Program-made: the position numbers and the translations under genes | The notes under the pieces: model-generated | The model's input: the letters and a program-made list of their open reading frames with translations, nothing else | What the model was told of the DNA's origin: nothing | Databases searched by the model: none | Shown here: one piece after another, positions 1 to 64,000 of the stretch | How positions within the stretch are numbered: the stretch's first letter is position 1 | Layout of the letters: each line of letters opens with the position of its first letter | Assembly: GCF_003144195.1 (NCBI RefSeq) | Contig: NW_020290038.1 | Coordinates: 124,001 to 188,000 of the forward strand | Direction of reading: 5' to 3' | Length of the DNA: 64,000 nucleotides | Source of the DNA: Ceraceosorus guamensis | Taxonomy: Eukaryota > Basidiomycota > Exobasidiomycetes > Ceraceosorales > Ceraceosoraceae

Positions 1-282
1 AAGAGTTTGATTTTACCTACTTGGATCTTCTGCACGGCAGCGAAATCGCATCATCCACTGCGTACCGTGACGAGATCGCACCTTTGACTGAATGCTGCAG
101 ATGTTGCTGTCAGGTTGGCACATTTTGTCGTGGGTCTTGTAAAGTCAAAGCGGCAGCCGACCATGCTGCTGCTCATGGCATTGCTGTAAAGTGCTCGGCA
201 AGATTTACAACAGGAGCGTACGAAACACGAATGCGAAAGGTGGAGTGGAACGCATGTCCTTGCGGGGGGTTACATGCACAGC

Positions 283-1877
283 TCAGTTGGCGCTGCCTCC
301 CTGACTGTAGCCAGGGATGGTGGCTCTGTAGATGAAGAACTGAGTATCTTGACTTCCCTTTTGCAAAGCATACGTGTCGTTGTAAGAGCCAACAACGTAT
401 TTGCCCGTCGAGTCCTGAGCCGCCTGTTTACCGTTCAGCGTGATAAAGTCATTGTCGGAGACGACGAACACGTAAACATCATCCTTGTTCTGCCCATCTC
501 CCGCACTGGCGATTGCCAAACTTTCCAACTTGCCAGAAAGCAGGTTGCGGTCGAACACGCCAGACGCTCCGTTGTTGAGACCAAACTTGGCCAGCTCGGC
601 GCTGGAAGCGAGGTCGATGAAGGGTTGGTACGTGGCAGGAACGATGGTGTTGTTGAGCCGACCAGCTGGAGAGACTGGCAGGTTGGCCTGGTCAAATGGC
701 GTATTGGCGATATTGGTCGCGTTCTTGGTAGAGATGAGATCCGCATGCTTGTACGACACGCCCGCATCCTCGTTTCCAAATCCATTGCCATCGCGGGCAA
801 GGACGAGAAAGGTGGAATCGTCGACAATGTGCACCTCGCTCGATGCTCTGGTGTTGCCAGATTTGCTTTGCGGCAAAGGCACCACGTGCTCCTTGATAAG
901 TTTGGCATTGAAAATGTTCGAGACGTCATAGCCGAGCAGACGAGTGTACCTGTTTGTGCTCTTGCTTCCCTTGTTGCTATCCTGAATCGTTGCCGATTGC
1001 AGCAGAGCCCACAGAGTGTTGGTGTTGCGGTCCAGCGTCAGACCTTCGAAACCCTGATTTGGTGCTCGGCCAGTGGTCGGGTTGCTCAGACTCGTAAAGT
1101 TCAGCTTGCCCGTAGCGTCGTAGGGAAGAATGGCGGGTGGGGGGACGATGGTGCTGAGCAGGACACCAGTGGTACGATCGATGATGTAGATCCCTGGCTG
1201 GTACTCGTCCGAGACGAACAGTTGAAGACCGTTGGAAGAGATGGCGAGCCCTTCGGTGTCGAAGCTGATGTGGTTGTTGGGCAGAGCGATGGGCAGAGTG
1301 GGAGCGCGAGGGTTGGATTGCCGCGTGCCGTTGGGATCCAAGCCTGTGGTGAAGTTGAGCGCATAATCCGGTCCTGCGCGATAAAGCTGAGAGTTGACGT
1401 ATCTGAGGGAAATGTTCTCATTCGTTCCATTTTGCGCAGAGAGCGTGCCGATGTAGCGGTGGTTGCGAGCTCGGTAGTCGGATGTTTCTGCTCCGCCAGA
1501 GTTGTGCCCTCTGTCCGGCTGAAGCAGAATGCTAAATGTACCGCCTGTGGCCGAGGGTCTGAAGTACTCCAACGCGATGGCAGAACCCACACCTCCGATC
1601 GTCTCTCCAAAGCTGTCCAGGGCATCCGTCGGAATGCGTGCAAAGCCTACCAGACCCTGTTCGCAGCAAGCGTATGCACGGCGATCAGCCAACTGCTCGA
1701 ATTCTCGTTGCTCTCCATCGAGCGCTTGGAAGGAACGCTCACCTTGTCTTGGAATGTCCTTCCATCGAATGTGAAAGGTGCACCAGCTCGCTTGTGCAAC
1801 TGGCTCACAGGGCTGGCGTTTGCTGCAACGGCAGCCGAAGCGGCTGCCAGAGCGACGAAGGAGGGAGTGAGTTGCAT
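283..1877 (-). CDS. Secreted phytase-like (esterase-like) domain protein
   Basis: Probable secreted protein of the phytase-like/esterase-like family, 502 aa. Two exons, 1743-1877 and 283-1656; the 86-base GTGAGC...CAG intron brings exon 1 directly onto the conserved stretch GLVGFARIPTDALDSFGET. Exon 1 supplies a typical signal peptide (MQLTPSFVALAAASAAVA) followed by a KR dipeptide that could be a Kex2 site. Family-like motifs are FDTEGLAIS, EGLTLD and SSEVHIVDDSTFLVLARDG, which in this family form acidic blades of a beta-propeller around metal or phosphate ligands. Several NxS/T sites fit secretion. The ATG at 1877 was chosen because it starts the signal peptide, with a TATA box about 106 bases upstream. 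The substrate cannot be told; many fungal members are annotated phytase-like without enzymology. Confidence 0.85.
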
Positions 1878-1982
1878 CTTGGCACAAGTGAGTGAGGATG
1901 AGCGATGGTCCCTGCTACACTTGAGGATCTTGGTTGCTTCGAGGGGCCTACACGTTGCGGAAGAAAAGTTGCCATTTGGCTG

Positions 1983-1990
1983 TTTATATA
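1983..1990 (-). promoter_or_regulatory. TATA box of the phytase-like gene
   Basis: The minus strand reads TATATAAA here, about 106 bases upstream of the ATG at 1877. The position suits a core promoter of a regulated secreted-protein gene. Confidence 0.5.
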
Positions 1991-2102
1991 CGGACAGGCT
2001 GGCAAAGTAGGAATGTGGAGTAAACGTACACCGTTTGGCGCGGTCGGCGGGCGGCCATTCGTTTGGACTGCACTCAGGCTCGAGTGGCCACGCATGCCCT
2101 GC

Positions 2103-2168
2103 ACTCACGACTCACGACTCACGACTCACGACTCACGACTCACGACTCACGACTCACGACTCACGACT
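2103..2168. repeat. Tandem heptamer array (ACTCACG)n
   Basis: About nine perfect copies of the 7-base unit ACTCACG in a row, 225-290 bases upstream of the phytase-like gene start. The same unit occurs as one to three copies in many other spacers of the window. Confidence 0.95.
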
Positions 2169-2327
2169 GCTTGATGCTCGTCTGCAAAGAGAAGCTTGCT
2201 TCGAAATTTGGCTGTAGGAACAGCGGACAACTGTGACTTTGAGACGTTTCAAAACCTTTCGATCGGGCTTTGCTTCCATTCGACGCTAACTTTAGCGAAG
2301 ATGCGCACGTTGCAGAGGCTTTCTCGA

Positions 2328-2358
<31 letters not shown>

Positions 2359-3080
2359 TGCTGCTTGCTGCGTGCGTGCATCCTTTGCCATGCACTCACG
2401 ACTCACGACTGTGTGTACCGCTACCGCTACCGCTACCGCTGCCGCTACCGGTAGCTCTGGAAGCTCATTCAGGCACCAACGAACAGCATAGCACGTCCAT
2501 GGGTCCGCCACCGCGACTTTTGCTTTTTGTCCCTTCGGCCTTCACGTTTCAATCAGCATGACTCATTGCTTCCGAGTCGCGAAGAAAGTGGATGATCGTG
2601 CATTGCCAATGCAAGAGCTAGACTCACACTCTGCATGGACTCTGATTGCATGTGAATTTAAGCCTCATCATCAGTCTTGTCGGTAGAAGTCTGACTTTGT
2701 ATCGAAGCTACAGATGCATGGCGCAACGAGCTTGTTCGCGGCAACACGTGTTGGTGGCTTACGTGACCCCAATTAAGAGCCGGTCGGCGGGACCTGCAGC
2801 ATCCATCCGCTTAATTGCTGATATGCTAGCTGCTTCCATTCAAGATTAAATTTGCGATTGCTGATGTTTGCTACCTGACGCACTCAAACTCGATCGCACT
2901 CGTGAGTCACTTGATTGGGTGCTGCCATTCGTGGCTTGATTCAATTGCCGATACATCAGTCAGAGTCAGTCAAAAAGTGAATGGCGAATGCTGATGTGCA
3001 CTCAGCAGAGCAAATACAAGGCTTTACCGGTCATCACAATATCAAATTCGAGGCCGCGTTGCATCTTTCCCCAAGCAACA

Positions 3081-3117
3081 ATCGTGAATCAAGAATCACG
3101 AATCACGAATCACGAAT
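3081..3117. repeat. Variant heptamer array (GAATCAC)n
   Basis: Four to five copies of a GAATCAC-type 7-base unit, one copy degenerate. It differs from the array at 2103-2168 by one or two bases per unit and is probably the same family. Confidence 0.85.
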
Positions 3118-4049
3118 CTGCACGCGTCGATCGCGACTCGCGACGCTCATGCAGGCACGCACGCCATATAGCGGCGGTAGAGGCGCCCGGCGGGAGAGCC
3201 TAGGGCGCGCGGGGATGGCAATTAAAGAGCACGTTCCCTCGCTAGCTTTGATCGCGATCGACAATTTCTCATCGTTGCTTGAAGCTTTGAAAGGTTTTCA
3301 AACCATGTACCGGTAAACGCAGCAACAGCAGCAGCAGCAGCTCGAAAGTGAGTCCAAAAGTCACGAGTGGAAAGACCGGCCGGCGATGATTTGATGGATG
3401 CAGCAGGATCACCGCGCGCCGTGCACCCTACCTTTTCCTCACTCTTGCGCACGACCTTCTTCTTCTTCTTCTTGCGCACAAAAGTTCATCGAGAAGATTT
3501 CACAAAAAAACTTCCCCACCCACATCTGCAAGATAAGTGTGACGAGCGAATCTCCCTCCGATCGCCCATCATCCACATGCGGCACAAATCGCAGCGGGGT
3601 CATCACACGAAAGTCGACTCGACCTGCGGACAAATGAGCGTGCGGTACAAGTAAGAGAGGGCATGCTGGATTGAACAATGTCAAGTCAGATTCGTCAGAC
3701 GCGTCGAGCAAGGTAGATACATGGGCCCCCTTCGGAGAAACAAGAACAAAAGGACAAGATACAAGGTACGTTGCGATTTCTCGAATTCGAGAAAATCGGT
3801 CGCAGGATGTTGTACAATCGAGAAATCGAGGGGTGGGGCAAAGGCGTCTGGGTCGGATCGATGTACAAAAGTGATCTCCAATGTTCTCGTCAAGAAAAGC
3901 GGTCAACGGGGTCTCGCATTGGTTTGGGGCAGAGGGGAGAAGGGCCCCGCACGAACGAACGAATCTCATTCGAGGCGGCGGGGCGTGATTGCGAAAGGAG
4001 CGGCAGCCTGCGCGCACCCTCGATCGTGCTGATGCTCTGGCCTCGTCTT

Positions 4050-5597
4050 TCAAGACTTGAGCCGCTTCGCCTCCGGCGTAGTCCGAGTGGCCGAAGCCGG
4101 AGCGCTCGCGCTCATCATAGCTCCGTCCAATCCCTGCATGGCGCCTCTAGCAAGTGCGCTGCCCAGTCTAGTTTTGCTCCTCGTAGCATTGGACAGGAGG
4201 CTGCTAGACAATTCAGCAGAACCAGTAGAGCGAGCTTCTGCGTTCGCATTCGCGTCTGCGTTCGTCGTCGTCGTCGTCGTCGTCGAGGAGACGGACGGCG
4301 GATAAGCTTGGTCAGCTTCGGACGAAGCTTGAGGACTGGCATGAGGAAAGGGAGACATGGCACTAGGCGCAGGAGATCCGCTAGGCGCTCTCCTCTTTCT
4401 ACCTGCGTTCGCTTTTCCGACAGCTCGCTTGGCCGGACTTTGCAGAGGCGTAGCAATAGCCGGCGAAGAAGGCAATCGCAAAACCTCTGGCTCTTTGCGA
4501 GGCGCGTGGTGTTGATGCGAAGCGATGGAAGAAGTTGTCATCGTCTTGGAAGGTCCCAAAGAATATGTAGGGGCAGAGTAGGAAGGGAAAGAAGGACGCA
4601 GTCGCGGCGTTGCGCGTCGACGAGCCCAAACTTCCACAAAGAGGATACGCTTCAGCTTGCGATTGTAAAAAAAGACGTACGTGGACCAAAGCAATCCGCC
4701 CCCGCTCGTGTCTTCCAGATCCATTTCACGTCGTTTTGGAAGGGCAAGACGACTGGAAAAGGCTTCGAATGGAGAAGAACTCTCGGGCGTCTTGGGATCC
4801 GCATCTGAAGCGCTACTAAAGCTCGTAGAGTGCGCTGCTGCCTGACCCAGCGCTCCGCCGTCCATGTCTTCGTCGAACATGGGCGCATCATCAGCCAAGC
4901 TTTGCGCCCCGCTATCGAACAGGGAGTAATTGTCTTCCGCCCACGTGTCGTCTTCTCCGTCCATGTATCCCTCGTCGGGATCAGGATAGGCGTGTGGGTC
5001 CGAATCCATATCGGGAGAGTACGTAAAGACTTCGCACTCCGACACGCACAATATGTCTTCTAAGATCGCACCAAGCGCAGCATCCCCTTGAACACGATGG
5101 CTGCCGAGATGCGTGGGAGGCGAGCCGTACGAACCAGAGGGGCTCAGCGCAGCTGCACCCTCTTCGTAGGAGGTGCTAGGAAGCAGAGAGAAACTTCCTG
5201 CACTGCCTGACCGCAAAGACACCAAAGTGGAGCTCAAGCTGTTGATGACGTAATCTACGCTCCTTTCGCGCTTAAAGTCGGCAGGGTTAGCCTGGGCGAA
5301 ATCGTGATCTGGGAAAGCGCCATTGAGTGTGGCGATGAGCAGCCAGAGGGTTTTGCGAGCGGCAGGTTGATCCAATTTGCCAAAGGGCGACGCCAAGTGC
5401 TCCTCCAAAACACTTGGCGGCGATGTGGACGATGCCGCATGGCCATACGTCGATTCAAGAGCTTTCAGGAGCTTCTTGTCTCGATTGACAGGTTTGCACG
5501 AGTAGGCCTCCAGACGCGTAAAGACGCGACACTCGGCCGAATCAAATGTGAGTTGTCGAGATAGCTGCTCGAGCTCGGGATAGTCGAGAAACTTCAT
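4050..5597 (-). CDS. MAF1: Maf1, repressor of RNA polymerase III
   Basis: Single-exon 515-aa Maf1, the nutrient- and stress-controlled repressor of RNA polymerase III that acts in the nucleus downstream of TORC1/PKA signalling. All three conserved blocks are visible: the N-terminal A box (MKFLDYPELEQLSRQLTF, residues 1-18, then RLEAYSCKPV), the B box around LNGAFPDHDFAQANPADFKR (about residues 105-125) and the C box (LLWSTYVFFYNRKLKRILFV, about residues 310-330). It is longer than yeast Maf1 because of acidic and Ser-rich linkers and a basic, disordered C-terminal tail of about 180 residues, both likely phosphorylation regions. The ATG at 5597 starts the conserved MKFLDYPE; a pyrimidine/TTGCAG acceptor just upstream suggests a 5'-UTR intron. 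Confidence 0.96.
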   Translation of the reverse strand: MKFLDYPELEQLSRQLTFDSAECRVFTRLEAYSCKPVNRDKKLLKALESTYGHAASSTSPPSVLEEHLASPFGKLDQPAARKTLWLLIATLNGAFPDHDFAQANPADFKRERSVDYVINSLSSTLVSLRSGSAGSFSLLPSTSYEEGAAALSPSGSYGSPPTHLGSHRVQGDAALGAILEDILCVSECEVFTYSPDMDSDPHAYPDPDEGYMDGEDDTWAEDNYSLFDSGAQSLADDAPMFDEDMDGGALGQAAAHSTSFSSASDADPKTPESSSPFEAFSSRLALPKRREMDLEDTSGGGLLWSTYVFFYNRKLKRILFVEVWARRRATPRLRPSFPSYSAPTYSLGPSKTMTTSSIASHQHHAPRKEPEVLRLPSSPAIATPLQSPAKRAVGKANAGRKRRAPSGSPAPSAMSPFPHASPQASSEADQAYPPSVSSTTTTTTTNADANANAEARSTGSAELSSSLLSNATRSKTRLGSALARGAMQGLDGAMMSASAPASATRTTPEAKRLKS

Positions 5598-7687
5598 GGT
5601 TTGGGCAGTCTGCAAGGCGCGTGAACATCAACGCGAGTGTCTGAGCGACTTGATCGAACTTCTCGCGCAATCCATTGGGATCATTTGTCCTAGCATCTAC
5701 TCACACACGCCAAATGCGGCCAAAGACGCTTCCGAAATAAATTCTTGCAAGGCAAGAGAAGGTCTGGTATGAACGAGGTGGCAGAAGGAGCTCGAGAAGC
5801 TGTGCTAGCTCGTGGATGTATGCGTTGAGATTAGTGCGAAGTATTGGTACCGCAAGGCGGCGGGAAGAACGGAGTCGGATGATTGACGGTGTGCGGCGCA
5901 GAGCAGGTCGGCGGACACATTGAAAAAGATCTGAGACGCACAGCGACGCAACGAGGATCCGCTAAGCCTTGATCCAGCTAGCGTCGAGAGAGCGTGTGTA
6001 AGGAGGCAGGCGCGCTCGATCGAGTCGACCTGAATGGCGCGGGTGAAATGACGGGAAGCAGCGCCTGCGATAGGAGAAAGGAGGAGCAAAAGTCCTGTCA
6101 GCGCCACCTGATACTGACCGCAGCACATTGTACAGCTCGACCTCGAGGATGGACCTGAACGCGCACAACGCCCCCCTCGTCCCAAGACGCGCGACGCGTG
6201 CAGGCGAGTGGTGCAGCGCAGGGGAAGGATGAGTCCTGCTCACCACGCAAAGCACTCACTTCTCTCAAAGATTGGCTTAAAGATGACAACAGTCTCGGTG
6301 AAGCTTCAAATCGGGTCTTTTTGCTTTACGCTGTGAGGGTGCGCGTGCGGGGAAGGCCGAGATTGGCGGGATATCGTGATGCGTGGGGTGATGGTGTGAC
6401 GGATGATGAGATTGATTCAGTGATTGTGATGAAAGCGCGAAAGAGGTGTGACGTTAAGGCGGGAGAGGGGCGAGGTGCCGTGTCGCTTGTATACCTGCCT
6501 CTGCGTACGTGCCTGAAGGTGCCGCTGCGTTGCATTGGCGCGCCACGGGCCACATCAGCCATATGTACAGGGCCGCGCGCGATGCATGCCGCCGACGCGA
6601 TGTGGGCCGTCGCCCGCGCGTCCCTTCTATGCGCGTCAAATGAGGGTCCTCGGCCACTCCATTTCGCCCGATGACGTGTGCATGAGCGACGAGCGCTTCA
6701 TCAGCATCAGCAGCAGCGATGGACACACAAGAATCGAGATCAAATCGTGAGTGTGAGCGTGTGATGTAGCGAGAGCGAGCATTTCGTCAGGTCGGGTCAG
6801 CTGTGATCCATTTTGTCGTCGTTGTGCTGAGTTCGTGAGCTTGCGTTTGAGCGTTGACTTGATCGAAGTGGTGGGATCAAATATATGTGACCGACATTAA
6901 AGGCGTCGAGAACATTCTGTTGCTCAGGTTCAAAGGTTTCGGTGACGGCCGGTCTTGCGAGCTCGCAGTCGTGAGTAGAAGGAGCGATGCTTGACTCTGG
7001 AGCCTCGCGATACAAGAGCGTGCAGTCACAGTGTGAAATTGTGAATGTCATGTCGAGTGTAACGTATAGCGGACGTCAAGGGTTGGTGGAGGGAGGTGTT
7101 GTGATTTGGAGATGGCCTCATAGCGATCGAGGTTCAAGCAGCCAGAAGAAAAGGCGGCTTCTTGCGCAGCCAAGCCTCGCCAAAGAAAAAAGAAGACGTG
7201 ACGTGTGGAGTTGTGCGTCTAGCTCGAGAAGAATCCGACAGGTCCACGGTGAGTCACTGAGTACGGCAGGGCGCACGGTCCGCGTCGAGCACACACCAGT
7301 CGTGAGTCGTGAGTGCACCCCTCGACGCACCTCGACATTCCGACTGCTGCGCTCAAGCAGACCACTCGCACTTCCACGACGGCCATGATCGCAGGTCTCC
7401 TCTAACATCGCTCATTCCTGCCACATCACATAGCGCACAAGTCACAAGGGTCGGTTGATCAAGACATTGCTCTCGCTCAGGTGATCAGCGAGCAAAGCGC
7501 GTTGGGAACACCCACTCACGTTTCTAGCAAAGCGCCAAAGAGCCCGGGCTGATTGGTCGCACCCTCACCCACAACGAGCAACTTCAACCAGCAAGAAGCA
7601 AGCGTCTGCAATTTGGCTATAGACCGTACTGCGAGCGACAATCACGTGAATTGCCAGATCTTTCTCGTCGATAGCGTACCGCCAAAG
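5598..7687. other. Divergent MAF1/OST2 spacer
   Basis: About 2.1 kb between divergent starts. It contains one possible small minus-strand gene (5805-6150, separate entry), a GTCGTGAGTCGTGAG heptamer pair at about 7301-7316 and otherwise no coding signal I could support. Confidence 0.5.
5805..6150 (-). CDS. Possible small unrecognised gene (3' end only)
   Basis: A minus-strand frame ending with TAG at 5805 looks coding: it reads HFTRAIQVDSIERACLLTHA and continues without low complexity, with high GC at third positions. A splice at 6065-6107 (CAG^GTGGCG...ATCGCAG^GC) would join it to LEVELYNVLRSVSG upstream. I found no convincing start codon or first exon, the intron would be only 43 bases, and I do not recognise the family. 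It could be a chance open frame in the MAF1 leader. Confidence 0.25.
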
Positions 7688-8640
7688 ATGCCAGCCAAAC
7701 GCGCCGCCTCTAACTCAGCAGCGACCTCCGCGTCAGCCATTCCCCCGCGGGCTTCTTCCGCTACCGCTACCACCACCACCACCACCACCAGTACATCCCC
7801 AGCAAGCTCTTCCAGCACAGCTTCGCCGCTACAGACTCTCGGCAGGTCTTACGTGGATGCTACACCTACCAGGTTGAAGCTGATCGATGCGTTCATGACC
7901 TTCTTGGTCATTAGCGGCATCATCCAGTTCGTCTATTGTTTCCTCGTTTCCGATTTCCCTTTTAATAGTTTTGTGGCCGGGTAAGTCTAATTTGAGGTTT
8001 GCAAAGGCCGGGAGCACAGAGAGGGGCAGTATATGCGTGCATACCTGTATAGCAATCAAGAATCTCGGGTTTTCAGAGGAAGAGGAACAGGGGCGTGAAT
8101 GCTTTGGCAGAAGAGTGTGCGTGGCTTGTCACCACATGCGACACCTCGGATGGAAGCGGAAGCTGGCCGTGCGATCATGTGACTCGGCATTCTCTCTGGC
8201 TTATCGAGATAGCAAATCGAACCTCCGCACGTATGCGCATATCCTGGCCTCGCTTCCCAATCCTGGGCCAGTGCCAACGGCGAAGCCACAGCAAAGCTTG
8301 TCGTCGCCTTTGTGCCTGGCATCGAGCTGACATCCAAGCCGCGCCTCTCCTCTTCGCCATCTGCGCACGTCACGATCGCCTGGACGCGCCCACGTTTCTA
8401 CCAGCTTCGCGAGCACCGTCGGTCAATTCGTGCTTCTAGCAGCGCTACGTATCCAAGCCAACGAATCCAATGCTTCCGACTTTCCCAAATCTTCTCCCGA
8501 AAGGTGAGTGCAAAGGAGAGGGGGCGCTGGTGTGCTTCGGACTGCGACATTGCGCGACTGTGTTCGCGCGCACCAGGTCTCTCTGCATTCGCTCGCTCTT
8601 CCATCATCCTTGCTGATCCTGACGTTGATCACCACGGCAC

Positions 8641-8683
<43 letters not shown>

Positions 8684-8791
8684 CTTTTTCTCTTTCCCCG
8701 CTCTTCGTCGCGCCATACTACCAGGGCATTCGGCGACTTTCTCTTCTCCAGCATCGTTTTGCACTTCTTCGTCGTCAACTTTCTGGGCTGA
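7688..8791 (+). CDS. OST2: Oligosaccharyltransferase subunit Ost2 (DAD1 family)
   Basis: Ost2/DAD1 subunit of the ER oligosaccharyltransferase, 152 aa. Three exons: 7688-7980, 8405-8503, 8725-8791. The first ends in LKLIDAFMTFLVISGIIQF and FPFNSFVAG, the second carries ASTVGQFVLLAALRIQANES, and the last gives AFGDFLFSSIVLHFFVVNFLG and the stop. These are the three hydrophobic segments and C-terminal NFLG typical of the family; frames join only with these splice sites. Compared with human DAD1 it has an N-terminal Ser/Thr/Ala-rich extension of about 55 residues. Intron 1 is long for this window (424 bases); intron 2 contains a 38-base C run. It transcribes away from MAF1 and converges on GPC1. 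Confidence 0.95.
8643..8680 (+). repeat. 38-base poly-C homopolymer in OST2 intron 2
   Basis: Uninterrupted run of 38 C followed by TCCCTTTTTC, ending about 45 bases before the 3' splice site of OST2 intron 2. Its complement is a G run able to form quadruplexes; length in the assembly may be inexact. Confidence 0.95.
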
Positions 8792-9110
8792 ATATTCCCA
8801 AAAAAAGGGGGGCGCAGATTCATGCGCATCGCTGTCTGATCAAATGAACACTACGTCACACTGTTCTAGACGTCCCACAACTCGTCCATGTGCGTGCTTG
8901 CAAACAAGTGTGCGGCGTTGCGGGCCCAGCCGCTGGCCAAGTCAGACGAGAAGGGTGCGCGCCCCCCAGACGATCTTGAGCCATTCAAATTGAGATTAAC
9001 GGTGATTGGACAGCTCGACAGCTCGACTTGGGCACACTCTTGCTCGCGGTGCCTGCTACGCTGCACATCATTTTTCAGCCAAACGATGATTCTTTCGCAT
9101 GGGCTCCTGC
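8792..9110. other. Convergent OST2/GPC1 3' spacer
   Basis: 319 bases between the stop codons of two convergent genes. Nothing else seen; short open frames here are not supported. Confidence 0.7.
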
Positions 9111-12100
9111 TTAAACATTCTTTCTGATTTCTGCTGACTGCAGGTCATCCAGCTTGACCTCCCTACTGGATCTCCTGCTCGCATTCGCGTTCGTGTTGGT
9201 ATTGGTGTGTGCGGTGCTCCTAGACTCCTCCGAGTCCAACGCCAACGCATACTCTTGAGCCTGCTGCACTTCCAAACGCAACTTTTCCAGCTCCTTTTCG
9301 AAGCTGCGTGCGGTGGGCGTACAAGAGGCGGCAGAAATGGTGTGATGAAGGGCAGCAGGGCAAGAGACGGGCGCAAGAGCATGGCGCACGTTAGAAACTC
9401 CCTCGAACGCCTGCCCGAATATGCTCGAGCTCAGAGCGAACGTACCGACGAAAGGTCACTTCGACCAAGTAAGACGCTTTGGGTCGGCAAAGTGATAAGA
9501 ATATGAGCTAGACTGCTCGAGCTACCCCAGCTCTACAAGCCCGGCACTCACCGCCGTTCCAAAGGCTCAGGACGAGCAAAGTGAGCCTTTCGGTGCCACA
9601 CGAACGTCGAGTCGCAAAACAACGTGAGCCATCACATTATGCTGCGGACAAGTTCCTCGGGTATGGTTCAGCACCCACAGGAAAATGCTGGACCATCTCG
9701 CGCTCTTGTAGAAGATGAGCGGTGCGGGCAAGGTGCACACGATCGTGTAGACGCACTGCGCGCGAGAAGGGCAGGGTGCAGGTCCGCCGCTGTGGTGTGA
9801 GAGAGGCCAGTATCGCTCTCGACGCGCAAGTAGTCTGGGACTCACCTGCAGGAGCATGAATGCGGTCTCTCTTTGGCCTTCGCTCGCTTTGCCCAGCAAA
9901 TTGGCAATGGCACCTTTGCCCGTGGCCAGAGTGCTATAAGACTAGTGTCGAGGCACAAGAAATTCTCGCGCGTCAGAACTCGTGCTCATTCTCGCGAGCT
10001 GAGCTTCGCGCATTGCTTCCTTTCTCACATTGATGCGCTCGCCCGACCGCACCTTCTCTTTCTTGCCGATGATGATGAACTATGGGACCAGGGATGAGGA
10101 GGTTTGCGTGTTGAGAAACATTTGATGTCCAGACAAGGCAGACTGCATTGATCAGCTCACCTCGTAGTACAAGAATTGCCAGACTTTTTCCAGTTCGAAA
10201 AGCGTAAAGTCAGACATGAGACTTATGCATCGCATCGACAGGAACGCATCGACAGCGCCTAGGAGCAGCCATTTTCGCTTCTCACCCAGGTAGCAAAGTA
10301 GGTTGGCAAAGAACACGGGGACAAAGTCCAAATTGTCCAAGCCAACTAAAGCCGGATACATCCGTTCCGCGATCCCTTTGGGAATGTGATGCCTGGAATG
10401 GGGTGATAGGTGCGTTTCCGTCAGCGATCAAGCGCTGTAGCAGCGGGAAGGAAAATCGATCGCAGCTCGCCTGATGGTCATGAAGACCAAAGGGGGATAA
10501 ATATGAATGAATAAGCTGCACATCTTCTCCAGACTGTGAAAGACTGCGAGGGCGAAGGGGACATGAACACCGCTCTTCTGAGCACGGTTACAGATCGAAA
10601 AGAGCGATTGACTTCCCTCACCCGCGCTATTCCTCCATGTCGCTATGCTAAAGGCGAGTGGGCCGTGCGCTGCACAATAGCAGACGGTCTGGCGGCATGG
10701 CGTGTCGAGGATCAGGTTCCGAGCAGCACGCATTTTCCTACCACTTTTGTGCCGCACTTACCCATAGCCACCTCGAGTGCGGAAAGATCCACAGGAATGC
10801 AAGATTGAGTAGACTGCCCAGGAAGCAGACCTAAACGGTGAGTACGAACGTTCCCAGACGACTCTACCGGCAAATTGTGGCTCACTTGGCATAGTAGCCT
10901 TTCGCGCAGATCCGCGTCGCAGAGGGGTGCAACGTTTGAGCCGTGTGCGGAAGCTTTGGCGAGCGGTGCTGCAGCGGACAAGCGCAACGAAAAGGTCCGC
11001 TCACAAAAGTCAAAGCTGCAAGGGAGGACAAGGGAACGCGGTCGATGTCGAAGTCAGCTGATCGGCGGGACACTGTGGTCTTGAGGAAACGCGGACTCAC
11101 AGAAAGTAGTGCCACTTTCTCTTGGTGTAACTTTGAGAAAGAATTTTGGGCGTGTAAGTGTCTCCGAGCCGTGTGTACAGACGCAGCCAAGCACGAGCAA
11201 ATGGCCATACGACGCGCGACTCACGTGTACACTCGTAGAGGCAAAAAGTAGAGGAGTTGGGCAGAGTAGAATAGAGGGATCCATTCGGGCGCTTGTGCCC
11301 AGATCAGCGACGTGGCCACCAGGTTCCTGGGACGTAATGCAGCTCGAAGATTCAGGAACTCTCGCTAAGGCACTTGACGCAGGATATGCTGCGCGCCACG
11401 AGCTTGACATTGAGAAAACTCACATGACTCCGATAACGAAACATACCTTGTCCCGCAAGCGAACCGTCTTTGCGTCTTTCCATCTCGTCTGCAACGTGTC
11501 CACGCGTGTAGCCACCTGCCAGTGCAACAGTGGTCTCGAATGAGCCTGCAGGAAAGACTCGTGTATGCGCAGCTCGATACAGGCCCGCAGTGCAGACCAT
11601 ACCACACCAGTAGTGCTCGTCGGCACGCGAGCACCCCAGCATGCGCACATTCCTGGCACGCACCTTTCCTCTGAGTTTCTTCAGCTCCTGCCTCATGCCC
11701 AGCTCCTCCTTCTTGTCGCGAGATCGTCTGACAAGCTCATCATACTTGCTTCTCCTCCTAATGTCATCGCCGTATTTGCGCAATCTCCTATCGAACAGGT
11801 CCAATCTAGGAGCCAAGTAGGTCTGCAAGAGGTCGGAGAGCGGTAGACCGGCAGTGGGTAGACCGGAGGTGATGTCGATGCCATCTATCTCGAGCGAGTT
11901 GCGACGGGATGTGGAAGAGGCAGAGGTGCTTGATTGGGTGCGAGAGAGAATTGGCCGATAGTCGCCCGAATAGGAGTCATTGTGCGGCTGGGACGGCTGA
12001 TCGGACCCGACCGGTACAGGGATGCCCTTATTGGACGCGTGCGACATGATGAGTGCCTCTCTCGCGGACCTTGGTGCAAGATCATGGATGGCGAGAGGAA

Positions 12101-12131
12101 GACCAGAGTCAGAGTCATTGAGCGCGCTCAT
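9111..12131 (-). CDS. GPC1: Glycerophosphocholine acyltransferase Gpc1
   Basis: Gpc1-family integral membrane acyltransferase, which acylates glycerophosphocholine to lysophosphatidylcholine with acyl-CoA. I place 17 exons, giving 502 aa: 11664-12131, 11424-11515, 11225-11326, 11101-11118, 11005-11015, 10886-10898, 10762-10813, 10622-10688, 10471-10543, 10286-10392, 10161-10183, 10029-10079, 9846-9941, 9679-9755, 9552-9586, 9446-9476, 9111-9303. All frames close. The spliced product shows DLFDRRLRKYGDDIRRRS, then RDKVCFVIGVMNLVATSL, APEWIPLFYSAQLLYFLPL, FDFCYYANLLNLAFLW, CYCAAHGPLAFSIATWRNS and HSLEKMCSLFIHIYPPLVF, matching the family (HGPLAFAIATWRNS-type signature). The C-terminus is a hydrophilic coiled segment (FEKELEKLRLEVQQAQE). 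Exons of 18, 11, 13 and 23 bases and one GC-AG intron (after 10471) are odd. An extra 5' exon cannot be excluded. Confidence 0.9.
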
Positions 12132-14208
12132 GAAGAAGCTTGCGCCAAAAGCGAGCGAAGCGCTCGGACGCGTACACAGACAGAGTAGGACTCACCCGAG
12201 TGCGTGTGATGATCTTTCCCAACGCTTCGAGGTGTGCTGATAGCGCGCAGCTGCGCGCTTCACTCCTTTGCCGGAGCTCGAGATCGCTTGGAGTAGTTCA
12301 GCCTCTTGCCTTGCGCTTCGGCTGCCTTTAGAAATCTCACACGCTTTGACGATTTCGTTCAAGGAGGAAGCATGGAAGTCAAAAGAGTCCAAAGACTGTC
12401 CACGCGTGTACCTACGAGCTATGGCGTACGGGACGTCGGCAGGCGTGAGCTAGGGTCACATGTGTTGGTCGCAACTCTCGACTCGTACCTCGCAATTCGT
12501 GATTACAACTATATTGAATATTGAAATTGAACCCATCGCGACCCACGCCGCCACGCATGTCTATACAACGCGTTCAGCAGATTCGTGATTTGGGCTCCGC
12601 GCGCGCACGCGCGCGTTTGCTGAGATCCGTCACCCCGCGGAGGTCCATGCATCCCACCGTGCAGCAGCATGCATGATGCTGTATGCTGGGCGCCGCGCCG
12701 CGCCGCGCCGAGATGCCCGACACCCGCGGCAGCACGGATCACCTATATGAGCTCAATTCACATTCAGATTTATTGTGCTGCATCGCGCTTTAACTAGGTA
12801 ACAATCGTGAATATCGATTAGATTTTTGATCGGGGTCCGCGCGAGCGACGAGGGATCAATCAGAATGCATGCCATGATGGCGGTCGTTGAACTGCGCTGC
12901 GTGATGGGCGCGCCTCGAAGGCCAAAGACTCGCCAAAGTCCAAGCGGGCAGGACAGGAGAGCAAGAACGCAATCGAGGACCAAGCGCGACGGCGGCTGCT
13001 CGAGTCTCGAGTTGCTTGATTCTGTTTGGTGAAGCGAGAATCAAGAATGCGATGCGATGCGATGACGGTTGCTTTGCTCCATTGTAATTGGCCAAAAATT
13101 CTTCATTTCAACTCACAAGTCAAATTTCGAGACCGCTGCTGGGATGTGGAACTCAGCTCCAATTCAGATGCAGCAGTGGCCAGCCAGCTCTTGCGAATAA
13201 GCGCTCTGGCACCTCCTGCGGGCGGCAAATGCCTCTCTACCGTGCACCAGTCAAGAGTGTGGTCAGTCCTGTTGGGATTTAGAGTCACGAGTCGAGAGTG
13301 TTTGTTGCCTCTGCATGATACACACACTCGTGACTCAAACTCAATTAAGAAATGATGTCCTCTAATCACGAATTTCTTGGCTTCGGCGCGCGGACACAAC
13401 TCCGAAATCAAGAATTTGAACCGATCGATCGTCGAGCTGCATGCTGATATGCTGCTGCTTGCTGCTACTTGGTCGCGAGTCGCGAGTCGCGAGTGCTTAT
13501 ATTCTGATTGCAATCACGAATGGCTGTCTGCGCCGCCTGCTGCTGGTGATGGGTCGGCTCCTCCGCTGCAGATGTGCCTGCATCCATGCAGCATGCATCC
13601 GGCTCCGCGCGGTGGTGCCTGCTGTGCTAGACCTACCGCGGCACTCTGACGGTACACGCGCACGCGCGCTCACTCGTCACTACCCATGGATGCATCAGGC
13701 AAATTCCTCAATTCGCTCACAGCAATCACTTCGCGTACCTCCATCCATGTCCATGTATACCCGCCCCCCCTGGCGCTCGGATCGCTTCATCCGCCTCCAT
13801 TCGTGATCATCTGGCAGTCGTTGGGACGTCTCGTGTCAAGCTGGCATCTGCTCGATACATCATCTACAGCACTCGCGCCACCCGTAGTCGGCTCGTGGCC
13901 GCGGACACAGCCGGTAAATCGTCATCGCGTACGTCTTCCTCGAGGCGCTTTGCGTGACGCCGCGACACCGACGTACGCGCCTCGCGCCCCCGGCTGTTTA
14001 CGCCTCGCAGATCTCCTTTGCTCGTTCAACTTCCCCATCCCAACATCTCGCAGCTGCGCCCTCGTCACCTCTACAGCCCTCCATCCTCTCGTTCAAATCC
14101 TTTTCTCACACCAGATAGGCGGCAGGCAGCAGAGCACGCATGGTCGAGCGGGCCATGTCGCCCTAAGTTGTCGGTCAACACTTTCAAGCAGAGGCGCATT
14201 CTGTCATC
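12132..14208. other. Divergent GPC1/kinase spacer
   Basis: About 2.1 kb. It includes GCGC-rich repeats near 12600-12710, CACGAGTCGAGAG- and ACTCGTGACTC-type elements near 13287-13340, a CGCGAGT triple repeat at about 13473-13493 and a pyrimidine-rich leader before the kinase start. No gene recognised; the open stretch 12192-12413 (-) is discussed under rejected items. Confidence 0.55.
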
Positions 14209-17200
14209 ATGAGTCGCAGACAGCGCGAATGGGGGGGAGGTGCGGTGAGCTCGAGTAGTGGTGGACACGGTGCAGGCCCGAGCTCTGGCAGCGCAACAGC
14301 AGGAGCAGGAGCAGGTGCAGCAGGGACAGGGTCGTCGCGAATCATCAACCAGAAAGCAGCCCTAGCATCAGCCTATCAAGAACTGGGTAAGGAACTAGCT
14401 TCAGGCAAGCTTAAAAGCGTTGGCAGCTACACGCTAGGCAGACCGATTGGCGAAGGAACGTTTGGAAAAGTCAGAATGGGGGTTCATAGACTCACGGGCA
14501 CTCGAGTGGCCATCAAGCAGGTACCCAAAGCTCATAGTGCCAGTCTCACCAGGGAGATCCATCATCATAGACGTCTGCACCATCCTCACGTCATGCAGCT
14601 CTACGAAGTCATTGCTACCGAGAGCAACATCTGGATGGTGTCTGAGCTGTGCGCAGGCGGAGAGCTGTACGACTACCTGGTGGAGCGAGGCACGATGCCG
14701 GAACCTGAAGCTAGAAGGCTATTTGGCCAGCTTTGCTTGGCAGTAGCATACATCCATGGGAGAGGCATCGTGCATCGAGATCTCAAACTCGAAAACGTGC
14801 TCTTGGATGAGCGCTGCAATGTCAAGCTGGGAGACTTTGGCTTTACGCGAGAGTTTGAGGGAAAGAGGCTCATGGATACCTTTTGTGGCACGACGGGCTA
14901 TGCTGCGCCAGAAATGCTTGCTGGAAAAAAGTACACGGGAGAAGGTGAGCGTGGCCGCAATAAAGGTGTTGGCTTTCGCATTGCAGGCTAACCGCGCAGA
15001 CAACCGCGCTCAGAGGTGGACATCTGGTCACTAGGTGTCATCCTGTACGCTTTGCTCTGTGGAACCCTGCCTTTCGACGACGATGACGAGGCAGTCATGA
15101 AGGAAAAGATCTTGGCTTGCGAATTCGACCTGCCAGACCTCATCTCGGAAGAGTCCAAGGACCTATTAAGCTCCGTCTTGCAGTTGGACCCCACCAGTCG
15201 ACCGTCCATCAAGAGCATCCTGAGCCATCCTTGGTTCAGCAAAATCATGATCAGCAGCCCGATGTCGCCTCTCGATGAAGATGCGGCGGCGGCCGAGCCA
15301 TCGTACTTTGTCAATCCGCCTGCTTCCAGCAGCGGTCCTAGAGGGAGGGAGTCAAATCCAAAGCCGAGCGATCCGGCAGCGGGAGAGCGAAGCGCTCCAG
15401 CAAATGGCGCACACGAGGAGCTGGGCGCGGCCACTGATGCCCAGGCAGATGCCACTTCTCCTCCCGCATCCACAGAAACGAGCTACGAAACAGCTCCGAC
15501 CAGGTCATTGGAAGAGCCGCTCGACTCGTCGCATCAAGTGACGATGACCCCGCTTCCGAGTGGCAGCAAAGCGGACAGGACTTCGGTCGAGCAGCTCGGT
15601 GCGCGGTCGTCCCACCCCTCTAATTTTTCGGAAGCCAGCTTCCACACAGTCATGAGTGACAGTGGCAGCAGCGACCAGCGCTCGAGCAGGACGGGAGGCA
15701 CTAGTCCCATCACGGACTCCACTTCGGAACATGACGAGCCCACGGGCTCTGGCGGACAGGGAAGCGGCACCTCTCCAGTCAGGAAATCGTCGACTGCGTC
15801 GGGCGAGTCCACAGACACTGCTCCTACAAAGACAAGAGGGCTTGCTTTGCACAAGAACGAATCGCAGACCACGATCCGACGGGAAGGCTCAAACGGCAGC
15901 GATGTATCGAGAGGTAGGGGCAATTCCATTGCGGCTCCGGCTGGCAAGGCTGCGGCGTCGACGCTCCCAACCCATCATGAGGGACCTGCTGCACTGGAAG
16001 AGTCGGCGGAATCGGAGACCGAGGACGTGCATACATCCTCGCGGCCGCCCTCGGCGCTTTCCGCTCGGCTGGCGCGCGCAGGATCTCAAAGTTCTGCGAG
16101 AGGTCACGCTCGGACACCATCGAGGACGAAACGTCGCTCGCTTTCGTCAGGCGGCCTTTCAGATCATCATCCTCCTCATTTGGCGCCCAAGCCAGTGAAT
16201 TATGTGGCCTTACTGGAGGATGCTTCTCCTGCACTCTTCACAAGTGTTGTGGAACAAAATCTGCTGCATTCACTCAGCAATCTCGGTCTGGACGTCGGTC
16301 AGGTGGTTCACAGCGTCTTGACAGATGCTTGCGATGCCAGCGGCGGCCTGTGGTGGTTGCTCAAGCTCAAGGCATCAGACGCACAAGATGCAGCCCTCGC
16401 GCTGCCTGCTTCTGCAGGTAGCGTCGTGTCTAGCTCAGCCCCTCGTCTTGGCCCGGCACCGCCTCCAATTCCCATCAAGGATCCTAATCGACCCTCCAGC
16501 ACAACCGCCAGTCCGTCCAAGAAGGACGAAAGTCTCTCCGAGGCTTCCATGACGCCCCGAGCTACCTCTGTCGGAGCCAAGCCAGCCAAAGTCCCGCCGC
16601 TCAAACTTGCCAAGGAGAGCGAACGACCTTCCACCGCGCCGGCCTTGACGCCGACCAGCGATACAGGCAAATTCCCCAGCACTACAATTGCTGAATCCGC
16701 GTCCACCCAAACCGGGGGCAACGCACCCATCGGCCCGATCCAGACTGTGCCCAGACCTGTGCGAGCTGATCGGAATCGCACGAGCTCCTTTAGCATCAAG
16801 CTGTCCAGTGTGCTAGCGAATGCTGCACGTAAAGATTCCGGCGATGGTGCTGGTGAAGATGGAGATGATGTGGCAGTGCCAGAGCGCTCCAAAAGCCCTG
16901 TCAGCATGCTGTTCGGCAGTAGAAAGGTGGGTGGCACGGTCAAGGATAAGACCAGGCAAGGCTCGCCAGCTGCTCCAAGCACCGCTCTGCCTGCGAGTCG
17001 AAGCGCCCTCGCCAATTTGAATACGGGTTCCAGATTGCCTGATGGCACGCCCTCGCCGAGACCGAAGAAAGACCCAGCGCGAGATAGAGAACGCATCCGG
17101 TCGTTGATGGCAGGGAAGGAGGCCGACGACGACGAGTCCTTGACACAGGGAAGTCCTCGGCCGGTCACAAAGTCGCCTGGTACGCCTGGCAAGGCCAAGG

Positions 17201-18996
17201 CATCATCCCGGCTAGAGTTGAGTGCACCCATGACGAAATCGGTGGACACTTTCAGCACCGTGTCTAGCACCAACGACGAGGTCAAGTCATCCACATCCAA
17301 ACCACGGCTCAAGTCCAACTTCCTCAGCACCGTGAGGACATGGCTCGGTGCCGAGGACAAGCAGGGAAAACGCAGGCGCAAAGCGAATGCGAGCGGATCG
17401 TCCACCAAGACGGGCTCCGTTTATGGGCACGACGGCTTGGGATCTTTGCATCAGGGCTCTGTGGCTCGACGTAGCAGCGTCAGTCGGCGTGCCAATCCGT
17501 ACCCGACCGGATCTATGGCTGGTCCTGTGCGATCTCCTCGCAGCCCGCAAAGGGGCTCCTTGAGCCGCCGCAGCTCTTCTGGCAGCGCACACCTCTTCGA
17601 TGGTCATTTGGGCGGTGGCCCGCCCATCAGGCCTGTCAATCTGCGTCGTCAGAGCGCCGGAAGCATCACGCCCACTGCGACCCTGCATGGCGGTGACGCG
17701 GCAGAATTTGCCCACTTTGGAGCTTTGCAACGATCGAGACCGTCGAGCTCGCAATCTCTTCATAGACCGCCTCATGCTGGCTTGCATCACAAACAGGGGT
17801 CCGCCAGTAGTTCTGGCTCTTTTATGCGGCAGCAGCAACAACAGGGCAGCATGCGCGGCGCGCACAGCAGACGACCCAGCACGGATGGCGGGACCACCGT
17901 CAGGCGGCATCGCCAGTACCCAAGCGTCCACTCTTTGACCGACAGACCGCGATCCGAGGCTAGCAATTCTCGACCATCTTCCTTGTACGCACCAGCCGTG
18001 GCGGAGGAAAATGAGGAAGAGTCGCAGGGAGGTCATGGAGCGGCGACTCCACGTCGAGTGTCGCTGGAGTCGAGATCGGCAATGGCGGAAGGCAGTCAAG
18101 GTCGCGCTTCGCCCGTCGTGCAGCAGGCTCATGCCCACGCACCTCATCGGGCGAGCGTGTTTGTGGCGCACAAATCCAGATCACCCTATGGACCGCCTTC
18201 GGCAAGTCCGATGCTGCAGAGCGCTCTACACTCCAAGCTCTCTTCGCCTAATCCCACGCCTGCGGCCCATGGCGAAGCACCTGCTGCTGGAACGGGAATG
18301 TGGAGGAGAAGTTGGGGTCGACCTCCTCCCAGCTGGGCTGGCCCCGTGGACATGGGCCCGACGAGAAGCGAGCTCGCGGCTGCAGCCTTGATCGCCCGAC
18401 CCAAACTTCGAGACGTTTTTGCGGATCGCGAAGATGACGAGTGGGAAGATGAGGATGACGAACCTACGTATGCAGGCGGTCTGGGCCAGCTGGACTCCTT
18501 TGGATCTGGCTGGCGTGGCACCTCTAGGAATACCGCAGGCTCTGGCTTTGAATCCATGTTTGGGGGAATAAACAGCGGGAGAAGCGTCTCTGGCCTTCCA
18601 CCTACATCCACCACGGCCTTTGGCACACCTTCTCGCATCGGCTTTGGGAACAGCGAAGGTAGCCTGCTATCATCTGGAAGATATGCGGGCGTGCGTTCCA
18701 TCTTTCAGCCTCCTTCCTTGGGCCGTGACACAGCACCTCGACTTTTATCGATGCAGATAAACGCCGATGAAGATGCTTCCGCTGGATCTGCCCTGGGTTC
18801 TGCGTCGGATACGAATTCTGCGGACAAGTCGACGTTGGGCGCGCCTTCGAATAAGGATGCGCCTCCGAACAACTTGACCGGTGTTGCGCCGGCAGCGCCT
18901 GCTTCTGGCCTCATGGGCACGGGCACAGCTAGGCTTCGCGGGCCGACGCCGGCTTTCAAGACCATCACGATCGAAGAGGAAGAGGAGGATGAGTAG
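14209..18996 (+). CDS. CAMK-type serine/threonine protein kinase with long tail
   Basis: Two exons, 14209-14944 and 15014-18996 (69-base intron), 1,572 aa. The kinase domain spans about residues 74-330 and looks active: glycine loop GEGTFGKV (81-88), catalytic Lys in VAIKQV (103), HRDLKLEN (189-196), DFG (209-211) and CGTTGYAAPE. The GFTREF and CGTTGYAAPE sequence recalls the fungal YPL150W-like/CAMKL group, but I cannot fix the orthologue. The remaining 1,240 residues are mostly Ser/Pro-rich and basic, with many RRxS-like sites, except one conserved-looking island at about residues 640-705 (YVALLEDASPALFTSVVEQN, then LGLDVGQVVHSVLTDACDAS). The protein ends in an acidic tail. A role in polarity or cell cycle is plausible for this class but not shown. 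Confidence 0.9.
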
Positions 18997-20217
18997 TGCG
19001 GCATGCGGCTGAGCAACCCTCTCTTTGGAAAGAAAAAAAGTGTCTTTACGCGAGTCGTCTTTTGGCTTTCCCGCGGTTCGATTTGCCTCCTTGCCCGCCC
19101 GCATCACCTTTGCGACTCGAGATCTGTCACGGCCTTTTCGACTCCCCATTTCAACTGGCACACGTCCCTTGCTCGGACGTTCTCCTCTTGCACCTGGACG
19201 GCTACGAATTTCGCTCGACAAACCTCCAAAATTTCTGCGCATTTTTGATACCAAAGGACACTATTCACTTTTGCTCGTCGGCGTCATTTTCCCCATTGAT
19301 CGACTTTTGCCAAGCCATACGTTCCGAGAGCACGATTCTTTTCTTCCCCCCCCCCTGCTTGTTGAACTCCAGCTTCTTCACTGAATCATCCCTCGCTGGT
19401 TGTAGACTCTTTGTCTTTGATGTATCCCCGCTCCCCCACCCCCCTCGTTGCTTGTGAGTGTTCAATCTTACTCACATGTCCGTTGTTGGTGTGAAGAAGC
19501 CCATGCTGCGTGCCTTGGGGGGCGGAGAGATGGCGTGCAAGTTGAGATGTGTGGACACGCAGATGAGAGGTGTGCAGCAGCAGGAGTGCAGGCTGATGAA
19601 TCTTGCTCGCTTTGTCTTGTACTCTCCAGGACTTGCGAGAACGACCTGAATTATTCACCCATTGTGAATTAAATTTATATTATTGATAGGTGTGTCACAA
19701 TCGTAAATTCACGGCTGCCTCAGCAACGTGATGGATGCTGAGGAGAGTCGCCATGCAGTCACGAGTCACGAGTAGTACTCGCGACCACAAGGCGCGTGAT
19801 GCGCGGGCGCGCGTTGGCACGTCGCGCAAGGCTGCGCGGGTGTCGGATTCGAGTCTGATTGATGCATGGCCGGTGTGGATGATCGTGGCATTGATCTGAG
19901 TGATCATCGTGACTCATGCCCACGCTCAACTCCTCTGACCGCAGCACGGCCAACGACGCAAGTGCTGCTCCCTTTGTCTGCTGTGCTCACGTTCGACATC
20001 CTACGGATCGATCATCGTTGCGCATATCGAAGATTTGGTGATTGCTGGGTCGCGGAGCTCTTCTGCTCTCGATCGAGCCGCAAAGCTCTCTTCACAAGAG
20101 TCATCATCACGCAAAACTGAATCTCTCGCCCGTCGCCCGTCGCCCGTCGCCCGTCGCCCGTCGCCCGTCGCCCGTCGCCCGTCGCCCGTCAGCCCCTATG
20201 ATCTGCTGCGTGCAAAC
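18997..20217. other. Kinase 3' region and dynactin p24 promoter
   Basis: 1.2 kb. The first 450 bases are T/C-rich and probably 3' UTR. CAGTCACGAGTCACGAG lies at about 19757-19773 and the CGCCCGT heptamer array at 20126-20190, just before the next start codon. No gene recognised. Confidence 0.6.
20126..20190 (+). repeat. Tandem heptamer array (TCGCCCG)n
   Basis: About nine perfect copies of a 7-base unit, ending 27 bases before the ATG of the dynactin p24-like gene, so it probably lies in its 5' UTR. The unit is unlike the TCACGA family but has the same length. Confidence 0.95.
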
Positions 20218-21256
20218 ATGCCATCCTCCAGCACATCCCTCTCGCCCGTCGAGTCTGTGCGTCTTCGACTAGACACGCTGACCGCTTTAGTCCAAGGACC
20301 TTCGGTCCAGCAACGAGCGGGCGCATCTCTCCATGCTCCAGGCCTCGCTCTTGCGGATCAAGCCACCTTCAGCGCGGGTGAAGATGCGGGTGTGGATGCA
20401 AAGATCAGCGAGAGATCCATCGCTTCTCGCCTTTCGCAGGCTCAGGAGGCGTTGAATGATTGCATCGGCGCTCACAAATCCCTAATAGCTTTTGCTCAGA
20501 CGTTCGATCAGAACAGACCTTGGTTGATACCCATCATCCCTTTGCAGAAACGATCCGTCGGATGCGGTGGCGAGGATGAAAAGGCAGAGGAAGGGGGGGA
20601 GCAGAATGATGATGCTGCTGCTCGAGACTTGGGGAAAATGGCGGTGGAGGAGAGGGATGGATTGTTGATGCTTGGTGGGCTCGAGGAGAGGGCTACGATT
20701 GTGATAGAAGCGGAGAGGGACATCAAGCAGCTCGGTCGGGACATGAATGCCATCAAGGAGCTTCAACGATTTGCCGAAGGTGGCCGTCTGGGAGGTGAGT
20801 GTGTGTGTGTGTGTGTGTGTGCGCACGCGCACGCGCGCGCGCCCAGCGAGCATGGCACTGCTACCTCGCTGTCACCTCGCGCTCGAAGTCAGTGCGCTCA
20901 CAACTTTCTTGCATCCTCGCGCGTATTCAGAACTACAGGATCTGCGTCCGATGCTGGATCAACTCATTGCTCGCTTATCCGACGCGTCGGAGAGCAGGTC
21001 AGAGTTGGACAGCCAAGTGCTCTCGCTGGTAGATCAGTACGGAGAATGGGTGCGTCTCGAAGGGTCGCAATCGCGCTGATCGACGCGCACAAATCTCCTC
21101 CCCCATCTAACGTGCTCCGATTCTCTCGCACATCTCCTTCGATACTTCGGGCAGGTCCGAATGCTGTCCAGCTTGTTTGTCAGTTGGGACGAAGGACTTT
21201 CGGAGTTGGAGAGACGGGTCACCCAGCTCGAACGACTGAGAGCTACGGCTCGTTGA
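20218..21256 (+). CDS. Dynactin subunit p24-like (DCTN3 family)
   Basis: Three exons, 20218-20794, 20931-21049, 21155-21256; 265 aa. The spliced product is alpha-helical and coiled-coil rich throughout. The C-terminal part, SLVDQYGEWVRMLSSLFVSW then DEGLSELERRVTQLERL, resembles the end of the dynactin p22/p24 family, where a xxFVxWDxxxxxLE motif is typical. Such subunits sit in the dynactin shoulder and link dynein to cargo. Residues 113-145 form an acidic, Gly/Glu-rich insert. Splicing is supported by frame closure and by the WVRMLSSLF junction. Intron 1 begins GTGAGT and runs straight into a (GT)n/(GC)n microsatellite. The family call rests mainly on the C-terminus, so it is moderately sure. 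Confidence 0.72.
20795..20842 (+). repeat. (GT)n/(GC)n microsatellite at a 5' splice site
   Basis: Alternating GT then CGCACGCG tract that starts within the donor of intron 1 of the dynactin p24-like gene. Confidence 0.9.
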
Positions 21257-22079
21257 AGCTATGAGGCGGTTCATGAGCACTTCGGATAGCCAGGCGGCAT
21301 CTCACTCCAGGTAGCACATCTGCTCACAGCTGACCGCGGAAAACAGAATATTTCACATCACACTTCGTGACTGGCAAGAAGGAACGGCTTGGACCACAGC
21401 CCCCCCCCAAACCAGAAGACCGACGACAATGTGGTCGCGCGCAAGCTCCGATTGGGGGAGTTCACTGAACGAGTACCGAACCTCCTCTCGACACTGGGCT
21501 GCTTTTCCGGCAGCAAATCATACAAAAACAACACCCGCACCCGCACCCGCACCACCTCGTCTTTCGGTATGACGCAGACCTTTTCTACAATTTCTCTCGC
21601 CCCGCCTCCACTCGACGAATAGCAGCAAGAGAGCAAGAAAGGACGGGCTAGCTTTTCCTCGCGCTTCCTGTCAGGGGTCCCAGGCTGATGAGCTTGCTCG
21701 AGCGGAGTGTGCCTGGGCTGCATTCAGGCAGCTTGGAATGTGCAGGCCCTTCTCTGCTACGCACCAGCCAAGCCTTTTGGCGCATGCAAACGGTGCAGGG
21801 CTCGAGACCAGCTGGACATCACGTTGGCCCATCCGTTCGTCACCCGCTGTCCGACAAATGTAGCGATTAACCCCCACCCAGCGTCGACAGGCCTACTGCG
21901 AGCGCCGTTTCCGTCCTTTCAATCGCAATACATCGCAATACGATTCGCAGTCATCTCACTGCATGCATCGCTTTGCGCCAGCCGTCAATCTTCTCCCAGA
22001 CTGCGCTTGGCTTCATGCATCGTGTTCCACCACCGTAGGCCTTTCTTGTGCCTTTGCAGGTGTGGGGGGGGGGGGGAAT
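21257..22079. other. Convergent dynactin p24/MAPEG spacer
   Basis: About 820 bases between stop codons of convergent genes. It holds a CCGCAC microsatellite near 21535-21555 and a 13-G run at 22064-22076 directly at the MAPEG stop. No gene recognised. Confidence 0.6.
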
Positions 22080-23174
22080 TTATGCGCTCTGCGCGGATAG
22101 GGTGTAGATGGTATGACCTGCTGTACCGATCAGACCGATGTAGGCGACAAAAGTGCTGAGGAAGGGGTAGAAGCGTCTTTTGGGCTCGCCGGACGCGTAA
22201 GCTTGATGTCGCGAGGAAGAGGCAAAGAAAAGTGAGGAAGCGATTCGGGAGGAGGGGGAGGGGCTTCAGCATGGAGCTTGAGAGGCGCCAAGGGGGGCGG
22301 CGCGCAGAGGTGACTTTGAACGCTGGTGCTGATCATCATCATCATCACGATTGGGGGCGCCGAGCACGAATGCGAAATGTCTCTCCAAAAAGGGAGGTGG
22401 GCAGGGCTCGAAGCAGCGTTGAACGAGGGGAAAAATTTTCCCCCCGCCCGCGTCACTTTTCACATTCTCCACGCGCGCAAAGTCATACCAGCCGCGAAGC
22501 GATCCGGAAAGGCTTTTCACCCGCGCCCGCGCCCGCGCCCATGCCCACCCCTGCCCCACCGCACCGCTCTGCACCGCTCTGCACTGCGGATCCTGCAACG
22601 TGCTACTCACCCAGGGTGAACCAGATCCTGCCAATGACCCACACGCCGCCCAACGCAGCTGCCAACTCGGCATTGCCCAATCCCGCAACGAACAAGCAGA
22701 GCAAGAATCCCGGCAGCGTCTCCAGCGTGTTTGCGTGAGCTCTTTGAGCGCAGTTGAATTGCGCTTTGGGACCGGGAGCGGCGGCGGCGGCGGTGGCGGC
22801 AGAGGATTTGGATGCTGCGGAGAGTCGTTGTTGATGCTCCGCCTCGATGGATGCGTCCGAAGCGAATACGGCGGGATAAGGTACGCCCGCTCTACGTCTG
22901 TAATACTGTGCGCTCATCATTCCTTGAAAGCTGCGCGCGCGGGGGGATGGTAAGTAGCGCAAAAGGGTCAGCTTTACGACTGTGCCATTCTTTTTGCATG
23001 ATTGGAACAAAGTCGTGCGAGCGAGCGAGCGAGCGTGCGTGCTGCGCTGCGCTGCGCTGTGGCCTATGAGACGGGGCATACGTACAAGGTCAAGAGCACG
23101 CTGCTTAGTCCTACAGCCATGACTGCAGGATAAGCAGCTGGGACTTGAATGTTGAGCGTCGATGGCGATGACAT
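22080..23174 (-). CDS. MAPEG family membrane protein (microsomal GST-like)
   Basis: Three exons, 23082-23174, 22611-22905, 22080-22201; 169 aa. MAPEG proteins are four-helix membrane enzymes of the ER or outer mitochondrial membrane that conjugate glutathione or reduce lipid hydroperoxides. The product shows PAAYPAVMAVGLSSVLLTLY (helix 1), YYRRRAGVPYPAVFASD, FNCAQRAHANTLETLPGFLL (the conserved FNCxQRxHxNxLE signature), ALGGVWVIGRIWFTLAYASG and a last helix ending GLIGTAGHTIYTL. That signature points to the MGST3 branch. An Ala/Ser-rich linker of about 30 residues in the cytosolic loop is longer than usual. It diverges from the secreted-protein gene at 24575. Confidence 0.92.
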
Positions 23175-24574
23175 GGTGCGAGCTGCAGATCGAGGGGTGG
23201 GGGGGAACGAGAAAGAGGAAGAGGAAGAGGAAGAGGAAGAGGAAGAGGAAGAGGTTGGGGTGGGATGGGATGAGGATGAGGATGAGGTCGTGCGAGGTGC
23301 GAGGGCGTGTACCTGCACGTCGCTCAGCCGATCTAGTCCACGATTTCACATTTTGTATTTCCATTCAAGAAGAAACTCGTCACTGCGACTCTTGACTGAT
23401 TTGAATGAGCCATGCAGCAGCATCGGCCAACGAACGTCTGCATGCCCCCTCTCCCACACTTATTGCACGTATACGCGGTCTGTGCGCATCGCGTGTGTTT
23501 GTTTGTTGATTTGTTCGGACTTGAATTCGGACGTTCCACGTAGCGGTGCGGTGCGGTGCGGTGCGGTGCACATGCTGCATACCGAACGTGTTGGCACCTC
23601 CTCTGCGGCTGCATTCGCGTTATATTCAAATTCATGATTTATAGCGCCAAAGTGTCTTCATCACGTGTTTCTCGCTTATTCATGCGCCCGTACTTTTGAC
23701 TCATCAGACTGTGTAGGTACACACGCGCGGCGCACATGGATCATCCTTGCTCATGTATAGCAGTCACGAGTCAGGAGTACAGTCGAGTAGTCACGAGTAT
23801 ACATAGTCACGCTGCTGCCGCTGCCGCTGCATGCACGACTGATGGTGTGCTCACGCGCGGAGTTGCAATTTGGCACGCCGGCGGAGCTTGAGAGCTCGTC
23901 CAGCAGGCATCTCACCGCGAGGCAAGGTCAAAGCAAAATCACCGACCGACCGAGCTGCGCCTCCTCGACTTTAGCTTCGGCTTGGCTCGCCCATCTCATC
24001 TGCTCATCTCTTCCATCCCCATGCAGCAGTCTCCGTCTCAGTGTCAATGTGTTTCCCTTTCTCATCCATCAAATCACTCAGTCTCTTCATACACGAAACC
24101 ACGGCACTCGTACGCACACCTAGATCGGTGTCCTGCACTTTCCCCCTCCTTGCACTGTGCGCTCTGCACCCTCCAAGCAGGATCTCCACGTCACGCTAGA
24201 CGCGCGACAGCTAAGCAATCCCCATCCACGCGTCCCCCCTTTTGGCCCCTCCCCTCCCCTCCCGTCATCCAGCTAGAAGCTTGGGAATCAGACCCGGAAA
24301 GCCTGTCCAACCTCATAGACCCTCTGTCCCACCCCTCCTCCCCGCTCTCATCGACACCTCTCGGAAGCTCACTCGCTTCCCAGCCCCCCGCAACCCCGCA
24401 CCCCCTCGTCTGTCATCCCATCTTTCAATTTGGCCGGTTTCCAGATTGCAAAAGATCCGCCGCTTCATCGACGAGACGAGACGGTCGCCAGGCTTTCCCG
24501 TTCCTTGCTATCCAAATTTCAAGACTCGACTCGGCTCAACCCATCACCACTCGCCCCCCCCTCCTCTCTCCAAC
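23175..24574. other. Divergent MAPEG/secreted-protein spacer
   Basis: 1.4 kb. It includes a (GAGGAA)n purine tract at about 23213-23253, GCGGT repeats near 23543-23568, several TCACGAGT elements at 23762-23805 and a long C/T-rich leader before 24575. No gene recognised. Confidence 0.6.
23213..23253 (+). repeat. (GAGGAA)n purine tract
   Basis: About seven near-perfect hexamers, 40-80 bases upstream of the MAPEG start on the other strand, so it reads as a CTTCCT pyrimidine tract in its leader. Confidence 0.9.
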
Positions 24575-25206
24575 ATGCGTCTCAGCACCGTATCCCTCTC
24601 GCTCCTATCCACCCTCGCACTGACTTTGTCGGAGTGCGCACAAGCAAGAACCATCATCATGCCTCGCACTCCCACACCCTTCAACACGCCCAACCTGAAC
24701 GCTCCGCACGCTCTCCCCATCTCTTCTCGTCGCGCTCAAGAAGCTCATGCGCGCAGCATCTCCTACGAAGAAGATGCTCGTGCGATCAGCGGCGGATCTG
24801 CGCACGAAATGCTGCGGTCCACCGGCCAGTCGGATTTGGAATCGGAGTCGGAAGCGAGCCAGCTTGCTCGAAGCGTAGGGATGGAGGTGGGAAGCGTGAG
24901 AGAGAAGAGGGATGTGCGTGCGCATGAGGAGGAGCAGGAGCAGGAGGAGGAAGAGAAGCGCGGCTCGCGTAGCTCCGCTGCTTGGTCAAGGGAGGAAAAG
25001 CGGCAGAAGAGCAAAAGACGAGCGGTGAGTAGGCGCGGCAAGTTGAGATTGTTGTTGTTGTGCTTCTTCTTCTTCTTCTGCTTGGATGCGCGCTCATGAC
25101 TGACCCTCGTGCGACGTTGATCCGTGATGCTTGCGTCTCGTGCCCGCTCTCCACCCTACAGGCTGCTGCGTGGCAAAGCGCCGATGCGGAGGTCAAGCTG
25201 GTCTAG
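24575..25206 (+). CDS. Small charged secreted protein, unrecognised
   Basis: Two exons, 24575-25024 and 25162-25206; 164 aa. It starts with a clear signal peptide (MRLSTVSLSLLSTLALTLSE, cleavage likely near CAQA/RT). The mature part is very hydrophilic with an Arg/Ser/Glu-rich centre, an acidic run (HEEEQEQEEEEKR) and several dibasic sites (SRR, EKR, KRR) that could be cut by Kex2. There are no cysteines after the signal peptide, so it is not a disulfide-stabilised effector. The short last exon (AAAWQSADAEVKLV) joins in frame through GCG^GTGAGT...TACAG^GCT. I recognise no family. Confidence 0.7.
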
Positions 25207-25612
25207 ATGACTGGCTGACCGTCAATCACGCTCGAGATCCACTTGGCAAGGAGCAATGAATTTTGGTCCGGGTGCCGCGCGGCGGGCCAGCTGAATTTGA
25301 CTACATTAGTCCAGCCTGGTCATGCTTTGGGACGTCACAGAAAGCCGAAATGACGCAGCAGCAAGGGCAAAATCTGGATTCCATTGGGCTTGTTATGCAA
25401 TCAGGTTGTCATGCTCATCAAGCGGCGCAAACCTGCCTCGACATGGAGCGCGCCGGCGCCGGCGCCGGCGCCTCGACGCATTCACGCAGGGAATAGAGGG
25501 ATGTGCTTGCCGTCTTGCATCGATCAGGCGTCGCCACCTCCGACTTTGCTCCAACTCTAATCCCCCACCCAACACGACGGCGGCGCGCCCCATGTGCCCC
25601 TTGAATTGCTGT
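25207..25612. other. Convergent spacer
   Basis: 406 bases between convergent stop codons, with a GGCGCC palindromic run near 25450-25470. Nothing else seen. Confidence 0.6.
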
Positions 25613-27930
25613 TCATTCGCCCCTGATGAACCTGTTCCAATTACTTCTCAAGCAATATGCCGCCTTTTCGTATCCGGCCTCGCTCCCGCGCTCTTCGCCC
25701 TGCCGAAGTTCCTGCTTGATGTCTGCCACGAACCTCAGTGCGGCCCATGTACGTGCGGACAAGCCGTGCGCTGAATGCCAATCGCTCTCCACCAGCAGCC
25801 TATCCGCCCGACAAGCGCGAATCTGGTGCGCGAGCGATTTTTGTCGCGCGTTGATGGTTAGGCTGAAAGAGATGTAGATGTTTGGATGGGCATTCTAGCG
25901 TATAAGAGAGAAGAGGGGGGGGGGGAAGGGGGGGGTGTGATTGGTAAGGTCAGGGCGAGAAAGCGGCGGGCGGGGGCGGGCAGGGGGAAAAAGTCCCGCA
26001 TCATTTTTGAACTCTAGATCAGCCCCCCGCCGTACTCGCGACTCACTTGCACGGTGCGGATCATCTCGGCGGAGAGGGAGCAGCTGTGCAGGTCCACATC
26101 TTGCGTGCGAGTGACGTAATCGCGAGGCGCAGTATGAGTCGAGAGATGAGCCAAAGGCGAGGAAAGGCGCAAGTCAGGGGGAGAACTGTCCACAGATGCC
26201 CTTCCCTCCATGCCCCTCCCCTTCCCCCCCAAAAACTCACTGATATCTTCAAATCCAAAGCCGACCTCCTCGCTCATAGCCTCTTTCAAATCGTTTTGCG
26301 TAATCTCCTCTCCCCTACCCTCCCTCCAAGCCTTTTCCCTATCCCGCTTCTCCTTTTTGCTGGGCTGCAGCACACGCTTCGTTCGTCGACCGCTACCAGG
26401 CCAACGCCTATCCATCTCCCGCACCCAAGCCAACGTGGCATCGCCAGCTTTGACGCTGTGCAAGCTGACGCTTCGTCGAAGAGAGATGGCCACTTGCACC
26501 TGAGCGCTCAAAATGGACAATTGATGGGATAGAGGTGTGCTCAAACAACTCAGAGCTCGATTTCTTCTGCCTAGTCCGTGTCCGTGAAATTCGTCTGCGC
26601 GCCCTGCACCTGCGCTTCGTTGAACCTCTTGAGCAAGCTTGGTCGCGTGCGCCTCATGCAAGCCCTTGTCGACCGCTTCCTTCTGCTCCTCCTGCTCCGC
26701 TGGATTCGAATGCACTCCCTCCTCGTCCGCGTCCGCGTCTGCACCTGTACATCTCAGACTGGGGTCCCTTGTATATCCATGCGCGCTCATAGGTAATCTA
26801 AAGATCCTATCCATTCCCACCTCTCCCACCAGAGCCGTCGGATGTTCTTGCAGATTTCTTCGAAGCGTCTGGATGATGTCGGACAAGGCGATAGGAGGGG
26901 GCAGATGAGGAAGCAAATCTTCCAGTTGATTCTTCGCTTCCAGCGTGCGGGAAGAGGTGCCCGCATCCGCATCTGCCTGAGCGAGAAAGAGGGAACGATA
27001 ATGATCTTCTTTGGTAGTGGAATCGCAGAGCGAGATTTGATGAGCGAACCAGGGATGATAGCCTGTTTGTGAGGGGACGGGGGTGAGGGAGCACGATGCC
27101 CGCAATTCGTGTGTGCGCACTCAGCTTTGGGCATTTCGTTCGAGGTGTGCAAGTCCACATGCACAATCGCGCAACCTTTACCACCACGACGCTGCCCTCT
27201 GGCCGTCCGCACCCCCCCACACACACACCACCGCAAAGCGCAGCAACTCACCAAAAGCAGGCACCACTTTTCCTGGACAAGATCGGGCCAGCTGAGCGAC
27301 GAAATGCTGATCGTGCACGGAGGTGGACATGGCGCAAACCTTGTTCAACTTTACGCTGCGCATCTTGAGACTCAGCTCTTGCGAATCTCGCCAAGGAGAT
27401 GGATCGTCGGTGGGGTGACAGTGGGCTGAAGGAAAGGAGGGGGAAAAGGGATGGGCGTGTGAGTGTGAATGTGAGTGTGGGTGTGGGTGGTGGATGTGTG
27501 CGAGTGTGAGTGTGGATGTGTGCGATGTGTGCGAGCTTCAACTCACCCTGGCAGGGCAGGGCAGCGCAGCATAGACAGACGCGCACGATCCAGCCAGCGT
27601 CGGTAATCAGCCTCGAGCCTCGAAGAAGCTGATCATTCCATCGCATACAGAGTCAAGACTCTGAGCTGAATTACTCACATCCACCAGCAATTCCCACATC
27701 GCATCAGGCGGCCAGTGCACATCCTCCTCACCATCCTCATCCTCCCTCTCCATCTGCTCCACGTATCTCCTCACATCCACGTCCACCACCTCCACACCCG
27801 AATGGCCTACCTCTTCTACTTCTCTCCTCGACCTTCTTTCCTGTCGATGCGCAACGCTAGGTGCTTCCTCCTCGTCCCCCCAAGTCGATGCATACTGACC
27901 ACCTCCTCTTTCTCCTCCAGCGCACATCGC
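25613..27930 (-). CDS. scn1: TatD-like metal-dependent hydrolase (Cut9-interacting Scn1 family)
   Basis: TatD-family amidohydrolase of the Scn1 type, 527 aa; family members bind two metal ions. Exons: 27679-27930, 27547 (one base), 27252-27425, 26241-27062, 26047-26099, 25613-25894. Metal ligands are intact: HCHPTD (residues 86-91), GEVGMD (Glu near 223), SLHSVKAG, VDLHSC and VESDW. The YHPWF motif marks the Scn1 branch. An Asp/Glu-rich N-terminal extension of about 75 residues and a basic insert (RRTKRVLQPSKKEKRDREK) are extra. The conserved VDAHCHPTD is obtained only if GAT is joined to a lone G and then to CC, that is, a one-base exon or a nested intron. The ATG at 27930 is the first in frame; further upstream is open but low-complexity. 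Confidence 0.88.
27456..27536. repeat. (GTGTGG/GAGTGT) tract inside an Scn1-like intron
   Basis: GT-rich on the plus strand, CA-rich in the transcript, filling most of intron 27426-27546. Units are imperfect 6-10 mers. Confidence 0.8.
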
Positions 27931-29006
27931 CTCGCCTCGCCTCGCCTCGCCTCGCCTCTTCTCTTCGTCCGATACTCGATGGTCCTCGATCAAGAGCCAC
28001 GCGATGGCCCCTTGCCTTGTTCCTCTGAAATCCGAAGCAAAATGCCCCGAGCGTGCACTCTGACTACAAGTGGGAGAGAGTGATTGTAGTAGACTTGGAC
28101 CCCAAGGGCTTCAACCAGACTTGTCCATACCCGCGCAGTCAGAAGAAAGTTCCACAACAAGTCGTGAGCGTGAGTCTGCAGTGCGGAGCCTCTCGTGTGA
28201 TTCTTCGAGTCCACGAGTTCCAGAAACTCGAAAAGAGTCCATGCATGCAGTGTACTGCCCGCCCGCCTGCCTGCCCGCCTGCCTGCCTGCCTCCTTAGCC
28301 TCCTTAGCCTCCCTAGCCTCCCTCCACATTAGCACGACGCGCGCACGTGACTCTACACACGGCCAAAGCTACCAAAAATCCTGATGAGTCGTGATCGAGT
28401 CTCGCGACGCCCAGCAGCTCTCAGCTCCAGCTCACTTTCGTAGCGCGCAGCTTCGTGAAGCAGGCAAGACTTGACTCGCACTCGAACAAAAAGCACTCGC
28501 CCAAGAGCCTGAGGCCGCACGCGCATCAAACAAACACCGACTCTCGCATCCTGCTGAGCGAACCAAGAAGCTTTGGCTTCGAAAGAAAGCTAGGCATGGC
28601 ACGAAGGCGAGGCGAAGGAGAAGGGATGACATGGCACGGGGGGAAAGCCTAGGTAGTGTTACTCTTACAAAAGATTGCGAATTTGCAGATTGATGGATCA
28701 GGGGGGGGTCAACAGATGCGTGCGAGATACATTGAGGATGGCGAAGGGGGGGAAGAAAGAGGGGAGATATAGAGAGGCACGGTGAAAGAATCTCAAAGTG
28801 GGCGTGAGAGCGACAGATGCACGAGCTGCCGCGGCACACCTCACTCCTGCGATGAGGGCATCTCGACAGCAGACCGCTGCAGGGCTGCCAATCGCTTATT
28901 GATAGAAGCCAAAACTATAGCAGAGAAAGCTTTAGCGCATCAGCATCAGAATCGCACCGCATCGCATCGCATCGCATCAGCATCAGCAATCAGCATCGCA
29001 TCAGCA
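27931..29006. other. Scn1-like promoter and ATG1 3' flank
   Basis: About 1.1 kb between two minus-strand genes. It contains GTCGTGAGCGTGAGTC at about 28162, CTGCC and CTCCTTAGC minisatellites at 28258-28322 and a CATCG/CAGCA repeat at 28936-29022 ending at the ATG1 stop. No gene recognised. Confidence 0.55.
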
Positions 29007-32000
29007 TCAGCAATCAGCATCCGCGTCCGCCCCTTCCGCCCAATCGAGCTCTTGAAACTCACACTTTTCAATCGTAGCGATAGCAGCATCTCCCAGCTCG
29101 GCATTGCTTCCAAGCACGACGGCCGCTACCGCCGCCGCCGCTGCCGACTCCTCCTCCCCCTCCTCCTTTTCGTTGGGAGAGTCCAGCAAACCGCTTAACA
29201 ATCCGCTGGCGGTCTCGTAGGCCAGTATGCACCTCTGCGCCTCGAAAGCGGAGCCTGCTGCTGCTGCTGCGCGTCCGTGATTGTTCTCCAACTCGTCCAG
29301 CGCGGCGCATCTGGCGATATCGAGCGCCTTGTCGAAGATCAGCTTGTCCACATTTCGCGCCGAATCCGGTATTTCCGCGCTGCACCGAGCCCTCGCAAAG
29401 TCGGCCCTCTCGTAGCCGTCGTTGAAGCGTGCGCGCAAAAATTGCACAGCTGCGCAAAAATACACACCGGACTCTTTCGAATGAGCGATAGTGTAGTTAC
29501 TGGGCGATTGGGCGCACCGTACATACTCACCTTCATTGACGTCCGAACTTACTGCGGCGGGGTAGCCAGGACGCGAACGAGCCTCCCAAAAAATTTTGAC
29601 GGCATCCAGACCTCGTTGCAAAAAGCTCAAGCTACGCACATACAGCAGCAGCGCCTCCGCAGCAACCGTCTCTCCTGCCGATGAAGGTAGTCCAATAGTC
29701 TGAGATTGAGGAGAAGTTGGAGAGTAGCTGGCGGCAGGAGCGCCAGGGGAGGCCTTGGTAGAGCTGCTCCTCCTCAAAGCCGTCGATGGCCGAGTGGACT
29801 TGTTGACAGCCGTGGAGACGCTCGAGGAGCCCAGAGCAGAGTCCTTCGCAGCTTCTCCATTCAAGCCGGCCTGATGAGGTCCACTTGGAAAGTGAAGTGC
29901 CAGTCTGGAGTCCGCAAATTCGCTGAGCACAAACGACTTTTGCGAAAGATCTTCGAGCATCGCTAGCAAGCCCGCTTCCGCACCGTCCAAATGTTCGCCC
30001 GATCTCATGAGCGCTGCTCGTCTTGTGCTCCGATTCCTAGCCAAGGCAGCTGCTCCTCGCATGTTCATCCCAGTAGGAATGCCAAACAGCCTCACGCTCG
30101 CCATGCTGATCGCGCGCGCCAAAGCAGACTGCGGGTTCGCAGCTGTTGTCGTCGTCGAGATCGCAGCCGGCGCGGTCTGTGGCGCTGCGGGGTCAGGAGC
30201 AGGGATTGTTGAAGCGACACCACTTTGAGCTGCAGCTGCTGGGGCGCCGCCGACAGCAGGCAGTGAGCGAGGACTGGGACTGGTAGCGCTGGAGGTGCTC
30301 TGGCGATGGCTCAAGCTAGGACGCCGCACAGTGCCCGAGGGAAGAGCAAAAGCTCCGCCAGCTGGCGAGCTGGGCGCTGCGCCCTCTACTGCGGTGGGCG
30401 ATGATCTGTTTGGAGGGGAAATGCGAGCGCGCTGTGCAGATTCATCAGTAGTCTTGGCTGCCGAGAATGGCGCGGCTGTGGCTGTTGCTGTGACTGCAGC
30501 TGCGGAAGGAAGGAGTTGAGCTGCTATACCGCTGCTGAGTCTACCCAACCTGGATGGTCTTCGCCCCACGCCTAGTAGTCCTGCGCCGACGCTCCCGTCC
30601 GAGTTGGTCTCGATGTTGCGCTTCTCCACGATCACGTACGCATCCTTGCCCAGCAGTCCGCTGTCACCAGGCGAGGGCTGAGTTGCCGAACCAGCAAGAT
30701 CAAGCGGAGTCGAAGCGCCCGTTCCCGGCGAGTCTGAGCTGGATGCCTTGGCTGTAGCTGCGTGGATGGGAAAGTTGCTGACGCTCGAGCCAGGCGTGTC
30801 GCTTGCATTGTCTTCCATACCTGAAGAGGTTGGCGCTGCGATGCTCGGCTGCGCCATTTTGGCTTTTGTCTCCACCGCATTCGTACGGTATGCGTGATTC
30901 CCGGCCAGAACATACTTGCTGGCAAAGCCTCGCTTGATGGGGGTGGGAGGCGAAACATTCACCTTTGAGGACGGTATACGTGCTGCTTTCGGAAGCGACG
31001 GCGCCATCTCCTCTGGAGCTGCAGGTATGAGCTTGGCATTGGAGGACTCAGAAGTGGCTCCTGCGGAGGTCGTGGCTTGATCTGCCAAAGCCCTCTTTGC
31101 CGTGGCAGCGGCAGCAGCAGCAGCCACGACTTGGCGCATCTCTTCTCTGACGCCTTCGATCACATCGCATCTGAACAACCCGTCGAAAGATACGCGCTCC
31201 ATCGGCTTTTGCCTCAAGAGGCACCTCACCAGCGCCTTGATGTCCGCCGGGATTGAATGAGCGCGCTTCACATCCACATTCGTCTCGCCAAGCTCTTCCC
31301 TTCTCTCCCTCTCGCGCGCCAAGGAGCCATCCGAGCGCTCATCGGGAAAACGTATGCGATCTTCGCCTCGCTCAATCTTGCGCAGCAGCTCCACCGGATT
31401 CTGCGCTCTGAAAGGCGGCTTGCCCACGCACATTTCGTACAGCACCGCTCCTACCGACCACAAGTCCGCCTTGGCATCGTACTTTTCGTATCGAAGAATC
31501 TCAGGCGCCATGTAGAGCCTGTGCATCGAATCGGTGTGAGCTCGGCGCATCGCATGCATCTTCCTCCAACGGACCTCTACTCACGGGCTTCCACATAGCG
31601 TCTCTGCCAGGGTCGCTGTGGGGAGATTGCGGGCAAAGCCAAAGTCTGCGACTTTGAGCTGTGGAATGCCAGGCTTGTGACCAGCGGCCAAGAATTCTTC
31701 ATCGGCGGGCTGCAAGAGCAGGTTCTGCAGAGTACGACAAGCAAGTCTACTTGTCAGCACTGACTGGATGCATGCGTCTCAGGCCGGAGGGAAGCTCCGT
31801 CAAACAACGGAGCGGGCTCGAGTAACCCGCCCGCCACCTTGGTCATCGCAGCGACCACTCACCTGAGGTTTGATGTCTCTATGCACAATGTTGCGATCGC
31901 GCATGAATTCGAGTGCGCCCGCCAACTGTTCCAAAAAGCTTCTGATCACGACGTGGTTCAGTCCTCCATCCTCGTGGTGCCTGTACTCCATCTCGGCGGT

Positions 32001-32495
32001 CGCAGCGCTCCTGTCGATCGAAGTGCTCCTCCTAGTCTTCCTTGCTTCTGCCGTCGCTGCGGATGCTAGCGCTTGCTGCTCAGCTAACGCCTTTGGAGCG
32101 TTGCGAATGTAAAAGCTGAGATCCCCGCCCGAGCAAAAGGGCATGACGAGGTATATCCTGTCGTCGGTGCTGAGACAGTCGAGCAGCTCGACGACATGCC
32201 GATGTCTAATGTTCCTCATGATGCTAATCTCCCCTTCCAGATTCTCCAGCAGCTTGGTGGTCAACTTGCGCCTGCTGACAATCTTGATGGCCAGATCCCT
32301 TGCGCGTGGTGCATCGGGCGGTCTGACCAAACCCTTGTGCACCACTGCAAACGAACCTTTTCCAATCTCCTTGAGAATCTCATAAGGGCCTACTCGATGA
32401 TCGGAAGAGCTCCCGCTGCCAGCACCACCACCACCACCACCACCCGCGCCACCGCTTCCCGACCCAGAGACTGCTGCGTGAGTGACGGCCGCCAT
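29007..32495 (-). CDS. ATG1: Atg1, autophagy-initiating serine/threonine kinase
   Basis: Atg1/ULK kinase, 1,067 aa, the catalytic subunit of the complex that starts autophagosome formation. Four exons: 31863-32495, 31585-31724, 29531-31518, 29007-29449. The kinase domain begins at about residue 37: GKGSFAVV (45-52), Lys71 in [13 protein letters not shown] (205-211), DFG (238-240), then [13 protein letters not shown] Ser/Thr/Arg insert follows [11 protein letters not shown] before helix E, as in other basidiomycetes. The centre is Ser/Ala/Pro-rich and probably disordered. The C-terminal MIT/EAT pair that binds Atg13 is seen from [20 protein letters not shown] and [19 protein letters not shown] to the end. 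The last intron (29450-29530, 81 bases) has no stop and is a multiple of three; removing it gives the family-like [15 protein letters not shown]. Confidence 0.95.
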
Positions 32496-33951
32496 TTCCG
32501 CCCCAAGCGGGTGGCGGAGGCGCGATGCCGAATGGGGGTGCGCTTGCTCAAGTGGAGGCTTGCCTCACTCTTGCCTGACAAGTTGAGGGCAGCCAATGGG
32601 AGGCAGAGCAGGAATGCGAGCAGCAGATCAAGTGGATGCGGATGCGACCATGCGAGCGGAGCGAAGCGAGGATGATGGTGTGTGTGTGTGTGTGCGTGCG
32701 ACTCCCTCTGGAGGGACCAGCGATCGATGTGCGGCTGCTGTGTGATCTTATCTTGATGCATATATGCTGCATCATGGATACCAGCAGCTTGCTCGGCGCA
32801 CAGGCATCAGCAGCAGCAGCAGCAGCAGCAGCACAGCACCCGCGAGCCCCCCTCGTTTGCGCCATCCGCCGCCGCGTTTCAAGCAGCAGCAGCAGCATGC
32901 AGCAGCAGCAGTGGCGCGTGCGTACGATGAATCGATTGTGAATGTTAGACCCGCACGCGACTATACACGCACGCGCAGCTCAATTGTCGCAGCTGCATGC
33001 TGCGTGCAATGACGAGACCCCCGCCGCCGAACGGAACCCGTGCACGCGCGCGCGGCGTCTATAGCTGCGCCCGCACGTGATGCAATCCAATCCAGATCAC
33101 GTGCATGACGTCTCGTGTGTGTGTTGACCAAAAAGTCACGAGTCGCGCGCGCACAAGTCATCGAGTGCAAGTCACAGTCGAGTCAAACAAGTCAAGAGTC
33201 GTGGGTTAAAAAAAAAAGAAAAGTATGTGTTGATGAGTTTTGGAGTAAACGCACAATGTGAATACCAGTCGAGCGTCACTCGTGACTCGAGTTGGAGCTA
33301 GGTCTACCGTGTGCATGCGCCTTGTGCTGATTGTGGTTGTATAATTTGTGTAGAGCGTTCTGCATGGACCGAGCTGCATGCGTCGACTGCAAAGCATGCA
33401 GCTATGCAATACAACAACGCAGCAGCGAGCGAAATCCCCGCGCTGATCATTCATTCATTGTGATTCGCCATCAACGCATCCAAACTCGAATGAATCCACG
33501 CAAGAGTCGTGAATGATGACAGAGGCTGCGGCTGCTCAGTCAAAGTGCGGTTTGTGGAGAATGAATTCAGGGATGCAATTAAGCTGCTCTCACTCGTACC
33601 GCACAACCAACACTACGCACACTATTGACTATAGCCCCGCCCCCGCACCTTGACTCTGCGCGTCCCGTCCGCGCGCGTGGGCGGCCGGGCCACACGTAGT
33701 ATACAGCACCATGCATCAGCAAGCTGCACGCGCGCTGCTCGAAGCTCCAAAACACCGCGGCGTGCCTTCTGGACCTGCTTGCGTAGCAATTCAGCGAGCA
33801 AAGCTTGACATCGGTCTGTGAGCCAGTCACGAGTCACGAGATTCCCCCCCACACTCGTGACTATCACCCTCACCCCCACGCTCCACGTCATTTCATCATC
33901 CTGCCTCTGGATCCCGCAACACGCACCGCACCACGCGCAACGCCCAAAATC
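32496..33951. other. Divergent ATG1/GST-like spacer
   Basis: 1.46 kb with CAG repeats (32803-32833 and 32883-32912), CACGCACG and CGCG runs, and several TCACGAG elements (33137-33150, 33187-33200, 33824-33842, 33854-33864). No gene recognised. Confidence 0.6.
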
Positions 33952-34299
33952 ATGTCTGCCCCGCCGCCGCCAGCAGCAGCATCTCCGCGCGCAATCGTGT
34001 ACGGCTACGCCGGCTCTCCCTTTTTCAAAAAGTTGCAGGATCTGCTAGCGTGGTACAGGGTACCGCACGCCGTCGTTCAAGTCGACATGATCCCGCCTCG
34101 TCCCATGCTCTCCCAAGAGCTGGGCATCACCTATCGTCGCATTCCCGTGCTGGCATTGGACGGTCAGCTTTATCTCGACACTAGTCTGCAAGTCGAGGTG
34201 CTGGAAAAGACGTTTGCGGGCAAGCAGGGACACGGAAACAGTTTGTTCGGTCGAGAGGCCGAATTGCAAAAGAGGCTCGTTGGTGAGCGCGCGCGCGAG

Positions 34300-34386
<87 letters not shown>

Positions 34387-35505
34387 GGGGCGAGGCGGGG
34401 CGAAGCGGTGGCACTTTTGCCTTTCTTTGCTGCGGCTCATTCCTTGCCTGCCTGCTCACAGCTAATTGGACGGACAGAGAGATGTTTCCGATCATCGCGG
34501 GTCTCATTCCTCCCGCAGCCTGGTCCAAGGAGTTCATAGACGACAGGAAAAGCTTCTCGCCCGGCCTCAGATTGGGCGAAAGGGCCAGACCGGAGCTGAA
34601 CAAGGCTCAACTCATCACTCATCTCCATTCGCTGGAAAAGACGCTGACGGAGAGTCGGGCAGAGTGGTTGCTCGGAACGCCCGAGATGAGCTACGTGGAC
34701 ATTGGCTGCGCATTCACCCTGACTTGGTTGCGTAAGTCAAGAGTTTTGCTCGCACGTCGCACGGACGGAGCTGCTTCTCGCTTTTGCAGTTAGTTCCCCC
34801 TGCCCCCTCGCCCTAATCGCTGAATTTGCTGCATCCTTTCCCCTCCCCCTCCTTCCAATTCGCAACATCTGCTTTGGCAAGAGCTGAGCCTGAAAGCGGT
34901 GCCCGATCTGCTCCCTCGCCCGTCCAAAGACAATGCTCAACTTCCCAACTCTCCCTTTCCCCTCGTCTTGCGCTGGCTCAACGAGGTGCGCAAAGAACTG
35001 AGCGCTCGCAGATCCGCTCTGCCCCAATTCGCCGATCTGAAGGGGGACGAAGCTGCGCGTTTGATCTTGCGGCAGGCTGGCGAGTCCGAGTCCGAGTCCG
35101 AGTCGGTCAGGCGCGAGGAGGCGGGCGGCGGACATATCCAAGCAGATGATCCTAGCGCGCTCAAGAGGGGAGACTTGACCAGCGTCACTCCACGAGACAC
35201 TGGCAGAATCGTGAGTCGGAGTCGGAGTCTCGCTCGAAGTGGTGCGGGGGGAAAAATCCGAAGCGTGTTCATGGGGGAATTTCTCATGACGTTTGCATCT
35301 TCTCCTTCCTTTGGGGGGCTTACTTTTACCCCCGCCCATTCGTTCCTCACGATCCCAGCCTCAGACGGGTACGCTCGTCGCTCTCACACCCACCCAAGTC
35401 ACCTTACGAGTCGAACCGCCCAAGCATCCGGGCCAAAGTCTGTTGGTTCATCTGCCTCGCTCCCACTTTGACGTCGCTCCAGCTACACAGCAGGCCAAGC
35501 TATGA
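33952..35505 (+). CDS. Glutathione S-transferase-like protein
   Basis: Four exons, 33952-34282, 34462-34731, 34882-35210, 35365-35505; 356 aa. The N-terminal thioredoxin-like GST domain reads IVYGYAGSPFFKKLQDLLAW with the cis-Pro motif RRIPVLALDGQLYLDTS, and an all-helical GST C-domain follows (NWTDREMFPIIAGLIPPAAW, LEKTLTESRAEWLLGT, EMSYVDIGCAF). The last 45 residues form a small extra segment, TGTLVALTPTQVTLRVEPP. This layout matches a fungal family of GST-N proteins with a distinct C-terminal half; catalytic Ser/Tyr use is not clear, as SPFF replaces the usual CPxC/SPFS. It may be a glutathione-binding protein rather than a transferase. Intron 1 carries a long GA microsatellite. Confidence 0.82.
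34309..34382 (+). repeat. (GA)n microsatellite in GST-like intron 1
   Basis: About 37 GA repeats, preceded by two GATA units, starting about 25 bases after the 5' splice site. Confidence 0.95.
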
Positions 35506-36335
35506 TTGCGCGCTTGCGCGCGCGCCTCCACTCTAAGAAAAGAGCCCCCGTGTATTCTAGTCCTGCTTGTCGCCACCCTCCCTCTCCTCGACTTGCGCTG
35601 CCGCACCGTTCGACGACCATCCCACTGGAGCCCGTGCGATACACGCTTGGTGCTCGTGTCAGAGAAGTCTCTCTGCAATCCACCCATCTTTAGCGATCGC
35701 AATCGCGATCGCGATCGCGCTCGCAGGTCTTCTTGAAGCAGTCTTTTCTGTATTGCTGGCAACGCTGCGAACGCTGCGATTTGCCATTCGTCCGCTTTTC
35801 CCCCTCCTCCTCCTCCAACACAATTCGAAAACGTTTCAGCGAGCAAGCGGTGCAATTTTCGATGCGCCCGATGCCGCCACAACGATGCAGCATGCGCGGG
35901 GCGGTGGGGCAGAGTGCTAGCTAGCCGCACAAGCATTACGAGCGTCTCATACATACGTGCAGAGGGAGGGGGGAGAACCGACGCGAAAAGAATAGAGAGA
36001 GAGAGAGAGAGAGAGAGAGAAAACAAGTACAAAAAGGTGCGGGTGGGCGGTGCTGGAATTGCTAGTCCGCATATCGCGTCGCATATCGCAAGTGTCGGAC
36101 GATGAGGAGTTGCAAAGACTTGATCGATGGAAGGGAGTGCGTGCTGCTTCGCCTGCGGCACGCGTGGAGGCTTTGCGGTGCGCGCGCACGCCAAGAATCT
36201 CACAATCGCGCTGGGCCACAGACAAGTAGCAGCAGGGACATTGTTGCGCTTTTTCGTTTCGTTGCAAATGACCCCCACGCAAACGTACTTCTTCCCAATA
36301 GGCCCGCCCCCCTTTTCTGTTATGCTGCCCCCAAC
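35506..36335. other. Convergent GST/membrane-protein spacer
   Basis: 830 bases between convergent stops with CGATCG repeats (about 35695-35725) and a (GA)n tract (about 35990-36022). No gene recognised. Confidence 0.6.
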
Positions 36336-37886
36336 TCAAGGCGTTCCCACCTCCGCATTGGCCACGCGCAGACCTCTATGAGCTCCCCAAAGCTGAGCTG
36401 CGACTCTCTCCGTCTCCGCATCGTCTTCATGCGCCGCAGCAGGTCTTTCAGCGCCACCGCTGCTCAAAGGTCTGTTGTTGCGCTGCTGAGGAGAGGTGGG
36501 CGCGCTAGGTGGTAAGCCGGCAAGGATCTGCGAAGTTTGTCTGGCCATGTTGTTGTTGTAGGCTTGCAAAGGCGACTGCTCGCGCTGCTGCTGGGAGGAA
36601 GCATTTTGAGTTCTGGATGCTGACGATGCATCGGGTGTCCTCGTATTGTTGAAGGAAGGAGCTGCGGACAAGTTTGGCGTTTGGTTGTGAGATGCGGATG
36701 CGGATGCGGATGCGGATCCGCTCAGTGGCGGTACTGGTGCGTAGGGAGGTGCTGCATCGTTGCCCGCAGAAGCTGCGCCGGTAGGTCCAGCACCTGCACC
36801 CACGTCCAGGAAAGCGTATCTGGATGGAGGATAGACGCCTTCTGCGGTTGAAGAAGCGCCATGCGCCGTGCCTGGAGGAGAACCGTGCGAAGGTGCAGCA
36901 GCAGCAGCAGCAGCACCGCGATGATCTGCGGATGAAGCGCCGTTGGCGAATGCCGCTGCGTATTGCGCGTGCGCACCATCGCTGGTCGCACCACCACCGT
37001 GACCTGACTGCGTGTAGGGCCCAGCATTGCTGTATGCTCCATCGTGATTGTTCCAACCATAAGCGCCATGTGCCGCAGCACCAGCCATGCCGGGTCCATA
37101 GGCAGCTTCGCTGGCATGACCGCCAGGCGCCCACTGAGGTTGCTGAGCGTGGTGCGGGGAAGTGTGTGCGTCCGCATACTCGTCCTCATCCATCATATCC
37201 AAATCATCCCTTTGCTGTTGTTGTTGTTGTTGCTGCTGCTGATGCTTCTCATCATCCTTGCCTCCAAAAGACAATCCAAACAATCCTCCACCACCGCTAC
37301 CAGCACCGAAAAAGGCGTTAAGAGCCTTCGTATCCCTATCCCTTCTGCTCCTCACCACCAACCATCGCGCCAAGATTGCCACGATGACGATCAGCGCCGT
37401 ACCGCCCACCACACCTCCAACGATCGCACCTGTATGCTGAGAGGCTCCGCTGCTGGACGAGCTTGCGCCATTTCCAGATCCAGAGCCCGAATTGTTGGAA
37501 GGCTGAGCAGCGGGCGTGCTGGTGAGGGTGACGATGACGACTTGACCGTTGGAAGTGCTGGCAGAGGTGAGCGTGACTGGCTGCACCGTCGTCGTCGTAG
37601 CTGCTGGCGCTTGAGTGGTAGGTCCCTGCTGCTGCGTCGTCGTCGTCGCTTGTTGCTGCGTCGTCTCAGGTTCGCTGCTCTGGCAAGGCGGCGTGGTGAA
37701 GATGGTGGAGATGGGAGAAGTGAGCAGCTGCGTGCTGGTGATCGTCCTCGTCACTTCCGAAAATGGATTCTGACCAGTGATACCGCCGGGCAGACTAAAC
37801 GTCGCCGTATCGATGGAGATGGAGGTGATGAGCGACGTCGACGTCGTGTACTCCGTCGAGATCGGCGTGGGCGAGGGACAAGACAT
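36336..37886 (-). CDS. Ser/Thr-rich single-pass membrane protein, Mid2-like layout
   Basis: Single exon, 516 aa. Residues 1-150 are Ser/Thr-rich with runs such as TTTTQQQGPTTQ and look like an O-mannosylated ectodomain; residues 152-178 are a transmembrane helix (TGAIVGGVVGGTALIVIVAI) followed by basic RSRRDRDTK; the remaining 335 residues are a cytosolic Gly/Ala/Ser/Gln-rich tail with a ten-Gln run. This layout matches fungal cell-wall sensor-type proteins (Mid2/Wsc-like) without a WSC cysteine domain. No cleavable signal peptide is visible at this ATG and the frame upstream gives none, so either the transmembrane helix acts as signal-anchor or a 5' exon is missed. Function is inferred from layout only. 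Confidence 0.7.
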   Translation of the reverse strand: MSCPSPTPISTEYTTSTSLITSISIDTATFSLPGGITGQNPFSEVTRTITSTQLLTSPISTIFTTPPCQSSEPETTQQQATTTTQQQGPTTQAPAATTTTVQPVTLTSASTSNGQVVIVTLTSTPAAQPSNNSGSGSGNGASSSSSGASQHTGAIVGGVVGGTALIVIVAILARWLVVRSRRDRDTKALNAFFGAGSGGGGLFGLSFGGKDDEKHQQQQQQQQQQRDDLDMMDEDEYADAHTSPHHAQQPQWAPGGHASEAAYGPGMAGAAAHGAYGWNNHDGAYSNAGPYTQSGHGGGATSDGAHAQYAAAFANGASSADHRGAAAAAAAPSHGSPPGTAHGASSTAEGVYPPSRYAFLDVGAGAGPTGAASAGNDAAPPYAPVPPLSGSASASASASHNQTPNLSAAPSFNNTRTPDASSASRTQNASSQQQREQSPLQAYNNNMARQTSQILAGLPPSAPTSPQQRNNRPLSSGGAERPAAAHEDDAETERVAAQLWGAHRGLRVANAEVGTP

Positions 37887-38365
37887 GGTGGGGCGAGAGG
37901 GGCGGGAGGGGCGAGAGAGGGGAGGTGGCGATGTCGATCCACCAAGAGCGGTGGTGGTGGTGGGGAAGATCAGGGCGAATGAGCAGAGCAGCGCGCTGTG
38001 TCAGACCAATCAATCACGATTTCTTGAGTGGCTATATCGAGGTTGGAGGGGATGTGATGGGTACAATCAAGTGATGCTGCGTGTCATCACGACGTCGGAG
38101 CCGCTCCCATGGATGTCATCATCCCGCTCGACTTTGACTCTCTGACTGATTCGCGATTCGCGTTGATTCTTGATTTGCCCTGCTTCGCCATTCAATGTGA
38201 ATTCATATTCGCGATTTGAGCTTCATCTGCAGCAGCATGAATCATGACAGCAGCCTGGGCAAAGCGGCTGCTGCTTAATTGCTGAGCATGCATGGCTGCC
38301 AAGATCCAGCCAGCACCGCTGCGGGCACTAAAGCAGTGTAGACAAATCCATCTATATTTCGCATG

Positions 38366-38366
<1 letters not shown>

Positions 38367-38402
<36 letters not shown>
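38367..38402. repeat. (CTG)n triplet repeat
   Basis: About 11 perfect CTG triplets, non-coding. Confidence 0.95.
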
Positions 38403-38886
38403 CTGCTTCTGTCTCTGCTTTTGCCTTCAAGATTGAATTGCAGCGGACCGATCGCGTGGTGCACCTGGACAGTCATAATCGCAATTACACTCACGCATAG
38501 GGACTTGCCCTGCTTGTAATCGCCCTCGCTCACAGAGAATGGTCATTCTTGATTCTCAGCATTCACATCCACCAGCGATTTTCCCTATTTCGATTTCCAT
38601 TTGATTGTTTTTCCCGAAACCCAGGCTTTTTGACTGCCGCGACACTCAGACTCGACTCAACGACAATCGTGAATCTTGAATCTGAATCACGAATGGCTCG
38701 ATCTTGCGCATCTTCACGCCTTTACCTGCTGCAGGAATTACTCAATTACTCACACTCATCAAAATTTGACATGCTCGCGCCGGGGTTAATTGGGATCGAG
38801 TCTGTGCAGCAGCTGCATGTGTGTGATGCTCTGCTGCACAGCAGCGACGGGAACGGCGCAGCTCGACCATCATCGACTTGGATGGG

Positions 38887-38914
38887 CAGCAGCAGCAGCA
38901 GCAGCAGCAGCAGC
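38887..38914. repeat. (CAG)n triplet repeat
   Basis: About nine CAG triplets, non-coding, about 500 bases from the CTG repeat at 38367. Confidence 0.95.
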
Positions 38915-39969
38915 TAGAAGCCCTGATCAAAGGTATAGCGCGCTTGTTGCGGGTATTCCGAGGCCGTGCGGTCGGTACCCTCATCACGCACGACACTGAT
39001 GACTTGCATGCACACCGCGCAGACATGCGCGGGCGAAACGGTGGACCACCCACGACTGACCGACCGCGGGTGACAGACAGGCAAGGCAAGGCAGGGCAGG
39101 GCAGGGCAGGCAGGCTCGTGCATCGATCAGCAAAAAGTAAATGTGGCGGTGTAGCAGGTCTCCATCCAACAATAAGGGGCCGCTCGAGAGAAGTCACGAG
39201 TCACGAATCTTGTGGAGTGTGAGTACACCTCTTGCTCGCTCGCTCGCTCGCACTCACTCATTCGACTTGCCGATCGAAGTGCGCATCACCGTGTCGGTGT
39301 GATTTGCCAAGTCGATGCACGATTCGGCACTCGAATGGCGATCGTGCCCCAATGTGCTTCGTGCGCTGTGCTCATACAGGGCCCACAGCCAAGCTTTGAC
39401 ACGAGGCAGGTTGCGCTCGTTACTCGAACCATGGCGGGAACAGGAGGAGGAAGAGAGGGAGCGGAGACCCAGTCAGCCTTTGCTTCATCAAATCGAAGCC
39501 CCCTGGCCTGGAGGTTAGCCTTGGATTAGGCTCGACCCTAAACAATCGGCTAGAGCTGGGGCCATCAATACTGGCATTTCGCGTGACTGGCCTCGAATAT
39601 TGACCTGACATTTGCGCCAGCTAGAGCGCAGCCGTGAGCCGAAACGCCCGGGCTGATGATGCCTTGATCGACGGACACCTGTGGCTCTCTACAAGGTCCA
39701 TCGATCTATCCATTGCGTTTGTTCTCTCCATACACGGGTCCATCTGCACAGCGAGACAATGTTGCGTGTACCATATATCAAACCCAATCTAAACCCACCG
39801 CGGCGTCCCACGCGAGTGAGGAAGAATCTAGCTCCCACTCCACGAGACACGGCGCGTACGAAATTTCGTGAATAAGCTATACATTGCTCCAGAAAGGGGC
39901 TTTCGCCACAGGAATGACAACTTCCTCAAAATGTCCCCCACAGCTTGTTGCCGGAAGCGTGGAGCGCTA

Positions 39970-42154
39970 CTACTGCTCTACTCCCAGACGTCCCAGCACC
40001 AGATCCGCACGTCGCATAGCATCCTCTATGCTCTCCCCTTCCCTCTCAGCAGTCTCTGCTGCCCCTCCTTCGTCCCCATCCTTGAGCGCCCTAGTAATCT
40101 CGCTAAGCGCGCTGTTCCACCTCAGATTCGCCGTGTCCGTGATATACGTGCCCGAAGGGCCCTGCACCATCCTCTTGCCGTTCATGCGGATAGATGCAGC
40201 AGCGGCTGCAGATGATGCGCTGGCACTGGCACTGGCGCTCGCGTCGTTCAAATTCGCCGCAGCATCGCTTCGTCGACCGCTCTTGGAGCGCAAAAGGGAT
40301 GGGTCGTCCGGCTCCGCAGTGCCCGCGCCCTCGGCCACCAACCTCTGAGCAGCTTCCAGCTTCATCGCTGCCAATTTGGCCCTTTCCAAGGCGGACATGC
40401 GCACCGATCCTCTCACCGAGCCGTAAACTCCAGCGCCCGCCGCCGCACCTCCGCCCGATCGTTTGCTCCAGCTACCCTTGCCGCCTGCTGCGTAGCCTCT
40501 GCCGTTCAGACCGCTAGGCAAGGCGCCCACTAGGCTCACGTTGCGCTCCAGCCCCGTTCCAGCAGAGCTCAGCGCCACATCCTCGTCCACATCGACGAAC
40601 CCATCGTCGGCAGTCGTCGCCTTGACGCTGTTGAGCTGCGGCGGAAGATCCTTATCCATTCCAGTCGCGCCGTCGCCATGCGACGTTTCGACAAGAGGAT
40701 CGGCCAAGATGCCCGCCAAGCCGCGTGGGACCGGTTTCCTCTTTGTCCGTCCAAAGCCTCCCGTGCCAGGAGCCCGAACAGTGCCCGCTTGAGCTATCGC
40801 AGTCGAAGGTGCGCCGCTGCCTTGACCAAGCGCAGCGTACGATCGACCGATCGATCCCCTTCCCGAACTCGCTCGCACCTGAGATGGTCCCATGGTGGAC
40901 GGCACTGGCCTACGTCGAATAGAGGCGACGTGCACAGACGGTCTTTCATGCAAAGGCGGTATGCGGCGGGAGAGCTGCTCGGGTGACGATGTCTCTGCTG
41001 GCGGTGAGGTCAAAGCCGAAGAGCGCGATACCAAGCGGATGGAAGGAGCAGATGTTTCTGCGGCGTCCAGACTGACCGAGTCGTCCGGCGTTGCTGTCGC
41101 ACTCTCCAAGACCGATGCAAAGTCGGCGGGGATGAGGGGACTCTTGTCCCCCCGTAGAGGCTCCATCTCGGGCGAGTCGGGTGCTGACACACCCTTCACC
41201 TCGGCTGGAGCGGGCGGCGGTGTGGCAGAAACGCTCGACTTTGGTGGCGCGCTTGATGGTGGCGCTGCAGTGAGAGACTCTGACAAGGGAGGCAGGTCGA
41301 AGTTGGACAGCGCTGCGGCGACTTCAGACAGCTGAGCTTTGAGCTGAGCTGCATCCACCTGAGACACGGCCTGGCCGTATGAAGCGGCTCCAATGTGGCC
41401 TGTATGCTGCGCCGGTGAGCGTGTATCGTGCGCGCGTGTCAGTCGACCGAAGCCATGCAGCAGCACTCGACGACCAGCGATGTGCTTGCCCAAAGTCATT
41501 GAGCTCGTCACTGCTCACCTGAAAGTTGCTCGGCAATCCGATCTGCCGCTTATCCACCACGCGCTTCCTCGCCGGCACAGGCGATCCGCTGTGTTGCGCA
41601 GCAGCAGCGACACCTGCGCTCAGTTGCTTTCCCGACTTTGCATTGCTTACGGGTCCGCTAATACCCACGCCTGCGCCTGCGCCTGCGAACCTGTTCCTGC
41701 CGCTCTGCTTCTTTGGGCTTCCAGGCGCACTTGGCGCTTCGTCCGTTGCCCATCCAGCATCCGTATCCGCATCCGCATCCGCAACCTCGTCCATCCGCCT
41801 GCCTGTCCGTGTTTGTAGTCTGCTGCTCATCCGCTCTGCATCCTCTGAGCCGCTGGAGGCGAGTGGCAGGACCACACCGGCCTTTGCCGCTCTCCGATTA
41901 CCTCCGAGGAGCAAACCATTCCCTTTGCCCACCGGCTGTCTACTAGGTCCAGCCAAGTTGGGATTCTGCCTGGCAGAAGCTATCAATTGCGGCGTCTCTT
42001 CGGCATTTGCGCCTGCACCCTGGCCGAATTCGGAGGAAGCGGATGGTCGGGATGAGGCCTGACTGGCTCGAAGGCGGTGGATGGCAGCATTGGCCTTGCG
42101 CTGCCCTCGAGGCAGCGAATCGTACGCTGCTGCGCTTCGACACAGCGCCGGCAT
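39970..42154 (-). CDS. CRIB-domain protein, putative Cdc42/Rac effector
   Basis: Two exons, 41519-42154 and 39970-41406; 690 aa. The intron splits a CRIB motif: exon 1 ends IGLPSNFQ (residues 205-212) and exon 2 begins HTGHIG (213-218), together fitting the consensus I-S-x-P-x(2-4)-F-x-H-x-x-H-V-G that binds GTP-loaded Cdc42 or Rac. No kinase domain follows, so this is a Gic/Borg-like scaffold effector rather than a PAK. The rest is Ser/Pro/Ala-rich with SPEMEPL and IRRRPVPST patches; the C-terminal 90 residues look conserved (MVQGPSGTYITDTANLRWNS, then helical EDAMRRADLVLGRL). A role in polarity or septation is the usual one for such proteins but is inferred. Confidence 0.8.
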
Positions 42155-42931
42155 GGTGCGATGCCAAGGAGTGTGCGAGTGTGCGAGTGTGCGAGTGGAT
42201 AGGATAGAGTCACATTCGCAGTGATGGAGGTGATGGGGCGCGAGTGGGAGAGTCGATCGTTGATGTGCAGAGCGATGAGACCCCCCCATAGGTGGAGCGA
42301 CGTTGCAGCGATCGCACACGCAACCCAACCCCCTTTTGGCACGCACGCAGCCACGCAGGCAGCCACGCACGCAGCCACGCACGCGCCTAGCTGAGCCCCC
42401 TGCTCCAGATGCGGCGCAGACAGACCGACCTGCTGCGAGATGTTGAGTCGGCGCGCGCACTATACACGTATACGCCGGCCTCATCTGCTGCTGCCACAGT
42501 CATCATGCATCCAGACGCGGCGTGCGCTGCTGCGATGCGATGCGATGCGATGCGGACCCTGAAATTGCATGAATAACGATAGGGCTGCAGGGCAAGCGCA
42601 ACAAGCTCATCACTGCAGGTGTTAACTGTCCGAAGCGGTGTGGCGGTGCGCGCGGTGCGCGGTGTGGCGGTGCGGCTGGCTTGTTATCACGACGCTCGAG
42701 CGTGGTGACACGCACTCATGGCTGCGATCGACGTCGTCTTTCATTGGCGAATACGACAAACAGGCTACACATGCACTACGGTAGCCCAGACGTTCTCGTT
42801 TCACGATCGATCAGCACCCGGTGATTCATCCGATTACAAAGAGTAGTACATGCGCGTTGGGGCGCATCGACAAATCTCTCCCAGATGCAAGCGGAGGAGG
42901 GGGAAAGGAAAGAGGCGAGCAAAGCGAAGAT
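42155..42931. other. CRIB promoter and SEC7 3' flank
   Basis: 777 bases between two minus-strand genes; contains GCATGCG, GATGC and GGTGCGC short repeats (about 42340-42380, 42530-42555, 42635-42675). No gene recognised. Confidence 0.55.
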
Positions 42932-45900
42932 CTAAATATCCACGATTGGCGCATCATGCCTTCCATTCGAGGTGCTCGCCTCTGCTGCAGCGGCGGCGGC
43001 GGCGGCGGCGGCAGCAGCGGCCTCCGCTTCCACAGAGACGACGGCAGAAGAGACTCCTCTCGCATCCTCGTCTGCCTCCGAGATGACGGGAGGCGTAGGC
43101 GCATGGGTCGGCGTGATGCCCTCTTCTGCACTTTGCTGATCCGGCTGCTGGTTCACGTCGGTGACCACTGCTGATGGCGCTTCGCTTCCTCTGTCGATGC
43201 CCAGCGCACCATTCATCTGTGCCGTCGATTGACGCGGCGTGGAGGAGGATGAAGTCCGGCTCGCCTCTGCTGCTCCGTCTAGCGTCCGCGCACTAGCCAA
43301 TGGCGAATCATCCGAAGCGCCATCATCCGTCCGCGTCCGCGATCGGTCCTTGGCATCTGCCACTCTTCTCTTGCGCTCCGTCTCGCTCTCCTCCGTCATG
43401 AGCGGTATTCTGAGAGCAGACGAGAAGCCAGTCTTTTTGAAGAATAGGTAAAGGCTTCGAAGCAGCTCCGGTGCCAAGGCAGGTCGACTCAGAAGTTCGA
43501 CCGCAAGGGGGTAAAACATGCTGGCGTAGTGCGGAAAGACGCTGTCCTCGAGCGTGTCGCTGAAGCTGTCTAGTCCGGTAAATACTTCCGCAACCACCGG
43601 CGTCCAAGCTGCAATGTTTCGCGCCTGCGTCTCCGTGTCTAGCGGCAGGTACGCATTGATGATGTCCTGACCGAGCGGGACGAGCGTCTGCCGAACGCTG
43701 GCTCGCATGTCGCGGTGCGATGGCCGATCATCGTTGTGCATTCTATTCAGCACGCTGACGAGCGTCGCTGCTGAACTGCTCTCTTGCTTGAGCAGGTTGG
43801 GCAATTGCTTCATGAAGCCGACTTTCCATAGGGCCATTCGAAGCTCTTTGTCGGCATTGAAGCGACGCGAGAATCGATAGCTGTCATCGAGGACGTGCGT
43901 AAGTCGCAAGAGCTGAGCGGGCGGCATGACCTCGTAGACCGGGCCCTTTTGCAGGAGCTCGTGCGTCGTCTCGATCAAGAGCAACTGAAGAACGCATTTG
44001 ACAATGATCTGCTTGAATGCACGGCGACGCTGCGACTGAGTCATGAGCGGTGCCGGCGGCGCGTCAGGCGGAGGAGAGGTGATTGGAGCATTTGGCGAAA
44101 GAGGCGCCGCTGTAAGGCCATTGGTCACGGCACCTGAAGGTGCAAGCTCGGAGCGCGCCGATGTTGGGCTTGTGATGGTCTCTTCTATCCTCAGCGAGCG
44201 CTCGAACAGCTGATGCGCGGTAGTCGTGCGAAAGAGCTGCACAAACGTGTCGACTACCTGCGACCACCTGTCGGGGTTGAACTTGCGCACGTTTTTCTCC
44301 AGCAGCTGCTGCAAGCAAGACGTTCCGATGCGCGCGAGCGTGTCGTTCTCTAAGGGCAGTGCGTTGGTTTGTCAGCTCAATACCCTGCACAACGTCCCCG
44401 CAAATTTCTCACCTTGACAAATGCAAGCGCAGAGCAGATCCAGCAAGCCGGGCAGCAAGCGCTCCAACGTCTCAAAGTAGAATGTCCACAAATCGATGAG
44501 GTTTCTGAGCGCTTGAATCATTGTAGTCGATAGCCACACGCTCATATCCTCTTGGGTGCTGAATCGGGTGACGTCGGATCTGGATCGCAACACCGCAAAG
44601 ATGGGAAAGAGGACCTCTTTGCAGACAGTGTCCCAAAAGTCTGGCCTAAAGGTAGAGCCGTACTGCTTGAGGATCTCAAAGAGCGCATCCAGAGCCACTC
44701 GGCGCACTTCGAGATCGTCGCCGTTCATGATGACGTCGTAGAAGCTAAAGAGGGCTGGGAACCAGAAGCGAATCATCGGGTCGTCCGACATGGGCTGCGT
44801 TGCAGCAGGTCCTGGATCCGCCTCGGCGTCGATCGGGCATTCGGCTGCACCAAGCATCATGGGCACGACGGCTCGGAGCATGGACACGCTTTGAAGCGCC
44901 AGCCTTTGGGCATGCGTTGCCTTTGCAAAGTCCGTCAAGCACACGGTTCTGTGGTGGCGCGGAGGAGAAAAGGTGCATGAGTCGCCGGGGACACGACGCA
45001 ACGACGGCGCACCGCACCACTCACAAATCAGCAAATGCTCCTGCGGAAATGATGGCTCCAAAGTGCTCCTGATTCAGTTGCCGGACGAGCTCAAAGGCGT
45101 ACGTCGCCACACGCTCGGACGCTTTGGAGGCAGCGCCGAGCACGCCAAACAGGGTCCGCCAACCAGATCGCATATTGTGAATGCGGCTAGCGATCATCTG
45201 CTGCAAGCACTGCAGGACCATCTCTTTCGCTTCGGAAGATGCATTGTTTCGCATCGTGTACTCAAAGGGCTTCAAGAAATCCTTTTGGACTGCGAGAGGG
45301 GAATGCGCTAGTTCAGCCAGTGAACTTTATCGCATCTCGATCGCTCGCACTCACATTTGAAATTTTGCAATTCCTCCTTCTCCAGGAACCTAGCCGACAA
45401 TTGTCGCAGCGAATCCAGACCAAACGCCGATACTCTAGGATTGGGATGGACGCAGACCTGATTAAAGTGTTCGCCCAAGATTGCCCAGATGTTGGACCAC
45501 TCCAAACGGATCCTGCTCATGTTGTAGTAAGAAATCTCCACGAGCTTCTGCAGCGAGAACAAGCGCGGGTTGTCGCTCATGCCGCTCGATTGAATCTCTT
45601 CCCACGACACGTCCGACAGGCTCTGCACAAAGTCCACAATGGCCGTGCCTGAGAGGTGGGGCGTAGAGGAAAAGACCATGTCGGCAGCAATGGTCACTTC
45701 CCTCGACGCACCAGCTTGCACGACATCGTCCGTGGGTAGTGCAGCTCGAGGAGTAGTGCTCGCCGTGCGCGCCGCAGTCGCGCTGGCCCTTCTTCCCAGC
45801 TCCGGCAGCTGGCGCTCGTCCACACCTCCGCTGATAAGCTGAAAGCGCTCGAGCTGCGATACGCACGTGAGGAGCTCTCTCCAGCTTCCTTGCAGGTAAT

Positions 45901-48522
45901 TGCCCTCGGTCTGAGCTACGCCCAACAGCGCCTTGATTGCTTCCACATTTTTGCTCTTCATCTCGCCCAGATTGTTCAAAAAGGTGAACTTGGCAAGCGT
46001 GGTGACGAACGCGTTGCGTTCCAACTCCAGGCCAAAGAGGCTGACGATGCGGATAGCGTCTCTGAATCCTTCGAGGCACACAGACACCGTGTCCGCATCG
46101 TCGCTCTCCTGCATAGGACCGCTGATACCCGTCAAGAAGGCCATCCAAGCCACTTCGAACATGGGCCGCACATGCTCAAAGTGCGAAGCGGAGAAAAATC
46201 GTTCCGCAGCTGCTCGCTGATCAGGATGCACGCGACGCTGCGTGCGCACCATGGTTCTGAATAGCGCTTCCGTCTTGTTGGCCATGTCCTCACTCTGCAG
46301 TACGTACGCCTCTCGCTGGAGGTCTCTGCCAACTCCAGCGATGGCATTTGCCAAACCTCCGCCAATCGCGCCAGGTGGCAGAGCCGAAGCCAGCACCTCG
46401 TCCTTCATCTTGATCTCGTTGTTCTGAATCTCGTCGTAGACGCCCCTGACGTACTCTTCTGGCAAGCTCTTGCCATCATCGATGCCCGCATTGTTCTTGA
46501 GAAAGTCTTGCAGGGTCATGCGGTGCTTGATCTGCCGACTGTGAGCGTCCGTGTTGAGCATGATGACAGAGTACGCGAATATGTACGCAGTGTCTGTAGG
46601 CGCAGAAGCTTCGACTGTGAGCTGTCGAATGCAGCGCGAGCAGCGCGAGCAGCACGCGCCAATCACGACTCACCGGCGTTTGCGAACATCGTGGGGTTTC
46701 CCGCAACGTAGCGTTCTGCAAACTTGAGCATGTACCTGTCGATCTTTTGCGATTCGCCAGGCAGCCTGAAAGCCTGCAGAAATCTTCTGAGGGCATCGGT
46801 GAAGGGCATGTTGCTAAAATTCAAGAGGTCTACAAAGGCATGCATGATGGCAATGTTCTCCGCGTCGCCTTCGCCGAGGTACTCTCCGATCTGCGCCTTG
46901 TTCAGTCCATCTGTAAAGAGCAAAAAGTGGGCAACGTATTTGGGCTCACGGGCGCGGATGAAGCCTTGCTGCACGAGATACTCGATACCGCGCTTGGGCT
47001 TAAAGTTGAACTTTCTGATGCCTTCCAAGAGCGAAGTCTTTCGAGCCTTTGCGCTCTCGAATCGATTGGGATCATCGACGTTCTGGTCTGGCGTAGTGGT
47101 GGTGCCCGTAGCAGTGGCTGCACTACCGCTACCGAGGATGGGTGTAGCTGCTCCGCTCTCGATGCCCGTACTATGACGCGCCGCGTCCGCAGGGCCTTCT
47201 TGACCTCGGACGTCTTCGCTGCCTCGGGGAGAGTGCGTTCGTGTGCCATCTAGACTGCCTGCCTGCTGCTGCGGCAGACTGGCTCGGGATGACCATACCA
47301 CAAGGGATCGCAGGACGGAGCAGAGGCAGTCAAGACTTTGCTTCTTGAGGCGCATCTCCACTTGTTGGCCCGGGCCAAGGCTGTCCAGTTCTGCGCTGGC
47401 TGTGGTGGAGCCGCTCAAAGACGATGGCACGCTCGGTCCGCCCGAGGTCGAAGACTTTTGAGCAGCACCGGTCGACGAAGAAGCACCTGCAGGATCCCCA
47501 GAGAGTTGCGATCCTGGCGCCAAATGCGTCTGAGAAATCTTGCTGACGATGTTCATCAAGCGCTCGTAGATGTTGTCCAATGCGGACCGGTCGCAATCGT
47601 AGTTGAGATACAGCTCCACGAGGGCTTGCGGGTCTTGGCAGAGCCGGATGAGCACGCCGAGCAGAATGCTCTTTTGCTTCGACGTCGAGTTGCGCATCTC
47701 CAAGATGGGAAGAAAGATTTCGTTTAGCAGCACCTCGATCTCCCTCTTTAAGCGCGTCCGCATACCGCTGAGCACGAGCCAGAATATCTCGCAAGAAAGC
47801 TCAAACACCTGATTGACCGAGGAGACGGCATTGCGACTCAGACTGAGGCAGAGGTACTGCTTGACAGCGTGCACGAACTGCGTCTGCTCGCCCGTGGAGG
47901 CGCTATGAATGACGATGCTGGGATCAGTAAAGAGGGTCATGTGGGATTTGAGGATGGTGAGGATGAGGTGCAAGCTGAGCAGCTTGGATCGCATAGCGTG
48001 CGACTTGAGATCCCTCTCGCTGTTGCAAGCAAAGTGGAATGTGTGCGAGAAAGTGAGCCTCGACACGGGATGCAACCGAACAGCCTATTCCCTCCCCGCC
48101 TCGACGCGGAAACCCGCCTCTGCACTCACCTCTCCGCTCCGAGCGGCTTCATGCTGAGCTTGCATAGCGCACGCAAAACCAAGAATGCGTCCTTGACGAA
48201 CAGTTCCGCTTGCGTGATGTGAGCCTGCTGCAACAAGCTGGCGCCCGTGTCCCGTTCCGATGCGCCTTCAAAGGAAGCGCGAGCTTCGAGGGCTTGCAGC
48301 GTGACCCTCTCTTCTTGCTGCTCTGTCGAATCGTCTCTTCCATTCTGCGCCTTGCTCTCATCCTCTTCCAGATTCACCTCCTCATCCTCGTTCGCGTCCC
48401 GCGCTTCTGCGCGATCTTCCAAAGAGCTCAGCACTTCCTGACCCGGCCCGCTCAGAGGCGCCGAGGGCGTCTTGACGGCTCTAGGCGCACTGAGCAGATG
48501 CTCAGCAGATCCAGAAGGAGCG

Positions 48523-48554
<32 letters not shown>

Positions 48555-49661
48555 GCCCGATTTGGACTCGTGACCCCTGGGCACCCTGCCAAAGACGTGG
48601 TGCACCATTTGCGTGAGCACGCCCTGCGCGACGGCCTGGGTAGGAGCAGTCTTGGATAGCAGAAAGATGTTGTAAGTGGTGCGAACAGCTTTGAGCAGGC
48701 TGCTCTGATGCACGTGCACGCTGGTGGACAGGACGATGGAGAGCAAAGCCTTGACGACTTGCAGCTGAGCCTTTTCGTCCAGACCATCGTGAAACGCGTC
48801 GCACACTGTGCTGGTCACCGCATCCGCCAGCGCTTCCTGTCCCTCCACCATTGCGGGCACATCCTCTGCAAAGAAGCTGTACGACACCAGCTTGGCCACA
48901 CAGTCCAGCGCTGTGATGGTCAAGCTGGTGCTCCTCGTCTGCATCGCCAATCGAAGCGGCTCGAAAACGATGCGCGGATCCAGCTCCGCCCCTGCACTGC
49001 CCGGCGCGGAGGAGGAGGAAGCTGCTTTGACCATTTCCAACGCGCGAGTCGACGCTTCCTTGAGCGCCTTGGATGGGGCTTTGGATCCTTTGGCCTCCTT
49101 GGAAGCAGAGATGGTGTCGAGGGCAGTAATGACGAACACTGCGCTGCCCTTGTTCAGCGATGACATGGAAGATCGAGAGTGCACGGTGGTGGAAGCGGCT
49201 GTGCTGGCCACTGAGGATCTCCGAGACATTTCGCTGCCATCGTTCAGAGTGGGAGGAGCGGAGGCGGAGGCGGAGGCGGAGGCGGAGGATGGCGCACCGC
49301 TCCCGCTCTCTGTAAGCGGCGGATCCTTTGCAGGAGGGGCAGGGGAAGCGTCGTGCGGTAAAGGTGCAACGGGCTTTGACAGCTCAGCAGCCGTCGCTTC
49401 ATCCTCTGCGGGCGCATTGGCGGCCTGTGTTTGAGATGTTTCCGAGTCTCTGCTGACGCCATTCGGCTCGGCCAAGGATGATGTGCTGGGTCGCGAGATG
49501 GAAATGTCGGGCACTTGAACGCGCTCCACCGTGGCCTCTTGCTCTTGCTCATCACGCACATCCTGCGATGGTGATGCCGCGGCTTCAGCTTGCCGTTGCT
49601 GCTGCTGCTGCTCCTGCTGCTGCTGCTCCTGCTGCTCCTGCTCCTGCTGCTCCTGCTCCTG

Positions 49662-49708
<47 letters not shown>

Positions 49709-49826
49709 GCTCCTCTGCTGCCTCTTGGGACATACTAGGAACATCGACCATCACCTCGGGCGCGACGACTGGCAAGACCGATGTGCCAGAGGTGGGCAGT
49801 CCAGGCTTGTCCTGCGATTCCGACAT
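42932..49826 (-). CDS. SEC7: Sec7, large Arf guanine-nucleotide exchange factor
   Basis: Sec7/BIG-type ArfGEF of the trans-Golgi network, 2,166 aa. Six exons: 48130-49826, 48019-46674, 46593-45355, 45289-45025, 44948-44413, 44349-42932 (read on minus). Domains in order: a Gln/Glu-rich N-terminal tail (residues 35-78), DCB from about 220, HUS with YLNYDCDRSALDNIYERL, the Sec7 catalytic domain at about 886-1080 (FNFKPKRGIEYLVQQGFI, FRLPGESQKIDRYM with the glutamic finger, YIFAYSVIMLNTDAHS), and HDS repeats to the end (NFKFQKDFLKPFEYTM, LENDTLARIG-type region). The second to last residues include a 14-Ala run. All exon frames close and each junction restores a conserved motif. It drives Arf1 activation and vesicle budding in secretion. 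Confidence 0.96.
49590..49722. repeat. CTGCTC-type repeat coding Gln/Glu tract of Sec7
   Basis: CTGCTC and CTGCTG hexamers in the N-terminal coding region, giving about 40 residues of only Q and E (EEQQEQEQEQ...). Antisense frames give long Leu runs that are artefacts. Confidence 0.9.
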
Positions 49827-51875
49827 GACCGGCGGCCGCCTCAAGCGCGAACGGGATGGGTCAAGGGTCTAGTGCGCACTCGTGACTGCTCCCTCTCTGC
49901 ACTAGAAAGAGTCGTGAATGCGCCGCGTCGCTCGCTCGTTGGTCGTGAATGCGTGTCAAGTTGTATCGAGGCGCACAGATGCCCACCTGCAGGCTGCGTG
50001 AAGCAAGATGGGGGGGGGGGGGGGGGGCAGCAGCGGAGCGCTGCAATCGAGTCAAGAAAGCTTCGAGAGATGATGGCAGATGGAATCGTGACTGCTGCCT
50101 GAAGGTGGCGGTGGCCAGTCGATGTTGGGCACAGCACGTGCGCGGGTGGATGATGTGTACAGCAGCGAGTTTGGAGTGGTGGACCAAGTGCAGACAGACC
50201 GCAGTCACGATTGATACCTGCCGTTCGTCCAGGAGGCTTGGATCGCGATTCGCGATGCGTGCGATGCGTGCCCAGCAGGCAGCAAAGCAGGCTTCCGATC
50301 AGATCTCAAAATTCCACGCCGGCAACACGCGCGCGCGCACGCACCACACTCACGCAGCTGCACGGCATGGCGCGCGGCCTACACAACAGTATGTATAGTG
50401 AGCCGTCGCGAAGGCGAAGCTGCCTGGTGCGTGCGTGCGTGCGCGGGGGCGCGCGCGCGCGCGCTCTTGTGTGATGATGGCTATACAGCAGCAGCAGCAG
50501 CAGCAGCTAGCATCAAATTTGACGGCCACCGCAAAGAGCCCAACACGAGTCACGTGAGTGCGCTACTTGGCAAACGAGCGACTCGATCGCGACTGCTGCC
50601 CAACGCAAAATCACACCCCAATCCTTGAGTGGACAGACTGATGAGACTCGAGACGAGACTCGCGACTGCTGCAGACATATCGCTCGATCGCGAGCGTGCG
50701 CGTAAAATTCGTCGTGAGCAAGTTGTAGAATACGCGTACGGCGCAGCAGCAGCAGCGCTTTCGCCCTGAATGATGCCCGAAGCGACGCGCGCGCGCGCTT
50801 ACCCCGGTTCTGCGCGCGTGCACAACCGGGGCTTTTCCCTGCGCTGCGCTCTCGTACGGCAACTATACCTCTCATCAGCGCGCGAGTCAGTCTGAGTGCA
50901 CACTCACGACTTCTTCTCGACTGACCATCGCGATGGGGACCCTCCTGTCCACCCTGCATGGCCTGACCTTGGATCGCTCTGACAAGCTGTTGTTGTGTGC
51001 GAGCCTGTCTGATCCTTCTGCCAAAGCGCTGCCAAAGCGCTGCCAAATCGCTGCCGCTGCCGCTGATGCTTCATCGTCCGCTGCGTCTCGTCTGCCCCGA
51101 AAAGCTGCGTGCATGGGCGGGCCTCTTGACGGCGCCTAGTCGAAACAAGATTCGTCATGTTTCCAAGCATAGCTCTCGCATCAAGAAAACGAGGCGCATC
51201 TTCATTCGTGCGTTTCGCTATCGTTGTGCATGTGGTCGAGCTTCTCCTTGCTCTGCGCTTGAACCCATCGTATCAGGCTCAAAGGGACTAGCGAGGGGAT
51301 CAAGGCGAGCGAGGTCAGGTAGACATCCACAAGGGTCCGCCTACATATACGTGCGCCTTTACAAATCACGGATGGTGGGAGTAGTCGTGAGTCGTGAGTG
51401 TGCCCTTCAGCACGAGTGCGCGCCCCAGCGAGTCCGGGTTTCCGCCAAATGAAACCTCGGTACGCGGTACCGCTGAACTGGCCTATGCAAACATCGGTTC
51501 AGCGACACACGCATCACAAAGTTCAGGCCCTGTTTGCAAAAAAAGGGACATGGCGGAACACGCAGTGTTCGCGACAGCGGCAAGGGCAACCCGCAAGAGG
51601 CGAAAGGGTCGGGATCAACCCGATTTCCGCCCGCGCTCCTGTGAGGCCGCCCTTGCCGCACGCATGCCCTGATTGCCATTCCGAAACCGTGGAAAAAATC
51701 GAAGCCGTGCGTGGGAACTAGGGAGGCGGAATACATGATGTGTGGGATGCGAGTTGCTACAGGGAAGATGTAGAGTGAGCAGCGAATGGAATCCAGTTCC
51801 TCTGTTGCTCACATCAGCTCGTGTTGTGAATTGAGTAACTGTGGATGAGCGCGAAGCGAGCCAATGATCGACATT
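49827..51875. other. SEC7 promoter and GH128 3' flank
   Basis: About 2.05 kb. Includes ACTCGTGACT (49877-49886), AGTCGTGAATG elements, a 17-G run at about 50010-50026, GCGTGCGTGC and GCGCGC tracts near 50430-50462, (CAG)n near 50488-50508 and GTCGTGAGTCGTGAGTG at 51384-51400. No gene recognised. Confidence 0.55.
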
Positions 51876-52987
51876 TTACATGCCAGCAATCATCCTGAAC
51901 AGGGGAGTGGCGTTGTTGCCGTTGGAGAGGCGATTGACCTCCGACACGCCCTGCAGGTTCTTCATCGCTCCAAAGGGCGCGTATCCCTTGACGTAGTCTT
52001 GCTTGTCCATCCAGCTCACGATCTGTTGCTGGAACGACCACACTTGGTCCTTGGAGCATTGAGCGCCACCGTTAAAGTTCTGCGATGTAAAGAAATGGTT
52101 AGCGCCGTGTTTGAGGCACGTGTTCACCGTCACGGACGCCGAGCACTCACCTGGCAAGCGTATTCAGTGATCCAGACTGGCTTGTTGTAGCTCTTGTACC
52201 AGTCCTCGATGTACTCTTGCATCTTGTTCGCGCTGACATCGTAGTAGTGGAGCGAAATGGCGTCGAGGGCTTCAAAGACGTCAGGGCAGACCTTTTTGAA
52301 TTGGTCGTACCAGTCCTTGCCGTTGGGAGCAGAGGTGGTGGAAGGACCGATGAGGTAGTAACCGTGCTTCTTCTTGAGGTCCAGCTGGTACTGACGCATC
52401 AAGCTGCAGGTGTCGCTGGGGTTCATGTCGGCTTGACCAGATTGGTTGACCTCGTTGGGACCCATGGTGCACTTGTCGCCGTTGTCGCCGCCTTCGGGGT
52501 TGTCAGTGACCTTGGACTTGTACTCGCTAAGCTTGGCTCCAGCTCCAGATCGTCCCCACAGCATGGAGCAGAACAGCGTGTCGCCCATGTCTGTGCCCAT
52601 CTTGGTGGGTTGCCAGGTGTAGGCCCAGTTGACGTTGCCAATCTTGAAGTTGTTAAAGTCCATGCTGTTACCGTTGGGCCAGCAAAGACCGGCCTTGCCC
52701 TTGAGTCCCTTGGGCTTGGTGCCAGAGACGGGAGCATCCTTTTGAGAAGTCTCGTTGGAAGTGTTGCTGGCATCGTTGGAGTTTGTGCTGCCGCTCTTGG
52801 ACTTTTTGCTGCTCTTGTGACCCGAAGCGTACTTGGAGGCGCCCGTGGTGGCGCACTTCTTGCTGCGACGAGCGTGGCGCGCAACAGCGTGAGGGCCATT
52901 GTGGATGGCGTTGTGCTCAGACGCGGAAGCGACGACGAGCGCAGCGTTGGCCACGATGGCTAGGATGAGCATGTGAACGAACTGCAT
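51876..52987 (-). CDS. Secreted GH128-type glycosyl hydrolase (Asl1-like), probable beta-1,3-glucanase
   Basis: Two exons, 52151-52987 and 51876-52079; 346 aa. Signal peptide MQFVHMLILAIVANAALVVA, then a Lys/Ser-rich linker (SSKKSKSGS) and the glycosyl hydrolase catalytic domain from about residue 95 (LCWPNGNSMDF, NVNWAYTWQPT). The predicted acid/base Glu lies in GPNEVNQSGQADM and the nucleophile Glu in WITEYACQ, the two signatures of this TIM-barrel family; LHYYDV and the C-terminal KGYAPFGAM are also typical. Members cut beta-1,3-glucans of fungal walls. The intron follows ACQ directly and frames close. It is the first of four adjacent secreted-protein genes at the right end. Confidence 0.92.
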
Positions 52988-55900
52988 GTCGAATGTATGT
53001 TCGTGTGCGTGGACGGGTAGGGATGTGTGTATGTATGCGCGGGATGGGGAGAATCAAGAGATTGCGTACAGAACGATCGTGTTGGCTTGAGAAGCTTCGA
53101 TGGGACGTGCCGAGGACGTGCGACGAGGGGCTTCCGAGGTGATGCGAGTTGTTGATGTCTTGCTGTCGAGGTGACGTGGGTGCGGGAAGCAGCACGGAGA
53201 GAAATGGCTTGGAGAGGCAGAGAAGGGTTGAGGAGAGTGGTGTGCGGAGTGAAGAATCGCAAGAGAGAGTCAGATCAGGACGTCGAGCCTTGAAGAGCTG
53301 TCTTGGGTCGTGCGTGAGGGTGGGTGTTGGAAGGATGAAGGGTTGCGGTTGAGGGGGGTGCGTCCAAGCTTGAGATTTGGGTGGGAAACTGACAATGCGA
53401 GCGAGCGAGCAACCTCGATGGGCAGGGCGGATGCAAAGCAAAAGGCCCAGCGCGGTGCGGCGCGGCATGCAAGCTTCGGCACACCTGCTCGCTGGCCGGA
53501 CGCTGCTGGCGATTTGCATCCTTTTTCGCTCTGGCATCCGCGACCTCGTGCTGCCATGCTTGATGCGCAGCCTAGGGCCAGGATTAGCGTGCACACGCTC
53601 GAGGTCGCTGGAGCAGTCTGGGTGTAGAGTGGTTTTGGACAGGCGTTCATAGGGCTCCTGCATGACTCGTGTGCACGGTTTGCGTACGTCTGACCCGCGC
53701 CTACCCGCCGAGTGAACACCATGCGACCATGCAGCAGCGGGCCTCATGCTGCATCACCTCGCGCGATGGAGGCCACGCATGCATGCATGCACGCAGCGGC
53801 ATCGGCTGCTGGTGCTTGGCTGCTCGCTTCTTTGGCCTCGATGCAGGGGTTGATGGGGCAGCAGAAAAGAGGGGTGCCTTCGCACGGTCAACATGAGCCC
53901 CTTCTGCCTTGGCTGACACCACATATGGCGGCTGGTGATTCGGTCAGAATTGTTTTGCGGGCTTCAACGTACGTCCGACGCCCAGGTTTCATGCAGCATG
54001 CGTCAAAGGGATGAGAGGGGTCCCATGCCTTTTGTCTCGGCTTCCGCCAGCAGTCATCGTGATCGAGTGCCGCTGAATTGTTTGTGTGCGATGCGCAGCT
54101 GAGACACCGCAAGTGCAGTAGGTATGTGGGCAATCTGCAACGGTACACGCGCGCACGGCATACATCAGTAAGGTGGTGTGCGCGGAGGCAGCGCTTTTGC
54201 CCTCTTACACTTGGTGACAAGTATACTACCGAGCTCATAGCGTCCGCGCCTGTTCGTCGCCGGCGGATGATGGATGGATGACCTTGCACGCTGTTATATA
54301 AACATCCTGGCAGAGATGGCCTGAAATAGACCCGAGCATCCATTTTGGGATCCGCTCGGTTAAGTCAGGGCGGACTGTCAGGGGCAACGATGTTAGGACA
54401 CGATGCAGACAAGTGAAGGGGGCCGCAATCTTGGGCCTCGAAGTCATCAACTCGAGACGGTCTCGCACTGGCCCTGCTGATCGCCGAGCGAGCGGCAAGG
54501 ATCGAGCGCGCGCGCGCGCGTGTGGATCGAATGATGGAAGAATCAGGGGCAAATGCGAGGGAGGTCTTAACGCGCACGAGGTCTGTTCTTTCTTGGAGCC
54601 AAATTCGATTCAAAGCTTCCCGCCGCGCTGGCAATCAATTCGAATCAAATTTCAGACTCAAAACTCTGCATCATCATCAGGCACAATTAACCACCACGCT
54701 GTCGCGCCGCGCGCGCCCGCCTCGAATTTGTGACACCCGCGTATGATGCAGGCAGTTGTGATTATACACCTTTGTCCCATCCGCTGCTGCTGCATGCTGC
54801 TGGTGCTGCGCCGCCGAACGCGCGCGATGCTCGAGCGTGTGCCGCGCGAGGCGCACCTTTCTCGAGCTCCGAGCTTGTGCCGCAAGGATGCATACAGACA
54901 TTGACGGTGCGCGTGCCGGTTGCCCGCCGCTCAAGGGAGTCAAACCTATATACAACCCTCGTGTCAGCGGCAGGGAGCGTACGTCCATCTCGCGTTGCGC
55001 TGGTCGAAGCGCAACCCTAAGCTGCATGTCTGCAGAAGAACACCGCGCTGCTGTGCGTGCGTGCGTGCGTGCTTGGGATTTATGAAACTCTTGACTGTGG
55101 ACGAGCTCAACGCGTGGTCGCGCTTGACTGCCTGTGTCCATGCCGCCAGTCGATATGCACTTGGGCGCAAGATCCACGAGGTATTATTGCGATTGGATAT
55201 ACCGGTACACATGCCTCTCTCTTTCTCTCATACGTATACCAAGGCGCTGTCGCGACACGGCTATGACACAAGCATGGCCGATCACGACCTCTGCTTTCAT
55301 GAACATGTGCGCAGCAGTCGCGCGAGCTGTGAAGAGTACTGTCTTATCCAAGAGTTGCCGCTTCTATGCGTCTGAGCAAGACGCGATCCGAGTAGGGGGG
55401 GCCGAGTAGGGGGGCCTTTACACGCTATGGATACCGCGCTCCCATGAAGTCCGCCAGCACGATCGGAGCCTAGGAGCCTTGCGCGCGCGAGCAGGGTTCT
55501 CCTCGCGCAGTCTCAACCTTCACAGTCAAAGGTCAGCGTCGCCATTCACGATTCGAGCATCCGGAGAACACAGCGCGAGGCCGTGTGGACTGCGCAGCAA
55601 CCCACTCGAGTGCAGTGGCGAAATGGAGCAAAAGTGTTCAAAGTGCTGCCCACCACGCCCACGATTGCATCAAATTTTCAAGATGCTGCCCGCATCGATC
55701 ATCACTTACGGGGGGGACCGCGTAGATTGCAAAAAAGGGGCCGAGGGTACTGCGCGCATACACAAGGTACGAGCTCGGCGCGCTGAATTTATCTGGCAGG
55801 ACAGTGTAAGCGGGCGGACTATCTCGAAGCGCCCTGAGCCTCTCCGCTTGAGCGCATTCGCATTCGAGGGGTACAGGATGTCGGACTCGTCGGCGAACGG

Positions 55901-56397
55901 CTTCTTGAGATGGGCAACAGACGGCGAGCAACCGCATCGCCGCTGCTATCATCCGCCGCCGGATGACTTGAGAGAAGAGCGCCGATGGGCTTGGCGACGT
56001 GGAGGGGCGAATCGCTGTGGGCGTCGAGCGGGCGTAGGTCGACGCAGGATCGAGCTTGAAAGTCTACGCGTAGGTATTCGCATGTGTCAGCATCAGCAGC
56101 TGATAAGCGAGTGTGAGTACGAGTTGCGAACGGGCGATGACCGTTGTTCACGCAACTTGATGTCCGAACTGCAATTCGGTGGCGAGACATCGCATCGCTC
56201 TGCCCGAGTCCTGCATCGCTCTCGACGTGCTCGCACCTCTACTTTTGCAAGACGACATGCTTGGAGTGGGCAGGAGCTATCATCGCTTGGACATGAGCCA
56301 TTGTCCCATTGCCTCTTTTCCCCTATAAATTGCTGGCGCCCCCCCCCCGTCCTTTCGAAAAGCATCCACATTGAAGGATCTGAGAATTCGTCACGCC
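52988..56397. other. Gene-poor spacer of 3.4 kb
   Basis: Longest gap without a recognised gene. The first 400 bases hold the GH128 promoter and leader. The rest has CATG and CGCG short runs (53778-53790, 54508-54521), a G-rich double GTAGGGGGG near 55393-55412 and open frames (such as 55479-56486) without family signal or codon bias that I could support. The last 75 bases contain the TATA box of the next gene. Confidence 0.5.
56324..56329 (+). promoter_or_regulatory. TATA box of secreted paralogue A
   Basis: TATAAA 74 bases upstream of the ATG at 56398, followed by a C run (56339-56348). The neighbouring paralogue has the same arrangement. Confidence 0.6.
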
Positions 56398-57538
56398 ATG
56401 TGCCGGATCGACGCGCCCGCTCGACGCATCGCTTGGCTGCTCATATGGATGCCAAATGCTTTCGGGATCAAGACTGGCGACTTTAGTACTTGGCTCTCGC
56501 CATTGGCTACCGAGCAAGTGAGCCAACTCGAATTGGAAAAGATTCATCAAGCTGCACGGTATCACCGGAATAACCACTGGATGCATATAGGCGAGCCCAG
56601 AAATCATTTGGCGACAGCGACCCACTTTGGTGTGAGAGGAGCTAGCTTGAGTGGCAGCGTGTTGCTGCGCTGAACGTGCACCCCGACCCGCACAGGTGCT
56701 GCGTGGCTTGCGAAATGAGCCCCAAGCAAATCAGCCGCTGGCCAGAGGTGCATTCCTCACCAGCGATCTGACACCCTTGCCAGTGTCTGCGAAAGATGTG
56801 CTGAGCGGACTGCATGGTCCGGGCAATGTTCCTGAAGTGCATGGAGTTCCCCTCGCCCCTAATAGACGATTCTGGAAGAATGGCTACACGTACGAGAGGG
56901 GCAAGCAACCCACACCGAGCTCTAACCCCCTTGATGATCCGACAAAGCGTTACAGCGTCAGAGTCGGCCACCCTCTAGGCTTCGACGGTGACTACAAGGA
57001 TAATCTGTACAGGCAGACTTGGCGAGCCGTGCAATTGTGGCACAATACCCGACCCGAAGCAGAACAGAACAAAGTCCACCACTACAAGGTGCGTGTGCGA
57101 GCAGATGTTCTGAGCGTCTGTTCACGTGGGCTGACTGTCCGTCCATGACGGCAGATGCTTCATCTGCTGCGCGAGATGCCCGACAGCGCTCTGTCTCACA
57201 CGAGAGTGTTTGCATACGACAAGCACGAGCAGCTCATACCGAACAAACAAGACCCAACGACGTACGTGCATCAAGTACCGTTCGCACCGACGCGACCCGC
57301 AGCGCGAGACGCCGGCCACATTATTGGGTCGACACCTGCTCGCAATCCGACTCGAGATAGCTACAACATGCGCCGCTTTGGCACGCTTGCGGCCCCACGC
57401 ACCTCGGCTAGCGGGAGCGGGAGCGAAAGCTCAAGAAAGCTGTCGGCAGATGCGCAACCCTTTGTGCCCAAAGGCAAAGGCGGTCGAGTGCGCCCAAGCT
57501 CGCCAAGCACACCTTCTTCTGTGAGAGGTGTGCATTAA
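56398..57538 (+). CDS. Secreted protein, unrecognised family, paralogue A
   Basis: Three exons, 56398-56631, 56696-57088, 57155-57538; 336 aa. The N-terminus (MCRIDAPARRIAWLLIWMPN) is a moderate signal peptide. The mature protein shares anchors with paralogue B at 58570: IHQAARYHRNNHWMHIG, NHLATATHF, VLRG at the start of exon 2, HGVPLAPNRRFWKNGYTYER, VHHYK just before exon 3, MLHLL at its start, YVHQVP and LSADAQPFVP. Intron positions and phases (both phase 0) are identical in the two genes. It is His/Tyr/Pro-rich without cysteines in conserved positions. I recognise no domain. The tail (residues 285-336) is Ser/Arg/Pro-rich. Exon 1's donor is GGT^GTGAGA, weaker than in B. Confidence 0.8.
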
Positions 57539-58569
57539 GTAGGTGTCCTAGCTACAAAGAGAGAGAGGTAATATAGGTGCTGCAACCGTGCGTCTGCGGC
57601 GCTCGCGCCACGTGATTATGACATCTTCATCCAGTCGTCTCGAGGTCACGAAAAGGAATGCACTCTCCCGCGAGGGTGTGAGGGTGCAGATGTACAATTG
57701 ATGATCGATCGGATGGCCCTACAACAACCGAACGCCTCTCACGACTGCCATCTTGTTGAAGAGCATAAAAGCATGTTACTGGATGTTGTCACGATTGCGT
57801 GCTGTGGGCCCCACCGAGGTGCAGCCCACAGCCTCGTCCCGCTGTTAACATGGATATGCTGCGTGTCATGAGCTAGCGCTCAAGTCTGACTAGAGATGTT
57901 GACAGACTCCGTCAAGTCGATGGAATACATTGCGTGAGCCGGACACAGCTGTGAAACAGACTCACGACTTTGAGACTGGCGTGGCAAAACGCCGTCGGCA
58001 CAGCGGCGCGAGCTTTTCATCGCTTGGCGTACAATTGCCTCTGCGTCGGCACCAAGGATGCTCTTTCCGCCATTACGCTCGATAAGCAAGCTCCGAGACC
58101 TACACGCAAGAAGCAACAGAAGCGACTCGCCGCCACAAGGCAAGCACCATCCACGCGCGCTGGGATCGGATCACTGCAGAAGTGCGCGCCCACCAGAGTG
58201 CGCGTCACGTCACGGTGCCGCCAAAGACGGCGATAGCTTGCCATCCGCATCAGCAACCGGCTGGACTCGTGACTGCGACACGACCGTTTGCGGCCACGGC
58301 AGGCAAGCCGGCATCATGTTTCAGTGCGATGGGTTCCTCGCAGTGTGGCAATCTTCTCGCAACACGCATCTCTCCAGGGCGACACAACCTCAGAGCTGTC
58401 TGGGCTCAGCGCCACTCAGAGCTGACAATACATGCGATCGAGCCCGGCCTGCCGTGCGCGCGACTCGCCAAATTTATGTATAAACTGGGTGAAAGGTGCA
58501 GTAACTCCAAAAGGAACCCCACTGTATAGTCGGTTGTCAGCGCATTGACAAGCATTCACAGACGTTTCG
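57539..58569. other. Spacer between tandem paralogues
   Basis: 1.03 kb with an 8-base inverted pair around GTGGGC (57804-57832) and no recognised gene; the last 90 bases hold the TATA box of paralogue B. Confidence 0.55.
58479..58484 (+). promoter_or_regulatory. TATA box of secreted paralogue B
   Basis: TATAAA 91 bases upstream of the ATG at 58570, in the context ATGTATAAACTGGG. Confidence 0.6.
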
Positions 58570-59682
58570 ATGTCGCTTCGCATTCGTGCCTCGCTTGGTG
58601 TGGCATGTGCTGCCTTGGTGTCGGCAGCAACCCTTGTACTTGGCCAGCCTATACACGTGTACCCTGCAGAGGGTTTAGCCGACGGGATCACAGACCACGA
58701 ACTCAAAAACATTGCCCAAGCAGCCGAATTTCACAAAGACTGGCACTGGAAGTCGATTGGGCAGGAGACGAATCATTTGGCAAAGGCGACAAAGTTCGAG
58801 GTGAGCATGCCGAGCGCTGCTGCGGCGCTCATCGACCAGTCTTCTTTCCCGAGGATTGGCTGACGTTGCGTGCACCAATGAATAGGTCCTGCGTGGCTTT
58901 CAGCTCGAGCACGATCCCGTCGCGCCAACCAGTCGACAGGCATATGTTCGAGGCATATTCAGATCAGACGATGGCGAACCTCTGAATGTCGCTCATCAAG
59001 ACGTCAAAGACGGCAAGCACGGCGACTTGGCATCCCACGCTCACGGAGTTCCCCTGGCTCCTTATCAGCGCTTGTACAAGAATGGCTATCGCTACGAAAG
59101 GAATGCGGCACCCCAACGCAGCGATGGGCCCAATTTCAGTCCGCATCGGCGAACAAGCGTCTTTGTCAAGCCGCCTTTGGGACTTGGCCCACGAGACCAC
59201 GAAGCCGAAAAGCTGACTTGGGCGGCTGTCCAGCGATGGCATCACAATCTCAAAGACTTGAATGCAAACGACGTGCATCACTACGAGGTGAGCGAGCGTA
59301 GGAAGCAGGCGAACGCGCGTCACCCGGCTAAAATGCTGTACCTCTTTCCTACTGTCAGATGCTTCACTTGCTGAAACCGCATCCCGAGACGGGAAAGGCG
59401 TACACTTCGGTTCTCGCATGGGATCATCAGGAGCGTCTGCTCTCCAGCCAATCCAAGCCGGGGACGTATGTGCACGAGGTGCCCCTGCTGCTACCCTCGC
59501 CAGAAAAAGAGGGAGCCGAATCCGTCTTGGGACTACATCCATCGGTAGCAAAGAAGATTACGTCCAGCAAACCTCTCAGCGCTGACGCAAGACCGTACAT
59601 TCCAGTGTCACAATCGAGAGCCTCCAGCTCACGTGGCTCAACAAACGTCGCGGCACACACGCCAGGGGAGACTTTGCATTAG
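58570..59682 (+). CDS. Secreted protein, unrecognised family, paralogue B
   Basis: Three exons, 58570-58800, 58886-59287, 59359-59682; 318 aa. The signal peptide is clear: MSLRIRASLGVACAALVSAA, cleavage likely near VLG/QP. The mature part reads ELKNIAQAAEFHKDWHWKSI, NHLAKATKFE, VLRGFQLEHDP, HGVPLAPYQRLYKNGYRYER, VHHYE/MLHLL, TYVHEVPL and LSADARPYIP, each matching paralogue A. In the 35-residue block at the end of exon 1 about half the residues are identical, so the copies are not recent. Conserved His and aromatic residues (HW, HHY, KNGYxYER) could form a binding or catalytic site, but I know no such family. The gene faces the repeat-protein gene across 218 bases. Confidence 0.84.
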
Positions 59683-59900
59683 CTGCTAGCGGAGGGACTA
59701 CAGTAAGTTGTCGGCCGGATCATACGAGCCCGCGACGTCAATGAAGGCGCGGGACAGTCAGCGCCGGAAATCTATGCGAGGCTCTTGGTCGAGCACGCGA
59801 GAATTGAGCAATGGCATGCCGTCACACAACGCCTGATGAGAAGCACGCTCGACGCCATTGTTCTACACGTGATTCGATTGTTAGCATTGCAAGACTGGAT
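59683..59900. other. Convergent spacer
   Basis: 218 bases between the stop codons of paralogue B and the repeat-protein gene. Nothing seen beyond likely 3' ends. Confidence 0.6.
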
Positions 59901-62900
59901 CTACTCCCGATCGCTTGCAAGTGATTGTTCACGAACGTCGCTGTCGCCACGCACGAGACTCGGTCCTCGAACAAGGGATGAAGGGGCAGTGCTGCTTAGT
60001 TTGGGCTTGCCGAGGATGGATAATAGCAGGCGTGAGGTGCCGTGGACCAGACCGTGGTCGCGAATGGATTCGGCTTCTTTGCGCAGCGAAACGTCTCTGC
60101 CCGAAAAAGCTTCTGGTGATGCGGTAGGCTCGCGCGGCCTCTTGGCAGGTACGATTCCCCAAACTTTGTCGCTGGGCACCTTGCCCCATCGCAATAGTCT
60201 ACGTTGACGCGACAAGGTCCTGGCGCTGCCTTGTCCGAATCCCCTGAGTCCATTGTGATAGTTCATGCGCGGCTCGGGCAATAGCGAGTCGACTTCATCC
60301 GTCGACTGTCCCTCGCGAGCTAAGCGCTGCTTTTGTCGCCACAATGTTCGACGCGACCCCTCTCCGACCGCTTTTCTGGCGGGACCTCGACGTTTCATAC
60401 CCGGCCAAATCTTTTCAACCAAGTCAAATCGTTGAGCATTTTTCAACGTCTCGCGGTGCCCGTACTGCACTTTGGGTTGTCCTGTTCCGATTGGCACGTC
60501 GGCAAATTTCCCCTTGAGAAGCGCCTGTGCTTCCTCTTTCGCTTTCAGCAGCTCTTCCTCACCAGATCTCTTTTGGAGGGCAGGCTCCTCGGCGACGTTT
60601 GACGAGGCAGTCTCGGCTGCTGATGATCTGGCAGAAGAGGGCGCAGCCCAGGGCTTCGGAAAGGTGGTGTCGTACTGCAAAACAGGTCCCGGCTTCCGCG
60701 GCGTTCTCCGATGTTGCGGCTCTCTCGGGCTTGGCGCGGTGTAAGTAGACTGCTCCACGGACGTGGTGGGTGGATCCTGCGGCGGCCGAGGTGCACTTAT
60801 GTCACCCAAAGGCTGATCTCGACTGGCTCTCCATTTCCTGGCCTGGCCAACGAGCGCCTTTAAACGTTCCGATCCTTCGTAAAGACCCTTTTCGCGAAGT
60901 CTGGACCCCTCTCTGAGTAGCAGTTCGTGTCTGTAGGCTCCCGAATTCGACGTGCCTTTAAATGCTGGCACGAAATTTTCGACCTCCTTTTGCCTCTCTG
61001 GATACTTCCAAGGGACTAGAAGATGGATGGCGTCGTTGTTGAACCCGCCTATTCTCAGCGCTGTTCGCTGCCGGGTCAGTGTGCTATGATTGCCCTTGCC
61101 CCAGGGAAGAGGCGCCTTCCCCGAGTGCTGCCTTCTGCTCGGTAGCTTGTCGATCGACTCGGCTTCGCCCTCCTCTACGCGCGCCCTTTGACGCTGCCGC
61201 CAGAGGGTGATTGGCGCACCAATTCCGTCGGGCAGCTTTGGTCTGCCGCGTTTGGCTCGAGACATTTCCTGATCCGCGGGCAAGGCGCCCTCTTGACGCT
61301 GTCGCCAGAGGGTTGACTGGGAGCCAACGCCCAGCACGTTCTTCTTCCGACCGGCGTTGAATTTCGGCGCCAGCGCACTCGCTTCACGCTCCGAGCTAGA
61401 CTTGCGCAACCAGCTTTCGCCACTCTCGACTTGTGGCGGTGCTGCCACACGAGAGGTTCGAGGAGCGGCCGCTATCGAGCTGCGAGGCGCACCAGAATCC
61501 ACCGCGGAGCTGTACGCCAGAGAGGGTCTACCAGTCTTGGCGGCCTTCGCACCCACACTCAGCAGATCGCCTTCCGCAAGCCCTTGCTCTCGAATTCGTT
61601 GCGCTTTTCTCACCGTGCTGCCGTAAGCTTTCAACGTAGCGGCTGCGTAAGGTGAAGATGCGTCTTTCATATGTGCACCAAGCCTGCCCATACTGCGATT
61701 TCCCGGAACTTTTTTCCAGACATCATCTTCACTGTAGTTTGCCAGCCGCAAGGCCTTGCGATCCCTGTACCGCCGATCGGCGGCTGCGCGCAGCAGCCGA
61801 TGCCTTTGCAGTCGTTCGTCGGTCATTTGGGATTCGGACAAGCGCGACCTGCCGTCCGGCAACACCTCGGCAACGTGACAAGCCGCGTCTAGCCCTGCGA
61901 GCCGTTTGCGCTGGCGAGAGATCGTCTTTCGACAGCCTTGGCCTAGCGCCATGGGCTTTGGGCCGTGCTTTTTAGTCCGGGAGCGCCATGCATCGTACGC
62001 GGCAGCCGCTTTTTCGAATGCTTCAGGTTCTGGTGGTGCACGTTTCTGCAGCCGACGAGCTTGGGACTCGTTGGGATCTACGTAGGTGACTTGAGAGCGG
62101 GGCCTTTTCGCCTTGCTCTGGGGGCTCGACGCACTAGACTGCGCTTGCCTCGACACGGGCGGCGAGCTTCCTTCGATTTGTGCGATGCCAAAGCCCGGTC
62201 TCGCGTACGAGGGTGCTGCATGGTCAACCTTGCTTGCAGCGAGAGCCGTGCGGTCGTCCCTGCCCTTTGAGCGGGATTTCTTCACTTGCCAGCGCGCTGA
62301 CAGCGGTCGAAGAGCGTCAGCAGACTTGATCACCCGTTTCACGTCGCGCAGGGCGGGTGGCAGGTGATCGCCGGCGTCAGACGACGCGTCGTCTTGATCA
62401 GGATCGACCCATGGCCTCTTTCGAGCTTGACGTCTTGGACGATTTGTGGCCAGCGCTGCTGGCCCCGAGACGGAGCTCATAGACGTGCTCGCATCCACAT
62501 GCTTGCCAATGGCGCGAGCCGTGGCGAGGGCATGCGCTCGTTGAAAGAGGGACCTTTCAGCGTCCGAGCTGGGCTCATTATCCCAGTGCAATTTTTCAAG
62601 CTGGGGCGCAATGGCTGCGAGTCCATGCTCTTTGACTTCCGCCGCCTTTCTGTCTCGCCATTCGTACCATGAGTTTTGTGCGGATGACAACTTGGCAGGA
62701 CTTGGCCGTTCGGCTTTATATCTCGAGGCTGATCGCGAACCAGGGACGACTTGCCAGACATGCTGTGGGAGGGACCCCGCTTCGCGCAGGATGCTGCGGA
62801 CCTTCCACCTTGCCAGAGTAGTTCTGCGCCTTGCTTTCCAAGACAGGCCGGGTTCAAGGAAATCTTTGTGACCGCGGTGAAACTCTTTGAGCTCATCGGC

Positions 62901-63974
62901 AAGACCGGACTTTTGAGCCTGCTTTACGATTCTCATTTGTCGAAGGAGAGTGCGCTCCCCTCCCTCACCGAAATCTTTAGCGGTGCGCCCGGGATTGTCC
63001 GGGCGGTGACGCCGTGAAGCCTCTTGTACCAGCTCATAGACTGCCTTTGCCTCGTTCAAGGCTTCCTCATTCATTTGCTGACCTCGCTTTGTCAGCTGGG
63101 CAGCGAACGCGGGTTCTCCTTGGAGCGAACCTCTGGAGGAGGCTGCGTCGAGGACTTCGTAGCGAGGAGTCCGGGCTTTGCGAATGGTGTTGACATGCCA
63201 AGCAGGTCTGAACAGAACGTGCGCAGGGTGTGTGTTTTGCTGTAGTGGCGTGTGCGGAGGAGATGCCGCGCGGGACGAAGATGCGTGCGCTGTAGACGCA
63301 CCATCCCGAGACTCTGGCGCCTGATCGCTAACAATGGCGAGTCGTTGACGTTGCCTTTGGCGGGTTTTCGATGAGCCTCGGCCGGTCGGTAGGCGCGGCC
63401 GACCTCTAGCCGGCTCGAGATCGCGCGATAGGTTTGCTGAGCGCGACTTGTATGGGCCATAACCGCGTTCAGCTGGCGCCGATGTGTCGATGCGCTGACC
63501 ATCGACGCGAGTGAGGGAGCGCAATTTTGGGTGCACCTCCAGCGCTCGATCGAGCAGACCTTGCGCGCGGAGTATCTTGTGCTGACTGTAGAGCGTCCGC
63601 CTGTTGCCACTCCCCAAAGGCACTCGATTTGCGTGACCAGCACGATATAGCAACTCGACTTCGTCCGCGCTCAGCTTGGACACTGGTTTCGATTTCAGCT
63701 TCTTGGCCATCGCCTCCTTTCGATTCCTCTCGTGCTGCACTCGAGTGCGATAAGCGGGCGAAGCCTTGGAGGAAGTGGACTCTATGAGCTTTAAAGATTT
63801 TGACACTGCATCCTCGCCTGCTCCTCGGCGGCGCAAGCATCCGAAGCACGTCGACAGTCCATCGTCAATGGTTCGCTCACTGGCGATGTGCGAGTCATGT
63901 CGATCGAGTGACCACTCCGCTGCGGCGGTCGCACACTGCGCAGCAGCAACGTAGAGGAGCAGATGCGCGCGCAT
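59901..63974 (-). CDS. Large basic repeat protein with signal peptide and AT-hook-like motifs
   Basis: Single open frame of 1,357 aa, very rich in Arg, Lys, Ser and Ala. It begins with a signal-like segment (MRAHLLLYVAAAQCATAAAE). At least nine copies of a degenerate motif G-x-G-x3-T-[LI]-x-R-Q-[RK]-x2-L occur along its length: GSGNRRTLYSQHKIL (about 63575-63620), GRGSSKTRQRQRQRL, GEGGERTLLRQMRI, GQGCRKTISRQRKRL, GVGSQSTLWRQRQ, GIGAPITLWRQRQ, GKGNHSTLTRQRTAL, GEGSRRTLWRQKQRL and GQGSARTLSRQRRLL. A second unit, ReqGLxEGxxLL, often follows. RGRPRLP and KRGRPKLP resemble AT-hooks. Open frame over 4 kb with stable codon use argues it is real. I recognise no family; secreted DNA- or RNA-binding effector is one reading, a nuclear protein with a misleading N-terminus another. 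Confidence 0.75.
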   Translation of the reverse strand: MRAHLLLYVAAAQCATAAAEWSLDRHDSHIASERTIDDGLSTCFGCLRRRGAGEDAVSKSLKLIESTSSKASPAYRTRVQHERNRKEAMAKKLKSKPVSKLSADEVELLYRAGHANRVPLGSGNRRTLYSQHKILRAQGLLDRALEVHPKLRSLTRVDGQRIDTSAPAERGYGPYKSRSANLSRDLEPARGRPRLPTGRGSSKTRQRQRQRLAIVSDQAPESRDGASTAHASSSRAASPPHTPLQQNTHPAHVLFRPAWHVNTIRKARTPRYEVLDAASSRGSLQGEPAFAAQLTKRGQQMNEEALNEAKAVYELVQEASRRHRPDNPGRTAKDFGEGGERTLLRQMRIVKQAQKSGLADELKEFHRGHKDFLEPGLSWKARRRTTLARWKVRSILREAGSLPQHVWQVVPGSRSASRYKAERPSPAKLSSAQNSWYEWRDRKAAEVKEHGLAAIAPQLEKLHWDNEPSSDAERSLFQRAHALATARAIGKHVDASTSMSSVSGPAALATNRPRRQARKRPWVDPDQDDASSDAGDHLPPALRDVKRVIKSADALRPLSARWQVKKSRSKGRDDRTALAASKVDHAAPSYARPGFGIAQIEGSSPPVSRQAQSSASSPQSKAKRPRSQVTYVDPNESQARRLQKRAPPEPEAFEKAAAAYDAWRSRTKKHGPKPMALGQGCRKTISRQRKRLAGLDAACHVAEVLPDGRSRLSESQMTDERLQRHRLLRAAADRRYRDRKALRLANYSEDDVWKKVPGNRSMGRLGAHMKDASSPYAAATLKAYGSTVRKAQRIREQGLAEGDLLSVGAKAAKTGRPSLAYSSAVDSGAPRSSIAAAPRTSRVAAPPQVESGESWLRKSSSEREASALAPKFNAGRKKNVLGVGSQSTLWRQRQEGALPADQEMSRAKRGRPKLPDGIGAPITLWRQRQRARVEEGEAESIDKLPSRRQHSGKAPLPWGKGNHSTLTRQRTALRIGGFNNDAIHLLVPWKYPERQKEVENFVPAFKGTSNSGAYRHELLLREGSRLREKGLYEGSERLKALVGQARKWRASRDQPLGDISAPRPPQDPPTTSVEQSTYTAPSPREPQHRRTPRKPGPVLQYDTTFPKPWAAPSSARSSAAETASSNVAEEPALQKRSGEEELLKAKEEAQALLKGKFADVPIGTGQPKVQYGHRETLKNAQRFDLVEKIWPGMKRRGPARKAVGEGSRRTLWRQKQRLAREGQSTDEVDSLLPEPRMNYHNGLRGFGQGSARTLSRQRRLLRWGKVPSDKVWGIVPAKRPREPTASPEAFSGRDVSLRKEAESIRDHGLVHGTSRLLLSILGKPKLSSTAPSSLVRGPSLVRGDSDVREQSLASDRE

Positions 63975-64000
63975 AGCCGACCAGAACCTGTGCCAAGCCC

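What the first reader, a model, noticed from the sequence alone, without database searches (positions are those of the whole stretch)
59901..63974. Giant repeat protein with signal peptide and repeated G-x-G-x3-T-L-x-R-Q-R motif
Seen: one 4-kb open frame, N-terminal hydrophobic signal-like segment, at least nine degenerate copies of G-x-G-x3-T-[LI]-x-R-Q-[RK], a second short unit (REQGLxEG), and two AT-hook-like GRP motifs. Known: AT-hooks bind the minor groove through the GRP core. Inference: an internally duplicated nucleic-acid-binding protein of unknown family, possibly exported, and possibly an effector that acts in host nuclei. I know no described fungal family with this repeat.
Basis: partly seen in the sequence, partly recalled or inferred. 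Interest (0 to 1): 0.85.

Follow-up and report, generated by a model that had tools for sequence, protein, structure and literature searches.

The report
Two-gene repeat family in Ceraceosorus fungi
A large, highly basic fungal protein built from nine to eleven copies of an unclassified short helical repeat turns out to be one of two related genes shared by two Ceraceosorus species; it most likely binds nucleic acid inside the fungal cell, and the evidence that it is exported into plants is weak.

Summary
The repeats are real. The 1357-codon frame (59901-63974, -) carries nine clear and two tentative copies of a ~42-residue A unit (loop ending in GxG, helix TLxRQRxxLRxxG, helix DxVWxLVP) and four B units (RkxAxxIREQGLxEG). 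Four runs of A units each end in a B unit; two first A units have none. The window is Ceraceosorus guamensis. The only relatives found are the C. bombacis orthologue CBOM_04549 and a divergent second gene in both species (IE81DRAFT_26949 / CBOM_06549) with the same units. No Pfam, NCBIfam, PDB-sequence or fold match was found. The 11 A and 4 B units have counterparts in C. bombacis (A 90% identity, A-B links plus B 93%, the rest 77%), so the array is old and constrained. The AT-hook-like GRPs lie inside two A units. The signal peptide is unproven: codons 32-52 look non-coding and hold a frame-preserving 63-nt candidate intron, 53-88 look coding, 1-31 are ambiguous. Best reading: an intracellular, probably nuclear, multivalent nucleic-acid-binding protein of a two-gene family so far seen in one genus. 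Nucleic-acid binding is inferred, not shown. The exported host-nucleus effector idea is poorly supported but not excluded.

The parts
59901..63974 (-). open frame, 1357 codons plus stop; member 1 of the repeat family (orthologue CBOM_04549 in C. bombacis)
59904..63710 (-). residues 89-1357, collinear (with indels in linkers) with the annotated C. bombacis protein from its M1 to its last residue
63918..63974 (-). signal-like hydrophobic N-terminal segment, residues 1-19 (status undecided)
63818..63880 (-). candidate 63-nt frame-preserving intron (GTGAGC...CAG) over residues 32-52, where codon statistics are non-coding
63555..63671 (-). A unit, residues 102-140
63330..63449 (-). A unit, residues 176-215 (contains GRPRLP)
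62910..63062 (-). A unit, residues 305-355
62772..62924 (-). tentative degenerate A unit, residues 351-401; the stretch after it (VWQVVPGSRS) matches other superunits
62589..62672 (-). B unit, residues 435-462
61887..62021 (-). A unit, residues 652-696
61731..61868 (-). tentative degenerate A unit, residues 703-748, followed by DDVWKKVPGNRS
61548..61631 (-). B unit, residues 782-809
61275..61406 (-). A unit, residues 857-900
61170..61289 (-). A unit, residues 896-935 (contains KRGRPKLP)
61038..61178 (-). A unit, residues 933-979
60852..60935 (-). B unit, residues 1014-1041
60303..60443 (-). A unit, residues 1178-1224
60177..60317 (-). A unit, residues 1220-1266
60018..60101 (-). B unit, residues 1292-1319
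62097..62108 (-). KRPR basic cluster (NLS-like by pattern), residues 623-626, conserved in C. bombacis
60132..60143 (-). KRPR basic cluster (NLS-like by pattern), residues 1278-1281, conserved in C. bombacis

Best explanation
The gene encodes one of two paralogous multi-repeat proteins found so far only in the genus Ceraceosorus. Shown: nine clear plus two tentative A units and four B units; four runs of two or three A units (tentative ones counted) each close with a B unit, while the first two A units have no detected B; linkers vary; the same A units and at least one B unit occur in a second gene; all 11 A and 4 B units have a counterpart in C. bombacis. Predicted: each A unit is a GxG-capped basic helix (TLxRQRxxLRxxG) followed by a short second helix (DxVWxLVP). 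Inferred: the basic helices of many units together bind nucleic acid, probably in the fungal nucleus (KRPR clusters, high positive charge, almost no Cys), as a multivalent chromatin- or RNA-associated protein. This reading needs no signal peptide, and the one proposed is unproven.
For: Repeat statistics. A profile made only from the window's units gives seven hits in the paralogue piece, six of them 8.4 to 28.9 bits and one 4.1; the best of 1000 shuffles is 3.9. Paralogue and its orthologue. Unit-wise conservation: A 429/479, A-B links plus B 237/256, other aligned residues 409/529 identical. Each of the 11 P0001 A units has its P0002 counterpart as best match, 158-243 against at most 86 for the next. 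Conserved basic helix: K/R in 12 and 14 of 17 rows at positions 9 and 11, Q in 16 of 17 at position 10, one row mis-anchored. Helices predicted with pLDDT about 73-86.
Against: No homology, fold or experimental link to any nucleic-acid-binding family. Structure models are weak overall (mean pLDDT 65.3 and 68.7, pTM 0.31 and 0.51; a short first helix in the second model only ~52). High Arg content also occurs in disordered scaffold proteins. In the paralogue some A helices read QRxEL rather than RQR, so the charge pattern is not uniform. The module-versus-linker contrast is weaker in the paralogue (316/357 and 106/119 against 475/566). A real signal peptide would argue against a nuclear protein.
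Confidence: 0.45

Rival explanations
1. The A and B units are helical-hairpin protein-binding repeats; the protein is an intracellular scaffold and its positive charge is incidental.
For: Two-helix prediction per A unit; units kept 1:1 between species with variable linkers fit a scaffold with several partners; in the B units charges of both signs are mixed (sequences).
Against: The conserved A-helix positions are R, Q, R rather than varied; net charge +107.
Confidence: 0.3
2. The protein is exported through the signal-like segment and acts in the host.
For: MRAHLLLYVAAAQCATAAAE looks like a signal peptide; starts at least as hydrophobic occur in 6 of 255 first-ATG ORFs of the window (this one included), in 1 of 82 of the reversed window and in 11 of 1481 of shuffles. 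The candidate intron keeps the segment in frame, and residues 53-88 look coding, so translation probably starts upstream of M89.
Against: Codon statistics of residues 1-31 are ambiguous: own-gene model 41 of 177 in-frame windows as low and 40 of 354 off-frame as high, pooled model 19 of 177 and 57 of 354. The orthologue's model starts at M89 (possibly a model error). P0004 has no comparable start. Few Cys, NLS-like clusters, unit-for-unit conservation with a species known only from healthy leaves.
Confidence: 0.1
3. The A units derive from the helix-turn-helix DNA-binding part of a transposase, amplified after capture by the host genome.
Against: No Pfam transposase or HTH match for the whole protein or for nine units singly; a loop of more than ten residues would have to be inserted in the turn (seen).
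Confidence: 0.1

Closest known systems
IE81DRAFT_26949 (C. guamensis) and CBOM_06549 (C. bombacis), hypothetical proteins
   Same: Same A unit; one run of A units clearly closed by a B unit and a second possible one; no Pfam or NCBIfam match above a cut-off
   Different: Several A units have an extended PPGPVPTR loop and end in WIPxLCP with paired Cys instead of DxVWxLVP; no GRP motif; the last two A units of the C. guamensis protein have no B unit
AT-hook proteins (HMGA type), recalled
   Same: Two RGRP[RK] cores
   Different: Embedded in A units and absent from 7 of the 9 clear units; not called by Pfam at E<=10, though so short a model can be missed
Modular helical nucleic-acid-binding repeats (mTERF, PPR, TALE), recalled
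   Same: Tandem short helical units; LRxxGxSxDEVxxLVP looks a little like an mTERF repeat (by eye)
   Different: No such Pfam hit; the GP...GxG loop and RQR helix are not features of those families as I recall them

Membership tests
AT-hook | RGRP[RK] core standing as its own motif, recognised by Pfam AT_hook | tested here: inconclusive
   two cores present but inside A units; no AT_hook match at E<=10, a short model that HMMER filters can miss
Known Pfam domain or repeat family | score above a curated cut-off | tested here: not met
   only LID (15.2 of 25 bits) and LprI (9.5 of 22 bits), both below cut-off; units singly: LID E 0.018 in 1 of 9
Relative of a solved structure | sequence or fold match | tested here: inconclusive
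Secreted fungal effector | translated, cleavable signal peptide | tested here: inconclusive
Secreted fungal effector | in planta expression and translocation | not testable with these tools
   no expression data held
mTERF / PPR / TALE | match to the family's profile | tested here: not met
   no such Pfam family listed at E<=10 for the protein or for nine units singly; HMMER filters drop most matches above about 0.1
Two-gene Ceraceosorus A/B repeat family (defined here) | A units and at least one B unit in the second gene detected by profiles made from this gene | tested here: met
   A; B: 13.1 and 12.8 bits in P0003 and P0004 against a shuffle maximum of 5.1 in 1000; the other putative B units there scored only 3.9 and 3.6

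The most novel reading that the evidence does not exclude
A modular nucleic-acid-recognition repeat that arose in one fungal lineage: each A unit carries its own readout (RQR helix, variable GP...GxG loop), and the fixed order of individually conserved units reads out a defined DNA or RNA target, analogous to TALE, PPR or mTERF arrays but unrelated to them.
Probability: 0.1. Interest if true: 0.8.

Novelty: new variant of a known kind. Interest (0 to 1): 0.42.

Why it matters
It defines a repeat family with no entry in the libraries searched, from two paralogous genes in two species, with unit boundaries good enough to make constructs. It is an example of long repeat arrays kept unit for unit across speciation in a lineage-restricted gene family. 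If the A unit binds nucleic acid it is a compact new binding module; if not, it is still an undescribed helical repeat.

Tried and rejected
Rejected: G-alpha P-loop resemblance (A6 profile against PDB, best E 0.78), which is only the GxG...T.[RK]QMRI look of one unit. Below-cut-off Pfam matches LID and LprI. Ketosynthase and ATP-synthase b matches (E 0.22 and 0.31). Fold searches with two models gave nothing above noise; this does not show a new fold. Upstream alternative reading from the ATG 82 nt before the first Met: not coding-like over 150 nt (-0.46 and -0.10), although some 20-codon windows 40-240 nt upstream, in two frames, score weakly positive (up to +0.19), so another first exon is not excluded. 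Other A-unit hits in the window's six frames: none convincing; the best is 12.7 bits over 10 residues in a frame at 45053-45187 (E 0.0075). ARAGORN missed a tRNA, apparently with an intron, that Rfam found. Literature: locus names not found; searches with Ceraceosorus and genome, repeat, lineage-specific or effector terms gave listings only. Paralogues beyond the two genes: own-genome searches with P0001 (E<=0.001) and P0002 (E<=10) gave only this gene and, the C119 place; searches with the paralogue itself did not complete, so more copies cannot be excluded. Each protein search scored only the ~7990 candidates sharing most words, within set length ranges, so distant relatives in other genera may be missed. 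The C119 match (25% identity, E 0.113) was not significant by itself; the profile made it so. One search's comparison windows overlapped its training data; the cross-validated repeat is, and the report uses its numbers.
Full report
What was checked. The frame at 59901-63974 on the minus strand is open for 1357 codons. The motif GxGx3T[LI]xRQ[RK] occurs 6 times strictly and 7 times loosely, and in none of 1000 shuffles. A profile from nine anchored copies finds the left-out copy above all 500 composition-matched shuffles for 8 of 9; the ninth (residue 336) is equalled by 1 of 500. Iterating over four proteins gives 37 A units (11, 11, 8 and 7 in P0001-P0004), lowest score 24.7 bits, with a decoy maximum of 7.1 bits in the last round. 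The first round, with the window-only profile, has 28 of these at 9 bits or more (9, 9, 6, 4) against a decoy maximum of 3.9. The unit at 703-748 and its P0002 counterpart entered at 7.1 and 8.4 bits when decoys reached 5.7; the one at 351-401 entered through its P0002 counterpart at 7.0 bits when decoys reached 7.3. Both are therefore tentative, the second more so.

Architecture. The second short unit is real and is linked to the first. Four A-plus-B superunits (367-470, 712-815, 945-1049, 1233-1330) resemble each other pairwise: shuffles reaching the score were 0, 15, 1, 1, 0 and 0 of 1000. For B units alone they were 0, 42, 6, 0, 2 and 1 of 1000, so B431 against B1011 is not convincing by itself. 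For the three superunits where an A anchor was set, the distance from GxG (or its equivalent) to the GL of the B unit is 71, 71 and 61 residues; for one in the paralogue it is 67. The first two A units (102-140, 176-215) have no detected B unit. The two RGRP[RK] motifs lie in A units at 191 and 910; the third GRP (815) is not kept in C. bombacis.

Relatives. Three database searches scored 7986, 7991 and 7989 candidates. Apart from the window's own protein, the first (E<=0.001) and second (E<=10) return only CBOM_04549 of C. bombacis. The window-only profile finds seven A-unit hits in the C119 frame, six of 8.4 to 28.9 bits and one of 4.1; 1000 shuffles reach 3.9. The B profile finds one unit per paralogue (13.1 and 12.8 bits, decoy maximum 5.1); a second, at the expected place, scores only 3.9 and 3.6. 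So this is at least a two-gene family, not a singleton. More copies cannot be excluded, because the genome search did not complete. No Pfam or NCBIfam family reaches a cut-off.

Conservation. Between the species the A units are 429/479 identical, the A-B links plus B units 237/256, and the other aligned residues 409/529 with 78 gap columns; the 88 N-terminal residues have no counterpart in P0002 and are left out. All 11 P0001 A units have their P0002 counterpart as best match (scores 158 to 243; the next best at most 86), and the four B units are found in both. Duplication thus predates the species split, and each unit has been kept. For the paralogue the contrast is weaker: 316/357, 106/119 and 475/566; 7 of its 8 A units have a counterpart, the eighth (1048-1090) lying beyond the end of the C. 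bombacis model.

N-terminus. With cross-validated codon models, residues 32-52 look non-coding (0 of 179 in-frame windows as low, in both models), residues 53-88 look coding (0 of 352 off-frame windows as high, in both), and residues 1-31 are ambiguous (own-gene model 41 of 177 in-frame as low and 40 of 354 off-frame as high; pooled model 19 of 177 and 57 of 354). A 63-nt GTGAGC...CAG segment, divisible by three, covers residues 32-52. A model trained only on other long ORFs of the window shows the dip less strongly: 1 of 124 windows as low at residues 21-50, but 16 to 25 of 124 at windows from 26-55 to 41-70. Hence translation probably starts upstream of M89, and the C. bombacis model, which starts there, is probably short. 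The C. guamensis paralogue model also starts later than the C. bombacis one, while its frame is open for 1538 codons. Whether the signal-like segment is the first exon is undecided: equally hydrophobic starts occur in 6 of 255 first-ATG ORFs here and in 11 of 1481 in shuffles.

Structure. AlphaFold2 on window-only alignments of units predicts two helices per A unit with pLDDT of about 73-86, but unit packing is uncertain (means 65.3 and 68.7, pTM 0.31 and 0.51). Foldseek and VIA-align found nothing above noise.

Function. The helix TLxRQRxxLRxxG, the charge of +107, the KRPR clusters and the near absence of Cys point to an intracellular nucleic-acid-associated protein. This is inference from composition and pattern. 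C. guamensis is known only as an asymptomatic leaf epiphyte and C. bombacis is a pathogen of Bombax (passages of PMC11687029 seen); the array corresponds unit for unit in both, which is not what a host-adapted effector would be expected to show, but does not exclude one. That this family is not in print rests only (search listings of an open-licence library).

Noticed in passing
58570-59682 (+): Convergent neighbour, apparently with introns, starting with a signal-like sequence (MSLRIRASLGVACAALVSAATLVLGQP); its first exon has only a below-cut-off Pfam match.
   Followed up: partly
L002 6099-9253 (+): Next genes or exons upstream: small Cys-rich exon with a signal-like start, DUF7107 above cut-off and a weak Dickkopf_N match.
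   Followed up: partly
L002 4850-4956 (+): tRNA gene (Rfam, 41.7 bits) about 0.9 kb upstream of the frame, 107 bp for a 71-position model, so probably with an intron; ARAGORN missed it.
   Followed up: no
P0003 residues 434-439, 504-510, 587-592, 1055-1060: In the paralogue four A units end in paired Cys (LCPxxxC type, or CWIPHLC), suggesting metal binding or disulfides that this gene lacks.
   Followed up: no
46666-49868 (-): Two adjacent open frames with DCB, HUS and Sec7 domains, probably one ARF-GEF gene with introns.
   Followed up: no
52133-53053 (-): Glycosyl hydrolase catalytic core (Glyco_hydro_cc, E 2.1e-38).
   Followed up: no
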